Assembly (NCBI GenBank): GCA_026388315.1
Contig: JAPLKA010000055.1
Coordinates: forward strand, 1 to 64,000
Length of the DNA: 64,000 nucleotides
Direction of reading: 5' to 3'
Origin: Pseudomonadota bacterium
Lineage (GTDB): Bacteria > Desulfobacterota > Syntrophorhabdia > Syntrophorhabdales > Syntrophorhabdaceae
A program made the position numbers and the translations under genes. Position 1 is the stretch's first letter. The number at the start of each line of letters is the position of its first letter. Shown piece after piece: positions 1 through 64,000 of this stretch. The notes beneath the pieces were generated by a model, which was given only the letters and a program-made list of their open reading frames with translations, was not told the origin of the DNA and made no database searches.

Positions 1-19
1 GACCTTTGTAAAAGTTCAT
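1..19 (-). CDS. Start of a gene cut by the window edge, possibly an IS110/IS1111-type transposase
   Basis: Read on the minus strand, a strong Shine-Dalgarno sequence (GGAGG, about 7 bases upstream) precedes an ATG at 19, followed by codons for M-N-F-Y-K-G before the window ends. This start resembles N-termini of IS110/IS1111-family transposases, but six residues cannot prove it. The nearby attC-like palindrome at 94-155 makes the idea attractive, because IS1111-type elements are known to target attC sites. Any other gene starting here is possible. Confidence 0.35.
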
Positions 20-93
20 AAGGCTTCCTCCTTAATTGGGTATTTTGGTTCCTCTCAAACCGATTCTACCATGTCTGGAGGAGGCCTTGAATA

Positions 94-155
94 GTATCAA
101 GTAGATGCAGCCAATCGGCCTGAAATCAGGCCTCTGGCTGATCTTTGTGTTATGT
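94..155. repeat. attC-like imperfect palindrome 1
   Basis: The sequence forms an imperfect hairpin: CAGCCA-AT-CGGCCTGA pairs with TCAGGCCT-CTGGCTG across a two-base AA turn. Outer boxes are CAA (98-100) and GTTATGT (149-155). It shares its CAGC(C/G)AATCG and GGCCTC words with the elements at 723-796 and 1282-1346, and it ends 49 bases before a gene start, as in cassette arrays. The outer boxes are not canonical, so the attC reading is an inference from the family of three plus the good site at 2664. Confidence 0.45.
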
Positions 156-203
156 GAAATAATTTAATGTTAATGAATACAAAAATGATATAATAAAAAC
201 ACT

Positions 204-470
204 ATGCCGACCATCTCTATGTTTTACGGAATCATAATCCGTATGTACTGTTCTCCGGGAGAGCATAACCCTCCGCACATTCATGCATATTACCAGGATT
301 TCATGGCAATCATTGATGTTATTGCTTGCGAGGTATCGACAGGAAATCTACCCCCAAGACAAACAAAGCTTGTTCTGGCTTGGGCAGAAATCCACAAGGA
401 CGAGCTATTGGCAGATTGGAAACTGGCCTCAAAAGGCGAACTTCCTTTTCCAATCGAGCCCTTGAGATAG
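204..470 (+). CDS. DUF4160 domain protein
   Basis: An 88-residue protein that is essentially a whole DUF4160 domain, recognised by the opening PTISMFYGIIIRMY and the H-NPPHIHAYY block near residues 21-30. DUF4160 proteins are usually paired with a DUF2442 protein, as here with the next gene 12 bases downstream, and the pair has been suggested to be toxin-antitoxin-like. The activity is not established. No good ribosome binding site precedes the ATG, which is common for the first gene of an integron cassette. It lies between two attC-like palindromes, so it could be mobile cargo. Confidence 0.85.
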   Translation: MPTISMFYGIIIRMYCSPGEHNPPHIHAYYQDFMAIIDVIACEVSTGNLPPRQTKLVLAWAEIHKDELLADWKLASKGELPFPIEPLR

Positions 471-482
471 AGGAAGGTAGAC

Positions 483-728
483 ATGTATCCACCTGTAAAA
501 AATGTAAAACCTTTAGATGACTATAAATTGCTACTTGAATTTGGAAATGGAGAACAAAGGGTTTTTGATGTCTCCCCCTATTTGAGTATTGGTAAATTCG
601 CCGAATTACGAAATCTATCCGTATTCTCTTCTGTAGCAGTCAAATTTGACAGTATCGAATGGGTTAACCATTTGGACATTGACCCAGAATTCTTATACGA
701 AAAAAGTATAAATACAAAGACCAAATAA
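483..728 (+). CDS. DUF2442 domain protein
   Basis: An 81-residue DUF2442 protein. The family pattern V-K-P-L-DDYKLLLEFGNGE-RVFDVSPYL at residues 7-34 and the closing W-D-IDPEFLYEKS are clear. An AGGAAGG ribosome binding site lies just before the ATG. It follows the DUF4160 gene closely and is probably co-transcribed with it. DUF2442 members resemble small antitoxin or NikR-N-like proteins, but no DNA-binding motif is obvious here and the role is unknown. Its TAA stop lies inside the first box of the next attC-like site, the spacing expected for a gene cassette. Confidence 0.85.
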   Translation: MYPPVKNVKPLDDYKLLLEFGNGEQRVFDVSPYLSIGKFAELRNLSVFSSVAVKFDSIEWVNHLDIDPEFLYEKSINTKTK

Positions 729-796
729 CGACCGGATGCAGCGAATCGCGTACCTCCCCCAATAAAGCAGGCCTCTCGCTGACCCACATGTTGGAA
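723..796. repeat. attC-like imperfect palindrome 2
   Basis: Left arm AAATAACGACCGGATGCAGC and right arm (750s to 796) can pair as AAC-N6-8-CAGCGA with the complementary TCGCTG...GTT. The outer boxes are ATAAC (725-729) and GTTGGAA (790-796). It shares AATCG and AGCAGGCCTC words with the other two attC-like elements. The DUF2442 stop codon overlaps its left box. The right box is not a strict GTTRRRY, so the call is moderate. Confidence 0.45.
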
Positions 797-1281
797 CCAG
801 ATGATACGGCAGAGAGTCATTGACCTCCTATGGCTGACACCTGCGGACAACGTGTCCGCAACATTGGTAGCAAACGTTGCTACTGAATTTAAAATCCCCG
901 CAAAGCCAATGCTGGCCTTGGTTTGGAGCATTGATCTTTTTTTTATTCACTGTGAATAAAAATATGGAAACCCCATGAAAAATAACCTTTGGGGGTGCCG
1001 GTGGGCAAAGAGAGGACTCATACCAATTCGCCTTCATTCATATAACTTCGTTGCCTTCGTCGTCATCTCCTCGACGTACTGAAATGTACGCCTCCGTCGC
1101 CTCCTCCTCGTCGCCTCGTTCTATCTTTGAATCCAAATTGGTATCATGGCGATAGAATCACTGGTTTCCCTCCTCCCTTCGGAAGGCGAGAGAAGAATAA
1201 AGACAAAAGACGGAATAGAAGCTATAATGAAAGGCAAAGACATGAAAGAACATGGCGATAAAGGCGAAAGACATAGAAACG
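797..1281. other. Gap without a recognisable gene
   Basis: About 485 bases lie between two attC-like sites. It contains a MITE-like element (1020-1144, listed separately) and, from about 1180 to 1280, a purine-rich stretch with repeated short words such as AAAGAC and AAAGGCGAAAGAC. Short open frames on both strands look random. If the flanking sites are attC, this would be a cassette without an intact gene. Confidence 0.5.
1020..1144. mobile_element. MITE-like element with 9-bp terminal inverted repeats
   Basis: ATACCAATT (1020-1028) and AATTGGTAT (1136-1144) are perfect inverted ends of a 125-bp unit. The interior is rich in CGTCG and CTCCTCG words and includes a near-palindrome around GACGTACTGAAATGTACGCC. 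It has no coding capacity. The structure fits a non-autonomous miniature inverted-repeat element, but no second copy occurs in this window and no target-site duplication is evident. Confidence 0.5.
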
Positions 1282-1346
1282 TTCCAACGAGTGCGTGCAG
1301 CCAATCGGCCATAAAGCAGGCCTCCCGGTGATACCCGATGTTAGCT
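1282..1346. repeat. attC-like imperfect palindrome 3
   Basis: It starts with TTCCAAC (1282-1288), then GAGTGCGTGCAGCCAATCGG, and ends with CGATGTTAGCT (R' box near 1340-1346). Inner arms CAGCCAATCGGCC and GGCCTCCCGGTG pair imperfectly. It ends 25 bases before the HD-GYP start codon, and a clear attC follows that gene, which is the geometry of a one-gene cassette. The right box differs from GTTRRRY at one position. Confidence 0.5.
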
Positions 1347-1371
1347 GTACAAATCTTTTCAGGAGAATGAT

Positions 1372-2631
1372 ATGCAACGAAATATTACCGTTAATTTAGG
1401 GAATCTGGTTCTTTCACTTTCCGACGCTATGGATTTGGCCAGTCCTTTATTGATACAACATCAACAAAGGACAGCGCTTGTCGTGTGGAAAATGGGGAAG
1501 GCCGCAAACCTTTCAAATGAAAGATTAGAAAAACTTTTTATAGCAGCGCTGCTTCATGATATCGGCGCTTTTTCATTGGAAGAAAAAATCTCCCTTCGGA
1601 ATTGTGAAGTCGAAAATCCCGAAGAACATTGCATTCGTGGCGAGCTTTTGCTCAATAACATACCCTGGTTAAAGGACTCGGCAAGAATCATCAGGTTTCA
1701 CCACAAAGAGTGGCAGCACTGGGGAGAGTCAATTGAAAATCCCGTTGTTCTTGAGTCACAGTTGTTATTTCTTGCCGATTATCTCGAACGCGCAATAAAT
1801 CGTGAGCATTATATTCTTCATCAACACGAAGATATTATTTCAAAGATAGAATCTTTGTCCGGCTCTTCATTGCATCCTCAAGTTGTGGATCTTTTCCTCT
1901 CGATATCTCATAGCGAAGAATTTTGGTTGGACCTGGTTTCTCCCCGATTGTATTCTATTTTACTTAATGAAGGTCCTTTCAGAAAGATAGAAATAGACTA
2001 TTCGGATATTTCTATAATAGCCGAGCTTTTTCGAAATATAATTGATTTCCGGTCCCGTTTTACTTCAACTCATTCTTCAGGTGTTGCCGCAGCCGCATCC
2101 TTGTTAGCAAAAATTTTCGGACTTACGGACGTAGAAATAGGGTTTATGGAAGTTGCCGGAGATCTGCATGATTTAGGGAAATTGGCAATTCCCAATAGTA
2201 TTCTGAATAAACCTGGAGGCCTTACAAAAGAAGAGATGTATGTTATGAAATCTCACACGTATTATACTTATCTTATAATTAATAGCATTGGGGGACTTAA
2301 GCAGATTACGGAATGGGCTGCTTATCACCATGAAAGACTTGACGGTTCCGGATATCCCTTTCATTGCATGGCAGCCGAGCTAAGTACCGGAGCCCGGATA
2401 ATGATGGTCGCAGATATATTTACGGCGCTGGCTGAAGACCGGCCATACAGAAAAGGGATGTCCAAAGATGATATTGTTCGTATTATTAAACAGTTTTCTG
2501 ATCGTAGCCTTTTGGATACCAGAATAATTAATCTCCTTTTTGAGAATTACAACGAGATTTTTTCCTATGTAGCCGAAAAACAGGCTGTTGCCAGGGAGTT
2601 CTACGAAAAACAATTTGCTTTTATTCATTAA
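1372..2631 (+). CDS. Tandem HD / HD-GYP domain phosphodiesterase
   Basis: A 419-residue cytoplasmic protein with two HD-type modules. The first has LLHDIG at about 61-66. The second is HD-GYP-like, with GDLHDLGK at 263-270 and HHERLDGSGYP at 319-329. HD-GYP enzymes hydrolyse cyclic di-GMP (or related cyclic dinucleotides) using metal ions held by the HD and HH residues, so this is probably a c-di-GMP phosphodiesterase. No receiver, PAS or membrane segment is visible. The start is supported by AGGAGA about 6 bases before ATG. It lies alone between an attC-like site and a good attC, so it may be integron cassette cargo, which would be unusually large at about 1.3 kb. Confidence 0.88.
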   Translation: MQRNITVNLGNLVLSLSDAMDLASPLLIQHQQRTALVVWKMGKAANLSNERLEKLFIAALLHDIGAFSLEEKISLRNCEVENPEEHCIRGELLLNNIPWLKDSARIIRFHHKEWQHWGESIENPVVLESQLLFLADYLERAINREHYILHQHEDIISKIESLSGSSLHPQVVDLFLSISHSEEFWLDLVSPRLYSILLNEGPFRKIEIDYSDISIIAELFRNIIDFRSRFTSTHSSGVAAAASLLAKIFGLTDVEIGFMEVAGDLHDLGKLAIPNSILNKPGGLTKEEMYVMKSHTYYTYLIINSIGGLKQITEWAAYHHERLDGSGYPFHCMAAELSTGARIMMVADIFTALAEDRPYRKGMSKDDIVRIIKQFSDRSLLDTRIINLLFENYNEIFSYVAEKQAVAREFYEKQFAFIH

Positions 2632-2663
2632 CGGCCCAAATCTTGGAATATTGATGATTGCGC

Positions 2664-2738
2664 AGATAACAACCGCATCAACTCGGACTGGCAATTCCGC
2701 TACGCTCCATTGCCTGCCGGTTATGCGTAGCGTTAGGC
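2664..2738. repeat. Integron attC recombination site
   Basis: The 75-bp element has R'' AGATAAC (2664-2670), L'' within CGCATCAACTCGG, a variable hairpin TGGCAAT...ATTGCC, L' CCGGTTATGCG and R' GTTAGGC (2732-2738, a perfect GTTRRRY). L'' and L' pair as expected, with an unpaired extra base. This matches the architecture of attC sites of integron gene cassettes, especially those of Treponema and related environmental arrays. It begins 33 bases after the HD-GYP stop codon. No intI integrase gene is in the window. Confidence 0.75.
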
Positions 2739-2768
2739 CAATGGAGATAAACCATGAAATTCGAGCCT

Positions 2769-2789
2769 CGGGTACCCGCTTGCGGGTGC
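2769..2789. repeat. Dispersed palindromic repeat, copy a
   Basis: Contains the palindromic core GGGTACCCGCTTGCGGGT, also found near 14217, 24322 and 45329. Here it lies in the non-coding stretch between the attC site and the AlkD-like gene. Repeat spread across unrelated loci suggests a REP-like or miniature mobile element. Confidence 0.65.
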
Positions 2790-2931
2790 GGTAAAAAGCG
2801 CAGCGAAGCAGGGAGCGTAAGGTTTAATTGCGAACACGGTGAGCAACAACAGTGTTTCTGCGAATACCATATTTGGGCAACAGGCCGTTTGCTCTTGACT
2901 GGAAAGACATATCCTGGCAATACTATCTTCC

Positions 2932-3633
2932 ATGCTCGATGCGCTCAGGAGAGATGTGGAACTTCTTGCAAACCCGGAAAAGGCAAGGGTGCTCCGGCGA
3001 TTCTTCAAGACCGCCCCTGGCCAGTATGGTGAGGGCGACGTCTTTCTCGGCATCGTTGTTCCTGACTCACGCAAGATTGCAAAAAAGTACGCCGATCTCG
3101 CTTTCGAGGAGGTTAGCGCCCTCCTGAAATCAAAGACTCACGAAGAGCGGCTCATCGCTCTTTTCATCCTTATCGCACAATTTGAAAAAGGCAATACCCA
3201 AATAAAAGAGGAAATATTTCGGCTCTACCTCAAGCATACGGCATTTATCAACAACTGGGACCTTGTCGATCTTTCTGCCGAAAAGATTGTCGGCGCTTAC
3301 CTCGAAAGAAGGCCAAAAGAGATACTATATGAACTTGCACGGTCGGAAAGCCTCTGGGAGAGACGTATCTCCATCATCGCCACATTTCGTTTTATCAAAG
3401 AGGGGAAATACGAGGATACCTTCACCATTGCAAGTATCCTGCTCCGGGACAGGGAAGATCTTATCCATAAAGCAACGGGTTGGATGCTGAGAGAGGTGGG
3501 AAAACGCTGCTCGGAAGAGGTGGAGGAAACATTTTTGCGCAAACATCTCAAGGAAATGCCGAGGACCATGCTCCGCTATGCCATCGAACGTTTCAGCCCC
3601 GAAAAGAGACGTCAGTACCTTCAAAAAACGTAA
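2932..3633 (+). CDS. AlkD-like DNA alkylation repair protein
   Basis: A 233-residue all-helical protein of the AlkD/DNA alkylation repair family. Such proteins form HEAT-like repeats that wrap DNA and excise alkylated purines. The family block RFFKT-PGQYGEGDVFLGI-VP at about residues 22-44 and the following R-IAKKYADL are clear, as is the NNWDLVDLS segment. Length is normal for the family. The ATG at 2932 gives the usual N-terminus, though no strong ribosome binding site is present. It lies 194 bases after the attC site and no further attC follows it, so cassette origin is doubtful. It probably acts alone in the cytoplasm. Confidence 0.88.
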   Translation: MLDALRRDVELLANPEKARVLRRFFKTAPGQYGEGDVFLGIVVPDSRKIAKKYADLAFEEVSALLKSKTHEERLIALFILIAQFEKGNTQIKEEIFRLYLKHTAFINNWDLVDLSAEKIVGAYLERRPKEILYELARSESLWERRISIIATFRFIKEGKYEDTFTIASILLRDREDLIHKATGWMLREVGKRCSEEVEETFLRKHLKEMPRTMLRYAIERFSPEKRRQYLQKT

Positions 3634-3801
3634 ACATTTACAATTGTCTCGGGATAACCCTGGTGGCATTTCCTTTTAGGCGTCAACTCTACTCATTAAA
3701 AGGAGGGCTTTGGTGCATCTGCTATGAAAATCCCTTGTAATTTAAAGCAGATTTGTGTATTATATGGTCTCGTTTGATATCATTTTCCATGAGGAGTGGC
3801 A

Positions 3802-4857
3802 ATGTACATTTCAATAATCGGAGCCGCCGGTTCTGGGAAGACAATGCTTTTTCAGGCTTTAAGCGGCATAAAAAAAGATAATGGCATTGCCCCGAATACG
3901 ATAGTAACCGTTGATGTACCTGATGAGCGCCTTGAGAGGTTAGCTAAAACATTCAATCCAAAAAAGACTGTCCACGCACGTATAGAAATATCCGACACAG
4001 CAACGATAGAAGAAGGCGATGTAAAGAATGAAACGATTAGCCCTAAGGCAATCCAGAAAATGCGGACAAGTGATGCTTTTATCCTTATTCTGCGACATTT
4101 TGATAATGGATTACCCGTTGACCCTGTAGCTGAATTCAGGACGATTTTTACTGAGTTTATCCTTTCTGATATGGCGCAGATCGAAATACGCCTGGAGCGC
4201 ATCAACAAGCAGAGCGGGAAAAAGGATAACCCCCTTGTCCAGCAGGAAAAGGCCATGCTTGAGAAGTGCCTGGCCCACCTTAATGAAGAAAAACCATTAT
4301 CTGTCCTGCAAACCTTAAATGGAGAGGGGAAAATGCTTCGCGGCTTCCAGTTCCTCTCGCAAAAGCCTATGATGTTGGTGGTGAATTGCGATGAAATGAC
4401 AGTTGATGAAGCTGAAACAATCCTGTCAGACATTAAACTGTTATTGCCCGGCGATATCCCCATTATTGTTGCTTGCGCCAAACTTGAAGCGGAACTGGCG
4501 CTTATGCCACCCGAAGAGTGTGCTGATTTCATGATAGAATACGGCATTAAGGAAACGATACGTGACCGCATCATACAGCTTGCCTGCCGGACGCTGGGCT
4601 TGATCTTTTTTTTAACGGTCGGGGAAGATGAATGCCGTGCATGGCCGATAAAAAGAGGTATGAGTGCCCAGGATGCAGCAGGGACTATCCATACAGATTT
4701 TTACAATAAATTTATCCGTGCTGAAACAGTTGGCTATGATGATTTTATAAAATATGGTAATTTTGCGGAATGTAAAAAGGCAGGGGTGTGGCGTCTCGAA
4801 GGGAAGGAGTATATTGTCCGGGATGGTGATATCATTTCCATCAGAGCAGGCAACTAA
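3802..4857 (+). CDS. YchF/Obg-like GTPase with C-terminal TGS domain
   Basis: About 351 residues. The N-terminus has a Walker A (GAAGSGKT, about 7-14) and the C-terminus a TGS-like segment (RGMSAQDAAGTIHTDFYNKF...). The order GTPase, helical insert, TGS is that of the YchF/OLA1 family, ribosome-associated ATP/GTPases, but the sequence is divergent and usual YchF motifs are weak, so it is not called ychF. ATG 3802 was chosen because GAGGAG lies 5 bases upstream; a GTG at 3796 is in frame. The gene meets the adenylate cyclase tail to tail with a 4-base overlap. Confidence 0.82.
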   Translation: MYISIIGAAGSGKTMLFQALSGIKKDNGIAPNTIVTVDVPDERLERLAKTFNPKKTVHARIEISDTATIEEGDVKNETISPKAIQKMRTSDAFILILRHFDNGLPVDPVAEFRTIFTEFILSDMAQIEIRLERINKQSGKKDNPLVQQEKAMLEKCLAHLNEEKPLSVLQTLNGEGKMLRGFQFLSQKPMMLVVNCDEMTVDEAETILSDIKLLLPGDIPIIVACAKLEAELALMPPEECADFMIEYGIKETIRDRIIQLACRTLGLIFFLTVGEDECRAWPIKRGMSAQDAAGTIHTDFYNKFIRAETVGYDDFIKYGNFAECKKAGVWRLEGKEYIVRDGDIISIRAGN

Positions 4858-7439
4858 TATTTTTCCTGACCCAGAAGTTCGTATACTTTCAGTGTACCGA
4901 TTGTTGAGTCGATCTCATATTCGCCAAGTTCATTGATATCCAGATGGGACTGTGCAGCCCGGCGGGTATCTTCACTTATAAGGATGCCGTTCGGTAAGGT
5001 TTTAACAAGATTTTGCAACCTGAAAGCGGTATTCACCGAATCGCCGATCACCGTATAATCCATTTTCTTGTCGAAGCCGATATTGCCAATTACAACCTCA
5101 CCGGTATGGATACTGATCCCTATAACGAGGGGAGCCCCCAGTTCCTGAAGAAAATGATCACTTACCGTTTCAATGGATTTTTTCATTTCGAGGGCTGCGG
5201 CAATTGCGTTATCGGCATCCATGGTGCTTGAAACTGGTGCACCAAAAATAGCAAGAAAGCCGTCACCCAGGTATTTGTCAACAATGCCATGGTGATTGAA
5301 CACGGTGCTACCCATTATTGAAAAGAAGTAGTTAAGCATCGATACGGTTTTTTGCGGTCCCATTTCTTTTGCAAGTTTGGAAAATCCCCGGATATCAATG
5401 TTCAGGAGGGTAAGACTTCTGAACTCATCGATGATCGCTTTCTCTGTGTCCTTCCCGTAAACAATTTTATCGACAACCTCCATAGGGACGAACTTCTGAA
5501 ACATTTGTCTGATCCCCCGCTCATGTTCGGTCATCGATATTGTCTCCTGATAAAGACGGGCATTTTCCATGGCAATAACCAGTGATGAGACAATGGACTG
5601 GAGGAGGTGTTCATCGCCCGGACCGAAATCACCATTGATTTTATTGATGAGCTCAATGACACCGAGCACTTTTCCCTGTGAGATCATGGGTACACACAAT
5701 ACGGATCGTGTTTCAAATCCGGTAAATTTGTCAATATCAGAAAAAAAATGGGGAGACAGTGTTACGTCATTCACGATAAGCGGTTTTCCCTGACTGGCAA
5801 CATAACCGGAGATGCCTTGCCCAAGTTTAAGTTTGAATTTTGTCAGTTCTTCGATATTGTTACCGAAGGTAATCTTAAATTCAAGCTCACTGTCGTGCAA
5901 TAAAAACAGCGATCCAGCCCCTACATCCATGACAACACGAATCATATCCATTGCATAATTGAGGACTTTGTCGATATCGAATGTGGATATGGCAAGGGTA
6001 TTTCCGATCTCTTTAAGGGTGTCCAACTCCTGATCACGCTTTACAACAACAACAGACAGTTTGTTCCTTTCGATTGCCAAAGAAAGACTGTCTTTCGCTA
6101 AGCCGATGAACTCCGTTGTTTTTTGAAAGGCCTCCGGTCTTGATGTACAAAGGACCAGCACCCCTTCTACGTTGCCCTGTATCTTTAAGGCAGACAGGAG
6201 ACATGACTTATATCCCTGACCAAGAAAGAGTTCCTTTTCGATCTCATTGGTCATAGTTTCGGTATCGTTCACGTTAATGGTTGCTCCCTGTTTCATTACC
6301 TTATCAAAAACTGTATCTTTGTAATTGTAATAAGACCCTCTGGACAGGTTGATCGGCCTGTGAGAAAAGAAATCGAAAACCACAAGGTCATGGGGTTTGG
6401 TTTCCTCTTTCATCATAATAATAGCTGCTTCAAAAGGAACCAGTGCCTGTATTTCATTCAGAATAGCATATATGAGCTCGCTATCCTTGAAGCTCGAGTT
6501 GATGACATTGAAAATCTTCTCCAGTTGCCTTAGAAACCCATCATTTTGCTCATTTTCCTTAAGAAGACGAAGATTCTCATATGTGAAAGCTGCGCCGCTC
6601 AAGAGAGATGTGAGCACTTCCACATCTTCCGGCATAAAAAGCATATCGTCGTTTCTCCGGGAAACCGTGATAACGCCGATAATATCATTAATAGTTTTGA
6701 GGGGCATGCATATAAAGGATTTTGTTCCGTAAAGAGGGCGGTTATTCCTTCCGAAACGGCTGTCTTTTTCAATATCATTAACAAGAAGAGGGGATTTATT
6801 GATGACTGCATACTTTGAGATGCTCTTTTCAAAATCAATCCGGTCTCCCACTTTGACGAGATCTCCGAGTCCAATAGTTGCCTGCACGATAAATTTTTTG
6901 CGGTCTGGCCGCTCAAGCATGAGCACAGAACCTAAATCGGCATTTACCAGCTTCAAGGCGCGCTCTAATGTTATATACATGAGTTCTTCTGTGTCGTAGG
7001 TTATATAACAAAGGTCTGAAAGTTCTTTAAGGGTTGATATTTTTGATGCGTTCTTTTCGAGTTGCTCAAAGGTAACCTTAAACTGATGTTCGATGGCATT
7101 AAAAGACTGAATGATATTCGTCAATTCATCGATGCCGTTCTCAGGCTGAAAATCTGAGATTTCCTCGACAATCCTTTCCGAGATTTTTTTTGAAATATTT
7201 GCCACTGCTTGAAATATACGGCGGAGCATTATGATACCGAGTAAAGAGAATACAAGGAAGGCAACTAAAAATATGCGTAATGATTCGTCATTGAGAAAAT
7301 CGTGTTTAATGGCATAGAAAAGAATGCCAAAAACCGGAAAAACAAAGAAAAGACCAACAATTAGATACAGCTTGTAATGAAGGTTCTTATTTTTTAACGA
7401 TATTTCGTTAAACCAATTTTTTTCGATTCCCTTTGCCAT
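4854..7439 (-). CDS. Membrane-anchored triple-GAF class III adenylate/guanylate cyclase
   Basis: About 861 residues. Two N-terminal membrane helices (about 20-42 and 52-70) are followed by a HAMP-like linker, three GAF domains (about 130-300, 310-460 and 480-640) and a class III nucleotide cyclase domain (about 680-855). The cyclase keeps NIDIRGFS and DKYLGDGFLAIFG, which carry the two metal-binding aspartates, so it is probably active. It should make cAMP (or cGMP) in response to ligands bound by the GAF domains. ATG 7439 was preferred; an in-frame GTG at 7460 would add seven residues. The next gene upstream encodes a cyclic-nucleotide-binding protein, a possible receiver of its product. Confidence 0.9.
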   Translation of the reverse strand: MAKGIEKNWFNEISLKNKNLHYKLYLIVGLFFVFPVFGILFYAIKHDFLNDESLRIFLVAFLVFSLLGIIMLRRIFQAVANISKKISERIVEEISDFQPENGIDELTNIIQSFNAIEHQFKVTFEQLEKNASKISTLKELSDLCYITYDTEELMYITLERALKLVNADLGSVLMLERPDRKKFIVQATIGLGDLVKVGDRIDFEKSISKYAVINKSPLLVNDIEKDSRFGRNNRPLYGTKSFICMPLKTINDIIGVITVSRRNDDMLFMPEDVEVLTSLLSGAAFTYENLRLLKENEQNDGFLRQLEKIFNVINSSFKDSELIYAILNEIQALVPFEAAIIMMKEETKPHDLVVFDFFSHRPINLSRGSYYNYKDTVFDKVMKQGATINVNDTETMTNEIEKELFLGQGYKSCLLSALKIQGNVEGVLVLCTSRPEAFQKTTEFIGLAKDSLSLAIERNKLSVVVVKRDQELDTLKEIGNTLAISTFDIDKVLNYAMDMIRVVMDVGAGSLFLLHDSELEFKITFGNNIEELTKFKLKLGQGISGYVASQGKPLIVNDVTLSPHFFSDIDKFTGFETRSVLCVPMISQGKVLGVIELINKINGDFGPGDEHLLQSIVSSLVIAMENARLYQETISMTEHERGIRQMFQKFVPMEVVDKIVYGKDTEKAIIDEFRSLTLLNIDIRGFSKLAKEMGPQKTVSMLNYFFSIMGSTVFNHHGIVDKYLGDGFLAIFGAPVSSTMDADNAIAAALEMKKSIETVSDHFLQELGAPLVIGISIHTGEVVIGNIGFDKKMDYTVIGDSVNTAFRLQNLVKTLPNGILISEDTRRAAQSHLDINELGEYEIDSTIGTLKVYELLGQEKY

Positions 7440-7522
7440 ATCTTTTTTTCCGTCTAACACCTAATAACGCAATGTTATAGAAAGACTTTTTAGTTGTCAA
7501 CGATAAAAAAAGAGATTGTCAT

Positions 7523-7536
7523 GTGCCCGCGGGCAC
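7523..7536. repeat. Perfect 14-bp palindrome
   Basis: GTGCCCGCGGGCAC lies in the 163-base gap upstream of the cyclase gene. It is a perfect palindrome and could be an operator or part of a REP-like sequence. It is not followed by a T run, so a terminator is unlikely. Confidence 0.5.
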
Positions 7537-7602
7537 TCCCAACGGAAAAGGTCTACAGACAAAAAAATAAGGGTATGTAGCCAGAGAAGCCAATGAGTGT
7601 TG

Positions 7603-9678
7603 TTAATTATAAAAATTCTGGTTTTCAACCTTAAGGAATTCTTGCGTTATTTTTTGCAGTTGAGAAACAGCGAGGAACGCCTCTTTCAGCAATTGTTTTT
7701 GTCTTGCGGTAAGCGTTGCCGGATCGATGCGGTTGCTGAAGTCTCTCCCACGGTCTCTATCGTTCAAATCGTTTCTGATTTTCAGGGTGAGAAAGGTTTC
7801 GAAAGACTGTTCTAAAAATTCCGCCAGATCGGTTTTTATTATTGTATCCTTGTTCAGTTTTTTTATCCTCTCTAATGTATTCGTCTCAAAGATGCCTTGC
7901 TGAAATGCAAGCATCTTTACACATGTATTCAGGGGGAGGAGCCCATAATTTTTTATATTGAGCGTATTTTTATATTTACCGTTTTTTTCTACAATAAAAT
8001 TCTTAAAAAACCCCAATGGCATAGGAATAGAGGTAATTACCTGGGCCAGCAACTTCAGGAATAGCTGATTTTCTTTGATTAACTTCATCATATGCGATTT
8101 CAGCTCAAATTCAAGAAATTTGTTTCCATATATCGTTCTGAAATCAAAAAAGACGAATATATCAATAATCTCGTTCTCTGAGAGTGACCTTGAGAGTATC
8201 CATTCTGCCGTCCTTTTCTTCCACTGTATTATACTCCCGGAATATTTGGGGTTTGTTGCCATAACGTTACCCTTGCATAAAGGGAAACCGCACTTGTTTA
8301 ACGCATCTGTTACTTGATGGGAAAATGTTTTAAAATATTCTTCGGTGTCCCCGGAGGGAGAATCGAGATAGATTATCGCATTGTCCTGATCTGTGAGCAG
8401 TGTTTGTTCTTTTCTCCCTTCGCTGCCCAATCCTAACCATGCGTATGAAGACGGGGGATAACCGAGATCTTTTTCGACTAAAGCGATTACCCTTTTTACA
8501 ATCTTATCATTAAATTCACTTATAATTTTACACACGTGCGATGCAAGAGCGCCATCAGCCATTAAAATAGCCAATACCTTTTCCACCCCGGACCGTACTG
8601 CGTCCAATTCGGAGATGCTTGGCGCCTCATCAATATTTTTCAACAAAGACAAAACCTCAATGCCTTTATGCTTCAGGATATCAAATGTGGTAAGTAATCC
8701 CACCGTTTTTCCTTTGTCCAGTACGATGAGTTGATTGGTTTTGTGCTTAACCATTTCGTGAATGGCATCATAAAGGAAGCTTTCTGCATCGATTGTTTTG
8801 TATTGTTTTTCCATTATTGTCTCTATCGGTTGCTGGGGGTCCTTTCCTTCCAGTAAAACCGCTTTGACAATATCTCTATAACCAAGAATGCCTTTTGTAG
8901 CAGTCGAATCGTCGGTTACTATGATCGTTTCTAACCCATTATCCAGGAGTTCTCTGGCGGCCTCTTTCGTTGTTGCTTTATGGCTACAGAATATTTGAGC
9001 TGAAGGAAGCATATCTTTCACCTGTTTTTTATACAGGGTGGACTCCACATTTACAGTGCTCGTATTCGAAACAAGAAACTCCTTATAAACCTTGCTCATT
9101 CGATAATTGAGCAACCGGTGAAAGAAATTATAAAAAATTGAATGTTTTTGAACCATACGGAGGAAAGCCTCTCTTCTCTGGCTCAAACACAATGAGTCCT
9201 CTATCACTTCGTACTTTGGAGTCCTTGGAGAATCGGAGAGCATAGGCATCTCACCAAAACATTCACCTTCACCGAGAAACCCTATAATAATCTCTTTGCT
9301 ATTTTCCTCCATGCAAGCCTTTACGAGGCCGCTTTTCACTACAATAAATTTGTCAGACCCTTTATCCTGTGAGAATATAATCTTTTTAGGTAAAAAAGAT
9401 TCCCATTCCATGCTTTCTGCAACCTCTTCAAGGTCAGCCCTTGCAAGAAGATTAAAAGGCATATTATTTTCAAGAAAATTTACTTTGTTTTCATACCTGT
9501 CCATCTCAAGAGCTTTCTGAAATGATAACGCCTCGTGAAGGGTGTTTTTTTGTATTGCACCGATATCGATAAGTATTTCCCCGATGTTTTTATTGTTTGC
9601 ATTTTGGATTGCTAAGGCATTTACGATGGATACTTCTTCGACAAAACCCTGTTTAAAAAGTATTTCCCCAACTTTCAT
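7603..9678 (-). CDS. Cyclic-nucleotide-binding / CBS / DUF294 nucleotidyltransferase-like protein
   Basis: A 691-residue soluble protein. In order: an N-terminal module (1-60) with the repeated G-IL---G-I pattern seen in MshEN/T2SSE-N domains, some of which bind c-di-GMP; a cyclic-nucleotide-binding domain (about 75-190) with FGEMPMLSDSPRTP; a CBS pair (about 225-340); a DUF294 nucleotidyltransferase-like domain with GLGSEGRKEQTLLTDQDNA at 416-434; and the DUF294 C-terminal helical domain. This DUF294 type resembles GlnD/signal-transduction transferases, but its substrate is unknown. It lies upstream of the cyclase on the same strand, about 160 bases apart, which suggests a cAMP-responsive pair. 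ATG 9678 is the only sensible start. Confidence 0.88.
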   Translation of the reverse strand: MKVGEILFKQGFVEEVSIVNALAIQNANNKNIGEILIDIGAIQKNTLHEALSFQKALEMDRYENKVNFLENNMPFNLLARADLEEVAESMEWESFLPKKIIFSQDKGSDKFIVVKSGLVKACMEENSKEIIIGFLGEGECFGEMPMLSDSPRTPKYEVIEDSLCLSQRREAFLRMVQKHSIFYNFFHRLLNYRMSKVYKEFLVSNTSTVNVESTLYKKQVKDMLPSAQIFCSHKATTKEAARELLDNGLETIIVTDDSTATKGILGYRDIVKAVLLEGKDPQQPIETIMEKQYKTIDAESFLYDAIHEMVKHKTNQLIVLDKGKTVGLLTTFDILKHKGIEVLSLLKNIDEAPSISELDAVRSGVEKVLAILMADGALASHVCKIISEFNDKIVKRVIALVEKDLGYPPSSYAWLGLGSEGRKEQTLLTDQDNAIIYLDSPSGDTEEYFKTFSHQVTDALNKCGFPLCKGNVMATNPKYSGSIIQWKKRTAEWILSRSLSENEIIDIFVFFDFRTIYGNKFLEFELKSHMMKLIKENQLFLKLLAQVITSIPMPLGFFKNFIVEKNGKYKNTLNIKNYGLLPLNTCVKMLAFQQGIFETNTLERIKKLNKDTIIKTDLAEFLEQSFETFLTLKIRNDLNDRDRGRDFSNRIDPATLTARQKQLLKEAFLAVSQLQKITQEFLKVENQNFYN

Positions 9679-9771
9679 GGATAACCCCCCATATTTACAG
9701 TTACAAAGAGAACTGTAAATATGTTATCGGCTTAAATTTCAAAAAATTAAGGATTTTGAAAATATAATAAA

Positions 9772-9799
9772 AAAGCCCCGTGGGAACACGGGGCTTTTT
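9772..9799 (-). terminator. Rho-independent terminator of the pyrophosphatase gene
   Basis: AGCCCCGTG and CACGGGGCT form a perfect stem with a short GGAA loop, flanked by A and T runs on both sides. It lies 18 bases after the hppA stop codon. The flanking runs would let it work in either direction. Confidence 0.9.
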
Positions 9800-9816
9800 T
9801 GCTGTTTGTCTATAAA

Positions 9817-12252
9817 CTACTCAAGCGTTTCGTCGCCGATCCTCATGCTGTAGAATGAGCGATATATGAAGACGAGTGCCACGATGAAGAAGATGGCGCC
9901 GAGCGATGTTTTTAGCGTCTGAGACTGAATAGTTACGGCTATTTCTGTCGCGAGAAGCCCGAAAAGGGTCGTGAACTTGATAACGGGGTTCATAGAGACA
10001 GACGATGTATCTTTAAAGGGGTCGCCAACTGTATCACCGATAACGGTTGCTTCGTGGAGCGGGGTCCCCTTCTCTTTCAGATCAACTTCGACGATCTTCT
10101 TGGCGTTATCCCAGGCACCACCGGCGTTTGCCATAAAGATGGCCTGGAAGAGCCCGAAAAAGGCGATTCCAACGAGATAGCCGATGAAGAAGTAAGGGTT
10201 GAAGAAGGACAATGCAAGGGCCATGAAGAAGACCACGATGAAGATATTCAGCATGCCTTTCTGGGCGTACTGGGTACAAATCTTTACGACTTCCTTGCTG
10301 TCCTCGATGGAGGCCTCTTCCTTGTCGAGGTTGATATTTTTCTTGATGAATACGACAGCCCTGTAAGCACCGGTTGTAACTGCCTGGGTCGCTGCGCCGG
10401 TAAACCAGTAGATAACAGCGCCACCCATGAGAAGACCGAGGATGATCTGGGGCTGCACGAGACTCAGCTTGGCAACAACATCTCCGAACATGTTCTCAAG
10501 AAGGATGATGATGCCGAAGACCATTGTAGTTGCACCGACGACGGCTGTACCGATAAGCACCGGTTTTGCCGTTGCCTTGAAGGTGTTGCCTGCCCCGTCA
10601 GCTTCTTCGAGGTAATCTTTGGCTGTATCGAAGTTGGGCTCAAAGCCGAACTGACCCTTGATCTCTGCTGCAATGTTAGGAACGCTTTCAATTCTGGAAA
10701 GCTCATACACTGACTGGGCGTTGTCTGCTACGGGACCGTAACTGTCAACGGCGATTGTTACAGGACCCATGCCGAGGAAACCGAAGGCCACAAGGCCGAA
10801 GGCAAATACTGGAGCCGCAAATGTGAATTTCGCAGGCATGACTGCCATAATTGAGGGATGCTGGGAAACAAGGTAGGCGATGAACATGAGAGTGAGGATT
10901 GTCAAGCCTTCCCAGAAAGCGGAGAAGTTACCGGCAACAAAACCGGAGAGGATATTCAGTGATGCACCGCCATGGCGTGCCGCACTGACGCACTCCTGCA
11001 CGTGACGCGATTTGGTGCTTGTGAAGACCTTGGTAAACTCAGGGATCAATGCGCCGGCAATGGTGCCGCAGGAGATGATGATGGAAAGCGCCCACCACAG
11101 GCCGGGATACTTGGCGTCCATGTCACCAAGGAGCATATAGCTTGCCCAGAAGGTAACAATGATTGAGACTGCCGAGGTGATCCATACGAGATTGGTAAGG
11201 GGCTGTTCAAAATCAAATTTTGTCTTTGTGCCATAAAGGGAAGAGGTGATGCCTTTATTGATGAAATATGAAACAAGAGAGGTAATGATCATAAGAATAC
11301 GCATTGCGAATATCCAGATGATCAGGGTTCCCGACATGCTTGGATTTGCTGCTAAGGCAAGGGCGAGGAAGGCGATTAAGGCAACACCGGTAACGCCGTA
11401 TGTCTCGAAACCGTCTGCGGTGGGGCCGACGCTGTCGCCTGCGTTGTCACCGGTACAGTCGGCGATAACACCGGGGTTTTTCGGGTCGTCTTCGGGAAGC
11501 TTGAAGACGATCTTCATGAGATCGGAGCCGATGTCGGCAATCTTCGTGAAGATACCGCCTGCGATTCTCAAGGCGCTTGCACCCAGAGACTCACCGATGG
11601 CAAAACCGATGAAACTCGGACCGATAAGGTCTTTCGGAAGAAACACAAGGATGCAGATCATGAAGAAAAGCTCCACGCTTACAAGGAGGAGTCCCACGCT
11701 CATTCCGGAGTTAAGGGGAATAGTAACGACGTCAACGGGCCTGCCGCGCAGGGATGAAAAGGCTGTCCTGGAGTTGGCCCATGTATTGATCCTCATGCCG
11801 AACCATGCCACACCGTATGAGCCGAGTATACCGAGAACGGAGGCCAGGAGGATGATGACCATATTGCCGAATGGCGCATGTGAAAGTCCCATAAAGTAGT
11901 AAACCATACATATTGCGATGAGGACCCAGAGAATGACCAGGAACTTACCCTGCTGTGCAAGGTAGGACTTACAGGTTTGCCAGATGATCTCTGATACCTC
12001 CAGCATGGCCCTGTGGGCAGGGAGGTTCTTTGTCTGATTCGCCTGGACGATCGAGAAGATAAGACCGACAAAACAGATAAGAATACCGAAATACATGATG
12101 GACAGACCGCTCAACCCACCGAAGATATTAAAGGATACCTGGGAGAGATCCGGCAGCACGATGTCTGCTTCGCCGGCAAGGGCGAGTGGTGCTGTCATTA
12201 ACAGCATGGCAGCAAAAAGAAACAACGAAAAAAACATATTGCGTTTACTCAT
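9817..12252 (-). CDS. hppA: Membrane-bound proton/sodium-translocating pyrophosphatase
   Basis: An 811-residue polytopic protein that couples PPi hydrolysis to ion pumping across the inner membrane. Seen are the D-GSDLMK...EDDPKNPGVIAD block, the acidic loop GDNAGDSVGPTADG, and the C-terminal GDTVGDPFKDTSSVSMNPVIK. The segment GNTFKA carries Lys at the position that separates K+-independent (Lys) from K+-dependent (Ala) enzymes, so K+ independence is predicted. A hydrophobic N-terminal segment ending in ALA looks like a cleavable or first membrane helix. The start has GGAGG 7 bases upstream and a good terminator follows. It is monocistronic. Confidence 0.95.
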   Translation of the reverse strand: MSKRNMFFSLFLFAAMLLMTAPLALAGEADIVLPDLSQVSFNIFGGLSGLSIMYFGILICFVGLIFSIVQANQTKNLPAHRAMLEVSEIIWQTCKSYLAQQGKFLVILWVLIAICMVYYFMGLSHAPFGNMVIILLASVLGILGSYGVAWFGMRINTWANSRTAFSSLRGRPVDVVTIPLNSGMSVGLLLVSVELFFMICILVFLPKDLIGPSFIGFAIGESLGASALRIAGGIFTKIADIGSDLMKIVFKLPEDDPKNPGVIADCTGDNAGDSVGPTADGFETYGVTGVALIAFLALALAANPSMSGTLIIWIFAMRILMIITSLVSYFINKGITSSLYGTKTKFDFEQPLTNLVWITSAVSIIVTFWASYMLLGDMDAKYPGLWWALSIIISCGTIAGALIPEFTKVFTSTKSRHVQECVSAARHGGASLNILSGFVAGNFSAFWEGLTILTLMFIAYLVSQHPSIMAVMPAKFTFAAPVFAFGLVAFGFLGMGPVTIAVDSYGPVADNAQSVYELSRIESVPNIAAEIKGQFGFEPNFDTAKDYLEEADGAGNTFKATAKPVLIGTAVVGATTMVFGIIILLENMFGDVVAKLSLVQPQIILGLLMGGAVIYWFTGAATQAVTTGAYRAVVFIKKNINLDKEEASIEDSKEVVKICTQYAQKGMLNIFIVVFFMALALSFFNPYFFIGYLVGIAFFGLFQAIFMANAGGAWDNAKKIVEVDLKEKGTPLHEATVIGDTVGDPFKDTSSVSMNPVIKFTTLFGLLATEIAVTIQSQTLKTSLGAIFFIVALVFIYRSFYSMRIGDETLE

Positions 12253-12441
12253 CTATAACCTCCTTAAAAATTTTGTTTATAACTATTAAAACTCAGCTTA
12301 ACCATACGTTGTCATATACACTTTGCCATATACGATGCTAAGCTTAAGGATTGTTTATTGTAAACCACTTTTTTCGGGAATGTCAATGAACTTTATGAAA
12401 AAATTCACAATATGATTGAGCAGAGAGCGAAGAGCATAAGG

Positions 12442-12478
12442 AAGGTAGGCACAGGTTTTAGCCTGCGAACATTTAAAG
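12442..12478. repeat. Short palindromic repeat (GCAGGCTTTAGCCTGC type), variant copy
   Basis: The stretch GGCACAGGTTTTAGCCTGCG followed by AACATTTAAAG closely resembles the element at 40249-40282. It lies just after the stop codon of the flavoprotein gene. The repeat family is short and non-coding. Confidence 0.5.
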
Positions 12479-12483
12479 AGTGT

Positions 12484-14061
12484 TTAGACATAACGTAAGG
12501 AAAAATGTTCCCGTTCAGGGTCATAAGAGAGACATGAATTTTTTTGCCAGTTTAAATTGTCTTCATACGGGAAATCTTTACGCTGAAAACTGCCGCGGCT
12601 TTCCTTACGGCCGAGGCTTGCAATGAGTATTGTTTTGAGGACAAAAGAGGCGCTCAGAAGATCTTCTTTCAGCCTCATTTCAGGGACATTGCGTGGAACA
12701 GTTGCGTAAAGCTGTACATTGATCTTTTCAACGGCTGCCAATCCCTCTTTCAAGCTATTTTCAGATCTTACAACCCCTGCATTGTTCCAGGCAATTTCTC
12801 TGATATTACGGCGGAGTTCCATGAGGGATGTCTTGTTGGGGGAGTGAGCATTGTCGTTGTAAATATCATTTTTTCCTATGGCTGTTGCATCAGGTTTTCC
12901 CTTGCACATGGCAACCTTACTTTCAGATAATTGTGCGGCGTTCTGTCCCGCAATTTTTCCCATGACAAGGCATTCCGTGAGGGCATTGCCGCCTCTTCTG
13001 TTTGCCCCGTGGAGCCCCCATGCAACCTCTCCGCAGGCAAAAAGACCGGTGATTGTTGTCCTGGCACCCTCATCAATTTTTACTCCACCCATGAAAAAGT
13101 GGGCTGCAGGGGAGATGGGAACAGGTTTTGTACGAACAGGGAATTTTAATTTTGCAAGGAGAGTCTGGGGGTATTCATCCCAAAGCGATAAAGGTATATC
13201 ACTGAAGTCCGCATATACGCCCCCCATGGAAGCTTCTTCAAAGAGGAGGATGGAAAACAGATCTCTTTTTGTATGGATGGCTTCGTTCAAACTGCCGAGG
13301 GAATGTTTTTTCAGAATGTCCTCTCCCGAGGAATCAAGAAGGCGCACTTCCTCGGGGAATGGAGGGTAGAGAATCATTGATGGCAGGTGTTTATCAGCCA
13401 GCACGAGAGGGTAGAACTGGACAAACTCCATGTCAAAGAGTTCAAGGCCTGCCTTTGCTGCAAGCCGGTAACCCTGTCCCATGGTATTTTTCTGGTTGTC
13501 ATTAACGAGATAGATCGCCCCTGCCCCACCGGCAGCAATTATAACGGCTTCAGCGAAAAGGGTTACCTCCTCTCCCTTTTTGTTGAAGCCTTCTACACCG
13601 CATGCCCTGTTGCCGTCTTTGATAATATCCGTGACATAAAACCCGGGGAATATTGTAACTCTGTCGAGTTTCCTTACCTTCTCAGCCATATTTTTTACAA
13701 GCAGAAGTCCTGGAATATGATCGAGGTGTGGCGTTCTCACAGCCGTGATGCTGTGGAAATCCATCATGGGAAGCCCGGAAGAACGGAGGAAATCGAAGGC
13801 GTCCGAAGCCCTTTCTGCAATGAGTTTTACCATGGACGTATTGTTAATCATTCTCCCAATCCGGATCGTATCCTTTATGTATGCTTCGGTGTCATAGCCT
13901 CCCGTGGGCCCGGTAAAAACACCGCCGGCTAAGGCTGTATTTGTCCCGAGGCCAATGGAACCCCTGTCAGTCAAAATGACTTGAGCCCCTTCTTCGTGGG
14001 CTGCTATGGCTGCGACCATCCCGGCAAGCCCGGCCCCGATTACAATAACCCTCTTCATCAT
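12484..14061 (-). CDS. FAD-dependent oxidoreductase of the fumarate reductase / L-aspartate oxidase family
   Basis: A 525-residue flavoprotein. The N-terminus has the FAD dinucleotide fold VIVIGAGLAGMVAAIAA (about 4-20), followed by GLGTNTALAGGVF. The second FAD-contacting block GLFACGEVAWGLHGANRRGG-ALTECLVMG is near 340-370. The C-terminal helical domain with R-REIAWNNAGVVR is present. The fold fits succinate dehydrogenase/fumarate reductase flavoproteins and NadB, but no iron-sulphur or membrane subunit and no nadA/nadC lie nearby, so the substrate cannot be named. It could be a soluble fumarate-reductase-like or aspartate-oxidase-like enzyme. Two adjacent ATG codons occur at the start. Confidence 0.85.
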   Translation of the reverse strand: MMKRVIVIGAGLAGMVAAIAAHEEGAQVILTDRGSIGLGTNTALAGGVFTGPTGGYDTEAYIKDTIRIGRMINNTSMVKLIAERASDAFDFLRSSGLPMMDFHSITAVRTPHLDHIPGLLLVKNMAEKVRKLDRVTIFPGFYVTDIIKDGNRACGVEGFNKKGEEVTLFAEAVIIAAGGAGAIYLVNDNQKNTMGQGYRLAAKAGLELFDMEFVQFYPLVLADKHLPSMILYPPFPEEVRLLDSSGEDILKKHSLGSLNEAIHTKRDLFSILLFEEASMGGVYADFSDIPLSLWDEYPQTLLAKLKFPVRTKPVPISPAAHFFMGGVKIDEGARTTITGLFACGEVAWGLHGANRRGGNALTECLVMGKIAGQNAAQLSESKVAMCKGKPDATAIGKNDIYNDNAHSPNKTSLMELRRNIREIAWNNAGVVRSENSLKEGLAAVEKINVQLYATVPRNVPEMRLKEDLLSASFVLKTILIASLGRKESRGSFQRKDFPYEDNLNWQKNSCLSYDPEREHFSLRYV

Positions 14062-14216
14062 ACTGAATTATAAACCGAAACGCGATTTTAAGGAATACAA
14101 AACATTTTTGCCTGTTGCCCAAGTCAATTGTACGCCGGAACACTGCTTCCCTCCCTGCTTCCTGTGCGTGCTTTACCCTGCTGTGAGTTCACTTCCGCTC
14201 AATCTTCTGACTTGTC

Positions 14217-14240
14217 CACCCGCAAGCGGGGGGTACCCGG
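14217..14240. repeat. Dispersed palindromic repeat, copy b (inverted, with extra G's)
   Basis: CACCCGCAAGCGGG followed by GGGTACCCGG is the reverse complement of the GGGTACCCGCTTGCGGGT family with two additional G residues at the centre. Confidence 0.6.
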
Positions 14241-14298
14241 CTTAGAACAAATCAGGCCGTCCCAGACGCGGCACCGGCCTCAGGCACTACCTTCAGCC

Positions 14299-14330
14299 GG
14301 CCACCCGTGGAGGTACGATCACGGGTGGCC
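14299..14330. repeat. Perfect 11-bp hairpin
   Basis: GGCCACCCGTG (14299-14309) and CACGGGTGGCC (14320-14330) are perfectly complementary around a 10-base loop. No T run follows, so it is not an ordinary intrinsic terminator. It may be the end or core of a small repeat element. Confidence 0.6.
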
Positions 14331-14490
14331 CCCAAGGTATGCTCGAAGTCGCGACTCGCAAAAAGTTCTTCCGGCTTGCTATCTCAAACGTACCCGGTGG
14401 TTGTTTGGGCACAGGCCGTCAAAACTCAACACTGCTTATAAAACTTGGTTTACCCCGTGTAATGCATTTGCTACTCTATTTCACTGGGGT

Positions 14491-14632
14491 TTGGTCCGAC
14501 CCCAATCTACCCGTTTTGCCATACCATATTAACAAATCAGCGCGTGGAAAATCACCTTGAAATACGTTCCCCGCAGGTGCGGGGATGAACCGACTATAAG
14601 AAAATTGATAACGTAAATTGGGGTCGGACCAA
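14491..14632. repeat. 16-bp perfect inverted repeat bounding a 142-bp unit
   Basis: TTGGTCCGACCCCAAT (14491-14506) and ATTGGGGTCGGACCAA (14617-14632) are perfect inverted copies. The unit between them has no gene and contains one type I-E-like CRISPR repeat at 14564-14592. The shape suggests a miniature inverted-repeat element. Confidence 0.7.
14564..14592. CRISPR. Single orphan type I-E-like CRISPR repeat
   Basis: The 29-base sequence has the type I-E pattern: GTTCCCCGC, a short centre AGGT, then GCGGGGATGAACCG, with the CCCCGC/GCGGGG stem and the GATGAACCG 3' handle. Only one copy is present, with no spacer-repeat continuation and no cas gene in the window. It is therefore a remnant or carried fragment, not a working array. 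Confidence 0.55.
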
Positions 14633-15122
14633 GCCGTAAAAGCTGTTTTGAGTTTTGAGTGTTGAGTTTTGAGTTGAAAAAACCTAATAATAATATTGGC
14701 TTAAAGTGCTGTTTTTGGGGCAATTTGTAACCTGTCTGCCACAACGCAGGCACAGGCAGGCAAAGGGGTACGATGTGGGTAGCCCTACGAGCGATTTGGT
14801 GGCTTATGATAGGAGGCCCGAAGACCTGCCAGAGGAAGTTGCTCCAACGGTTGGAGCAATGGTAGAAATCACCGGAAAGTCAATACAGACCTTGCATAGA
14901 GAGATTTCACTTTTGAAACTTTTTGATGAGATTCAAACAGTCTTTATCCATGTTACATAAATTATCTGCGGCTTGAAGAGATAAAGGATGTCCACGCATT
15001 CTCGTTGTGCCTATTCCATCCCGCCTCATCTTCATAGCTTTCCCATCGAGGTCATGGTATAAGTAATCTTTAAAGAGATCGTAACTCTCTCACAAAATGA
15101 GATATATAATGGGGGTAATGCT

Positions 15123-16625
15123 ATGGAACTTTTTCGTTTGAGACTGCCAAACCGCGTTAATTTGCTTAGGGTTGCCAGGGCGGCTGCGCGTGCAGCAGGC
15201 GAGGAGTTTCGTTTCCCTGAGAAGACCACGGGAGGGATGGAGCTGGTTGTCGAGGAAGCTGCGTCGAATGTGCTTCGTCATGCATACAGTCCCAACGAGG
15301 AAGCCTATTATTATGTTTCGGCCTCCCTCGAGGGGGACGCCCTTGTCTTCCGGGTACAGGATAAAGGTATGCCCATGGACAGCTTCGACCTTCCTCAATA
15401 CGATCCCTTAAACCCGGACTCTAAGGGCCTCGGCACCTACCTCATGAAAACCTATTGCGACGGCTTCCGGTATCTGAACCTGGGCAAGGAAGGCAAGGCC
15501 TTCGAGTTTCTTTTTCATCTTCCCCGCGAAGGGATCGGGTATACGGCCGAGCCTGTCCAAACGGGCCAGGAGCCGATGCATATTACTGATAAGGATATGG
15601 TAATCCGTCCTTTCTTAGACGAGGATGCCCCTCAGGTGGCGCGTTGTGTATACCAGGCATACCGGTACTCCTATCTCAGGGATTTTCTCTATATACCCGA
15701 GCAACTCATCAGGGTGAATCGTTCTGGTGAGATTCGGAGCATTGTGGCCGTCCTGGCCGACGGGTCTGTCATTGGTCATATTGCCCTTATGATGGGGCAG
15801 AACCGGAGAATTGCAGAGTCAGGACAGGCCTTTGTGTCGCCCCTTGTTCGCGGCGCCGGCATTTACAAGAGACTGAAACAGGCTGCCATAGACTATGGCA
15901 CACAGTGGGGTCTCGACGGATACTATGCGCTTACCGTAACCGTTCATCCTTATACCCAGAAGGTGAATCTCGAATTTGGCGCCCGCGAGTCAGGGATCCA
16001 TCTTTCCTACAGCCCGGCAGGAACACAGTTTGAAGGTATCAAGGGGAAGGTGACCCAGAGGATTCCTGTTGTTATCTTTTATGGTGCCTTTCATGAAGAA
16101 TGTATGAGACGCATCTTTGTACCACCCCATCACCGCGCCATGATCACGAGGATATATGAGAATCTGAATATCCCTGTGGAGGTAAGCGATTCAGAGCCGG
16201 TAGATCAGGACTATAACAACGAAAGAACGGTCTTCGACTTTAAGGTAAACCAGAATGGCGCCAGGGCCTATGTACATATCAGGGCTCCCGGCAGGGACCT
16301 TTCCCGGGAGATGCGGAACCTCCTGCGCCTTTTCCATGATCAGGGCATAGAACTTGTTCTCGCCGAGTTGCCCCTTGGTCATCCCTCGGTGGCCATTGCT
16401 ACGGCAAACCTTGAGGCCCTTGGTTTCTTTTTCTCAGGGGTTTTGCCTCATGGCTTTGAAGAGAGCGATGCCCTCTGTTTGCAGTATCTCAGAATACCAG
16501 AGTTAAGAACAGACAACATTACTATCTACTCGCCTTTTTCGCGCGAACTCCTTGATTATATGCTGCGAGAGGCAAAGGGGCGCGTAACAGTGATTAACGA
16601 AGAAAAGGAAGGTGAAGGGGTATAG
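15123..16625 (+). CDS. Fusion of an RsbW-like HATPase with a GNAT-type acyltransferase
   Basis: A 500-residue protein. Residues 1-135 form a small GHKL ATPase like anti-sigma kinases, with EEAASNVLRHAY (N box), VQDKGMPMD and SKGLGTYLMKTY. From about 160 the protein becomes GNAT-like (MVIRPFLDEDAPQVARCVYQAY), with VSPLVRGAGIYKRL near 240 as the acyl-CoA loop. The rest to 500 is a further, less recognisable domain. RsbW-like kinases inhibit partner proteins, while GNAT enzymes transfer acyl groups. The downstream racemase-like gene starts 35 bases later on the same strand, so the acyltransferase part may make its N-acylated substrate. That link is an inference. Confidence 0.8.
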   Translation: MELFRLRLPNRVNLLRVARAAARAAGEEFRFPEKTTGGMELVVEEAASNVLRHAYSPNEEAYYYVSASLEGDALVFRVQDKGMPMDSFDLPQYDPLNPDSKGLGTYLMKTYCDGFRYLNLGKEGKAFEFLFHLPREGIGYTAEPVQTGQEPMHITDKDMVIRPFLDEDAPQVARCVYQAYRYSYLRDFLYIPEQLIRVNRSGEIRSIVAVLADGSVIGHIALMMGQNRRIAESGQAFVSPLVRGAGIYKRLKQAAIDYGTQWGLDGYYALTVTVHPYTQKVNLEFGARESGIHLSYSPAGTQFEGIKGKVTQRIPVVIFYGAFHEECMRRIFVPPHHRAMITRIYENLNIPVEVSDSEPVDQDYNNERTVFDFKVNQNGARAYVHIRAPGRDLSREMRNLLRLFHDQGIELVLAELPLGHPSVAIATANLEALGFFFSGVLPHGFEESDALCLQYLRIPELRTDNITIYSPFSRELLDYMLREAKGRVTVINEEKEGEGV

Positions 16626-16660
16626 CAGTGCTTAGAGATAGTGAAAAGGAGGAGGCGGTT

Positions 16661-17791
16661 ATGATGGAAGAGTCTTTTGGGCGCGTGGATCGGATCGAGG
16701 TCTTTATCTTGAGAGTACCTCTAAACTTTCCTTTTGAGACAAGCTTTGGGGTGCAGAAGGAGAAAGAGGCGCTCATTGTCCGGGTTGATGCCGGGGGAGT
16801 GATCGGCTGGGGTGAGTGTGTAGCCACCTATGCACCGCTTTTCAACTACGAAACGACAAAAACAGCCCTCCACGTGATTAAGGAGTTCCTTGCCCCATCT
16901 CTTGCTAAGGCTGATACCCTGGCAGGTGTTTTCTCCGGTTTTCAACTGGTGCGAGGCCATTTAATGGCAAAAGCCGCGCTGGAGAATGCGCTCCTTGATG
17001 TGCTGGCCAGACAGAAGGGTATATCCCTCTCCGTCCTCCTGGGTGGAGAAAAAAAGACGAGAATCCCATCAGGTATCAGTATTGGAATAGCCAAAGATAT
17101 TCCCGCACTTATCAGGACCATTGAAGATGCCCTGACGAAAAGGTATCATCGGGTCAAGCTGAAAATCAAAAAAGGAATGGATATCGCAATACTGGAAGCT
17201 GTGCGGGACTGGTTCCCACATATTCCCCTCACAGTTGACGCAAACGCAAATTACACGCCGTCAGATGAAGGGCTAATCGGGACAATGGACGGCTTCAACC
17301 TTGCCATGATAGAACAGCCCTATACCTACGATGATTTGTACCAACACTCCCTTCTTCAGAGAAAATTGAGTACATCGATCTGTCTGGATGAATCGATAAA
17401 GACCATAGATGATGCCCGAACCGCTATGGCACTCGGTAGCTGCCGTATAATCAACATCAAACAGGGACGGGTAGGAGGGCTTGTCAACAGCCGGGCAATT
17501 GCCGAATACGTGACAAAGGCAGGCGGATCCGTCTGGTCCGGTGGTATGTTGGAAACGGGCCTGGGGCGGGCGGTGAATCTTCAGCTTCAGACGCTGCCGG
17601 GTTTTGATGCACCAGGCGACACAGCAGAGACCGCACGATTTTACAGAGAGGATATCGTGGAACCATCGGCTGCGCTCGATACAGAGGGATACATTGCCGT
17701 TCCCCCGGGAGTTGGTATAGGCGTAACAGTTCTGGAGAAGCGGTTACAGACCTTCGCTATTCATCATGAGGTGCTCTTCGGGATAGGGTAG
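16661..17791 (+). CDS. Enolase-superfamily o-succinylbenzoate synthase / N-succinylamino-acid racemase
   Basis: About 376 residues of the muconate-lactonizing enolase subgroup. The barrel has the catalytic KLKIKKG (K-x-K) near 165, metal ligands in TVDANANY, MIEQPYT and CLDESI, and the second lysine in INIKQGRVGG. The SGGMLETGLGRAVNLQLQTLPGF...PGDT end is typical of MenC type 2/NSAR proteins. No other menaquinone gene is nearby, so an N-succinylamino-acid racemase role with the upstream GNAT protein is plausible; OSBS activity is equally possible. ATG 16661 was chosen because AGGAGGAGG lies 5 bases upstream; a GTG at 16628 is in frame. Confidence 0.85.
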   Translation: MMEESFGRVDRIEVFILRVPLNFPFETSFGVQKEKEALIVRVDAGGVIGWGECVATYAPLFNYETTKTALHVIKEFLAPSLAKADTLAGVFSGFQLVRGHLMAKAALENALLDVLARQKGISLSVLLGGEKKTRIPSGISIGIAKDIPALIRTIEDALTKRYHRVKLKIKKGMDIAILEAVRDWFPHIPLTVDANANYTPSDEGLIGTMDGFNLAMIEQPYTYDDLYQHSLLQRKLSTSICLDESIKTIDDARTAMALGSCRIINIKQGRVGGLVNSRAIAEYVTKAGGSVWSGGMLETGLGRAVNLQLQTLPGFDAPGDTAETARFYREDIVEPSAALDTEGYIAVPPGVGIGVTVLEKRLQTFAIHHEVLFGIG

Positions 17792-17822
17792 CGTTGATGT
17801 TTTTTCCCCCGAAGGACTCGAA

Positions 17823-19262
17823 TCAGATATGTTCCCCATCCTTTCCGGCATTGGCAGGTTTGGCGATTACAGGATAACGGGAGGAGAAAAATAGCCCTGC
17901 CATAAAAACCCATCCTCCGATAAAAAAACAGACCCGGAAGCCTGTCATCAACTGGGATATGCTGGCAGTACTACTCAGGGGACCGCTCCCGGTTTCCGGC
18001 AAAAACAGGGAGAAAATCGTTTCGAAAATACAGACGCCAAATGTTATGCTGAGGCGACTAAAAGTGCTGTAAAGTGCAGAGGCAACACCGTGATGTTCCT
18101 GAGGGATGTCTCCCATGAGCGACCTGTTATTCGGCGATATAAAGAGTCCGAAGGTTACTCCCAGGGTACTAAGATAGATTACCACAGGAACGAAGCTGTC
18201 CCGGCCGAGCAGAAATGAGAAAAAGAAGGCTGCACCGGAGCCTGCCGCCATGGCAATCATACAAAGCGTCCTAGCCGACATTTTGTCAGACAGTCTGCCT
18301 GAAACAGGACCCATAGACATGTAGACGAGGGAATAGAAGAGGATCATGAGACCGGCTGCCTGCGGGGTGAGACCCCGTGCGGTCTGGAGGTAGAAAGGCA
18401 AGAGGAAGGAGCTTCCTGCCATAAACATGAAGGCCATCATGGCAGACAGGTTGGAGTAAAGGAAGGACTTGATCCGATAGAGCCGGAAATCGATAAGGGG
18501 TTCCTTCTGTCTGGCTTCGTGGCGGAGAAAGAGGATAAGAAGAATGGAAGCGCCAATAAAACTACCGATAATAGCGGGCGACATCCACCCGAACTCACTA
18601 CCTTTGTTCAAGGCAAAGAGGAACCCGCTTATGATGAGAAATGAGAGGATCACCCCTGTTAAATCCAGGCTTCCTCCGGGCTTGGCATGGGAAGGTCTGT
18701 TTTCAGGCAACATTTTGATGGCAATCCAGATTGCCGCAATGCCGATGGGAAGATTGATGCGAAATATCCAGGGCCATGAGACAAATCCCGTTATAATACC
18801 GCCCAGAGGTGCGCCAAGGGTAATGCCGAGGGCAGCGGAAGAGGCCATGAGGCCAAAGGCCCAACCGCGCAGGTGCTCGGGAATAAAGGCAGGGATAAGG
18901 GCATAGACGCATATGGTCAGCATGGCCCCTCCGATGCCCTGGAGACCTCTTGAGATGAAGAGCATCTCTATATTGAGGGAATAGCCGCAGAGGAGTGAGG
19001 CGATGGTAAAGATCGCATAGCCTATGAGGAATATACGCTTAAGACCCATGCGGTCGGCCAGCTTGCCAAAGAGAGGCAATGTGGCCGTCAAAAAGAGGAG
19101 GTAGTACAGGGAAACACCAGAGACCGTGCCGGTTCCCACGTGGTAATCATTGGATATTGTGGGCAGGGCAATATTCACGATATAAGAGTCGAGCATAGTA
19201 ATAAATGCGGCGAGGCAGGCACTGAACACTATCCATCTGTATTTTTTCTTCTGATCATCCAT
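17823..19262 (-). CDS. MFS drug/solute transporter (DHA2-like)
   Basis: About 479 residues with many hydrophobic helices. The first block AAFITMLDSYIVNIALPTIS and the GKLADRMGLKRIFLIG loop are typical of DHA2-family multidrug exporters with about 14 transmembrane helices. Substrate is unknown. ATG 19262 gives the standard N-terminus MDDQKKKYRW; the longer frame to 19346 adds a cysteine-rich leader that does not fit. It converges on the racemase-like gene with a 31-base gap and is transcribed alone. Confidence 0.88.
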   Translation of the reverse strand: MDDQKKKYRWIVFSACLAAFITMLDSYIVNIALPTISNDYHVGTGTVSGVSLYYLLFLTATLPLFGKLADRMGLKRIFLIGYAIFTIASLLCGYSLNIEMLFISRGLQGIGGAMLTICVYALIPAFIPEHLRGWAFGLMASSAALGITLGAPLGGIITGFVSWPWIFRINLPIGIAAIWIAIKMLPENRPSHAKPGGSLDLTGVILSFLIISGFLFALNKGSEFGWMSPAIIGSFIGASILLILFLRHEARQKEPLIDFRLYRIKSFLYSNLSAMMAFMFMAGSSFLLPFYLQTARGLTPQAAGLMILFYSLVYMSMGPVSGRLSDKMSARTLCMIAMAAGSGAAFFFSFLLGRDSFVPVVIYLSTLGVTFGLFISPNNRSLMGDIPQEHHGVASALYSTFSRLSITFGVCIFETIFSLFLPETGSGPLSSTASISQLMTGFRVCFFIGGWVFMAGLFFSSRYPVIAKPANAGKDGEHI

Positions 19263-19407
19263 ATTCCACCATGATAAACATCGTTTTGCGTTACTCCCAC
19301 GGCACAAGCAAAACATAAATACCATATATGCCACATGTCTTGTCAAAGGAAAGAAATGTGCGGTATATTGTTTTAATTCTTAAGGCTTTAGGGGAGGGTA
19401 AAGGTTA

Positions 19408-20424
19408 TTAGAGCCCGATCCCGCCAATTGTTGCCCCGCAGAAAGTGCAGGCGCCATCCTTAATGTTATAATCGGTAATCGAATATCCGTAGCGCCTTAT
19501 GACAGGTTTATTGCAATTATAACAATAGGTATTTTCACCATCTGAACCGGGGATATTCCCTTCGTAGACGTACCGTAACCCTTCTTCCATGCCAATTTGA
19601 CGTGCCCTGTGAAGGGCTTTAGGTGATGTTCTGTTCACATCGAGGAGTTTATAGGTGGGATAAAAGGCGCTTACGTGCCAGGGGGTTTCTGCGCCGAGTT
19701 CATCCTTTATGAATTTGGCTATACCCTGCAATTCTTTCTCACTGTCGTTATGGCCGGGGATGATGAGTGTCGTAAGCTCAATCCATATACCAAGTTTCTT
19801 GTAAAGCCTTATCGTGTCGAGGACACGCGAGAGGTCGGCGCCACAAACCTTTCTGTAAAAGTCTTCACTGAAACCCTTCAGGTCGATATTAGCTGCATCG
19901 AGGAACGGTTTTATTGCAGTGAGCGGCTCATCTTGAATATAGCCATTTGTTACAAAATTGTTGGCAATCCCTTTTTCTTTGGCGAGTTTAGCAATATCAA
20001 AGGCATATTCATAAAATATTGTTGGTTCGGTGTAGGTATAGGATATGCTTTTGCATCCTGACCTCTGCGCCAGCTCCACCACCTCTTGTGGGGACATTTT
20101 TTGTCCGACGATCTGTGTATTGTCCATTGGCATCTGGGAGATTTCATAGTTCTGGCAATGGAGGCACCTAAAATTGCATCCCGCTGTGGCAATGGAAAAG
20201 GCCTTAGAACCGGGGTAAAAATGGAAGAAAGGCTTTTTTTCAATGGGGTCTACATGATAGGAACAGGGCATCCCATAAACCAGAGAATAGAGGATGCCAC
20301 TCCTGTTTTCTCTGACACTGCATATACCACGCTTACTTTCGGCGATTAGGCAGTTATGCCGGCAGAGATGACAATGTACCTTATTGTCGTCAAGTTTTTC
20401 ATAGAATGAAGCTTCCCTGATCAT
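19408..20424 (-). CDS. amrS: AmmeMemoRadiSam system radical SAM protein (PflA-like)
   Basis: A 338-residue radical SAM protein. The N-terminus has CHLCRHNC, then the radical SAM cluster CNFRCLHC at about 83-90, followed by the PflA-like barrel and a C-terminal CYNCNKPVIRRYG...CTFCG zinc-like tail. This architecture fits the AmmeMemoRadiSam radical SAM protein (COG1180) rather than a glycyl-radical activase, although the exact reaction is unknown. The partner AMMECR1 and Memo-like genes are not in the window. It is probably oxygen-sensitive and cytoplasmic. It lies 60 bases after lon on the same strand. Confidence 0.85.
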   Translation of the reverse strand: MIREASFYEKLDDNKVHCHLCRHNCLIAESKRGICSVRENRSGILYSLVYGMPCSYHVDPIEKKPFFHFYPGSKAFSIATAGCNFRCLHCQNYEISQMPMDNTQIVGQKMSPQEVVELAQRSGCKSISYTYTEPTIFYEYAFDIAKLAKEKGIANNFVTNGYIQDEPLTAIKPFLDAANIDLKGFSEDFYRKVCGADLSRVLDTIRLYKKLGIWIELTTLIIPGHNDSEKELQGIAKFIKDELGAETPWHVSAFYPTYKLLDVNRTSPKALHRARQIGMEEGLRYVYEGNIPGSDGENTYCYNCNKPVIRRYGYSITDYNIKDGACTFCGATIGGIGL

Positions 20425-20484
20425 AAAATATGTCCTGTTTGTTCAACCAATTAAACTATTTTTAACCAGCATCATGGATCGGTT

Positions 20485-22821
20485 TTATTTTTCTCCGAAA
20501 ATAGCCTTTACCACTTCATCCATATTTTTCACAGGCACGAACTTGATTTTTTTCTTCACATATCCGGGTATTTCAACGAGTTCTCCCATATTTTCATCGG
20601 GTAGAATGATTGTCTCTATTCGTGCCCGGAGGGCGGCGAGCGTTTTCTCTTTCAGGCCGCCTATGGGTAAAACCCTTCCGGTGAGGGTAATCTCTCCTGT
20701 CATGGCAATCTTTCTGTTCACATGCCTTTTTGTAATGGCGCTTATCATGGCAACGGCCATGGTGATACCTGCCGATGGACCATCTTTAGGAATTGCCCCC
20801 TGAGGGGTGTGCACGTGCATCTCAAGCGTATCGAAGATATCTCCGTTGATGCCGAGCGCTTCAGCTTTGGATTTGATGTAGGTCAGGGCTGCCTGTACGG
20901 ATTCCTTCATTACGTCACCCATGTTGCCGGTGAGGGTCAGGTCTTTTTTCCCTTTTCTGCATGATGCCTCGATGTAGAGGACATCACCGCCGAATTCTGT
21001 CCATGCAAGGCCACTCACTACACCGATAGAATCGAGTTCTGAATCGCTTTCAGGAAGATATTTTGAGGGTCCTAAGAATGTATGGAGGTTTTTAGTTGTC
21101 ACCACAATTTTTCGTTTATCACCTTCTGCAATTTTTCGTGCTGCTTTTCTTCCGATGGCGGCAATCTTCCTTTCAAGACTTCGCAAGCCGGCTTCACGCG
21201 TATAGTCCAGTATGATTTTTGCAATGCCGTGGTCTGCAAATGCGAGGTTCTTTTCCTTCAGTCCATTCTCATTGAGCTGTTTCGGAATAAGGTATTTTTT
21301 AGCGATAACAAGCTTTTCCTTCTCCGTATACCCCGCTATATCTATGACCTCCATCCTGTCTTTCAGGGCAGAGGGTATGGTATCAATCCTGTTTGCCGTT
21401 GTGATGAACATGACCTTCGAGAGGTCAAAGGGTAGGTTAAGGTAGTGGTCGCTGAATGAATTGTTCTGCTCAGGGTCGAGTACTTCAAGCAGGGCGCTTG
21501 CAGGGTCTCCCCTGAAGTCGTTACCAAGCTTGTCAATCTCGTCCATCATGAACACAGGATTGTTTGCGCCGGCCTGTTTGATGCTCTGGATTATTCTTCC
21601 CGGCATGGAGCCCACGTATGTCCTCCTGTGGCCCCTTATCTCAGCCTCATCTCTAACGCCACCCAGAGAGATTCTCGTGAATTTTCGCCCTACCGCCCTG
21701 GCAATCGATTTTCCGAGAGATGTCTTTCCCACACCGGGAGGTCCCACAAAACAGAGAATGGGTCCTTTTATTTCTCCTTTCAGCTTCAAGACGCTTAAGA
21801 ACTCAAGGATCCTCTCCTTTACCTTTTCAAGGTCATAATGATCTTCGTCGAGCACTTTCTTCGCCGGTTTTATATCAATGTTGTCTTTTGTTGATATGCT
21901 CCATGGAAGCTCTACAAGCCATTCGACATACGTCCTTATCATGGAGGATTCCATGGCGTCAGGGTGCATCATGTCGAGCCGGTCGAGCTGTTTCTTTGCC
22001 TCTTTTTCAACGTCTTTGGGCATCTTCGCCTTTTTTATCCGTTTCTGCAGGTCTTCTATCTCTTCAGTCCTCTCGTCGCTTTCTCCGAGCTCGTTTTTGA
22101 TTGCCTTCATCTGCTCTCTCAGGAAATAATCCCTCTGGCTCTTTGTCATCTCGTCTTTTGCCTGTGAGAGTATCTTGGCCTGCATATTCAGGAGTTCTAT
22201 CTCTTTCCCGAGGATTTCCGAGAGCTTTCTCAGGCGTAAAATCGGGTCTATTATTTCGAGGATTTCCTGGGCCTTATCGACTGCAATCCCGAGGTTGGCG
22301 GCTGCAATGTCGGCAAGTTTTCCCGGCTCATCAATGGTGTCGAGAACCATGAGTATATCAGGGGGTACCATTCTGCCCATTGAAACAACCTTCTCCATCT
22401 CTTCCTTCACATAACGCATAAGTGCTTCGATTTCGAGGGTAATCTCGGTGATGATAGGCTCCTCAATGGGTTCTATCCTGACTAAAAAAGTAGGGGTTTC
22501 CTGGACATATTCCTTGACAGTGGCCTTTTTTAATCCCTGAATAAGAACCTTTACCCTCCCGTCGGGGAGTCTCAGCATCCTCATGATCTGTGAGACCACA
22601 CCCACGGAGTATATCCTTTCCGGCAGTGGGTCTTCGTCGGTCAAATCCTTTTGCGCGGCTACAAGGATCAACCTGTCCTTGGATAAAGATTTTTCCACGG
22701 CGTTGATAGACATGTCTCTCCCCACAAACAGTGGGAGAATAACTGAAGGATACATGACCATATCTCTCACAGGGAGAAGTGGTATGATCGTAGGTATATC
22801 AAATGTTTCGCTTTCCATCAT
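20485..22821 (-). CDS. lon: ATP-dependent Lon protease
   Basis: A 778-residue LonA protein. It has the N-terminal substrate-binding domain (about 10-200), a helical region with SQRDYFLREQMKAIKNELGE, the AAA+ module with GPPGVGKT at 360-367, and a C-terminal serine protease domain with KDGPSAG, where Ser about 683 and Lys about 724 form the catalytic dyad. Length is normal. It degrades misfolded and regulatory proteins in the cytoplasm. The M18 aminopeptidase gene lies 29 bases upstream on the same strand, so the two proteolysis genes are probably co-transcribed. Confidence 0.97.
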   Translation of the reverse strand: MMESETFDIPTIIPLLPVRDMVMYPSVILPLFVGRDMSINAVEKSLSKDRLILVAAQKDLTDEDPLPERIYSVGVVSQIMRMLRLPDGRVKVLIQGLKKATVKEYVQETPTFLVRIEPIEEPIITEITLEIEALMRYVKEEMEKVVSMGRMVPPDILMVLDTIDEPGKLADIAAANLGIAVDKAQEILEIIDPILRLRKLSEILGKEIELLNMQAKILSQAKDEMTKSQRDYFLREQMKAIKNELGESDERTEEIEDLQKRIKKAKMPKDVEKEAKKQLDRLDMMHPDAMESSMIRTYVEWLVELPWSISTKDNIDIKPAKKVLDEDHYDLEKVKERILEFLSVLKLKGEIKGPILCFVGPPGVGKTSLGKSIARAVGRKFTRISLGGVRDEAEIRGHRRTYVGSMPGRIIQSIKQAGANNPVFMMDEIDKLGNDFRGDPASALLEVLDPEQNNSFSDHYLNLPFDLSKVMFITTANRIDTIPSALKDRMEVIDIAGYTEKEKLVIAKKYLIPKQLNENGLKEKNLAFADHGIAKIILDYTREAGLRSLERKIAAIGRKAARKIAEGDKRKIVVTTKNLHTFLGPSKYLPESDSELDSIGVVSGLAWTEFGGDVLYIEASCRKGKKDLTLTGNMGDVMKESVQAALTYIKSKAEALGINGDIFDTLEMHVHTPQGAIPKDGPSAGITMAVAMISAITKRHVNRKIAMTGEITLTGRVLPIGGLKEKTLAALRARIETIILPDENMGELVEIPGYVKKKIKFVPVKNMDEVVKAIFGEK

Positions 22822-22850
22822 AATGTTTATGGTGCCTCCATATGGTTTAG

Positions 22851-24203
22851 TTACGATTTGAAAAAGACATGAAAAGCCCTGTATGTTTCGTATACATCGA
22901 GCTTGCTTGATACTTCGAAGGGGGAATGCATGGTGAGGATCGGGGTGCCACAGTCGATAATATCCATGCCGTAAACGGCAAGATGCTTCGCTACTGTTCC
23001 ACCTCCACCCTGATCGATTTTCCCGAGCTCGCCGGTCTGCCAGAGTATGTCCTCTCTGTCAAAGAGCCTTCGTATTTCACCGACATACTCTGCATGGGCA
23101 TCGCTTGCGCCACCCTTACCGCCGTGACCGGTAAACTTTGTCACGCAAATGCCGCGGCCGAGATAGCAGGCGTTCTGTTTTTCGTGTACATCCTGGTACA
23201 TGGGATTTACGGGGCCGTTCACATCAGCCGAAACAGCCCTTGATTTAAAGAGCATCTTTCTCACCGTTACCTCATCTGCTTTCAGATCCATACCTTCAAG
23301 GATGTTGTATAAAAATATTTGAAGGGCATTGGACTGCATGCCTGTATCGCCTTCTGAGCCTATCTCTTCTTTATCTGTAAAGATTGCAAGACATGAACGG
23401 CCCGGGTCACAGGTGTCGCAGAACGCTTCGAGGAGTGTATATGCACAGGCTCTGTCATCCTGGCCGTAAGCGCCAATCATGCTCCGGTCGATGCCGACGT
23501 CCCTTGCCTTAAAGGCAGGCACGACCTCCAGTTCGGCGCTGATGAAATCATCTTCCATGATGCCGTACCGGTCATGCAAAAGCTTGAGTATGCCTTTCTT
23601 TACTCCCTCTTTCTCAACGCCCACAAGGGGGATGCTGCCGAAGAGAACCGCAAGCTTTTCCCCTTCTATTGCCTCTGATAGTTTTTTTTCATCCTGGGCT
23701 TTTCGTGAAAGGTGCGGCAGCAGGTCATCGATAACGAATACAGGGTCGCTGTCTTCTTCTCCTATGGAGAGCTCAATTTTTGTTCCGTCTGCTTTTATAA
23801 CAACCCCGTGGAGGGCTAAGGGTATTGCAACCCACTGATATTTCTTGATTCCTCCGTAATAATGGGTACGAAGGAGGGCAAGGTCAACGTCTTCAAAGAG
23901 CGGATTCTGTTTCAGGTCAAGCCTCGGTGCATCTATATGGGCTGCGATGATATTCAATCCTTCAGTGAGTGGGGATTTCCCTCTCATAAAGGCAAAAACA
24001 GTCTTACCTTTATTGATCATGTATGTATTCTCATGTCTGAAATCATCGTTGAACCCTTTTTTGATGAGGGTGTTTTCTATCAGTCTTGCCGCTTCTCTCT
24101 CTGTCTTGGCCAGATCGAGAAACCCCTTATACCCTTCGCAAAACTCGAATATCTCTTTTATGTTTTCCTTTGATCTTTGCTTCCAGCCCGATTGTTTTGT
24201 CAT
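22851..24203 (-). CDS. M18-family metallo-aminopeptidase
   Basis: A 450-residue zinc aminopeptidase of the M18 family. Metal-binding blocks are AAHIDAPRLD (about 87-96), TDKEEIGSEG (about 258-267) and CGTPILTMHSPFEV near the C-terminus. It removes N-terminal residues from peptides, probably finishing degradation started by Lon, whose gene follows 29 bases downstream. It resembles bacterial probable M18 aminopeptidase 1. No signal peptide is visible. The start has no strong ribosome binding site, but the N-terminus has a normal length. Confidence 0.92.
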   Translation of the reverse strand: MTKQSGWKQRSKENIKEIFEFCEGYKGFLDLAKTEREAARLIENTLIKKGFNDDFRHENTYMINKGKTVFAFMRGKSPLTEGLNIIAAHIDAPRLDLKQNPLFEDVDLALLRTHYYGGIKKYQWVAIPLALHGVVIKADGTKIELSIGEEDSDPVFVIDDLLPHLSRKAQDEKKLSEAIEGEKLAVLFGSIPLVGVEKEGVKKGILKLLHDRYGIMEDDFISAELEVVPAFKARDVGIDRSMIGAYGQDDRACAYTLLEAFCDTCDPGRSCLAIFTDKEEIGSEGDTGMQSNALQIFLYNILEGMDLKADEVTVRKMLFKSRAVSADVNGPVNPMYQDVHEKQNACYLGRGICVTKFTGHGGKGGASDAHAEYVGEIRRLFDREDILWQTGELGKIDQGGGGTVAKHLAVYGMDIIDCGTPILTMHSPFEVSSKLDVYETYRAFHVFFKS

Positions 24204-24321
24204 GGTTTTTAGATTTCTAAGTTAACATTAACAGAATTTATATGGTGAGTCAAGACAGCATCCGTTCTTGTATAGTTCTCTATTACAGGAGCTTGCGTCA
24301 CCCCCTCCACAGGCAAAGCCA

Positions 24322-24344
24322 CGACCCGCAAGCGGGTGCCCCGG
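24322..24344. repeat. Dispersed palindromic repeat, copy c
   Basis: GACCCGCAAGCGGGTGCCCC is a variant reverse-complement copy of the GGGTACCCGCTTGCGGGT family. It lies between the divergent M18 and XRE genes. Confidence 0.55.
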
Positions 24345-24376
24345 CCTCCCCCTCTCGCTCGCGCTACTCGCTGGGT

Positions 24377-24406
24377 AGATTCCCGCGGGCGAGCCCGTGG
24401 GAATCT
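24377..24406. repeat. 14-bp hairpin with two-base loop
   Basis: AGATTCCCGCGGGC, GA, GCCCGTGGGAATCT form a nearly perfect stem with one G-T pair. It lies 33 bases after the palindrome copy c and upstream of the XRE gene. It could be a REP-like sequence or an operator. Confidence 0.6.
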
Positions 24407-24459
24407 ATAAATCCCATAATATGTTGACAAACACTGAAAATAGTTGATAATACATAGAT

Positions 24460-24660
24460 ATGTCAGTAATGTCATCATGGACACCTGATACAATTAAGGA
24501 ACTGAGAAAAACCTGTGGATTGTCAAAGAGAAAATTGGGCTCATTAGTTGGTGCCAGCGGCAACTATATTGCCTGTGTTGAAAAGGGCATAAAAGAACCA
24601 TGTAAAACGTTAAGGATTGCCCTTGATCATCTTGAAGGACAACTGAGGAAAGATCACTGA
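24460..24660 (+). CDS. Small XRE-family helix-turn-helix protein
   Basis: A 66-residue protein that is essentially one HTH domain: TIKELRKTCGLSKRKLGSLV, followed by GNYIACVEKG, the expected recognition helix and turn. It could bind DNA as a dimer, perhaps at the nearby hairpins. ATG 24460 or ATG 24469 could be the start. No partner toxin gene is next to it; the diguanylate cyclase converges on it from the other strand. Function beyond DNA binding is unknown. Confidence 0.7.
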   Translation: MSVMSSWTPDTIKELRKTCGLSKRKLGSLVGASGNYIACVEKGIKEPCKTLRIALDHLEGQLRKDH

Positions 24661-24765
24661 TAAAGGGTATAACCGAAAAGAAGTACGAATGCCTTTTCTG
24701 AGATAGACCATTATCGGCAAAAGTTCTTATATAGCTCAACAATCCGGTTTCTGTCTGCACTTTAT

Positions 24766-26985
24766 TCATGTTGCAATTATCACTCTATTTTTTCCCTGCT
24801 CTTTTGCTGCATACATAGCGGTATCAGCTTTAGAGAGGAGCTCGCCAGCCCCGGCTGTCCCGTTGACCTCTACAAGGCCGATACTCAGGCTTAAAGGGAA
24901 TACCCGGTGGTCCAGTTCTAAACGATACGCTTCAACGGAAGCACGCAAACGTTCTGCCGCCAGGAGAGCTTCCTTGCCGTCTATCCCTTCGAGGAACACG
25001 GCGAATTCATCGCCGCCTAAACGGAAGACGATATCCTCGGTCCTCAACGCTTCCTTGAGGATGCCGGTAAGGGTGATGAGAACTTCATCGCCGGTACTGT
25101 GTCCTAACGTATCGTTTACGTCCTTGAAGTTGTCGAGGTCCATATAGAGGAGGGAACTGATATTACCCCTCTTTGCCCTGGCAATAGAACGGTTTAAGGT
25201 CTCTTCCAGAGAACGCCTGTTTAGAAGCTCTGTAAGCACATCATGCATAGCGAAATATGCAAGGCTTTCCTGATATTTTTGAAGCTCCGTGCGGTCTTCA
25301 AAGGTGACAAGGTACTCCCCTGATTCAAGCTTCACGGTAATAATATTGGCAGACTTTTTTGTCCCGTCCTTGCAGGTGGCAGTAAAAAGTCGAGGGGTTT
25401 TCTCTCCGGGTGTTATTTCCTTCATATCGTCTATCCATGTAGAGATTACGCTTTTTCTGTATTCTGCATCAGGATATGCCTTCTTAAACCACGTTTTTCC
25501 ATCAGGAATTTCATCCGGCTCATAACCGAATATCTCTGTAAATTTTGGATTGACATATGAAATTAAACCATTCTCACTAACCAGCATAATGCCGAATGGC
25601 GCACTCTCTAACAGCATTTGAAGCCGCTTATGTTCATAGATGATTTTTTCTTCAAACTGCTTGCGCTCGGTGATGTCATCAAACACTGCCACAAAGTATC
25701 CCTTCTGCGTGCTGTAAACCGATACGGATAGCTGCTTTGCCAATGGCTTGAAGTTAATCTCAAACGTTTCGGTCTTGCCGGTCAAGGCGACCCGACCATA
25801 GATATCAAATAATTCCGGGTTCAACTCTTTGATACCTGGTATCAACTCAGAGACTTTTTTCCCCACCACATCTTTCGGTCCTGTCAGCCGCTCAAAGGCT
25901 TCGTTGACATCGAGATAGACAAAATCCACAGGGCGGCCCTGTTCGTCATACAGCATCTTGCAATATGCGAACCCATCCAGCATGTTTTCAAAAAGTGAAC
26001 GATAACGCTCCTCGCTTTGCCGGATGTTTTCTATTAATTTTACTGTCCTGTAGTGGATGATGAGAGGTATAGCAATTAGAAGAAAAATAAACCCTGCCGT
26101 CAGAACACCTGTCAGACGGTATACATTGATTCTATCTCTGGGTGTCATCAGGACGATGGACCATCCTCCAAGGTTGATGTGTTTTCGTGACGCAATAAAA
26201 CCCTTTCCGTCAAGGGTTGCATCCATTCCATCGGTTATCTCCAGATCCATGACGGCGTCAAAGCGCCTTTCGCCGAACTGTTTTGAAGCAAGGAGCTTTT
26301 TTTCAACCTCCCTGTTTACAGGCCACAGGCTCTTGAAGGTCATATCGGGCTTGCTGGAAAGAAAGATGATCCCATTTGCGTCAATGAGAAAACAGTGAGG
26401 GAATTTTCTCATATGGGCTTCAATGCCATGGAGTTCTTTTTTAACCGTAACAACGCCAAGGATATTCTTCTGGTCATCCATAACCGGTGCGCTTGAATAA
26501 AAACCATTTTTTCGGGATGTAGTTCCCGCAGCAAGATAACTGAAGGTATTGCCCAGGACAGCCTCCTTGAAGTAGGGCCGGAAGGCATAGGAATGACCGA
26601 CGAAGCTGTCCGGGTCGTTGCGGTTCGATGATGCGACGGTCGTCCCCGCGCTGTCCATGAGATAACTCACTGTGGCATCCACCGCCGTATTATATCTTAC
26701 CAGCACCGAGTAGGCATGTTCAATATCGCCTGTGCGTTTTGTCATCAATGCGGGGGCGATCCATGGGGAACCGGCGAGGGCTTTCACAGCTCCCTCCATG
26801 TTACTGAATTCGGCGTTCAGAAGTATAGATAGAGTATTTGTAGAGGCCTCGTTCCCATCAATAATTTCCTTTTTTGCTATGTTCCCAAGATAATGTGATA
26901 CATACCAGCCTGCGGCTACGCTCATGACGAGGAGACACACAAACCATATTAACCAGCTATGCTTTGCAGGAATTGCCTTTTTCAT
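24766..26985 (-). CDS. Membrane diguanylate cyclase with Cache-like and PAS sensors
   Basis: A 739-residue protein. An N-terminal helix (about 12-30) and a second near 290-310 bracket a periplasmic dCache-like sensor (NTLSILLNAEFSNMEGAVKAL...SYAFRPYF). Two PAS domains follow (about 325-440 and 445-560), then a GGDEF domain (about 570-738) with RLGGDEFAVFLEG. The GGDEF motif is intact, so it should make c-di-GMP from GTP in response to a periplasmic ligand. No EAL domain is present. It is transcribed alone toward the XRE gene. Confidence 0.92.
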   Translation of the reverse strand: MKKAIPAKHSWLIWFVCLLVMSVAAGWYVSHYLGNIAKKEIIDGNEASTNTLSILLNAEFSNMEGAVKALAGSPWIAPALMTKRTGDIEHAYSVLVRYNTAVDATVSYLMDSAGTTVASSNRNDPDSFVGHSYAFRPYFKEAVLGNTFSYLAAGTTSRKNGFYSSAPVMDDQKNILGVVTVKKELHGIEAHMRKFPHCFLIDANGIIFLSSKPDMTFKSLWPVNREVEKKLLASKQFGERRFDAVMDLEITDGMDATLDGKGFIASRKHINLGGWSIVLMTPRDRINVYRLTGVLTAGFIFLLIAIPLIIHYRTVKLIENIRQSEERYRSLFENMLDGFAYCKMLYDEQGRPVDFVYLDVNEAFERLTGPKDVVGKKVSELIPGIKELNPELFDIYGRVALTGKTETFEINFKPLAKQLSVSVYSTQKGYFVAVFDDITERKQFEEKIIYEHKRLQMLLESAPFGIMLVSENGLISYVNPKFTEIFGYEPDEIPDGKTWFKKAYPDAEYRKSVISTWIDDMKEITPGEKTPRLFTATCKDGTKKSANIITVKLESGEYLVTFEDRTELQKYQESLAYFAMHDVLTELLNRRSLEETLNRSIARAKRGNISSLLYMDLDNFKDVNDTLGHSTGDEVLITLTGILKEALRTEDIVFRLGGDEFAVFLEGIDGKEALLAAERLRASVEAYRLELDHRVFPLSLSIGLVEVNGTAGAGELLSKADTAMYAAKEQGKNRVIIAT

Positions 26986-27020
26986 CGAAAAACTGACTTA
27001 TTGATATTATTATAAAATAA

Positions 27021-27371
27021 TGGTGGAGGCGGCGGGAATCGAACCCGCGTCCAGAAAAGAAGACTTCAAAAAGCCTACATGCTTAGTCAGTGGTTTGGGT
27101 CTCGAACGGTGAAACACCCGCTGACAGGTTTTTCATCATTCCAGCCTATTAATTTCATCCCGCCCTATAGGCTTCAGGCTGAACTATCCTGCTTGCATTA
27201 CACCATACCGGACTTAAAGCAGGCGGAAAGTCCGGATGATGTAGCCGCGACTAAGCGGCTAGTGCGTACTCGTTAGAGTCTGCAGTTATGTTAGTTCCGC
27301 TTAATTTCGGGTAAGCAGTAACCCGGCATGCCTCTTTGACCCTTGCATCCCTGTCGAAGCCAGTCGCCCCC
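27021..27371 (-). ncRNA. ssrA: Transfer-messenger RNA (tmRNA)
   Basis: Read on the minus strand, the 5' end GGGGGCGACTGGCTTCGAC and the 3' end with GGTTCGATTCCCGCC...CCA form the tRNA-like acceptor and T arms (GGGGGCG pairs with CGCCTCC). The tag reading frame (27251-27283) runs GCA GAC TCT AAC GAG TAC GCA CTA GCC GCT TAG, giving ADSNEYALAA. About 351 nt is a normal one-piece tmRNA. It rescues stalled ribosomes together with SmpB, encoded 19 bases upstream on the same strand. Confidence 0.96.
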
Positions 27372-27390
27372 TTGTTGTTAGCGTTCAGTT

Positions 27391-27837
27391 TCACCTGAAC
27401 CTCATTTCCCGTTCAGTAAGCCGCTTTTCGTCCTTCCGCTTTATACTTTCCCTCTTATCGTAGAGGGTTTTGCCTTTTGCCAGGGCGATTTGCATCTTTG
27501 CCCTGTTCCTTTTATCGAAATACATGGTAAGTGCTACTATCGTGTAGCCCCTCTCCTTAACCTTTCCGAAGAGCCTGTTGATCTCCCTCTTGTGCATCAG
27601 CAATTTTCGATCCCTTTTCGGCTCATGGTTGTAAATATTACCACATGAATAGGGACTTATATGGGCATTGACGAGGAAAAGCTCTCCGTCCTTGATTTTT
27701 GCATAACTATCCTTCAGGTTGGCCTTTCCTTCACGGAGCGATTTTACCTCTGTTCCTGTAAGCATAAGTCCCGCCTCAAAGGTTTCTTCAATATGATACT
27801 CGTGATATGCCTTCCGGTTTGTGCAAATCGGTTTCAT
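27391..27837 (-). CDS. smpB: SsrA-binding protein SmpB
   Basis: A 148-residue protein that binds tmRNA and carries it to stalled ribosomes. The family blocks are clear: [28 protein letters not shown] (about 13-43), [16 protein letters not shown] and the basic tail [19 protein letters not shown]. Length is typical. It lies immediately upstream of ssrA, the usual arrangement. The basic C-terminal tail enters the mRNA channel in known structures. Confidence 0.96.
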   Translation of the reverse strand: [148 protein letters not shown]

Positions 27838-27885
27838 GTATTAAGTATAGCACATATTTGGCTGTTTTTAAAGGACCTCTAAAAA

Positions 27886-28908
27886 TCAGGGGTACTGAGG
27901 AACGATTTTCAGGCCGAGGGCTTCATCAATCCCCAGGGCCACATTCATGTTCTGAATGGCCTGGCCTGATGCGCCTTTAATGAGGTTGTCGATGGTGGAA
28001 ACAATGACGATTCTGCCGTCTTCGAAGGTTTTAAGACCTATATCGCAAAAGTTTGAGAATCGGGTAAACCTCGTGTCCGGATATGCCCCCTCGTCCATGA
28101 CCCTGACAAAGGGCTCCTTTTTGTAAGTTGTCCTGTATAATTCCAGAATGTTCCCGGTTGTTTGCGGGCTTTTTAATCTGCTGTATGTTGTTGAAAGGAT
28201 ACCCCTGTTCATAGGCAAAAGATGTGGCGTAAACATGATCTGCAGGTCCTGAAACTTCTTTACCTCTTTCTGTATTTCCGGCTCATGGCGGTGTATACCT
28301 ACGTTGTAAGCCCTGAAACCCTCAGATACCTCGCAAAAGAGACTCCCAATCTTTGTCTCCCTGCCTGCGCCGCTTACCCCTGATTTTGAGTCAATAAAGA
28401 TGTCCCCGGTCAGAAGACCTTCTTTTAAAAGGGGATAGAGCGCCAGTATGGCAGAAGTAGGGTAGCAGCCAGGATTGCCGATCATTTTAGCGCCTTTTAT
28501 TTTATCCCTGTAAAGTTCCGGGAGACCGAAAACAGCCTGCCGGGCAAGTTCCGGTGCGGTATGTGTCACATAGGTTTTTTCATAGATGTTGAGGTCTTCG
28601 AACCTGAAATCGGCGCTCAGATCGATGATGACTGCTTTATCGTTATAGAGGGTTTTTGCTGTTTCCATGGAGGTCCCATGGGGGAGGCACAGGAAGTACA
28701 CATCGCATTTACCCCGATGGTCTTCATCGGTTGGGACAAGCGTTTCCTCGAAAAGGCCTTTCAGGAGCGGAAATATATCCGATACCTTCCTGCCTTTGTA
28801 TGTATTGGATGTTATGAGTGTTATTTTTACCAGGGGATGGGTAAGGAGCAGGGAGATAAGGGTAATCCCTGTATATCCGGTTGCCCCTATAATACCAACA
28901 TTCCACAT
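27886..28908 (-). CDS. argC: N-acetyl-gamma-glutamyl-phosphate reductase
   Basis: A 340-residue NADPH-dependent reductase of arginine biosynthesis that converts N-acetylglutamyl phosphate to the semialdehyde. The nucleotide-binding start VGIIGATGYTGITLISLL, the active-site Cys in GNPGCYPTS (about 149) and the HRHEPEI segment near 215 are all present. Length is normal. It follows rpsI by 8 bases on the same strand, an arrangement seen in several deltaproteobacteria. Other arg genes are outside the window. Confidence 0.95.
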   Translation of the reverse strand: MWNVGIIGATGYTGITLISLLLTHPLVKITLITSNTYKGRKVSDIFPLLKGLFEETLVPTDEDHRGKCDVYFLCLPHGTSMETAKTLYNDKAVIIDLSADFRFEDLNIYEKTYVTHTAPELARQAVFGLPELYRDKIKGAKMIGNPGCYPTSAILALYPLLKEGLLTGDIFIDSKSGVSGAGRETKIGSLFCEVSEGFRAYNVGIHRHEPEIQKEVKKFQDLQIMFTPHLLPMNRGILSTTYSRLKSPQTTGNILELYRTTYKKEPFVRVMDEGAYPDTRFTRFSNFCDIGLKTFEDGRIVIVSTIDNLIKGASGQAIQNMNVALGIDEALGLKIVPQYP

Positions 28909-28916
28909 GGGAGAGA

Positions 28917-29309
28917 TTATCTCTTTGAGAACTGGAAGCTTGCCCTCGCGGCCTTTTTGCCGTATTTCTTTCTCTCTTTTGCCCGTGGGTCTCTTGTAAT
29001 GAGCCCCTGCTTTTTGAGAGTTATTCTCAAGCCTGCATTAAACTCCAGCAGTGCTTTTGCGATGCCGTGAGCCAATGCCCATGCCTGGGCAGGAATGCCA
29101 CCGCCATAGATATTTGCAACAACATCAAATTTTCCTGAATTACCGGTGAGCACAAGTGGCTTATTCACCATAATCTTTAAGTTTTCAACAGGAAAATAGT
29201 CATTGAGAATTCTTCCATTTATAACGAAATTTCCTTCACCCTGTTTTATCCACACTCTTGCTACTGCAGTTTTTCTCTTGCCGGTAGCATAGTACCTCTT
29301 TTCAGGCAC
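28917..29309 (-). CDS. rpsI: 30S ribosomal protein S9
   Basis: A 130-residue S9 protein. It has the N-terminal [15 protein letters not shown], the middle [19 protein letters not shown] and the basic C-terminal [14 protein letters not shown] tail ending in the conserved S-KR that contacts the P-site tRNA. It overlaps rplM by 8 bases, the universal rplM-rpsI order. Confidence 0.97.
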
Positions 29310-29748
29310 CGGTTACCTCCTTTATCTCTAATTCCTTTGGCATTTGGGCTTTATGGGGATGTTCAGCCCCCTTATACACTTTCAGTTTGCTTAACATCTG
29401 TCTTCCAAGACTATTCTTCGGAAGCATGCCTTTTACTGCGATGAGGATAATATCTTCCGGTTTTTTTTGAAGCATAGTCTTTGCATTTACAACCTTCAAC
29501 CCTCCCGGGTAACCGCTGTGTCTTTTGTACGTTTTTTGAGACAGCTTGTTGCCGGTAAGCTTCACTTTTTCAGCATTTACAACAATAATAAAATCACCTG
29601 TGTCAGCATGTGGTGTATATGTAGGTTTGGTTTTTCCTCTTAATATGGCAGCAACTTTTGCTGCCAGTCTGCCGAGAACGGCCCCCTCTGCATTTACCAG
29701 ATACCAATTCTTAATTAATTCGCCTTCTTTTGGAAAATATGTTTTCAT
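29302..29748 (-). CDS. rplM: 50S ribosomal protein L13
   Basis: A 148-residue L13 protein with [38 protein letters not shown] and the [20 protein letters not shown] motif. It is first in the rplM-rpsI-argC run. The intergenic region to the divergent ftsH gene (29749-29870) must hold the promoters of both directions. Confidence 0.97.
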
Positions 29749-29870
29749 TCGAACGTCACCCTGTTAAAAATTTGCTTAAATTAATACATTTTACGCGTTC
29801 AAGTCAAGCAAAACTTTGGTATCTGTTTAAATAGGTTGATAACAAAGGGGTTTTGTGGTAATAAAGATGC

Positions 29871-31706
29871 GTGACGAAAAATCCTAATACCAATCCATTA
29901 AACAGGAATCTTTTCATATGGTTATTTATCGTCCTTTTTGGTCTTTTTATATTTAATGTTTACTATAAGCCGAAAAAGGTCTATGACACCATCATATTTA
30001 GTGACTTTGTCGAGGCTGTGCAATCCAACAATATAATCTCCGTAACCATTCAGGGTAAAAATATCCTGGGGACATACAAAAACGGTAAGGAGTTTAAGAG
30101 CTATGCCGCTGACGACCCTGAGCTGATGAAGATGCTGAGGGAACACAGTGTGAAAATCAACGCCAAACCTGACGATGATTCGGGCATGTGGCAGAATATA
30201 TTTATTTCATGGTTCCCCATGCTCCTCCTCATAGGTGTCTGGATCTTTTTCATGAGACAGATGCAGGGCGGCGGGGGCAAGGCCATGGCCTTTGGAAAAA
30301 GCAGGGCCAGGTTATCCACAAGCAAGGAGAATAAGGTTACTTTTCAGGATGTGGCCGGTGTTGAAGAGGCCAAGGAAGAACTCGAGGAGATCATCGAATT
30401 CCTCATAGATCCAAAGAAATTTACAAAACTTGGCGGGAGAATACCGAAAGGCGTACTTCTTGTCGGTCCGCCGGGTACAGGAAAAACTTTGCTTGCGCGG
30501 GCAATTGCCGGGGAGGCCAACGTGCCTTTCTTCAATATAAGCGGTTCTGATTTTGTGGAAATGTTTGTCGGTGTCGGTGCGTCCCGTGTGAGGGACCTCT
30601 TCAATCAGGGCAAGAAGAACGCACCATGCATCATATTCATTGATGAGATAGATGCCGTTGGAAGACACAGGGGCGCAGGTCTCGGTGGCGGGCATGACGA
30701 GAGAGAGCAGACATTAAATCAGCTTCTCGTTGAACTGGATGGTTTTGAGTCTAACGAAGGGGTTATCGTTGTGTCGGCAACGAACAGGCCCGATGTCCTG
30801 GATCCGGCATTGTTAAGACCCGGACGGTTTGACAGGCAAATTGTCGTTTCTACTCCTGACGTGAAGGGGAGAGAGGCTATTTTAGGTATCCATACACGTA
30901 AAATTGTCCTTGCAAAAGACATTGATCTTTCAATCATAGCAAGGGGAACGCCCGGTTTTTCAGGGGCAGATCTTGCAAACCTTGCCAATGAGGCTGCCCT
31001 TGTAGCAGCAAGGCGCGAGAAAAAAGAGATTGAAATGGATGATTTCGAACATGCCAAGGACAAGGTCCTCATGGGCGCTGAACGAAGAAGTATGATAATA
31101 CCGTTACAGGAGAGGAAAAACGCTGCATATCATGAGGCCGGACATGCCCTTGTCGCGAAAATGATACCCGATGCAGACCCGATCCATAAGGTTACCATAA
31201 TACCGAGGGGGAGGGCTCTCGGCATTACACAGCAGCTTCCTATCGATGAAAGGCATACCTACTCAAGGGAATACCTCCTTGATAATGTCACTATCCTGCT
31301 TGGCGGGAGGGTAGCAGAGGAACTTGTTCTCAATCATATGACCACAGGGGCGGGTAACGACATCGAAAGGGCAACAGTGATTGTGCGAAAAATGGTATGT
31401 GAATGGGGTATGAGTGAAAAGCTCGGACCCCTCAATTACGGGAAAAATGAGGAACATATCTTTCTTGGAAGGGAGATCGGGAGACACAGGGATTTCGGTG
31501 AAAGCACCGCCCAGGAAATAGATGAAGAATTGAGAAAGCTGGTAACGAATTGTTACGATAGGGCAAAGAGGCTCCTTGTTGAAAAAATAAATGCATTGCA
31601 TACTATAGCAAATGCCCTTCTGGACAAAGAGACGCTCGATGGTCAGGAGATAGATACCATAATTAAGGACAGTATGAATGGAGAGGGTGATAGCGTGGAA
31701 AGATAG
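29871..31706 (+). CDS. ftsH: Membrane AAA+ zinc metalloprotease FtsH
   Basis: A 611-residue membrane protease. Two N-terminal membrane helices (about 13-30 and 110-128) flank a periplasmic domain. The AAA+ module has GPPGTGKT at 199-206, Walker [10 protein letters not shown] and the SRH R-RFDR. The protease domain has HEAGH at 421-425 and the third zinc ligand region further on. It degrades membrane and regulatory proteins. It starts with GTG and opens the long ftsH-folP-cdaA plus-strand run; folP begins inside its last codons. Confidence 0.97.
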
Positions 31707-32502
31707 ACCGCTTATCATGGGGGTCTTGAATATTACACCTGATTCCTTTTTTGACGGGGGGAAGCACAATACAACTGAAGAAGCAATAAGACATGCCCTT
31801 TTAATGATCGATGAAGGGGCTGATATTATTGATGTTGGCGGCGAGTCCACACGGCCTTTTTCTGAGCCTGTTCCAATTGAAGAAGAATTGAAAAGGGTAA
31901 TCCCGGTTGTCGAGGGCATAAGAGCCCGGTCTGATAGCATTATTTCCATAGATACATACAAGGCAAAAGTTGCCAGAGAAGCCTGCAATGCAGGGGCTGA
32001 TATAGTGAATGACATCAGCGGACTTTCATTCGACAGAGACATGGCGGATACTGTGTGTGAGTTCGGTGTGCAGACCATTGTTATGCATATAAAAGGGACA
32101 CCGGGGAATATGCAGAAAGATCCCCATTACGAAGATGTAATTTCTGAAATAAAGGCATTTTTCAGAGAGCGGATCGAATTTGCACAAAAACATGGAATAG
32201 CCAATGAACGTATTATCCTTGATCCAGGTATCGGTTTTGGAAAGAGGGTTCAGGACAACCTTGCAATTATAAAAAACCTTAAGGCATTCAAGGAGCTGGA
32301 AATGCCTCTCCTCATCGGCACTTCAATGAAATCTTTTATCGGGCACGTCACCGATTCGCCGCTGGAGGAGAGAATGGAAGGCACGCTGGCGAGTGTCGCC
32401 GTATCGATATGGAACGGTGCAGACATAGTAAGGGTACATGACGTTAAAAGTGCACGGAAGGTAGTGCAGCTTGTATGTGCAATAATGAAAGCTGAAGGTT
32501 AA
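31678..32502 (+). CDS. folP: Dihydropteroate synthase
   Basis: A 274-residue TIM-barrel enzyme that joins p-aminobenzoate to the pterin pyrophosphate in folate synthesis. Motifs: [16 protein letters not shown] (about 13-28), [16 protein letters not shown] and DPGIGFGK, which line the pterin and pyrophosphate sites. It overlaps the 3' end of ftsH by 29 bases, a common arrangement suggesting translational coupling. cdaA follows after 4 bases. Confidence 0.95.
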
Positions 32503-32506
32503 AGCT

Positions 32507-33247
32507 ATGATCCAATCACTGAGATGGCAGGACATTTTAGATATATTGCTCGTTGCGTTCATCATATACCGGACATTTGTCTTTATAAAAGGGACGAGGG
32601 CGGTACAGATTATTATCGGGTTCATCATCGTGTTCTTTTTCTTTTATTTTTCAAAAAAATTCGAGCTTTTTACCGTTGGATGGATACTGAATAATTTTGT
32701 AGGCTCTATCGTACTTATCATAGTGGTTATCTTTCAGAGCGACATCAGGAGAATCCTCCTTGCTATCGGAAGAAGCCCATTCTTTAAAAAGATCAGTTAT
32801 GTTAAGGAAACGTTGTTTTATGATGAACTGTCAAATGCATGTGTTGCGATGGGGCAGAAGAAGACAGGTGCATTGATAGTTGTTGAGCGTGAGATTGGCC
32901 TCGAAGAATTTATGGAGATAGGTATTATGCTTGACGCAGAGGTGAATGCAGAATTAATAATAAGTATTTTCCAGCAGAAATCACCGTTGCACGATGGCGC
33001 AATGATAATAAGGGAGGGGAGGATACGGGCGTCAGGCTGTATTCTTCCCCTGGCGTTAAAAGGTGATATTGATAAGCGTTTTGGAACAAGGCACAGAGCG
33101 GCCATAGGTATTACTGAAGTGACAGATGCTCTTGCGGTTGTTGTTTCAGAAGAGAGCGGGAAGTTGTCGTATGCCTTCAGGGGAGATATTTTTACGAACA
33201 TGAGCGGTGAAGAGTTGAAGAGGGCGTTGAAGGAACATCTGGGATGA
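32507..33247 (+). CDS. cdaA: Diadenylate cyclase CdaA (c-di-AMP synthase)
   Basis: A 246-residue protein. Three N-terminal hydrophobic helices (about 13-75) are followed by a DisA-N cyclase domain with DGA at 163-165 and RHR at 195-197, the residues that hold ATP and metal. It makes c-di-AMP, a regulator of potassium and cell-wall homeostasis. It is followed by ybbR (CdaR), its usual regulator, but glmM, the usual third partner, is replaced here by pdxJ. Confidence 0.95.
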   Translation: MIQSLRWQDILDILLVAFIIYRTFVFIKGTRAVQIIIGFIIVFFFFYFSKKFELFTVGWILNNFVGSIVLIIVVIFQSDIRRILLAIGRSPFFKKISYVKETLFYDELSNACVAMGQKKTGALIVVEREIGLEEFMEIGIMLDAEVNAELIISIFQQKSPLHDGAMIIREGRIRASGCILPLALKGDIDKRFGTRHRAAIGITEVTDALAVVVSEESGKLSYAFRGDIFTNMSGEELKRALKEHLG

Positions 33248-33254
33248 ATGAAAT

Positions 33255-33322
33255 GGGGAAGGGTTAATATTGGTTTGATTAGTTGAATTGGTTTGATTGG
33301 TTGTTTGTATATTGTTATTTGA
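33255..33322. repeat. Degenerate word tract (TTGATTGG type)
   Basis: The cdaA-ybbR gap contains TTGGTTTGATTAGTTGAATT followed by more TTTGATTGGTTG units, a short tandem array with mismatches. No gene is present. It belongs to the set of word-like intergenic tracts described in the findings. Confidence 0.6.
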
Positions 33323-33368
33323 TTATTGGAATTTGCAGTAGGAAAGGGTTCGAGGGGAAGAAGGGAAC

Positions 33369-34013
33369 GTGTTAGACTTACTTAAAGAATACATATTCAA
33401 GGATTTCAAACTAAAGGTGCTATCCCTCGTTCTTGCCGCCATGCTCTGGTTTGCAGTGTCATATATGGGTGAGTCAAAGATGGGTTTTTCTGTAAAAATT
33501 GGTGTTGATAAGCTTGGCAAAGAGTTTATCATTAAAAAGATTGAAAATGAAGAGGTGCTTATTACGGTAGATGGCCCTGTGTCAATACTCAAAGGCATTC
33601 GTGCACGTGATATAAGATTAACGTTAAACCTGAGTGATGTGAAAGAGGGTCGCCATGTGTTCACATTGCAGGAAACCGATGTTAAGACACCGAAGGGTGT
33701 TAAGGTTGGAGCATTGAAACCGGACTTTGTTGCGATAGAATTGGACAGGATTATGGAAAAGAGATTGCAAACCATTATAACATTGGACAAAAAATGGACA
33801 GGTATTTATAAAATAAAATCGTGGTCACCGCAATATGCCCTTGTGGAGGGATCAAAAGAATCGCTGGAAAAAATACATTCTATAGAAACAATTCCAGTGG
33901 ACGGGAATTTCGTGGCCGATGAAGAAATCATTGAGATTCCTCTGGATATTAAGGATATGTTGGTAAGGAAGGTAAAACCGGAAACTGTTAAGGTTGTGTT
34001 AAGGAGGCAGTGA
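33369..34013 (+). CDS. YbbR-domain protein (CdaR-like regulator)
   Basis: A 214-residue protein with one N-terminal membrane helix (about 15-32) and two YbbR-like repeats outside it (about 40-120 and 125-214). YbbR/CdaR proteins bind CdaA and modulate c-di-AMP production in Firmicutes; the same role is inferred here from position. This copy is shorter than four-repeat Firmicute CdaR proteins. The start is GTG with an upstream GAAGGGAA sequence. The stop overlaps the first ATG of pdxJ. Confidence 0.85.
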   Translation: MLDLLKEYIFKDFKLKVLSLVLAAMLWFAVSYMGESKMGFSVKIGVDKLGKEFIIKKIENEEVLITVDGPVSILKGIRARDIRLTLNLSDVKEGRHVFTLQETDVKTPKGVKVGALKPDFVAIELDRIMEKRLQTIITLDKKWTGIYKIKSWSPQYALVEGSKESLEKIHSIETIPVDGNFVADEEIIEIPLDIKDMLVRKVKPETVKVVLRRQ

Positions 34014-34726
34014 TGAAAAAGCTCATGGTGAATATAGATCATGTTGCAACGTTGAGAGAGGCGAGAGGCATATATTATCCCGATCCTGTATATGCCGCAG
34101 GAATTGCCGAGATGGCAGGGGCATCAGGGATTATCATCCATTTGCGAGAGGACAGGCGTCATATAAAGGACAGGGATGTGAAAATTCTGAGAGGGGTAGT
34201 TAAGACAAAACTCAATCTTGAAATGGCTGCAACAGACGAGATGGTCGGTATCGCGAGGGAGATTAAACCGGATATGATTACCCTCGTACCGGAAAAGAGG
34301 GAGGAACTGACAACAGAAGGCGGGCTTGATGTGGCCGGTCTTTCCGGAAAGATAAAGAAAGTTATAGAAAAGGTCAGAGAAAAGGGCATCAAGGTAAGCC
34401 TCTTTATTGACCCCGAAGAGGAACAGATTATTGCATCCCACAAAATCAAGGCGGATATGATTGAAATTCATACAGGCGCTTACAGTGATGCTAAAAACGA
34501 GATGATATGCGATAAAGAGTTAAAAAAGGTTGTAAACGCTGCAAAAAGAGGGAAGGAACTGGGGCTCGGAGTAAACGCCGGCCATGGATTGCACTACCAT
34601 AATTTAAGCGAAATCGTTGCAATACCCGAAATTGACGAGTTAAGCATAGGTCACAGTATCATCGCGCGTGCCATTTTCACAGGACTCGACAGGGCAGTGA
34701 GGGATATGCTGGCATTGATGCACTGA
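34013..34726 (+). CDS. pdxJ: Pyridoxine 5'-phosphate synthase
   Basis: A 237-residue TIM-barrel enzyme that condenses 1-deoxyxylulose 5-phosphate with 3-amino-2-oxopropyl phosphate to form pyridoxine phosphate. The family start LMVNIDHVATLREARG, the IHLREDRRHI segment and GLGVNAGHGLHY are all clear. ATG 34013 was chosen because AGGAGG lies 5 bases upstream; the GTG at 34010 is too close. It is the fourth gene of the cdaA run. Confidence 0.95.
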   Translation: MKKLMVNIDHVATLREARGIYYPDPVYAAGIAEMAGASGIIIHLREDRRHIKDRDVKILRGVVKTKLNLEMAATDEMVGIAREIKPDMITLVPEKREELTTEGGLDVAGLSGKIKKVIEKVREKGIKVSLFIDPEEEQIIASHKIKADMIEIHTGAYSDAKNEMICDKELKKVVNAAKRGKELGLGVNAGHGLHYHNLSEIVAIPEIDELSIGHSIIARAIFTGLDRAVRDMLALMH

Positions 34727-34836
34727 TGTGAATTTGCCTTTTCAAGTTAATCACTTGATGATAAAATATGTCGTTTAACAACCGACAGTATGTGTGGTAT
34801 TTTGTCGGAATGTAATCGATGAATTGGTGGAGAGTG

Positions 34837-35154
34837 ATGGTTGGTATTGACATAGTTGATGTATCACGGATAACAGATGTAGTGGAAAAATACGGGGACA
34901 GGTTTCTGGATAAGGTGTTCACCGGGGAAGAAATTGCATATGCAACACAAAGAAAGAGGGCAGACGAATCCTTTGCAGGGCGGTTCGCTGCAAAGGAGGC
35001 ATTCATGAAGGCCATTGGCAGGAGGCTGGCGTGGAAAGATATTAATGTGCTGCAGAGCAGAGGAAGGCCCTATATAGAGTTTCACGGGACACGGTATGAC
35101 GGGATAAGCATATCACACGAACGGGAATATGCTGTGTCGGTGGTGGTGATTTAA
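34837..35154 (+). CDS. acpS: Holo-[acyl-carrier-protein] synthase
   Basis: About 105 residues. AcpS transfers the 4'-phosphopantetheine arm from CoA to acyl carrier protein. The N-terminal VGIDIVDVSRI, the FTGEEIAYA segment and FAGRFAAKEAFMKA motif are diagnostic and carry the metal-binding Asp and Glu. ATG 34837 was chosen because GGTGGAG lies upstream; an earlier ATG at 34819 would add six residues. pdxJ-acpS is a common pair. Confidence 0.93.
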   Translation: MVGIDIVDVSRITDVVEKYGDRFLDKVFTGEEIAYATQRKRADESFAGRFAAKEAFMKAIGRRLAWKDINVLQSRGRPYIEFHGTRYDGISISHEREYAVSVVVI

Positions 35155-35164
35155 ATGACAAAAA

Positions 35165-35290
35165 ACGTGCCGGAGAGCCGGCGAAACGGCGAAACGGCGA
35201 AAATGTCAGGGCAAACAAATATGATAAACACAAAGCAGATAAGAATTTCTCCGGTTCGCCGATACTCCGATACGCCGATTCAACAAAACA
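35165..35290. repeat. Degenerate word tract (CGGCGAAA / CGCCGATA type)
   Basis: The acpS-nnr gap starts with CCGGCGAAACGGCGAAACGG and ends near 35256-35281 with GGTTCGCCGATACTCCGATA. The two ends are roughly inverted copies of the same word, so the gap could fold back on itself. No gene is present. Confidence 0.6.
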
Positions 35291-35312
35291 AAGGGAAAAG
35301 AGGGGAGTAGTT

Positions 35313-36887
35313 ATGAAGGTGCTGTCACCTGAACGGATGGCGAAGTATGATAAATATGCAATTGAGACATGGGGGATCCCATCGGCTGTACTTATGGAGA
35401 ATGCAGGCCGGAATACATACAGGCTCATCAAAGAGCGTTATCTTGCCGGAAAAAAACGCATCGTAATCGTCTGCGGAAGGGGAAACAACGGCGGCGATGG
35501 GTTTGTAGTCGGCAGATATGCCATGAGGGATGGTTACCGCGTCAGGGTTTTTCTTCTCTGCAAGAAAGGTGATTTGAAAGGAGACGCTGCTCTGAATATG
35601 AACCTTTATGAATCCCTTCAGGGGGAGATTGTTGAGGTTGAAAACGATTTTAATGCCATAAAAATGGGTGTTAAACATGCCGATATCATAGTGGATGCCA
35701 TCTTCGGGACAGGCCTTTCAAAGGCTGTAGAGGGGAAGGAAAAGACTGTCATCGAGGAAATTAATCGGTCAGGCAAGCCCGTTATGGCCATCGATATTCC
35801 GTCAGGAATCGACGGAAAGACAGGGGCTCCCCTGGAGTGCGCCATCAAGGCAACCCATACGTTTACCTATGCCTATCCGAAGCTCGGCCAGATTTTTTAT
35901 CCGGGCGGGGATCATACGGGAAGATTGACGGTTATTGATATTTCTATACCAGTCCTCGTAGAGGACGTACTCGGCGTTGATGCGCAACTTGTTGATGGTG
36001 ATATGCTGAGAAGATGTATAAAAGAAAGGCTTCCCTGGTCACACAAAGGTATCTATGGCCATGCTGCTGTCATCGCAGGATCGCCCGGCAAGACAGGCGC
36101 AGCCTATATGGCTTCACTGGCTGCCCTGAAGGTTGGTGCGGGGCTGGTAACACTTCTCATACCTGCGAGCCTCAATGACATAATGGAGGCGAAACTTACA
36201 GAGGTCATGACATATCCTGTTGAGGATAAGGGAACAGGTTTTTTCACAATGGCTTCATATAAAAAGGTAAGGGAGTTTGTGGAAGACAAAGATGTGATCA
36301 TTATGGGGCCCGGTCTTTCACAGAACCCGGAAACAATGGAACTGGTAAGAAAGCTCTATACTGAAATTGATAAGCTTTTTGTGATTGATGCCGATGGAAT
36401 AAATGCATTCCAGGGTCACATGGATGTTCTCAAGGGTACAAAAAGAAATACTGTGCTGACTCCACACCCCGGAGAACTCGGCCGCCTTATTGGCCTTTCT
36501 CCGAAAGCGATAAACGAAGACAGGATGACCGTGGGCAGGAGGTTTGTTGAAGATACCAGCGTATATCTTGTATTGAAAGGGGCCAGGTCAATTCTTTTCA
36601 GCCCTGACGGAGAGATATATATAAACCCTACCGGCAATCCGGCCCTGGCAAAAGGTGGAAGCGGAGACATTCTGACCGGTTTTATAGGGGGATTTCTTTC
36701 CCAGGGATACACCCCCACAGAGGCATCCCTGCTGGGCATGTACCTTCACGGGTATCTTGCGGATAGCTGGGTTGAAACAAATACGGATATAGATCTCCTT
36801 GCCGGTGATTTGCTTTCCGGATTGGGTGACGCAATAAGGGCGATAAAGGATGGAAAGGAAAGAATTTATATCGAAAAATCCCTCTGA
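35313..36887 (+). CDS. nnr: Bifunctional NAD(P)H-hydrate epimerase/dehydratase
   Basis: A 524-residue repair enzyme that restores damaged hydrated NAD(P)H. The N-terminal epimerase (YjeF-N, about 1-215) has CGRGNNGGDGFVVGR near 51-65. The C-terminal ADP/ATP-dependent dehydratase (about 230-515) has GPGLSQNPE and NPTGNPALAKGGSGDILTG. Both halves look intact. ATG 35313 follows GAGGGGAG. It overlaps tsaE by 38 bases, the usual nnr-tsaE order. Confidence 0.95.
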   Translation: MKVLSPERMAKYDKYAIETWGIPSAVLMENAGRNTYRLIKERYLAGKKRIVIVCGRGNNGGDGFVVGRYAMRDGYRVRVFLLCKKGDLKGDAALNMNLYESLQGEIVEVENDFNAIKMGVKHADIIVDAIFGTGLSKAVEGKEKTVIEEINRSGKPVMAIDIPSGIDGKTGAPLECAIKATHTFTYAYPKLGQIFYPGGDHTGRLTVIDISIPVLVEDVLGVDAQLVDGDMLRRCIKERLPWSHKGIYGHAAVIAGSPGKTGAAYMASLAALKVGAGLVTLLIPASLNDIMEAKLTEVMTYPVEDKGTGFFTMASYKKVREFVEDKDVIIMGPGLSQNPETMELVRKLYTEIDKLFVIDADGINAFQGHMDVLKGTKRNTVLTPHPGELGRLIGLSPKAINEDRMTVGRRFVEDTSVYLVLKGARSILFSPDGEIYINPTGNPALAKGGSGDILTGFIGGFLSQGYTPTEASLLGMYLHGYLADSWVETNTDIDLLAGDLLSGLGDAIRAIKDGKERIYIEKSL

Positions 36888-37269
36888 AACATGGGATATA
36901 GGCGAATACACTGGCAAAAATGCAAAACAGGGCGACCTTTATGCGCTTTACGGTGAGCTTGGCGCCGGAAAAACCCAGTTCGCAAAAGGTATTGCAAGGG
37001 GCATAGGGGTAAAAGACTGGCAGTATGTGGTAAGCCCTTCCTACACCCTCATGAATGTGTACGAAGGCTCAGCCCTTGACATGTGTCATGTCGACCTATA
37101 CAGGATCGAAGGAGATGAAATTGAGGCCCTTCAGGTAGAAGAATTTCTTCAAAGCGGCATAGTTGTGGTAGAATGGGCTGAAAGGGCAACGTGGTGGAAC
37201 GGTGTGATAAGGGTTGAGATTGAAGTAGCGGGAGAAGAGGAACGGAGAATATTGATTGTTAAACCATGA
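36850..37269 (+). CDS. tsaE: tRNA threonylcarbamoyladenosine biosynthesis protein TsaE
   Basis: A 139-residue P-loop ATPase that works with TsaB, TsaC and TsaD to make t6A37 in ANN-decoding tRNAs. The Walker A GELGAGKTQFAKGIARG (about 36-52), SPSYTLMN and VEWAER motifs are clear. The first codons overlap the 3' end of nnr, which supports translational coupling. Confidence 0.94.
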   Translation: MERKEFISKNPSETWDIGEYTGKNAKQGDLYALYGELGAGKTQFAKGIARGIGVKDWQYVVSPSYTLMNVYEGSALDMCHVDLYRIEGDEIEALQVEEFLQSGIVVVEWAERATWWNGVIRVEIEVAGEEERRILIVKP

Positions 37270-37284
37270 AATAGACAGCATTAT

Positions 37285-37355
37285 GCGTGAAGTAATCTAT
37301 AGCGTAGAGGATTTAAAACTAAACGCTCTATGCTAAACGCTCCACGCTAATTTAT
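37285..37355. repeat. Degenerate word tract (AAACGCT / CTATGCT type)
   Basis: The tsaE-lysC gap contains AAACTAAACGCTCTATGCTA followed by AACGCTCCACGCTAA, imperfect tandem units with period near 14. No gene is present, and lysC has its own ribosome binding site (GGAGG) after it. Confidence 0.55.
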
Positions 37356-37369
37356 AATGGAGGTAAAAA

Positions 37370-38602
37370 ATGCTTATTGTGCAAAAGTATGGAGGTACAT
37401 CGGTAGCTGATCTTGAAAGGATAAAGAGCATAGCAAAACGGATCATCGCGTACCGGGAAGAAGACAATGATATCGTTGTGGTTGTTTCTGCTATGGCCGG
37501 CGAGACAGACAGGCTGCTCAACCTGGCACACAGTATTAATAAATTCCCTGATGAAAGGGAGGTTGATGTACTGATTTCTACCGGTGAACAGGTGGTTTCT
37601 GCGCTTCTTGCCATTACATTAAAGACTATGTTCTGTGATGCCGTTTCACTGCTCGGGCATCAGGCAAAAATTGTTACTGACTCCAGTTTTACAAAGGCAA
37701 GGATTTCACATATAGACAAGAACCAGATTATGTCAGAGTTAAACAAGGGCAGAGTTGTGGTTGTCCCCGGTTTTCAGGGTGTGGATGAAAAAGGTAATAT
37801 TACAACCCTGGGCAGAGGAGGATCGGATACATCGGCAGTGGCATTGGCTGCAGCCCTTGACGCAGATCTTTGTGAAATATATACGGATGTGGATGGTGTG
37901 TATACGGCAGACCCGAATGTATGCGATCGGGCAAGAAGACTTGATAAGATATCATATGAAGAAATGCTTGAAATGGCAAGCCTCGGGGCAAAAGTTTTGC
38001 AGATAAGGTCTGTTGAATTTGCTGCGAGATATAATGTACCAATTCTTGTAAAATCTTCCTTCACGGACGGTGAAGGGACATTAGTATGTAAGGAGGTTTC
38101 AGATATGGAAAGATTGGAAGTTACAGGTGTTACTTATAATAAGAATGAAGTAAAAATAACCATTGCCGGAATGCCTGACAAACCAGGCATTGCAGCTCAG
38201 CTATTTGGCGCCCTATCCGATGCAAACATCGTGATAGATGTGATAGTCCAGAACGTGAGTCGTAATAATTTAGCGGATATCACGTTTACCGTTGCAAAAG
38301 CAGACGGGAAGAAAGCCCTTAAGGTTACGGAAGAGGCTGCCCTTGCAATAGGAGCAGGCGGTGTGGCGATAGACGAGAATATAGCCAAAGTGTCAATTGT
38401 TGGATTAGGAATGAGGTCGCATGCAGGGGTTGCATCGAAAATGTTTTCTGCCCTTTCAAAAGAGGGTATAAACATTGAGGCAATAACCACATCGGAGATT
38501 AAAATCTCCTGTGTAGTAGAGAGTAAATACGGAGAACTTGCTGTACGGGTTCTTCATAAAACATTCGGGCTTGATGTCGAGCATGTTGCGGAAGAGAAAT
38601 GA
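37370..38602 (+). CDS. lysC: Aspartate kinase
   Basis: A 410-residue kinase that phosphorylates aspartate at the start of the lysine, threonine and methionine pathways. The N-terminal [15 protein letters not shown], the [16 protein letters not shown] and the [14 protein letters not shown] segments form the active site. Two ACT domains occupy about residues 260-405, so feedback inhibition by lysine and/or threonine is likely. GGAGG lies 7 bases upstream. It overlaps cimA by 4 bases, which places threonine and isoleucine precursor enzymes together. Confidence 0.95.
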
Positions 38603-40203
38603 AAATTGATTTTTACGATACCACATTGCGTGATGGGGCTCAGTCGGAAGATATTGCCTTTTCCCTCAGCGATAAACTGAGGGTTACAGAAAGGCTCGAC
38701 GAGTTCGGCATACACTTCATTGAGGGCGGGTGGCCTGGTTCAAACCCGAAAGACCTCCTGTATTTTAAGGAAATCAAGAAACTCGCCCTGAAAAATGCAA
38801 AAATCGTTGCCTTTAGCAGCACCATGAAGGCCAACGCCAATCCTGAAGAAGATGAGATTGTAAAGGCTATTTTTGAAGCTGATACAGAATACGTCACCAT
38901 AGTGGGCAAAAGCTGGGATTTACATGTAAGGGATGCCCTCAAGGTGAGCCTTGACACGAATTTGAAGATGATTGAGAGGACTGTAGCCTATTTAAAGCAA
39001 CGCGGTAAGGTTGTATTCTTTGACGCAGAGCATTTTTTTGACGGGTACAAAAAGAACCCGGCCTATGCAAAGAAAGTTATTAAGGTTGCGGCGGATGCAG
39101 GGGCAGATGCTGTAATCCTCTGTGATACAAACGGAGGGAGCATGCCTTTTGAGGTCTATGCTGTTACGCAGGAAGTCCGGGATATTATTCATACAAAACT
39201 CGGGATTCATACTCATAATGATTCGGAGTTGGGTGTTGCCAATACATTAATGGCTGTCCGGGCGGGTTGCAGCCACGTACAGGGCACTGTGAACGGTTAT
39301 GGTGAACGGTGCGGGAATGCCAATCTCTGCTCCATTATACCGAGCCTGATTCTCAAGATGGGGTGCGAAGGCATCGAAAAAGATAAGCTTGCCCATTTAA
39401 GGGGTTTAAGCCTTTTTGTGGACGAGATGGCGAATTTTATCCCTGATAAGCACAGGCCATTCGTTGGTGAGAGCGCCTTTGCCCACAAGGGCGGGATACA
39501 TGTAAGCGCTATAAGAAAGAATCCCGAGACCTATGAACATATCAAGCCTGAAATGGTGGGGAACATTCAACGGGTCCTTATCTCCGACCTCTCAGGCGAG
39601 AGCAGCATCATATATAAGGCCAGGGAATTTAATATCGATATCGAGAAGGACAAAAAACTTGCAAAAGATGTGCTGAAAAAGGTTAAACAGCTCGAGATGT
39701 ACGGGTATCAGTTCGAAGGGGCGGAAGGGTCGCTGGAACTTCTTATTAAGAAGACGCTGGGTATTCACAGGAAGTATTTTGACCTTATCGGTTTTAAGGT
39801 CATAATGGAAAAGAAGGAAAAAGACCACCCCGTTTCTGAGGCGACTATCATGGTTAAGGTCGGCGAAAGGATAGAGCATACGGCAGCGCTTGGTAAAGGC
39901 CCTGTAAATGCACTGGATAATGCATTAAGGAAGGCCCTGTATAAATTTTATCCTGAATTGAAAGAGATGAAACTTGTGGACTACAAGGTGAGGGTGTTGT
40001 CTACCAAAGACGGGACACAGGCGGTCACGAGGGTGCTTATTGAGAGCAGTGACGGAAAACGTTCATGGGGTACCGTGGGCGTATCGGAAAATATCATTGA
40101 AGCAAGCTGGCTGGCTCTTGTTGACGGGATTGATTACAAACTGCTGATCGAAGAGGAGAAGGCCGACCGAGCAACGCGGAATGAAGAGAACGTATCGGCG
40201 TGA
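38599..40203 (+). CDS. cimA: (R)-citramalate synthase
   Basis: A 534-residue enzyme that condenses pyruvate and acetyl-CoA to citramalate, the threonine-independent route to isoleucine. The HMGL-like barrel has [14 protein letters not shown] (about 6-19), DTNGGSMP and [15 protein letters not shown]; the C-terminal LeuA-type allosteric domain (about 400-525) ends in [23 protein letters not shown]. Length and the DGAQSEDI start fit the CimA subgroup (COG0119, TIGR00977 type) rather than LeuA. ATG overlaps the lysC stop. Confidence 0.93.
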
Positions 40204-40282
40204 CGGCGTATCGGCGAAGATAGCCGCAGGCTTTGAGAGTCAAAGGGCATGGTAGCCGCAGGCTTTAGCCTGCGAATAATTA
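40189..40282. repeat. Word tract plus GCAGGCTTTAGCCTGC repeat
   Basis: Around the cimA stop codon is ACGTATCGGCGTGACGGCGT followed by ATCGGCGAAG, a degenerate tract. Next come a half copy and then a full copy (40249-40282) of the palindromic repeat with core GCAGGCTTTAGCCTGC, related to the copy at 12442. The tract slightly enters the last codons of cimA. Confidence 0.6.
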
Positions 40283-40306
40283 AGAAGAATTAAAGGAGAA
40301 GGAAGT

Positions 40307-40762
40307 TTGAAAAGGTTATTGAATACCAGAGACGCAACGAAAGAATTGAATATTCTCCGCTCATTGGAAACATACCGAAAACCTTTCGAGGTTGTAGGCA
40401 CTTACAGGCTTATTGATGATGGGCTGAGACCGGAGGCAACGGTCATCATAAAAACGGATAACGACGAGATGCATGAAGCATCAACGGGTGTGGGACCTGT
40501 TGATGCACTTGCCAATGTACTGAAAAAGTCTCTTTCTTCCATCTTTCCGGTTATTCAGGGAGTGAAACTTGTTGATTACTCAGCGCGTGTACACGATGCA
40601 CGGTCAGGTACTTCTGCGAAAGTGGAGGTGTCCATTGTGTTTACCGACGGGCTGGAAATATGGAGTGTATCAGAGATTGCCGAGAACATAAACATGGCAT
40701 CCTTTATGGCCCTTCTCGACGGGTTTGAATATGCAGTATTAGTGAAGGCTGAGAATAAATAG
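40307..40762 (+). CDS. Stand-alone LeuA/CimA allosteric (dimerisation) domain
   Basis: A 151-residue protein that is only the C-terminal regulatory domain of the isopropylmalate/citramalate synthase family. The pattern EASTGVGPVDALANVLKKSL, VKLVDYSARVHDARSGTSAKVEV and ENINMASFMALLDGFEYAV matches the same domain in CimA upstream. It has no catalytic barrel, so it may bind isoleucine or leucine and act on CimA or LeuA. It starts with TTG after AAAGGAGAAGG. It is a probable duplication of the CimA tail, followed by divergence. Confidence 0.85.
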   Translation: MKRLLNTRDATKELNILRSLETYRKPFEVVGTYRLIDDGLRPEATVIIKTDNDEMHEASTGVGPVDALANVLKKSLSSIFPVIQGVKLVDYSARVHDARSGTSAKVEVSIVFTDGLEIWSVSEIAENINMASFMALLDGFEYAVLVKAENK

Positions 40763-40863
40763 CCCCTGCAATAGACTGTTCATTTGACCTTAATAACCTT
40801 GACGATGGGTTGTACAGTAGTTATATTTATTAAAACGATTTTTATCGTGTTTGGAGGTTAGAA

Positions 40864-41235
40864 ATGCCAATTTATGAATATGAGTGTTCAAACTGTGGTA
40901 AACGGTTCGAAATATTTCAGAAGATTAGTGATAACCCTTTGAGAGAGTGCAAATTCTGCAGAGGAGTTCTTAATAAGCTGATTTCCAACTGTTCCTTCCA
41001 GTTGAAAGGAACAGGGTGGTATGCAACTGATTATAAGAAACCCGTAGATACAGTTGGTAAAAGCGCCCATTCTGATAATGGGAAGAAAGATACAGAGAAA
41101 GCTGAAACAAAAAAGGATGTCGCTGCAGCAGCTTCACCTGAGGCAAAAGCAGAAACTAAGGCAGAAACTAAGGCTGAGGCAAAAACAGAATCTAAAGGTG
41201 TTAGCAAAAACGGAGGAGAGAATGAACGTAGGTGA
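40864..41235 (+). CDS. FmdB-family zinc-ribbon protein with low-complexity tail
   Basis: A 123-residue protein. The first 60 residues form an FmdB/CxxC_CXXC_SSSS ribbon: [18 protein letters not shown], then CKFC and the [12 protein letters not shown] end. The rest is a charged tail with repeated [14 protein letters not shown] units, encoded by imperfect tandem repeats. FmdB proteins are small regulators of unclear function. GGAGG precedes the ATG. The next small gene starts inside its last codons. Confidence 0.88.
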
Positions 41236-41377
41236 TAAGGTAAAATTTACCTTTGCAAAGAAAGAAATGGAAGGACAGATAGAAAAAATATTTCCGAAAA
41301 ATGTTTATTTGAAAGCAGATTTCCCGAAAGATAAGGGGAAGATTGTTAAGAGAAAGATAAAAGACATAAAAGCATAA
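41222..41377 (+). CDS. 51-residue KOW-like small protein
   Basis: A short frame starts at ATG 41222 after GGAGGAGA and overlaps the fmdB-like stop. Its product begins [18 protein letters not shown] and continues through [16 protein letters not shown] to KIKDIKA. The GDKV-F---K---G-I pattern suggests an SH3/KOW-type beta barrel. The overlap, ribosome binding site and coherent composition argue that it is real. Function is unknown; a nucleic-acid-binding role is a guess. Confidence 0.75.
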
Positions 41378-41382
41378 AACCA

Positions 41383-41445
41383 GAGGGGTCGAGGGTCCGA
41401 GTGGACCACTGGAACCCTTGAACCCACGAACCCTTGAACCCTGAT
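41383..41445. repeat. Degenerate word tract (GAACCCTTGAACCC type)
   Basis: GGAACCCTTGAACCCACGAA followed by CCCTTGAACCCTGA is a run of AACCC units separated by 4-6 bases. It lies in the gap between the convergent small gene and carB. The same word recurs inside carA (45363-45392). Confidence 0.65.
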
Positions 41446-41446
41446 T

Positions 41447-44400
41447 TTAAAGGTAGTAATCCTGTAGGGCCTTCACGTGGATGTTTCCTTTTTTCATGCT
41501 TTCAATGGCATTCACTGCCGCCTGTGCACCTGATAAGGTTGTTGTGTAAGGGATTTTGTACTGCACTGCATTTGCCCGGATTGATATTTCGTCTATTTTA
41601 GGATGCCTGCCGCTTGGTGTATTAATGATGAGGTGGAGGGCGCTATTTTTTATCATATCCACGATATGTGGCCTCCCTTCTGAGACCTTATTCACAAATT
41701 TCACATCAACACCGTTATTGATAAGAATCTTACCGGTACCTTTCGTTGCATGTATTCTAAAGCCTAAATCGGAAAGTTTCTTCGCAATAAAAACAATATT
41801 TCTTTTGTCTTTGTTTTTTACGCTTAAAAGGACATTGCCTTCTGAGGGGAGGTTCTGCCCTGCGCCAAGTTGGGATTTCAGGAATGCCGCACCGAAATTC
41901 TGATCAATGCCCATTACTTCACCTGTTGACTTCATTTCTGGACCTAAAATGGTATCAACTCCGTAAAATTTGTTGAAGGGGAAAACAGATTCTTTTACTG
42001 CAATATGTTTTATATCCACCTCTTTTTCTATTCCTAAATCCTTCAGTTTCATGCCTACCATCAATTTTGCGGCTACCTTTGCCCACTGAATCCCTGTTGC
42101 CTTGCTCACAAAGGGCACTGTCCTGCTGGCCCTCGGGTTGACTTCCAGCACATAAATGATATCATTTTTCACAGCATACTGGATATTCATAAGCCCGATA
42201 ACATTGAGTTCCATTGCGAGCTTGCGGGTATATATCCTTATCCTCTCGATAATGTTGTCATCAAGAGAATAAGGCGGGAGCACACTGGCGCTGTCGCCTG
42301 AATGGATACCTGCTTCTTCTATGTGTTCCATTATACCGGCAACGATGCATTTTTCCCCGTCTGCAACGGCGTCAACGTCTATCTCTATGGCGTCTTCAAG
42401 GTATTTATCTATGAGAATGGGTTTTCCGGGGGAAGCCTCCGCTGCCTTTTCCATAAAGTTTATCAGGTCATCATCAGAATAGACAATCTCCATCGCTCTC
42501 CCGCCAAGGACATAGGATGGTCTAACCACAACCGGATAGCCAATAGAGTCTGCCACCTCCTTCGCTTCTTTAAAAGATGCGGCTATGCCGTTCTCCGGTT
42601 GCGTAAGGTTAAGTTTCTTCAGGAGATTCTTGAATTTATCTCTGTCTTCTGCAACGTCAATGCTTTCAGGTGTTGTGCCTATAATCCTTACACCTGCTTT
42701 TTGTAAAGGAACGGCAAGATTTAGCGGCGTCTGGCCTCCGAATTGCACAATCACGCCATCAGGTTTTTCCTTTTCTGCAATATCGAGGACATTTTCAAAG
42801 GTAAGGGGCTCAAAATATAATTTGTCTGACGTGTCATAATCAGTGCTTACTGTTTCAGGGTTACTGTTTACCATTATTGTTTCATATCCGAGTTCTTTTA
42901 AGGCAAATGCTGCATGGACACAACAATAGTCAAATTCTATGCCCTGCCCAATCCTGTTAGGACCCCCGCCCAAAATCATTATTTTTTTCTCTGCCGATAC
43001 CCTGGATTCGTCTTCTTTTTCATACGTTGAGTAGTAATAGGGCGTATATGCCTCGAATTCCGCAGCGCATGTGTCGACCAGCTTGAAAACACCCTTAATG
43101 CTCCTCTCTAATCTCCATTTTCGAACCTCGGGCTCATCTAACCCCAGTATATTGCCTATCTGCTTGTCCGAAAAACCATATTTTTTTGCCCTGAGCATTA
43201 TATCTTCTGTAAGGCCATCCTTATATGTTTTTAATTCCAACTCAAAATCAACAATCTCGTTTATATTCTTCAGGAACCACCTGTCTATCCCTGTCAGATT
43301 GAATATCTCTTCTATGTCCAGACCCGCTATAAAGGCGTGACGGAGATAGAATATCCTGTCCTTGTTAGGGGTTATCAGCTTCCTCCTTATAATGTCATGG
43401 TTCAGAATCCCCGGCAGGCGGTCATCCGCTATCCCGAAAACCCCTACCTCGAGGGACCTGAACGCTTTCTGAAGGGCCTCTTTGAATGTCCTTCCTATGG
43501 CCATTGCTTCACCAACCGATTTCATCTGGATGGTTAAGGTCTCATCCGCCCCTTTGAATTTTTCAAAGGTAAAACGAGGCACCTTTACAACGCAATAATC
43601 AATGGTCGGTTCGAAGGAGGCAGGTGTTTTTTTTGTAATATCATTGGGTATCTCGTCGAGGGTATAGCCTATGGCGAGCTTGGCAGCGATTTTTGCTATG
43701 GGGAAACCGGTTGCCTTGGATGCGAGGGCAGAACTCCTCGACACCCTCGGGTTCATTTCTATGATAACCATACGGCCGTCATCCGGATTGATTGCAAACT
43801 GAATATTCGAACCCCCGGTTTCAACGCCAATTTCTCTTATTATTTCAATGGCAGCGTCACGCATGAACTGATATTCCTTGTCGGTGAGGGTTTGTGCCGG
43901 AGCGACCGTTATGCTGTCGCCTGTGTGTACCCCCATGGGGTCAAAATTCTCGATTGAGCAGATAATGACGACATTATCTTTTTTGTCCCTCATGACTTCC
44001 AGTTCGTATTCCTTCCAGCCGATTACCGATTCTTCAACGAGGATTTCACTTGTCATGCTGCTTTCGAGCCCCCGCAGGGCAAGGACTTCGAACTCTTCAA
44101 TGTTGTATGCAACAGCGGCCCCCGTGCCGCCGAGGGTGTAACTTGGCCTGATAATCAGAGGGAAGCCGATATCTTTTGCAATCTTTCTTGCATCGTCCAT
44201 ATTGTGGGCAAGGCCGCTTTTTGGCACTTCGAGGTTGATCTTTTCCATGGCTGCCTTGAATTCTTCCCTGTTTTCAGCCTTCCTGATGGCCTTGTAATTT
44301 GCCCCGATGAGTTCAACGCCGTATTTTTCGAGAATCCCCCTCTCCGAGAGAATGGTGGCAAGGTTGAGACCGGTCTGGCCGCCTATGGTGGGGAGAATCG

Positions 44401-44653
44401 CATCAGGCTTTTCTACTTTTATAATCTCCTCAAGGACCTCCGGGGTGAGTGGCTCTATATAAACCCTCTCTGCCATATCAGGGTCTGTCATAATTGTAGC
44501 AGGGTTACTGTTAACGAGGATTACCCTGTACCCTTCCTCGCGGAGCGCCTTGCATGCCTGGCTTCCTGAATAGTCAAACTCACATGCCTGGCCGATGATA
44601 ATAGGACCTGAGCCAATGAGCAGTATGCTTTTTATGTCAGTTCTTTTGGGCAT
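41447..44653 (-). CDS. carB: Carbamoyl-phosphate synthase large subunit
   Basis: A 1068-residue enzyme that makes carbamoyl phosphate for arginine and pyrimidines. Two homologous ATP-grasp halves (about 1-400 and 550-935) each start with a biotin-carboxylase-like N-domain ([22 protein letters not shown] and [21 protein letters not shown]). An oligomerisation domain lies between, and an MGS-like allosteric domain (about 935-1068) ends with [13 protein letters not shown]. Length is normal. It follows carA after an 84-base word-tract gap. Confidence 0.97.
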
Positions 44654-44666
44654 AGTTACCTCTTAT

Positions 44667-44712
44667 TTAACCGAACCGGCGAACCGGCGAACCGGCGTAT
44701 CGGCGACAAATA
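44667..44712. repeat. Degenerate word tract (CGGCGAACCGG type)
   Basis: AACCGGCGAACCGGCGAACC followed by GGCGTATCGGCGAC is a tandem of about 9 bases in the carA-carB gap. It is close in wording to the tracts at 35165 and 40189. Confidence 0.65.
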
Positions 44713-44737
44713 TCTTTACAATCTCCGTTTCTCCCAT

Positions 44738-45913
44738 TCACCGTTTCGTCATTTTCTTGAATTCTTCCATCATTTCTTTGAATTTTGCAAAAAGTCCATA
44801 CGAATCATGGGGTCCAGGAGAGGCCTCCGGATGGTATTGGACGGAAAAAACGGGATATGCCTCATGCTCAATCCCTTCAATCGTATTGTCGTTAAGGTTA
44901 ATATGGGTGGCCCTCACGGGTTCATGTTTTATCGAGTCCATATCAACAGCAAAACCATGGTTTTCAGATGCTATATAAATTTTGCCGGTATCTAATTCTT
45001 TTATGGGCTGGTTTGCGCCCCTGTGTCCGAATTTGAGCTTGTATGTTTTTCCGCCATAGGCAAGGCCGAGTAACTGCTGGCCAAGGCAGATGCCAAATAT
45101 GGGGATTTTTCCGAGAAGCTTCTTAATTTCCCCTATTGCATACGGAATGCCTTCAGGGTCACCTGGACCGTTGGAGAGAAGCACTCCATCGCACTCCATG
45201 GCTAAAATATCATCTGCCTTTGTATGTGCTGGGACTACAGCGACGTGACAACCAACCTTCCCGAGCATCCTTAGAATGTTGAGTTTCACCCCGAAGTCCA
45301 TAACAACAACCTTTAATTGCGGATTTTGGCACCCGCAAGCGGGTACCCGGGATTGCGGATTTAAAAAACCCTGAACCCTGACCCCTGACCCTTGAATATC
45401 TTCGTCGTTGTTCCAATCATAAGGTTCCTTGCACGTTACCTCTTTTACCAGATCTATACCTACAATCCCCTTCGATGCCTTTGCCTTTTTGATAAGGCTT
45501 GTTGGGTCCAAGTCTGTTGTTGATATAATGCCCTTCATTGCCCCTTTCGCACGTATGTGTCTCGTAAGGGCGCGCGTATCGACTTCTTCAACGGCTATTA
45601 TGTTGTGTTTTATAAAGTAGTTTGCAAGGTCGTCTGTGGCCCGGTAATTACTTGTGATCCTGCTTAATTCCCTTATGATGAAACCTTCCACCTTCGGACT
45701 GCTGGATTCCACATCCTCATTATTTATTCCATAGTTGCCGATGAGCGGACAGGTCATGGTAACGATCTGTCCTTTATAAGAGGGGTCTGTCATAATCTCC
45801 TGGTAACCGGTCATACTGGTGTTGAAGACAATCTCGCCCTCTTTTTCACCCTCTATGCCGCAGCTCTTTCCTTCAAAGATTGTCCCGTCTTCAAGTGCAA
45901 TAAGCGCCTTCAT
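44738..45913 (-). CDS. carA: Carbamoyl-phosphate synthase small subunit with in-frame repeat insert
   Basis: About 391 residues. It hydrolyses glutamine and passes ammonia to CarB. The N-terminal domain (about 1-150) has FEGKSCGIEGEKEGEIVFNT; the class I glutaminase domain has IFGICLGQQLLGLAYGG with the catalytic Cys, and YHPEASPGPHDS with the catalytic His and Glu. The linker between the domains (about 178-208) holds FLNPQSRVPACGCQNPQ, encoded by a dispersed DNA repeat and a word tract. Frame is kept, so the protein is probably active. ATG 45913 follows AAGGG and overlaps the upstream gene by 4 bases. Confidence 0.95.
   Translation of the reverse strand: MKALIALEDGTIFEGKSCGIEGEKEGEIVFNTSMTGYQEIMTDPSYKGQIVTMTCPLIGNYGINNEDVESSSPKVEGFIIRELSRITSNYRATDDLANYFIKHNIIAVEEVDTRALTRHIRAKGAMKGIISTTDLDPTSLIKKAKASKGIVGIDLVKEVTCKEPYDWNNDEDIQGSGVRVQGFLNPQSRVPACGCQNPQLKVVVMDFGVKLNILRMLGKVGCHVAVVPAHTKADDILAMECDGVLLSNGPGDPEGIPYAIGEIKKLLGKIPIFGICLGQQLLGLAYGGKTYKLKFGHRGANQPIKELDTGKIYIASENHGFAVDMDSIKHEPVRATHINLNDNTIEGIEHEAYPVFSVQYHPEASPGPHDSYGLFAKFKEMMEEFKKMTKR
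45316..45397. repeat. Repeat element inserted in frame in carA (contains palindrome copy d)
   Basis: The palindrome GGGTACCCGCTTGCGGGT (reverse strand, 45329-45349) is bounded by 11-bp direct repeats ATTGCGGATTT at 45316-45326 and 45352-45362, which are 36 bases apart. It is followed by AACCCTGAACCCTGACCCCT and more of the same word. All of this is translated within carA without a stop codon. Confidence 0.8.
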
Positions 45914-46578
45914 CGTTTTCCCTTGCAGGCCTTTATGCATATGCCGCAGATATGATGACCGAGGTTCCTTTTGTTTTTAAAGTGTGTGAGCATATTGTAA
46001 CATCCTTGATGGTCAAATTCTGATGGCGCATCTTTGATTGCCCCTGCAGGGCATGTATCAATACACGCCATGCATTCACCGCAATCCCTGTCTAATGCCC
46101 TGTCAGCAATAAGCGGCATATCGGTAAGTACCGTATTATACCTTACATGGGAGCCAAAGACGGGATGAACTAAAAGGTTATTTCTGCCAATCCAACCGAT
46201 ACCTGAAATGATCCCGATATGCTTGTGTGAAATGTGCGCCTTTTGGTTTTGCCAGTCTATTAACTGGGATGCAGCAAAGGGCAGGGCTTTATACCCCTTC
46301 TTTTCAATCTCCTTGGATAAAAAATAGCCAATCATATCAAGTCTGTAATTCAACTGCCGGTAGTGATGCAGGTATAATAGATGGGGTCCGTCAATGATGG
46401 TATCCAGTATGCCCTTTGACAATACAAGGCCAAAAGATATGGCAAATGGTAACCGTTCCCTTGCTGATTCGTCCAGCCCTAAGAGTTCCCTGTCATAGCT
46501 GGACATGTCACCTGTGCCGAAGACATCGACGTCCTGAGATATGAGCCACTCTGTAGTAAACCTTTTGTTATCTTCCAC
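45910..46578 (-). CDS. QueG-like 4Fe-4S double-cluster protein
   Basis: A 222-residue protein with the iron-sulphur part of the epoxyqueuosine reductase family: CGECMACIDTCPAGAIKD (about 166-183) and HICGICIKACKGKR at the C-terminus, which together can hold two 4Fe-4S clusters. It also has SGIGWIGRNNLL. It is about 130 residues shorter than QueG and lacks the HEAT-like C-terminal domain, so it is a related reductase and not clearly QueG. It sits between mnmG and carA on the same strand and overlaps carA by 4 bases. Confidence 0.82.
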   Translation of the reverse strand: MEDNKRFTTEWLISQDVDVFGTGDMSSYDRELLGLDESARERLPFAISFGLVLSKGILDTIIDGPHLLYLHHYRQLNYRLDMIGYFLSKEIEKKGYKALPFAASQLIDWQNQKAHISHKHIGIISGIGWIGRNNLLVHPVFGSHVRYNTVLTDMPLIADRALDRDCGECMACIDTCPAGAIKDAPSEFDHQGCYNMLTHFKNKRNLGHHICGICIKACKGKR

Positions 46579-46589
46579 TGTAATCTCCG

Positions 46590-46646
46590 CTCACCGTTCA
46601 GTATTCTCCATGTTTCCCAACTCAACACTCGACACTCAACGCTGCT
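46590..46646. repeat. Degenerate word tract (ACTCAACACTCGACACTCAACG)
   Basis: The gap upstream of the QueG-like gene contains CAACTCAACACTCGACACTC followed by AACGCTGC. It is the reverse complement of the GAGTTTTGAG tract at 14645. Confidence 0.55.
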
Positions 46647-46648
46647 TT

Positions 46649-48511
46649 TCACAGCACCCCTGTTTTTTTAAAATGAATCATGAGAGCAGTAATTGCCGCG
46701 GGGGTTATGCCTGGAATCCGCGATGCCTGCCCGAGCGTGAAGGGTTTAACCTTTGTAAACCTTTCAATCACCTCTTTCGAGAGACCGGAAACATCCCCGT
46801 ACGGAATGTCAGGGGGGATTTTTGTGTCTTCAAGCTTTTTTGTCTTTTTCACCATGTCATGCTGTCTCTCAATATAGCCCCGGTATTTTACATTTAACTC
46901 CACCTGATAAGCAATATCTTCCTCGATGAAGTTAAACTGGGGATCGATCCGTTTCAGCTCGTTCACAGTCATTTCGGGTTTTTGGAGGAGTTCTTCGAGC
47001 GTTAAGGGGTTTTTAATAGTTTCAAGGCCGAGAGTCTTAAGCATCTCTTTTGTTTCTTTTGTTGGCTTCAGCCGTATCGACCTGAGTATCTCATGTGTGC
47101 TGTGAATTTTTTGTTTCTTTTCAAGAACCTTTTCATAACGTTCCTTGTGCGCAACACCCACGGCATATCCTTTTTCGGTGAGCCTCAAATCTGCGTTATC
47201 TTCTCTTAAAAACAACCTGTGTTCAGCCCTTGAAGTAAACATCCGATAGGGTTCATCAACTCCCCTTGTCACAAGGTCGTCGATCATTACACCGATGTAT
47301 GCCTCGTCTCTGTTCAGGCAGAATATATTGTCCCCTCGTACCCTCAGGGCAGCGTTGATGCCAGCCATCAAGCCCTGGGCAGCGGCCTCTTCATAGCCGG
47401 TGGTTCCGTTAATCTGGCCGGCAAGATAGAGATTTTTTATAAGCTTTGTTTCCAGGGTCGGATAAAGTTGTGTAGGATAAATAAAGTCATATTCGATGGC
47501 ATAACCGGGTCTTGTAATCTCAACATGCTCAAGGCCTGGAATACTTCTAAGCATTGCTGTCTGAATATCGAGGGGGAGACTTGTTGAAAGGCCGTTCGGA
47601 TAATATTCCATCGTATCGAGCCCTTCAGGTTCCATGAAGATGCGGTGTCGCTCCCTGTCTTTAAAGCGTACTATCTTATCTTCAATGGAGGGGCAATATC
47701 TGACTCCTGTCCCCTTGATTTTTCCCGTATAGAGTGGTGACCTGTCTAATCCTGCCAGTATCGCTTCATGGGTATTGCTGTTCGTGTAGGTGAGATAACA
47801 GGGCATGCGCCTGTTATCGATTGATGCTGTGAGAAAGGAGAATGGTTTCGGGGGATCGTCACTGTGCTGCGGTTCGAGCTTTGAAAAGTCGATTGTCTTC
47901 CCGTCCAGCCGCGGACATGTCCCGGTCTTTAAACGTCCCATATTAAAGCCCAGTTCCTTCAGACAGACAGAGAGACCCACTGACGGGGAATCCCCCATTC
48001 TCCCTGCCTCGAAATGTTCAAGCCCGATATGGATTAATCCTCTCAGAAATGTCCCGGTTGTTATTACGACGCTTTTCCCGAAGAACTTTTCTCCCCACTG
48101 CGTTTCCACACCGGTTACAGTGTCGTCGTTTACGAGAAGCTTCTCCACAATACCCTGTCGTATATGGAGGTTTTCCTGCTCTTCAAGTACTTTTTTCATT
48201 CGAAGGGCGTACTTCATTTTGTCTGCCTGGATGCGGGTTGAACGGACAGCAGGCCCCTTTTTCATGTTGAGAATACGGAACTGGATACCCGTTGCGTCGA
48301 TATTTTTTGCCATCTCACCGCCGAGGGCATCGAGTTCTTTCACGAGATGGCTTTTGCCCAGCCCTCCTATGGCAGGATTGCAGGACATGAATGCAATATG
48401 GTCTAAATTGATTGTCAGGAGGAGTGTCTTTGCCTGCATCCGGGCTGCGGCAAGCGCAGCCTCACACCCTGCATGACCTGCACCAATGACTATGACGTCG
48501 AAATTGTCCAT
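46649..48511 (-). CDS. mnmG: tRNA uridine 5-carboxymethylaminomethyl modification enzyme MnmG
   Basis: A 620-residue FAD protein that, with MnmE, modifies U34 of certain tRNAs. The FAD fold [20 protein letters not shown] (about 4-24), [20 protein letters not shown], the [23 protein letters not shown] block and the C-terminal helical MnmE-binding domain are all present. Length is typical. mnmE is not in the window. rsmG, often beside mnmG, lies 14 kb away. Confidence 0.97.
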
Positions 48512-48581
48512 GGTATTCCTGAGTTAAAACGTCTCATAGCTTACCAGAAAAACAAAGCTTATTCCACCTATTGGTGATGGC

Positions 48582-48799
48582 ACTATAAAGGATTTGTTGA
48601 AGAGGCTTAAATATAGCGCTCCTGTCAAAGAATATTAGATACCCGTCGTTCTCCTACACACAAAAAAAAGTAAAAGGCAGCAGCGGTATCTGGGAAGCAA
48701 GAATAGATGACTTCCACAGGGTAATTTTTGAAATAATAGATGACACAATTTTCTTGCGGGTTGTCGGCAATCATGACGATGTCTTGAAGAATCCATGAT
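48582..48799 (+). pseudogene. Remnant of a RelE/YafQ-type toxin gene
   Basis: The 3' part is readable as SSGIWEARIDDFHRVIFEII, then D-TIFLRVVGNHDDVLKNP and a stop at 48797-48799, a clear RelE/ParE-superfamily toxin end. Upstream, DLLKRLKYSAPVKEY lies in another frame and hits a stop, so the gene is frameshifted and has no usable start. No antitoxin gene is adjacent. It is probably non-functional. Confidence 0.65.
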
Positions 48800-48937
48800 G
48801 TATCATAAGGAAATGTTCCCTTCCACCCATCAGCTTCACATTTTTGACCCGTTCTACTGGCTCAATTCGCTCCAGGGATACATTTCCTTAACAAAAATCA
48901 CCAAGACTGGGGGATTGCCGATTTCGGATATTGGCAG

Positions 48938-49025
48938 TGATTCAGTGAATAGTCGTTAGTGAATAGTGAACAGTTAAAGACATTTTATCAAGCTCATTGT
49001 CATTACTCATTGTCATTGCTCATTC
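48938..49025. repeat. Degenerate word tract (GTGAATAGT / ATTGTCATT type)
   Basis: Two words follow one another: GTGAATAGTCGTTAGTGAAT (then AGTGAACAGTTAAAG), and TCATTGTCATTACTCATTGT (then CATTGCTCATTC). No gene is present. It leads into the nested inverted repeat at 49023. Confidence 0.65.
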
Positions 49026-49093
49026 AGCCTGCCTCTTTTCCTTTCCCCTTTCACGCAGGCTGAATGCAAGGAAGGCTGAAGGGAAAAGAGGCA
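49023..49093. repeat. Nested inverted repeats
   Basis: TTCAGCCTGC (49023-49032) pairs with GCAGGCTGAA (49055-49064), and TGCCTCTTTTCC (49030-49041) pairs with GGAAAAGAGGCA (49082-49093). The two stems overlap, so only one can form at a time. A switch or a composite of word repeats are both possible. Confidence 0.55.
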
Positions 49094-49369
49094 TGTGCGA
49101 GGCAATAGGCGAAGGGCCGTGATTCGTGATCGGTAAAATTGTCTTCTGAAGTCTCTATGTTGTTATGTATCATAACATTGGGAATAAAAGTGTCAAGATT
49201 ATTGTGATTTTTACGGGGCATGAGGGCACCCTGCACCCCTTGCGTCAATCATTTAAGACCGGAATGCGTTTTACGAAAAAATGGCCGTTACACTTATGAA
49301 TGTTGCGTTTTGAAATACAATATAAGCTGATGATTACCAGCTGAAACAAGCAAATACTTTGTTATTTCC

Positions 49370-50857
49370 TCATTTTTTCTTAAAGTATTCCGGATACAAT
49401 CGTTCTGTACACTCAGGGCAGATACTATGACTGAATTCTGCCTCCGAGTGATCTCGTACATAGACTTCTATTTGTTCCCAGTATCCCTTGTTGTTGCGTA
49501 TTCTCTTGCAGGAAGCGCAAATGGGAAGCAACCCGCTCAACGTTTTTACTTTATTAAGGGCTTCCTGGAGTTCGAGGATAAGCTTTTCCCGGTCTTCCTG
49601 TGCCCGTTTGTGCTCGGTGATGTCACGTATGGACTCGATGGCCCCGATGACATCTCCCATTTCATTACGAAGTGGGCTCGCCTTGCCCCATAGCGTTCTG
49701 CTCTGTCCGCGCACACAGGGCACGTCCGTTTCGGTATAGAGCGTGTCGCCATCCTTTTTTATGAATGAATATTTCTTTGCAATATCATCATCCCACAAAA
49801 ATAGGAAGTTCACGAGAATGGGGCGTTTCTCTCCGTAGAAGGGAATGGCGTATTCATAGTTCCCCTTGCCGAGCATCGTTTCCGCAGAAAAACCTGTCAT
49901 CTCTTCGATAGCCCTGTTCCATGAAATAATTTTGCCTTCAAGGTCTATCGCAAAGGTGGCGTCGGGAAGAAACTCGATAATGCTGGAAAGGCGGCCCTCC
50001 GATCGTTTTAATGCCTCCTCGGCCCGCTTGCGCTCAGTGATATCACGCCAGGCACAATGATACACGGCATGTCCGGAGATCTTCGTCATCTGTGCCGTCA
50101 CATGGATATTCCTGATTTCACCCTGCCGTGTACGATGCATGGTTTCAAAATCATCCTTGCCTTCACGTATAACATTCTCGATGTGTTTCAGGGTCTCTTC
50201 GGGACTTTCAACGACTTCAAAATCGGGGATACTCAACCTGGCAAATTCTTCGCGTGAATAGCCAAGCTGCCGGTGTGCCGTTTCGTTAAATTCCACGAAG
50301 TGCGCTGTAGCAGGGTCAACAATCACAATACCGTCGGGCGCATGCTCAAACAACAGGCGATAACGAGCCTGAACGTCTCTCAGTGACTCCTCGGCTTGCT
50401 TTCGGTAGGTGATGTCGCGGATAATTCCGGCTACCCCGACAATTTCGTCGGCAACAATCACGGGAAACTTATAGGTTTCATAGAACTTGTCCCCAACCGG
50501 CTCGATCGTGACCACAGTTCTCTTCTCGCGAATGGCCAGTCGATCGCTCTCCTGGCATGCGACAGCGGCCCCCTCGGGCATAAGTTCGACATCGGTCCTG
50601 CCTAGGATGTCAGCCTCCTCGCGCCCAAAGAATCTGGCATTTGCGGAGTTGACCAATTGGTAACGCAGATTAAGGTCTTTCAGAAAGAAATAATCCGGAC
50701 CGGCTTCGATGAGCAGCCGCAGTTGTTGCCGGGAGAATCTCAGTTCTTCCTCCGCCCGTTTGTGCTCGGTTTCCGATTGTTCCAGTTCCTGAATTCTCTT
50801 TTTTAAGGCAGATATCTCTTTGATCAGTTCCGGTTTTGTCCTGGATGTGTCGTTCAT
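49370..50857 (-). CDS. Multi-PAS sensor protein without kinase domain
   Basis: A 495-residue soluble protein. An N-terminal coiled coil (about 5-45) leads into three PAS domains (about 45-155, 165-280 and 290-415). The C-terminus is a short cysteine-bearing module, LLPICASCKRIRNN-GYWEQIE, then SHSICPECTERLYPEYF, that is often found at the end of PAS and receiver proteins. No HisKA, GGDEF or EAL output is present, so the output may be through protein contacts or the C-x2-C pairs may hold metal. It starts at ATG with GGGAGG 5 bases upstream. Confidence 0.88.
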   Translation of the reverse strand: MNDTSRTKPELIKEISALKKRIQELEQSETEHKRAEEELRFSRQQLRLLIEAGPDYFFLKDLNLRYQLVNSANARFFGREEADILGRTDVELMPEGAAVACQESDRLAIREKRTVVTIEPVGDKFYETYKFPVIVADEIVGVAGIIRDITYRKQAEESLRDVQARYRLLFEHAPDGIVIVDPATAHFVEFNETAHRQLGYSREEFARLSIPDFEVVESPEETLKHIENVIREGKDDFETMHRTRQGEIRNIHVTAQMTKISGHAVYHCAWRDITERKRAEEALKRSEGRLSSIIEFLPDATFAIDLEGKIISWNRAIEEMTGFSAETMLGKGNYEYAIPFYGEKRPILVNFLFLWDDDIAKKYSFIKKDGDTLYTETDVPCVRGQSRTLWGKASPLRNEMGDVIGAIESIRDITEHKRAQEDREKLILELQEALNKVKTLSGLLPICASCKRIRNNKGYWEQIEVYVRDHSEAEFSHSICPECTERLYPEYFKKK

Positions 50858-51326
50858 TAGTCCTCCCTATGGTGGTAAATAGTGCGGAAACACATTAGAC
50901 ACGAAAAATACTATCTCTTGTATGCGAAAATGTCAAACCAATAACCATGTGGGTACATGTTGCCTCCGCCAATTATATATAGAGTCGATATAGGGGTGTG
51001 CGCTTCATTATCATTATCGGATAATACCCTTATGAGGTTTAGAAGAATTCTTTATTTCAGGTCATTCATTACCGTTTGAAAGCTGCTATGAAATTTAAAA
51101 GGCTGTCTTTGTTTGTTACAGGAAGCGAGCGGCTGTGGATGTTGCCTGCCTCCATCCCATTGTCCCGTCTTCGGCAGGATTAAACCGTACGGCCTGCGAA
51201 AGGCTGTTCAACGTTCAATGTTTTTTTGATTGCCATTCACTATTCACTGTTCCGGGGGGTATTTCTATAAGTTTAATCTTGCAATTCTCGCCTGCAGGGT
51301 TTATGCTTGCATAAGAAGTAGCTGCT
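50858..51326. other. Gap without a convincing gene
   Basis: About 470 bases between the divergent PAS gene and a small plus-strand gene. It has a TTCGGCAGGATTAA sequence near 51170, related to CCTGCCTTTGGCAGGATTAA near 63608, and a GCCATTCACTATTCACTGTT word tract at 51232-51251. No promoter was assigned with confidence. Confidence 0.5.
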
Positions 51327-51521
51327 ATGTCAAGAAAAACCAAAACCATGTATCTCCAGGAGCCCTTGTTTCAAGAATTAAAACGATACATCTGCTATGT
51401 CTGTCACCGGTGGATCAAAAACGATGGACTCAATGTAGGTAATGGGATATGGCGACACGCAAAGTGCAAGCCCATGGATGTAAAATCATTGAGGGATAAA
51501 ATTATCACGAAAAGCTTGTAA
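51327..51521 (+). CDS. Small cysteine-containing protein of unknown function
   Basis: A 64-residue protein with ICYVCHRWI and IWRHAKC, a C-x2-C-H...H-x2-C pattern that could hold one zinc ion, within a basic sequence. No strong ribosome binding site is seen. It precedes the alpha/beta hydrolase gene by 26 bases on the same strand. I do not recognise the family, and it may not be expressed. Confidence 0.5.
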   Translation: MSRKTKTMYLQEPLFQELKRYICYVCHRWIKNDGLNVGNGIWRHAKCKPMDVKSLRDKIITKSL

Positions 51522-51547
51522 AACTTTCCTGTCTATATACACAAAAA

Positions 51548-52372
51548 ATGAAAAAAACAATGGTTTCTGTCGGAATAATCCTGCTGGCTTCTTATTCTTT
51601 CATTGTAGCTGCAATGTACTGGAAGCAGGACAGCATGATTTACTTTCCCGAAAGGGAGATTACGCATACCCCTCAAAATATAAATCTCCATTATGAGAAC
51701 GTCACATTTATAACAAGGGATGGTTTTACCATTTCAGGATGGTATATCCCTGCGAAGGACGAGAAAGGAACAGTCGTTTTTTGCCATGGAAATGCAGGGA
51801 ATGTATCGCATTTTCTGGAGCATATTAAGATGCTGAATGGTTTGCAGTTAAGCATCCTCGCCTTTGATTACAGGGGTTACGGGAGGAGCAATGGCGTTCC
51901 ATCTGAGGAGGGGACTTACCTTGATGCAGAGGCTGCATGGGACTATCTCGTAACTGAATATGGAAAAACTCCGCGGGACATCATAGTGGTCGGTCATTCC
52001 CTTGGGGGTGCGGTGGCAACGGAGCTTGCAATGAGGAAGAAACCCGCTGCCCTGATCGTGGAGTCGAGCTTTACCTCGTTGCCTGACCTGGCCGCAAAGT
52101 TCTACCCCTGGCTTCCCGTGAAGCTCATAGCGAAACATCAGTACGCATCGGTGAGCAAGGTCAGCTCGATACCATGCCCGAAGCTTTTTATCCACAGCCC
52201 CGATGATGAGATAGTACCCTTTGAACAGGGAAGGGTGCTTTACGAAAAGGCATCCCAGCCAAAGGAGTTTCTGCTCATAAAGGGCGGTCATAATGATGGA
52301 TTTCTCATATCAGGTAAAACATATTCGGACGGTTTGATGAAATTCTTTGAAAAATATAGTATTGTCAGGTGA
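51548..52372 (+). CDS. Membrane-anchored alpha/beta hydrolase (BEM46/YfhR-like)
   Basis: A 274-residue protein with one N-terminal membrane helix (about 5-24). The hydrolase has HGNAGN (oxyanion), FDYRGYGRSNG, the nucleophile GHSLGGAVA (about 156-164), Asp in HSPDDEIVPF and His in GGHNDG. These features fit the BEM46/ABHD13-like group of serine hydrolases. The substrate is unknown. It probably sits on the periplasmic side of the inner membrane. A small membrane protein follows 7 bases later. Confidence 0.88.
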   Translation: MKKTMVSVGIILLASYSFIVAAMYWKQDSMIYFPEREITHTPQNINLHYENVTFITRDGFTISGWYIPAKDEKGTVVFCHGNAGNVSHFLEHIKMLNGLQLSILAFDYRGYGRSNGVPSEEGTYLDAEAAWDYLVTEYGKTPRDIIVVGHSLGGAVATELAMRKKPAALIVESSFTSLPDLAAKFYPWLPVKLIAKHQYASVSKVSSIPCPKLFIHSPDDEIVPFEQGRVLYEKASQPKEFLLIKGGHNDGFLISGKTYSDGLMKFFEKYSIVR

Positions 52373-52379
52373 ATAACAT

Positions 52380-52610
52380 ATGGGTAAAAAAACGCTGAAA
52401 AAGAAAAACGCTAAAACGGTTCCAGGCAAAGCGCAACAGAAGAAAACAAACCGGATCAAGGCGACACTCCTCCTGTGTGTTGCCTTGTTTTTCTTCGCAT
52501 ACATGATCTATTCGGGTGGTTCCATTAGCAGTTTCTTCTCACTGATAATCGGACTTGTCTGCGGTCTGATAGGGGTTTTATACCTCCGGGCAGGCAAAAA
52601 AGGCCACTGA
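52380..52610 (+). CDS. Small two-helix membrane protein
   Basis: A 76-residue protein with a lysine-rich first 25 residues and two hydrophobic helices (about 28-45 and 50-68), the second with GLVCGLIGVLYLRAG. It follows the hydrolase gene by 7 bases and is probably co-transcribed with it. Family and function are not recognised. Confidence 0.7.
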   Translation: MGKKTLKKKNAKTVPGKAQQKKTNRIKATLLLCVALFFFAYMIYSGGSISSFFSLIIGLVCGLIGVLYLRAGKKGH

Positions 52611-52619
52611 GGCGAACAT

Positions 52620-52931
52620 ATGCTACAGCCAAACTCATGGACAAGAGTCCCGGGAACCTTTGAAGTTGATATATACCCCATAATCCGCAAACCCTCTATT
52701 GTATGTTCCAGCACCTCCATATTAAAAACACCGCGCCAGATGATTATCATCGATCCCGGCGGGGATGTTTCACAGATAGAGCATATCAGACGTATTGTGA
52801 TGCAGGTGCTTAGAGAAGGAGCATTGTCTGTATACATCTTTCTTACCCATTGCCATAGAGCGGTAATTGATGATATTACATATTATAATTTTGAGCTACC
52901 CTTATTAAAAGCAGACAATATGCACGTTTGA
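52620..52931 (+). pseudogene. Truncated metallo-beta-lactamase-fold protein
   Basis: A 103-residue frame. IIIDPGGDVSQIEHIRRIV and VYIFLTHCHRA are the first strands and the start of the HxHxDH motif of MBL-fold hydrolases, but the motif is broken (HCHRAVIDD) and the other metal ligands and the C-terminal two thirds are missing. A stop codon ends it at 52931 and no continuing frame was found downstream. It is probably a remnant, although a short expressed protein cannot be excluded. Confidence 0.6.
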
Positions 52932-53094
52932 AATTCTCCCGGCCTGGGCAGTAAAGGTTAGTTATCGTAAAGTTTCTTGCCCTTTATGGGTAAGTTTCAT
53001 CTTGCAATTCAGGTGTCAAGCTATTATCATATCGGAAATACAATAAACAAAAGCCGAACAATAAACACATATTGTTTCTAAAGAGGAGGGTTGT

Positions 53095-54111
53095 ATGACA
53101 AAAACGCTAACGGAAAAAAGCACAAAAACTGAAATACTGGATGCCTATAACGATCTGCTTGAAAAGATGAAAGAGCAGAAGGCTATGGATGGCAAGGCAG
53201 TCAAGAAGGAAGTTGAAGAAAAAGAGACCGTAAAGAAGGCTTCGCAGCATTCTATTGAAGGGATTGTAAAAAATCTCGCTGAACTCAAGCTGGAAATCAT
53301 AAAATCCATGGACAGCCTGGGTGAAAGGCTCATTACGGAATATAAAAAATTGACAGAGTTGCAACAGGCCATTGAGATTGAAACGAAAGCGATTGAAGAG
53401 ATGTACAGCATTAAGGCAGAGGCGGAATCACTGACGACGCTCCTTGTAGCCCAAAAGGAGAAGAAGGTTACCTTCGATGCTGAGATAGAGCAGAAGAAAA
53501 CTAATTTTGAGAATGATATGACCGAGAAAAGACTCCTGTGGAAGAAAGAGCAGGAAGAATTCGAGTTTGCAAAAAAGGAGCGGGAGACACAGATCAAAAA
53601 GGAGAGACAGCGGGAGGAAGATGACTATCTGTACAACCTCCAGCTTAAACGAAAAAAAGAGACCGATGTCTATGAGGAGAAGAAAGCCACCCTTGAAAAG
53701 GCCCTTACGGAAAAGAAAGCGGCTTTGGAGAGGGAATTTGCTGAACGTGAAGCATCTCTTTCGAGCAGAGAGGATGAATTTGAAGAGTTGAAGGCAAAGG
53801 TTGAATCGTTCCCGAAAGAACTCGAAAAGGCAATTAAGGATACAGAAAAAACCGTAACTGAAAGATTGAGTTTTACCTATAAACATGGTACGGAGCTTGC
53901 TTCGAAAGAAATAGAAGGCGAAAGGAAGCTATACCAGCAGAAGGTTGCAGCCCTTGAAGCAAAGATTAAGGAGCAGGAAGACCTGGTTAAACAATTGACT
54001 CAGAAGTCGAACGAAGCAGGCCTTCAGGTACAGAATATTGCCATCAAGGCCATAGAGGGTGCTTCATTGCAGCGCATAACAGTTGAAAGGGAGAAGGTAA
54101 AAGAAGGGTAA
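53095..54111 (+). CDS. Coiled-coil protein of unknown function
   Basis: A 338-residue, highly charged protein. After a short N-terminal segment (EILDAYNDLLEKMKEQ), residues about 60-310 form long heptad-type coiled coils rich in Glu and Lys, with a break at LSFTYKHGTELASKEIEGER. It has no signal peptide or membrane helix. GGAGGG precedes the ATG. It resembles cytoplasmic filament-like proteins only in composition; I do not recognise the family. It converges on selD with a 39-base gap. Confidence 0.78.
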   Translation: MTKTLTEKSTKTEILDAYNDLLEKMKEQKAMDGKAVKKEVEEKETVKKASQHSIEGIVKNLAELKLEIIKSMDSLGERLITEYKKLTELQQAIEIETKAIEEMYSIKAEAESLTTLLVAQKEKKVTFDAEIEQKKTNFENDMTEKRLLWKKEQEEFEFAKKERETQIKKERQREEDDYLYNLQLKRKKETDVYEEKKATLEKALTEKKAALEREFAEREASLSSREDEFEELKAKVESFPKELEKAIKDTEKTVTERLSFTYKHGTELASKEIEGERKLYQQKVAALEAKIKEQEDLVKQLTQKSNEAGLQVQNIAIKAIEGASLQRITVEREKVKEG

Positions 54112-54150
54112 CGAAAGAAAGGTGAAAGGTGGAAGGGAAAAGGTACAACT

Positions 54151-55176
54151 TCAGGTAAGCAGGATATTCCCTTTTGACTCGCTGGTAAACCGCCCTATGA
54201 TCCAGTAATTCAGTTGTAGCTTCGATGCCTTTTCTTCAAATTTCTGGATATCATCAGGGTGGATAGCCATGAGAAGACCCCCTGAAGTCTGCGGGTCAAA
54301 GAGGATGTCGTAAAAGAAATCATCTCTTTTGCTTTCCACATAAACTTTATAAAAATCCCTGTTCCTGTATAGGCCGCCGGGAATAAAACCCGTCCTTGCA
54401 AGTTCAACGGCTTCTTCGAAGTAGGGCAGTTTATCTGCAAACAGCTCAACGCCGATATATTCCTTGATCATCTCCTTGAGGTGACCGGCAAGACCGAAGC
54501 CTGTGACGTCTGTTGCCGCATGTGTCCTTACCGAGAGCATGACTTCCGCTGCCGTTTTATTAAGCGCTGCCATGACGTGAACAAGGCTGTTGGTTGATGC
54601 TTCACTCAAAAGGCCACCCTTAATCCCTGTATTCAAAATACCGGTGCCAAGGGGCTTGGTGAGGACAAGCAGATCCCCGGGCAATGCCCCTTCATTTTTC
54701 AGGATCTTATCCGGGTGCACGATGCCTGTTACCGAGAGTCCGTACTTTATCTCTTCATCATCAACGCTGTGGCCGCCCAGGAGGCTGGCGCCTGCTTCCC
54801 GTATCTTGTCAATGCCGCCCCGGATAATCTCTTTTAAAATGGCTATATCGAATTTTTTCACCGAAAAACAGACCATATTTAATGCTGTTTTCGGTATAGC
54901 ACCCATGGCATAAATGTCGCTCATGGCATTGGCCGCTGCTATCTGCCCGAACCAGTATGGATCGTTTACAACAGGCGTGAAGAAGTCAATTGTCTGCACA
55001 AGGGCAATGTCGTCGGTAATTTTATATACCCCGGCGTCTTCAAAGCCTTCAATGCCTATAAGCACGTTTATGTCAGTAGGGATTTCAATCCCGCAGAGTA
55101 TGTTTGTAAGGTCACCCGGACCTATCTTTGACGCTCAGCCGCCACCGCGTACGAATTTGGTTAACTCAACAGTCAT
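54151..55176 (-). CDS. selD: Selenide, water dikinase containing selenocysteine (Sec14)
   Basis: A 341-residue enzyme that makes selenophosphate from selenide and ATP. ATG 55176 opens TVELTKFVRGGG, then an in-frame TGA at 55135-55137, then ASKIGPGDL. In SelD this position is the active-site Cys or Sec, so the TGA should encode Sec at residue 14. The domain continues with GHSVDDEEIKYGLSVTG and DVTGFGLAGHL. A hairpin suited to a bacterial SECIS lies just after the TGA. An annotation starting at 55065 would miss the catalytic end. This implies a Sec decoding system (SelA, SelB, SelC) elsewhere in the genome. Confidence 0.93.
55105..55137 (-). promoter_or_regulatory. UGA Sec codon and probable bacterial SECIS hairpin
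   Basis: On the coding strand the UGA (55137-55135) is followed 11 bases later by a small stem AGGTC/GACCT with a CGGGT loop (about 55123-55109). Position and a GU-bearing loop fit bacterial SECIS elements that recruit SelB. The stem is short and was not folded computationally. Confidence 0.6.
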
Positions 55177-55208
55177 ATCCAGTTTACACTCCTTATTACC
55201 TTGCCCCT

Positions 55209-55478
55209 TTATTCAAGTACATCAAGTCTTAATCCGGTTATTTTTTCGAGTGTTTCAGTGTGAACCTTCTTAACGCCTGCATAATAACAGCAATTTACGC
55301 TATTGTAATTATTATCAAATACCCTTACTTTACCATCCTGAAAATTAATTCTTACATAGCAAAAACCGCCCGGGACTTCAGACCTGCGTTCTTCTATAAC
55401 AACACCCGTACCCCATTTGGTAAATTTTTTATGGTAAACACGATCACCGACCCTCAGATATATTGCATAATCGCCCAT
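55209..55478 (-). CDS. DUF3553 domain protein
   Basis: An 89-residue protein with the DUF3553 pattern YLRVGDRVYHKKFTKWGTG, then GGFCYVRINFQDGKVRVF and CCYYAGV. DUF3553 is a small beta-barrel domain, also found at the end of some UvrD-like helicases, and probably binds nucleic acid or protein. ATG 55478 gives the family-typical start; a longer frame begins at 55496. It is upstream of selD on the same strand, 32 bases away. Confidence 0.82.
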   Translation of the reverse strand: MGDYAIYLRVGDRVYHKKFTKWGTGVVIEERRSEVPGGFCYVRINFQDGKVRVFDNNYNSVNCCYYAGVKKVHTETLEKITGLRLDVLE

Positions 55479-55502
55479 GGTTATTTTATAGCACATAATA
55501 AA

Positions 55503-55548
55503 GACAGTGAAAAGTAGATAGTAGATAGTAAATAGTTATAGAAACATT
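55503..55548. repeat. Degenerate word tract (TAGATAGTAGATAGTAAATAG)
   Basis: AGTAGATAGTAGATAGTAAA followed by TAGTTATAG forms imperfect units of about 7 bases upstream of the DUF3553 gene, in the divergent gap to the next plus-strand gene. Confidence 0.6.
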
Positions 55549-55590
55549 TAAAAAATGCTATAATCAACATCACTCAATTCAGGAGGTCGT

Positions 55591-56172
55591 GTGCCGCTTT
55601 TATTCAAATCTCTCAACCACGGTGAAATTCCATTCGGGTTCTTTAATATTGAAACGGATATGATACTTCTAAACAACTATTTTTTCTTTGCCAGTGATTT
55701 TACAGGGCATATCATTGAAATGGCCGGTAAGAAGCCGAACGAACCATCAGATATGACCTGGGGCACCTATATTCTCGAAGAAAAGGATATCGGCAACCTT
55801 ATGGCAGCGATAAGCGGGGTATACTTCAGCGGGTTTATAGGGGAGGTGTACGGACACTTCCCTTTTCCTCACGAACCGGAGAAGTTTAAACAAAATCCGG
55901 AAGGGTATAAAACCAGAGAGCTTATAGATGGTATCATTAAACGCTACGCTTCTTTAACGAAGATACCTGTGATTGTAACATTATCATCCCGGGAGATAAA
56001 AATAGGTGAGTACATATTCAGCAGGGTTGGATTCCATGAACTCTTAGCATATCTCTGGGTCGGAGGCTATCCACGCTGGAAGGATGGGATCAGGCCTGAC
56101 TATATCCTGAAAATGAAAGAGAGTGTTATGCGGTCTACCCATCACCTGTTTGAAGGAATCAGGCTCGAATAA
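55591..56172 (+). CDS. Conserved-looking hypothetical protein
   Basis: A 193-residue soluble protein beginning PLLFKSLNHGEIPFGFFNIE and containing FYLRxGG-like aromatic stretches such as ASDFTGHIIEMAGKKPNE and RVGFHELLAYLWVGGYPRWKDG. It starts with GTG, with AGGAGG immediately upstream. I do not recognise a domain. It precedes tadA by 54 bases on the same strand. Confidence 0.78.
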   Translation: MPLLFKSLNHGEIPFGFFNIETDMILLNNYFFFASDFTGHIIEMAGKKPNEPSDMTWGTYILEEKDIGNLMAAISGVYFSGFIGEVYGHFPFPHEPEKFKQNPEGYKTRELIDGIIKRYASLTKIPVIVTLSSREIKIGEYIFSRVGFHELLAYLWVGGYPRWKDGIRPDYILKMKESVMRSTHHLFEGIRLE

Positions 56173-56665
56173 GGGTTCAAAGGCAAAAACATTGATTTTA
56201 TTACCCATCACAGGTATATTGTAATAATGGACGATAATGATTTTATGGAAATGTGTCTGGAGGCGGCGGCGCAGGCGTTTGAGGAAGAAGAAGTGCCTGT
56301 TGGAGCAATTCTGGTTTCTCCGGAGAACGATGTTATATCGAAGACACATAACCTTACCATAAAAAGAAACTCGCCTGCTGCTCATGCCGAGATGCTTGCC
56401 ATTGAAGCGGCATCGTGCGCCACCGGGAATTACAGATTGGTAAACTGTACTCTCTTTGTATCAAAAGAACCGTGTATCATGTGTGCCGGCGGAATTATGG
56501 AGGCAAGGATAAAACGTGTTGTATTTGGTTGTTTTGACTCAAAAAGAGGTGCATTCGGTTCACTCATCGACGTGAGCAAGCTTTCCCTTAACCATAAAGT
56601 GGAAGTTAAAGGTGGCGTTTTAAAAGAAAAGAGTGAAGCCTTACTAAAAAGATTTTTTCAGTTAA

Positions 56666-56759
<94 letters not shown>

Positions 56760-56829
56760 TAATAATTTAATAAAATCAAATACATAACATGGTAAGAATG
56801 TGGTAAGTGGGTGTGACCTTCCGTTTTTT

Positions 56830-57300
56830 TTATTTTTTCCCTTTTACAAGTTTTGGCTTAGTAGTTGTTTTTATTGCCAGGTTGTCGAGGCCATATTCCC
56901 TGAATTCTTCTTCATATTTTTTGATTAAAGGGATCTCTTTTTCGATGCGTTCTTCGTCGGACATCGTCTCAACGGCTTTTTCCCCATATTTCGCAATGAG
57001 ATCACGCCGTGAAAATTCGAGGACCAGTCCTTCCCACAAAGCATATTCGTGATAATCACCTATAATTTCAAGAATCTCCGTATCATTTTCAAAATCTTCT
57101 GTTTGGAAGTATTTTTTTAATTCTTCATCGAGTTCAACATAATTCTCATAGCCGAAATCCTTTGCCAGGGAGAGCAGATATTGCACAATCTCTTCGTCCT
57201 CACCGTTTGAGTCGCCTGGAATTGTATTTGCCATCCAATCCCCAAGCATAACGAGTTTCAAGAGCGCTTTATACTGTTTTTTTGTAAGACTGACCTTCAT
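56830..57300 (-). CDS. Hypothetical acidic protein
   Basis: About 156 residues, acidic, all helical by appearance. It starts MKVSLTKKQYKALLKLVMLGDWMANT and has YFQTEDFENDTEILEIIGDY. The ATG at 57300 has GGAGG 5 bases upstream. No domain is recognised. A transglycosylase gene lies 29 bases upstream on the same strand. Confidence 0.78.
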   Translation of the reverse strand: MKVSLTKKQYKALLKLVMLGDWMANTIPGDSNGEDEEIVQYLLSLAKDFGYENYVELDEELKKYFQTEDFENDTEILEIIGDYHEYALWEGLVLEFSRRDLIAKYGEKAVETMSDEERIEKEIPLIKKYEEEFREYGLDNLAIKTTTKPKLVKGKK

Positions 57301-57329
57301 TATTTCCTCCTCGAACATCTATTTGACGA

Positions 57330-57932
57330 TTACGGTTCCGGCAAAATGGAGATATTTTGGTGGTATTCTTTTAAGACCTTTTTTGTGAAGGGGCCGTTTG
57401 GTTCATTGTCTTTGAACAACTTACCCTTAGCCTTCTTTGCGCCCACATTATATGCGAAAAGGACTTCACGGAGACTCTCAAAATCTTCGACCAGTTTTGA
57501 TATATGATGTGTCCCGATCCGTATGTTGTTATCGGGTTCAAGCAATTCCTTTGAACCTTTGAATTCAAGACCCTTGTTCTTCGCAATCATTTTTGCCAGG
57601 GAAGGTTTTATCTGCATCAAACCCTTTGCACCATCACGGGATGTAGCGTTGTGTCTGAAATTGCTTTCGACTTTTATTATTGCTAAAACGAACCGGTAAT
57701 CGAGATCGTACAATCTGCACTCATCGTAAAGCGTATTTGCCATTCTTGACAATCGGTCATTGCTGAGTCTTACCTGTTTGTCTTTTAAAAAATTTACTAT
57801 TGCATTGATGACTATCTCTTTATTGTCGTCACCGTTGCAGAAGGCCTTTGTGGCAACGAAGTGTGTAGAAAATAAAGAAAGAGAGATGAAGAGAGGTATG
57901 AGAAAAAAGATATAGTTTCTTTTGATTTTCAT
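57330..57932 (-). CDS. Lytic transglycosylase (SLT family)
   Basis: A 200-residue secreted protein. An N-terminal hydrophobic signal or anchor (about 8-30) is followed by an SLT domain (about 75-190) with catalytic Glu in KVESNFRHNATS, GAKGLMQIKP and the AYN of VLFAYNVGAKKAKG. It cleaves peptidoglycan glycan strands in the periplasm, giving anhydro-muropeptides. It is followed by a small hypothetical gene on the same strand. Confidence 0.9.
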   Translation of the reverse strand: MKIKRNYIFFLIPLFISLSLFSTHFVATKAFCNGDDNKEIVINAIVNFLKDKQVRLSNDRLSRMANTLYDECRLYDLDYRFVLAIIKVESNFRHNATSRDGAKGLMQIKPSLAKMIAKNKGLEFKGSKELLEPDNNIRIGTHHISKLVEDFESLREVLFAYNVGAKKAKGKLFKDNEPNGPFTKKVLKEYHQNISILPEP

Positions 57933-58125
57933 GCGAACTTACAGAATAATACAGGCAAACGACCAATGTCAACTACCATTTTTTAAATCCCAAATCTGTA
58001 CGTTTTAATCCCGACAAAGGAGGGACATATCTAAATCTTGAACAAATTCAAAATTTAGTAATTTGGTTGTTATTCCATTTATGTTGTCTTATATTCTCTG
58101 TATTGATTTGCGGAGGTTTTTATAG

Positions 58126-60312
58126 ATGGCCGAGAAGTTTGAACTGCCTATTATGGGTATGAGTTGCGCTGCATGTGCTTCCCGTATTGAAAGGGAATTA
58201 AACAAGCTTGCAAATATCAAAGAGGCAAGGGTCAATTTCCCTTTGAAAAAGGCTGTCATAATTCCCAAAAGGGATATTGAGCTTAAAGAGATCATTTCCC
58301 TCATACGTGATATCGGGTATGACGTGGATATTGAAAGCGATGTGACGGTGAGGGCACAAAAAGAGGAGACAGAATTAAAGAGGGCATTTATCTGGTCAGC
58401 ATGTTTCAGCGCTGTCATTATGGTATTTTCCATGTGGATGGTCCTGCCGTATAATAATTTTATCCTCTTCCTTTTAACCTTGCCTGTGCAATTCTATTTT
58501 GGTATGAGGTTCCATAAGCCGGCCGTGCTTAACCTGAAACATTTTACCGCAGATATGAATACCCTTATATCGGTTGGTACGTCAGCGGCCTTCTTTTACA
58601 GCGCCTTTGTAACGTTTTTCCCCCACGTTATTATGCGTGCCGGCATGGAACCACACACATACTTTGACTCCAGCGCTACCATTATCACCCTGATTCTATT
58701 TGGAAGATACCTTGAATCCAAGGCAAAAACCAAAACGTATACTGCAATTAAAATGTTATACGAATTATCCCCGAAAGAGTGTGCGCTTATCCGGGATGGA
58801 AAGGAAATAAGGGTATCTGTTGATACTCTCGAAGTGGGTGATTACGTATTAATCAGGCCTGGCGAGAAGGTGCCTGTTGATGGCGAGGTGACAGAGGGGA
58901 ACACATATGTGGATGAGTCGATGATCACCGGCGAAAGTATTCCGGTCCATAAAGGTGTCAGTCACGAAGTCATCGGCGGTACAGTAAACGGCAAGGGTTC
59001 GGTGGTGGTAAAAGTGACGAGAATCGGGAAGGATACTGTCCTGTCCAAGGTTATCCGGCTTGTGGAGGAGGCCCAGTTTACAAAGGCCCCTGTGCAGAGA
59101 CTTGCCGATCAGGTGGCAGGCGTATTTGTGCCCGTTGTCATATTGATAAGCATTGGAGCGTTTTTTGTATGGTACGTTTTTGGACCTGAGCCGAAACTGA
59201 CGAATTCCCTTTTATCTTTTGTGAGCGTGCTGATTATTGCATGTCCCTGTGCGCTTGGCCTTGCAACGCCGACGGCAATCATGGTTTCCTCGGGAGTTGG
59301 GGCTAAAAAGGGGATATTGATCAAAAGTGCAGAGGCGTTTGAACTTACGAATAAAGTTCGGTATGTACTTTTTGACAAGACAGGGACACTCACTGAAGGG
59401 GTGATTGAGCTTTCCCATGTTATTCCACTCGAAGGATATTCAGAAAAAGATATTTTGTTCACGGCCTATAATCTTGAAAAACAATCTGAACACCCATTTT
59501 CAGAGGCGTTGAGGAGGAAATCAGAAGAATCTAAAATTGAATCTGCCGGGGTGGATAATTTTCAGGCTATTCCGGGCAAAGGGATTAAAGGCGAAATTAA
59601 TGGAAAGGCTTATTATGTTGGCAATATATCCCTTTTTGAAGAAACAGGCAAACCCCTTGATGACGGAATTGTGCAGCAATATCAGGCAAAGGAAAGAGAA
59701 GGTACTTCACCTGTAATTGTGTGGAATAACGATAATCTCATGGGAATTCTTGCCTTCAGCGATACTGTGAGGGCAGAATCGAAATGGGTGATTGACGAAC
59801 TGAAAAAGATGGGTATTGAGGCGGTAATGATAACCGGCGACAGCATGGAAGGGGCAAAGACCATAAGCGCGAAGGTCGGTATTGAAAAGTATCATTACCG
59901 GATTCTCCCTGATCAGAAAGCCGATATCGTTGAAGATTTTAAAAGGAGAGGAATTACCCTCATGGTGGGAGATGGAATTAATGATGCACCATCTCTGGCG
60001 ACCGCCGATGTAGGTGTTGCTATGGGGAAAGGGACGGACATTGCCATTGAGTCTGCCGATGTGGTTCTCATGAAAGGGCAGCTTTCAAAACTGATAAGTC
60101 TCATCAGGCTTTCCCGGAAGACCCTATGGGTCATCAAAGAGAACCTTTTCTGGGCCTTCATATACAATATTCTCGGTATTCCTATTGCCTTCGGTGTGCT
60201 GTACCCGTACTTCGGTATACGGCTTGAGCCTATGTACGGGGCATTGGCCATGATGATCAGTTCGGTGTCGGTGGTGACCAATTCTCTGCGATTAAAGATG
60301 TTTAAGGAATAA
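58126..60312 (+). CDS. copA: Copper-translocating P-type ATPase
   Basis: A 728-residue P1B-type ATPase. The N-terminal metal-binding domain has GMSCAACASRIE (about 11-22). Eight membrane helices include the CPC motif in IIACPCALGLATPTA. The phosphorylation site DKTGTLTEG, TGES actuator and GDGINDAP hinge are present. It exports Cu(I) from the cytoplasm. Length is slightly below the usual 800 because only one metal-binding domain is present. A GGAGG lies upstream. It is followed by trxA after a word-tract gap. Confidence 0.94.
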   Translation: MAEKFELPIMGMSCAACASRIERELNKLANIKEARVNFPLKKAVIIPKRDIELKEIISLIRDIGYDVDIESDVTVRAQKEETELKRAFIWSACFSAVIMVFSMWMVLPYNNFILFLLTLPVQFYFGMRFHKPAVLNLKHFTADMNTLISVGTSAAFFYSAFVTFFPHVIMRAGMEPHTYFDSSATIITLILFGRYLESKAKTKTYTAIKMLYELSPKECALIRDGKEIRVSVDTLEVGDYVLIRPGEKVPVDGEVTEGNTYVDESMITGESIPVHKGVSHEVIGGTVNGKGSVVVKVTRIGKDTVLSKVIRLVEEAQFTKAPVQRLADQVAGVFVPVVILISIGAFFVWYVFGPEPKLTNSLLSFVSVLIIACPCALGLATPTAIMVSSGVGAKKGILIKSAEAFELTNKVRYVLFDKTGTLTEGVIELSHVIPLEGYSEKDILFTAYNLEKQSEHPFSEALRRKSEESKIESAGVDNFQAIPGKGIKGEINGKAYYVGNISLFEETGKPLDDGIVQQYQAKEREGTSPVIVWNNDNLMGILAFSDTVRAESKWVIDELKKMGIEAVMITGDSMEGAKTISAKVGIEKYHYRILPDQKADIVEDFKRRGITLMVGDGINDAPSLATADVGVAMGKGTDIAIESADVVLMKGQLSKLISLIRLSRKTLWVIKENLFWAFIYNILGIPIAFGVLYPYFGIRLEPMYGALAMMISSVSVVTNSLRLKMFKE

Positions 60313-60339
60313 AAAGGCCGTATCTCTTAAAGATTGACA

Positions 60340-60427
60340 AAAACGCTAAAAAGACGTATCTAAATACAAAATATAAGTCTGTAGCGTTTTGCTAACAGCT
60401 AATTGCTGAGGGCTAAAAGCTAAAAAC
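60340..60427. repeat. Degenerate word tract (GCTAACAGCTAATTGCTGAGGGCTAA)
   Basis: The copA-trxA gap has GCTAACAGCTAATTGCTGAG followed by GGCTAAAAGCTAAAAACG, imperfect repeats of GCTAA. No gene is present. Confidence 0.6.
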
Positions 60428-60437
60428 GGAGGTGATT

Positions 60438-60764
60438 ATGAGTAATGCAAAAGCAGTGACTGATGGTGAGTTCATGGGTGTGGTTCTGGAGTCGACGACG
60501 CCGGTTCTCGTAGATTTCTGGGCAACCTGGTGTGGACCATGCCAGGCCATGGGCCCGGTCATTGATGCCGTTGCTGTTGAATATGAAGGAAAAGTAAAAG
60601 TCCTCAAGATGAATGTGGATGAAAACCCTGTGACTCCAGCTAAATATGGCATCAGGGGAATACCTACGGTTATTCTTTTCGACAAAGGCGAGGTTGTTGA
60701 CAGAGTTGTCGGCGCACAACCAAGGGCGAATGTGGAGAACCTGGTAAAGAAGGTTGTTGGCTGA
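60438..60764 (+). CDS. trxA: Thioredoxin
   Basis: A 108-residue thioredoxin with the redox centre WATWCGPCQAMGPVID (about 27-42) and the cis-Pro loop YGIRGIPTVILF. It reduces protein disulfides in the cytoplasm. ATG 60438 was chosen because the near-perfect ribosome binding site GGAGGTGAT lies directly upstream. A thioesterase gene starts 1 base after its stop. Confidence 0.93.
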   Translation: MSNAKAVTDGEFMGVVLESTTPVLVDFWATWCGPCQAMGPVIDAVAVEYEGKVKVLKMNVDENPVTPAKYGIRGIPTVILFDKGEVVDRVVGAQPRANVENLVKKVVG

Positions 60765-60765
60765 T

Positions 60766-61185
60766 ATGGACGGGAAGAAGAGAGAAACCTATTTTAAAAG
60801 GGTTGAGCAAGAGCCTTTCGCCAGATTGCTCAACATTAAGCTGAAAGAAGTGAGCGAAGGATATGCACTCTGTGAGATGGAATATACGGAGCAGATGGAT
60901 AACATCTATGGCTCAGCCCATGGTGGTGCCATGTTTTCCCTCATCGACGAGGCCTTTGAAATATCATCCAACAGTCACGATAATATTGCAGTTGCACTCA
61001 ATATGAATGTTACCTATATGCGGCCTCCCAAGAAAAACACTATCCTTACAGCCGAATCAAAGGAAATCAACAGAACAAAGAAGACAGCCTCTTATTACAT
61101 AACTGTGCAGGATAGTGAAAACCTGATTGCCGTCTGCCAGGCATTGGTGTTTGTGAAGGATCAGGCGATACCATTTTTGCCTTAA
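60766..61185 (+). CDS. PaaI-like hotdog thioesterase
   Basis: About 139 residues of the hotdog fold, with the PaaI-type block NIYGSAHGGAMFSLIDEAFE that carries the active-site residues, and NVTYMRPPKKNTILTAES. It hydrolyses acyl-CoA or aryl-CoA esters; substrate is unknown. It follows trxA by one base and is probably translationally coupled to it. Confidence 0.88.
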   Translation: MDGKKRETYFKRVEQEPFARLLNIKLKEVSEGYALCEMEYTEQMDNIYGSAHGGAMFSLIDEAFEISSNSHDNIAVALNMNVTYMRPPKKNTILTAESKEINRTKKTASYYITVQDSENLIAVCQALVFVKDQAIPFLP

Positions 61186-61237
61186 ACTGCAATAGGTCAT
61201 ATAAGACCTATAAAAAATGCATTAAGATGTCTGCTGT

Positions 61238-62524
61238 TTACTGTTTTGACGGTTCTTTCGGTGTAACGAGGATACGTGCCTTCTTTTCCTTTTCTCCTTC
61301 TACTACAACCCTGTCTTCATTTACATAATAGGTAACTACTTCCCCGGTTAGTCTGTCCTGTCCGGAGTACACTATTACGTTTCCTTTTAATACGATCTCA
61401 CCTTTTGCATTATCAAATATAGCCTCATTGCTTGTTGCAGTCCTTTCCTTCTTTACAATTTTTACGTTCCCTTTGGCATGGGCCTTTTCGATTTCATTGG
61501 TTTCTTCGTTCATAGAGGCTTCAATTGTATCAGAGAATATGAAGAGGTCTTCCTGTTTTGCAACGACACTTCCCTTAAAAATTACATACTTTTCCTTGTC
61601 AAAACCTTCCATCGTATCCGACACTATATCAATCGGTTTATTCGTATCAAAGAAGGAGAGCTTGTTTTCTTTGTCTTCCTCTTGTGTTTGCTGTGGCTGT
61701 GTCTGAGCTTGAACCATCTGAGGTCTTAAATCGATATCCCTCTTCTTCTTTTCTTCAACCGGGTAGAGGGGCGTGTCTGCTTTTGCTAATTGAAGGGTTT
61801 TTCTTTCCCGTGTAGCAGCCTTTACAAAAAGACTTTTTGGATATTGGGTTTTCAGAATATTCGCGAAGTATTCGCCCTTTTGCATTTCACCGAGCGCTCT
61901 GTAGGACATGCTGATATAATAGAGCGCTTTATCTGCTCCGTTCATATCGGGGTATTTTTTTAGAAAGTACTCAAGCCTTATGATGGCGGCGTTGTATTTG
62001 AAAGTTTTGTAATAAAACTCGCCCACATATACCTCACGGTCGGCAAGTTTTTGTGTCAATTTCTTTATTTTTATGTCCACAACTTGTGCATAACTGCTCG
62101 CAGGGAATCTGTTTTTCAGATATGTGAACCTTTCTAAGGCCTTTAAAGTATAAGCCTGGTCGCGGTCAGGGGTCAGGGATAAATTTTCATAACATTCCCC
62201 CACCTTAATGAGCACATAAGGGACATTTTCGTCTTGAGGGTGGGCGCTTAAAAAGTCCTCATATACTCCTGAAGCCAGTATATATTCTTTCTTTTCAAAA
62301 TATACATCTCCAAGCTTTACCATAGCGACAAATGAGATAGGATCAAAGGGATAGTTTTCCCGTATTGCAGAAAAGTTTGCTATCGCCTTGTCATATTTCT
62401 TCTGCTTCATGAAATTGACGCCTTCTACGTAAAGATCGCCCGGATTACCCGTCTTTTTTACAGTTTTGGAGCCGCAGGATACGAGCAGAAGGCATGATAT
62501 TAAGAGTATAATAAGCTTTTGCAT
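61238..62524 (-). CDS. BamD-LptA fusion lipoprotein
   Basis: A 428-residue outer-membrane lipoprotein. The signal peptide ends in LLLVSCGSK (lipobox Cys about 17). Residues about 25-245 are TPR-type helices of BamD/YfiO: DLYVEGVNFMKQKKYDKAI, then FPASSYA and RDQAYTLKALERF. After a Q-rich linker (about 250-290), residues 295-420 are an LptA/OstA-like beta-jellyroll: PIDIVSDTMEGFDKEKYVIF, then GNVKIV, FDNAKGEIVLKGNV and YYVNEDRVVVEGEK. BamD helps insert outer-membrane proteins; LptA carries LPS across the periplasm. The two are normally separate. It is transcribed divergently from rsmG, without other lpt genes nearby. Confidence 0.85.
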   Translation of the reverse strand: MQKLIILLISCLLLVSCGSKTVKKTGNPGDLYVEGVNFMKQKKYDKAIANFSAIRENYPFDPISFVAMVKLGDVYFEKKEYILASGVYEDFLSAHPQDENVPYVLIKVGECYENLSLTPDRDQAYTLKALERFTYLKNRFPASSYAQVVDIKIKKLTQKLADREVYVGEFYYKTFKYNAAIIRLEYFLKKYPDMNGADKALYYISMSYRALGEMQKGEYFANILKTQYPKSLFVKAATRERKTLQLAKADTPLYPVEEKKKRDIDLRPQMVQAQTQPQQTQEEDKENKLSFFDTNKPIDIVSDTMEGFDKEKYVIFKGSVVAKQEDLFIFSDTIEASMNEETNEIEKAHAKGNVKIVKKERTATSNEAIFDNAKGEIVLKGNVIVYSGQDRLTGEVVTYYVNEDRVVVEGEKEKKARILVTPKEPSKQ

Positions 62525-62571
62525 GCTTAATTATAACAGAAGAAAATTAATTATGCTATCCTTAATATATT

Positions 62572-63195
62572 GTGGAAATACGGAGAGCTATAGAGAAAGG
62601 ATTGGATTATTTTAATATACAGTATAACAATGAGATTTTAATAAAACTCTGTTTTTATGTCGAGGAACTCGGGAAGTGGAATGAGCATATAAACCTTACC
62701 GGCATTAAAAGCCCGCCCTCTATCGTTGAAATACTTCTCTATGACGCATTTTTTATGTTCAGCAGAGTGAAGGAGGACAGAGCCATTCTCGATATGGGTT
62801 CAGGGAGCGGAATCCTTGCCATCCCCATTAAAATATTAGGCGAAACATACGAGTCGCAGAAAGTGTTTTCCGTAGATAAGAGTCTCAAGAAGATTCAATT
62901 TCAAAGGCATATCAAACGAAGTCTTAATTTGAAAGGGTTCACCCCTGTTCAGGGAAGGATTGAAATGCTCGAGCCCATAGGGGTTGATGCGCTTGTAGCA
63001 AAAGGGTTCGGAACGGCCGGTGAAATCATTGAAAGTGGAGGCAAGCATTTAAAGCAGGGTGGGAGAGCCTTTATCGTGAAAGGGAAAAACGAAGCACCTC
63101 AGGATATTGCAGGCTTTTATCTGGAGGAAGATACATTATACAGCCTTCCTGAAAGTGACAGGGTGTACAGGCTTCATATCTATCAAAAGGTCTGA
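62572..63195 (+). CDS. rsmG: 16S rRNA m7G527 methyltransferase
   Basis: A 207-residue SAM methyltransferase that modifies G527 of 16S rRNA. The WNEHINLTGIK, the SAM site ILDMGSGSGILAIPIK (about 68-83) and VDALVAKGFG fit the GidB/RsmG family, though the sequence is rather divergent. It starts with GTG. Its usual neighbour mnmG is 14 kb away, and no parAB or dnaA lies nearby, so the classical origin cluster is not seen. Confidence 0.87.
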   Translation: MEIRRAIEKGLDYFNIQYNNEILIKLCFYVEELGKWNEHINLTGIKSPPSIVEILLYDAFFMFSRVKEDRAILDMGSGSGILAIPIKILGETYESQKVFSVDKSLKKIQFQRHIKRSLNLKGFTPVQGRIEMLEPIGVDALVAKGFGTAGEIIESGGKHLKQGGRAFIVKGKNEAPQDIAGFYLEEDTLYSLPESDRVYRLHIYQKV

Positions 63196-63549
63196 TTACA
63201 GCTCGCCTTCTCCTATCTCTTTGAGTTCTATGGAATATTTTTTCATATTTTTATTGTATTCAACGAGTTTTACATCGAATTCTCCGGTTCTTCCTGCTTC
63301 AAGTGCCATAATATCGAAATATGTATTCATCGCTTTATCGCCAGCATCCATTAAATGTATGGCAACATTGATCAACATTTCTCTCTCGGTAGTGTTTCTG
63401 ACCTTCCCGACTATCTTCGCCCAGAATGGTAATGTTGTCTGTGCGCAACAACCTGGTGGAGAAAGAAAAACGGTTTGCCCCTTTAACTCAAGACCATCTG
63501 GGAGTATTGCACCGGCATAATCAGGTGCTTCTATCGTATATTCATTCAT
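63196..63549 (-). CDS. Hypothetical protein with FxLYD-like fold
   Basis: A 117-residue protein with PPGCCAQTTLPFWAKIVGKV, then RNTTEREMLINVAIHLMDAG and EAGRTGEFDVKLVEY, the pattern of an FxLYD-type beta-sandwich. No signal peptide is visible. It converges on rsmG with no gap between the stop codons. Function is unknown. Confidence 0.75.
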   Translation of the reverse strand: MNEYTIEAPDYAGAILPDGLELKGQTVFLSPPGCCAQTTLPFWAKIVGKVRNTTEREMLINVAIHLMDAGDKAMNTYFDIMALEAGRTGEFDVKLVEYNKNMKKYSIELKEIGEGEL

Positions 63550-63552
63550 GTT

Positions 63553-63668
63553 AAAAACTGTAATTCGTAATTCGTGATTCGTGATTGGTAATACGTAACT
63601 CGTAATGTCCTGCCTTTGGCAGGATTAAGGCTTACGTAATTGGTTTTTTCTACTATTCACTATTCACG
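63553..63668. repeat. Degenerate word tract (GTAATTCGTGATTCGTGATT type)
   Basis: Upstream of the FxLYD-like gene, AATTCGTAATTCGTGATTCG and following units repeat with period 7-8 and many mismatches. A CCTGCCTTTGGCAGGATTAA hairpin and a TACTATTCACTATTCAC tract follow. No gene is present. Confidence 0.65.
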
Positions 63669-63740
63669 GCTTTTAGTATACCAAACATTTTACTGTCGTT
63701 GACATGTAAAATGTTTTTCTATAAAGTAATGTAAACTGTT

Positions 63741-64000
63741 ATGCTCAAAATTGGCGTCATCTCTGATACTCACCTTGATAGAGTCTCTGATGAGTTTAAG
63801 AACATCATGGAAAGGGTTTTTCACGATGTTGATATGATAATCCATTCAGGGGATATGACAAGCCGAGCGGTCTACGACTATCTTTCGAATTGGCGCCTGG
63901 GGGCCGTAAGAGGAAATATGGATGATTTTGATTTATGGGATATCCTCCCTGAAAAAAGAGTGGAAGAGATAGGCGGGAAGAGGATAGGGATTATACACGG
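63741..64000 (+). CDS. YfcE/MJ0936-family metallophosphoesterase, cut by window end
   Basis: The first 86 codons of a metallophosphoesterase. SDTHLD (about 7-12), IIHSGDMT and GNMDDFD carry metal-binding Asp, His and Asn residues, and IGIIHG is the start of the next His motif. The end of the gene lies beyond the window. It probably hydrolyses phosphodiesters in the cytoplasm. ATG 63741 is the first good start. Confidence 0.85.
   Translation, partial: MLKIGVISDTHLDRVSDEFKNIMERVFHDVDMIIHSGDMTSRAVYDYLSNWRLGAVRGNMDDFDLWDILPEKRVEEIGGKRIGIIH

Follow-up and report, generated by a model that had tools for sequence, protein, structure and literature searches.

The site at 2664-2738 of the window (the whole stretch of DNA analysed, bases 1-64000 of contig C55) is a genuine integron attC. 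It lies at the inner end of a cluster that represents a familiar, ordinary type of mobile gene array: small, partly decayed, and cut by the start of the contig. We consider it very probable that the first 2.9 kb represent the distal (attI-remote) end of a cassette array whose chromosome has an integron integrase gene of its own at another location. Contig C55 belongs to a 3.8 Mb assembly of 131 contigs, with 100% completeness and 3.7% contamination. The attC is found 2.7 kb from the start of this contig, and the array points inward from base 1.

Structure and covariance of the attC site

When compared with the attC consensus that we used (R' GTTRRRY, R'' RYYYAAC), the site contained all of the attC parts, in the layout AGATAAC-AAC-CGCATCAACTCGG-...-CCGGTTATGCG-TAGC-GTTAGGC. 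The R' box, GTTAGGC, is a perfect consensus match, and the R''-like box, AGATAAC, keeps AAC and carries two mismatches, both outside AAC. The L'' arm, CGCAT-C-AAC-T-CGG, pairs with CCGGTTATGCG, with two extra bases on one side. Folding of the bottom strand gave a single attC-type hairpin (-13.2 kcal/mol) in which the extra bases are bulged. The recombination boxes, pairing L arms and inner hairpin described in the first-pass annotation were therefore present at exactly the positions it gave, and the element does directly follow the HD-GYP gene, starting 33 nt past the stop codon at 2631. The site looks usable, and strand exchange is predicted after G2732. The attC of the blaOXA-2 cassette, from a class 1 integron, shares both the L-arm pattern TCAACTCGGAC ... 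GCCGGTTA and the R' box GTTAGGC, whereas the terminal loop, the spacers and R'' differ (AGATAAC here, GCCCAAC there).

Two covariance models were built. Model R1 was trained on 20 attC-type sites, all from outside the source genome: some came from the class 1 resistance cassettes aadA1, aadA2, aadB, blaOXA-2, aacA4 and another, and the rest were sites near intI of other named genomes, collected by a motif and arm-pairing finder. Model R2 was trained on 26 attCs from the source genome, with contig C55 held out. E-values from both models are rough. Searching both strands of the 64 kb with R1 returned 2664-2738 (E 5.5e-6) and no second match in the window, even at E 10. There was also no R1 match at E <= 0.01 in the only two relatives of the set that consist of a single contig, of about 2.8 and 3.7 Mb. 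R2 scored the same site similarly and placed it second, after 94-155 and ahead of 723-796 and 1282-1346 (Table 1). A covariance-model search had been proposed as a check on the annotation, and with our own models sub-threshold scores at all four positions were not the outcome; the held-out models bear out an attC reading that was made by eye. An Rfam search of the window returned no attC-like family.

It is very improbable that this site and its neighbors are chance hairpins or ordinary terminators taken for attCs. The fold energy of 2664-2738 is by itself unexceptional (z -1.3), and a bare motif scan produced several spurious matches in the 64 kb. However, two models used with held-out data support the attC assignment, the sites stand after genes, and the arms covary across sites. 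In particular, 96.6% of the L-arm cells of the in-genome attCs are paired, and the covariation score over their whole structure was 0.376 compared to 0.146 for shuffled sequences.

Table 1. Features at the start of contig C55, in window coordinates
Feature	Coordinates	Strand	Evidence or remark
attC1	94-155	+	R2 39.2 bits, E 1.4e-6 over 64 kb; R1 7.4 bits
DUF4160 protein, DhiT-like toxin, first gene of cassette A	204-470	+	PF13711, E 9e-23
DUF2442 protein, DhiA-like antitoxin, second gene of cassette A	483-728	+	PF10387, E 3e-13
attC2	723-796	+	R2 32.2 bits, E 5.3e-5 over 64 kb
52-aa ORF, cassette B	801-959	+	resembles helix-turn-helix region of a multi-copy ParB-like family
Imperfect 27-nt inverted repeat, MITE-like, inside cassette B	1020-1144		repeat search
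attC3, decayed	1282-1346	+	R2 11.4 bits, E 0.28 in 6 kb, E 3 in 64 kb
Cassette C, predicted extent	1341-2732
HD-GYP protein, 419 aa, N-terminal HD/HDOD-like region	1372-2631	+	PF13487, E 4e-42
attC4	2664-2738	+	R1 33.5 bits; R2 33.8 bits; fold
attC4 R''-like box	2664-2670
attC4 L''	2674-2686
attC4 L'	2717-2727
attC4 R'	2732-2738
Remnant, truncated next cassette or other	2733-2880		between attC4 and chromosomal sequence; unmatched in congener G002
Chromosomal flank	2881-3660	+	96% identical to congener G002 contig 49
AlkD-type DNA alkylation repair gene, within flank	2932-3633		PF08713

Cassettes and boundary of the cluster

The cluster runs in the order attC1, cassette A, attC2, cassette B, attC3, cassette C, attC4, remnant, chromosomal sequence. 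It comprises three gene-then-attC cassettes, carrying a DhiTA-like pair, a ParB-like fragment with a MITE-like insert, and the HD-GYP gene. Three attC-like elements had been claimed upstream of attC4; R2 upheld two of these, attC1 and attC2, but the third, attC3, is decayed. attC1 has R' GTTATGT at 149-155, a degenerate R'' (GTATCAA, without AAC) and a good L-arm hairpin, its bottom strand folding at -14.2 kcal/mol (z -6.0). attC2, with R' GTTGGAA at 790-796, overlaps the stop codon of the DUF2442 gene. attC3 has R' GTTAGCT at 1340-1346, mismatched L arms and, by folding, no stable hairpin. Because the attC1 R'' is without AAC and attC3 is decayed, present mobility of the array is doubtful.

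The two genes of cassette A recall dhiTA of Dickeya dadantii, a toxin-antitoxin system in which a DUF4160 gene precedes a DUF2442 gene, toxin first (PMC8198452). The cassette shares this domain pair and the toxin-antitoxin order, but the product of the first gene scored 76.4 bits against the NCBIfam equivalog model NF048015 (toxin_DhiT), under its curated cut-off of 100. We therefore call the pair only DhiTA-like.

Copies of the short ORF of cassette B were found by nhmmer after attCs on contigs C11, C54, C84 and C128, and the ORF also matches within a ParB-like gene (L138:4845-5780). Another fragment of the ParB-like family is present at 14706-14960 of the window. In congener G002 this family is highly multi-copy, with the full gene region matched at dozens of places. 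For this repeated sequence of cassette B, an integron-encoded sRNA was considered at first, but recognition of the ParB-like reading frame led us to abandon the idea. A weak Rfam match to Qrr at 841-944 (20 bits, cut-off 50) was rejected because it lies inside the ParB-like gene fragment.

In cassette C, the translation contains HDLGK and HHERLDGSGYP, fitting the motifs HDxGK and HHExxDGxGYP, so that by domain and motifs the product is a putative, presumably active, HD-GYP c-di-GMP phosphodiesterase. The first-pass suggestion that this gene is cassette cargo is supported. A relative with 78% amino acid identity occurs only in G031, a member of another genus, and the two congeners have no copy as close as this one. 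DNA homology to G031 is limited to 1358-2616, inside the predicted cassette, which is consistent with a chromosomal-type gene having been taken up into a cassette, the direction being unproven. No attC adjoins the G031 homologue, which leaves transfer of the gene as a cassette no more than a possibility, and HD-GYP homologues in relatives are also without a nearby attC. Since attC3 is decayed, the HD-GYP cassette has probably become fixed or moves poorly. Our literature search on HD-GYP genes in integron cassettes found nothing direct; the HD-GYP and DhiTA-like cassettes add to the known integron cargo.

Homology to congener G002 resumes at 2881 with 96% identity, placing the end of the cluster near 2880, after a remnant of 148 nt. 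We looked for attG-type insertion through empty sites in relatives, for the C90 cluster and eight pooled junctions, and none was clean; one junction proved to be a shared cassette rather than an empty site. Beyond the flank, 3796-4857 encodes a 353-aa protein with a YchF-type GTPase C-terminal domain and a weak GTPase-domain score, which may be a divergent paralogue.

Integrase and related attCs elsewhere in the genome

A profile search found no IntI over cut-off on C55. The first-pass description of a site without integrase is thus correct for this contig, but it does not extend to the genome, since a complete IntI is encoded on contig C46 (8311-9759; TIGR02249, 370 bits, cut-off 265). Its catalytic residues and IntI-specific insert align with those of IntI1. 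The C46 array, with attCs at C46:1052-7995 of the same family as those of C55, leaves via the left end of its contig. At the genome level, then, there is an intI with the IntI-specific insert beside attCs, as expected of a complete integron, and with an integrase and the same attC family on C46 the C55 cluster is not integrase-free. A finding of no integrase in view needs to be checked against the whole genome. In the two congeners, whose completeness is only 86% and 92%, no IntI over cut-off was found.

With R2 at E <= 0.02, the source genome contained about 54 attCs in 24 clusters on 21 contigs. Most clusters are no more than about 5 kb away from the end of their contig; farther inside are those on C90 and one on C128 (18-26 kb from the ends) and one on C9 (8.7 kb). 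Among the 60 genomes searched with R1 (the source genome and relatives), 36 contain attCs, marking this uncultured lineage as rich in them. A cassette of contig C25 (L140) recurs at 91% and 86% in two genomes of another genus (loci L199 and L200). Homology begins with the GTT of the attC before the cassette; in one of the two genomes it extends into the next attC and stops there. Recurrence across genera indicates that cassettes move, or have moved, in this genome family.

A near-identical, palindromic, ORF-less element of 137 nt was seen at attC junctions on several contigs (C46 (L009) at 1951-2088, 4670-4806 and 7934-8067; also L136, L139, L141, L146 and L172). In the copies read, it comes directly after the G of the attC R' box, like a mini-cassette.

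CALIN or split array

The three sites at 94-155, 723-796 and 2664-2738 fit the CALIN criterion of at least two attCs within about 4 kb, and the contig has no intI. Unlike a standard CALIN, the cluster touches the contig start and an intI exists elsewhere in the genome, so it may be part of a split integron; in draft assemblies, integrons are known to be broken up and CALIN counts to be inflated (PMC9024848). The distal-array reading has against it that C55 contains neither attI nor integrase and that the left side of the array is lost at the contig start. Because the window starts at base 1 of C55 and the array runs inward from there, assembly may be responsible for the lack of an integrase.

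We put at about even the chance that the cluster is a true CALIN at its own chromosomal site, separate from the C46 integron, which arose when cassettes inserted off-site or when a former integrase was lost. Separate clusters do exist in this genome, since C90 and C128 carry clusters at 18-26 kb from any contig end with no intI over cut-off. Contigs that an array enters and contigs that an array leaves also occur several times each, giving more ends than one array has, and in Xanthomonas CALINs occupy fixed chromosomal sites while intI is elsewhere (PMC12444791). On the other hand, the contact of the window cluster with the contig start means that its own independence cannot be seen, and instead of a clean empty site there is the remnant at 2733-2880 between attC4 and chromosomal sequence. 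Somewhat less probable, though a serious possibility, is that the C46 array simply ends on C55 and was broken up in assembly by near-identical cassettes. The orientations are joinable, with the C46 array leaving at the left end and the C55 array entering at the left end, and the attCs of both contigs form one family. The closeness of most clusters to contig ends (about 5 kb or less) also favors a broken array, and the 137-nt mini-cassette, with its many repeats, would break assemblies. However, the same kind of end is found on several other contigs, making the C55-C46 pairing one of many, and the printed C46 and C55 ends have no obvious overlap.

The reading of these 2.9 kb as the distal part of an array implies that the bottom strand of each attC should form a hairpin, to be cut by IntI beside the conserved G of R'. 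This would allow cassettes to be inserted or excised, either by IntI supplied in trans from C46 or by that of the same broken array. We infer this action of IntI on the C55 sites. The sedentary chromosomal integrons of Vibrio and Xanthomonas likewise have many cassettes, related attCs, toxin-antitoxin and gene-less cassettes, and one intI, but here the attCs occur on 21 or more contigs instead of forming one continuous array. A more general proposal, which we regard as rather unlikely, is that, in place of one superintegron, this genome family distributes its cassettes among numerous small arrays, each at a chromosomal site of its own, and that a single IntI carrying a duplicated core-binding domain acts on all of them in trans.

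The C46 IntI is 482 aa long and has an additional domain of about 85 aa at its N-terminus, which is common to it and 12 aligned relatives (L017-L032) from several phyla. Profile comparison matched this domain to the core-binding domain (E 6.7e-6, probability 85%), and it is predicted as four helices like the core-binding domain (pLDDT mostly near 90; overall pTM 0.47). Based on these predictions, the extra part resembles a second, duplicated core-binding domain. The longer Deltaproteobacterial IntI of clade 15 were reported to be extended by a fusion of about 120 aa (Nemergut et al. 2008, PMC2426708). The C46 protein can be likened to this group by its greater than usual length, but its extra part resembles a second core-binding domain; the extra length has been known since 2008, whereas its reading as a duplication may be new.
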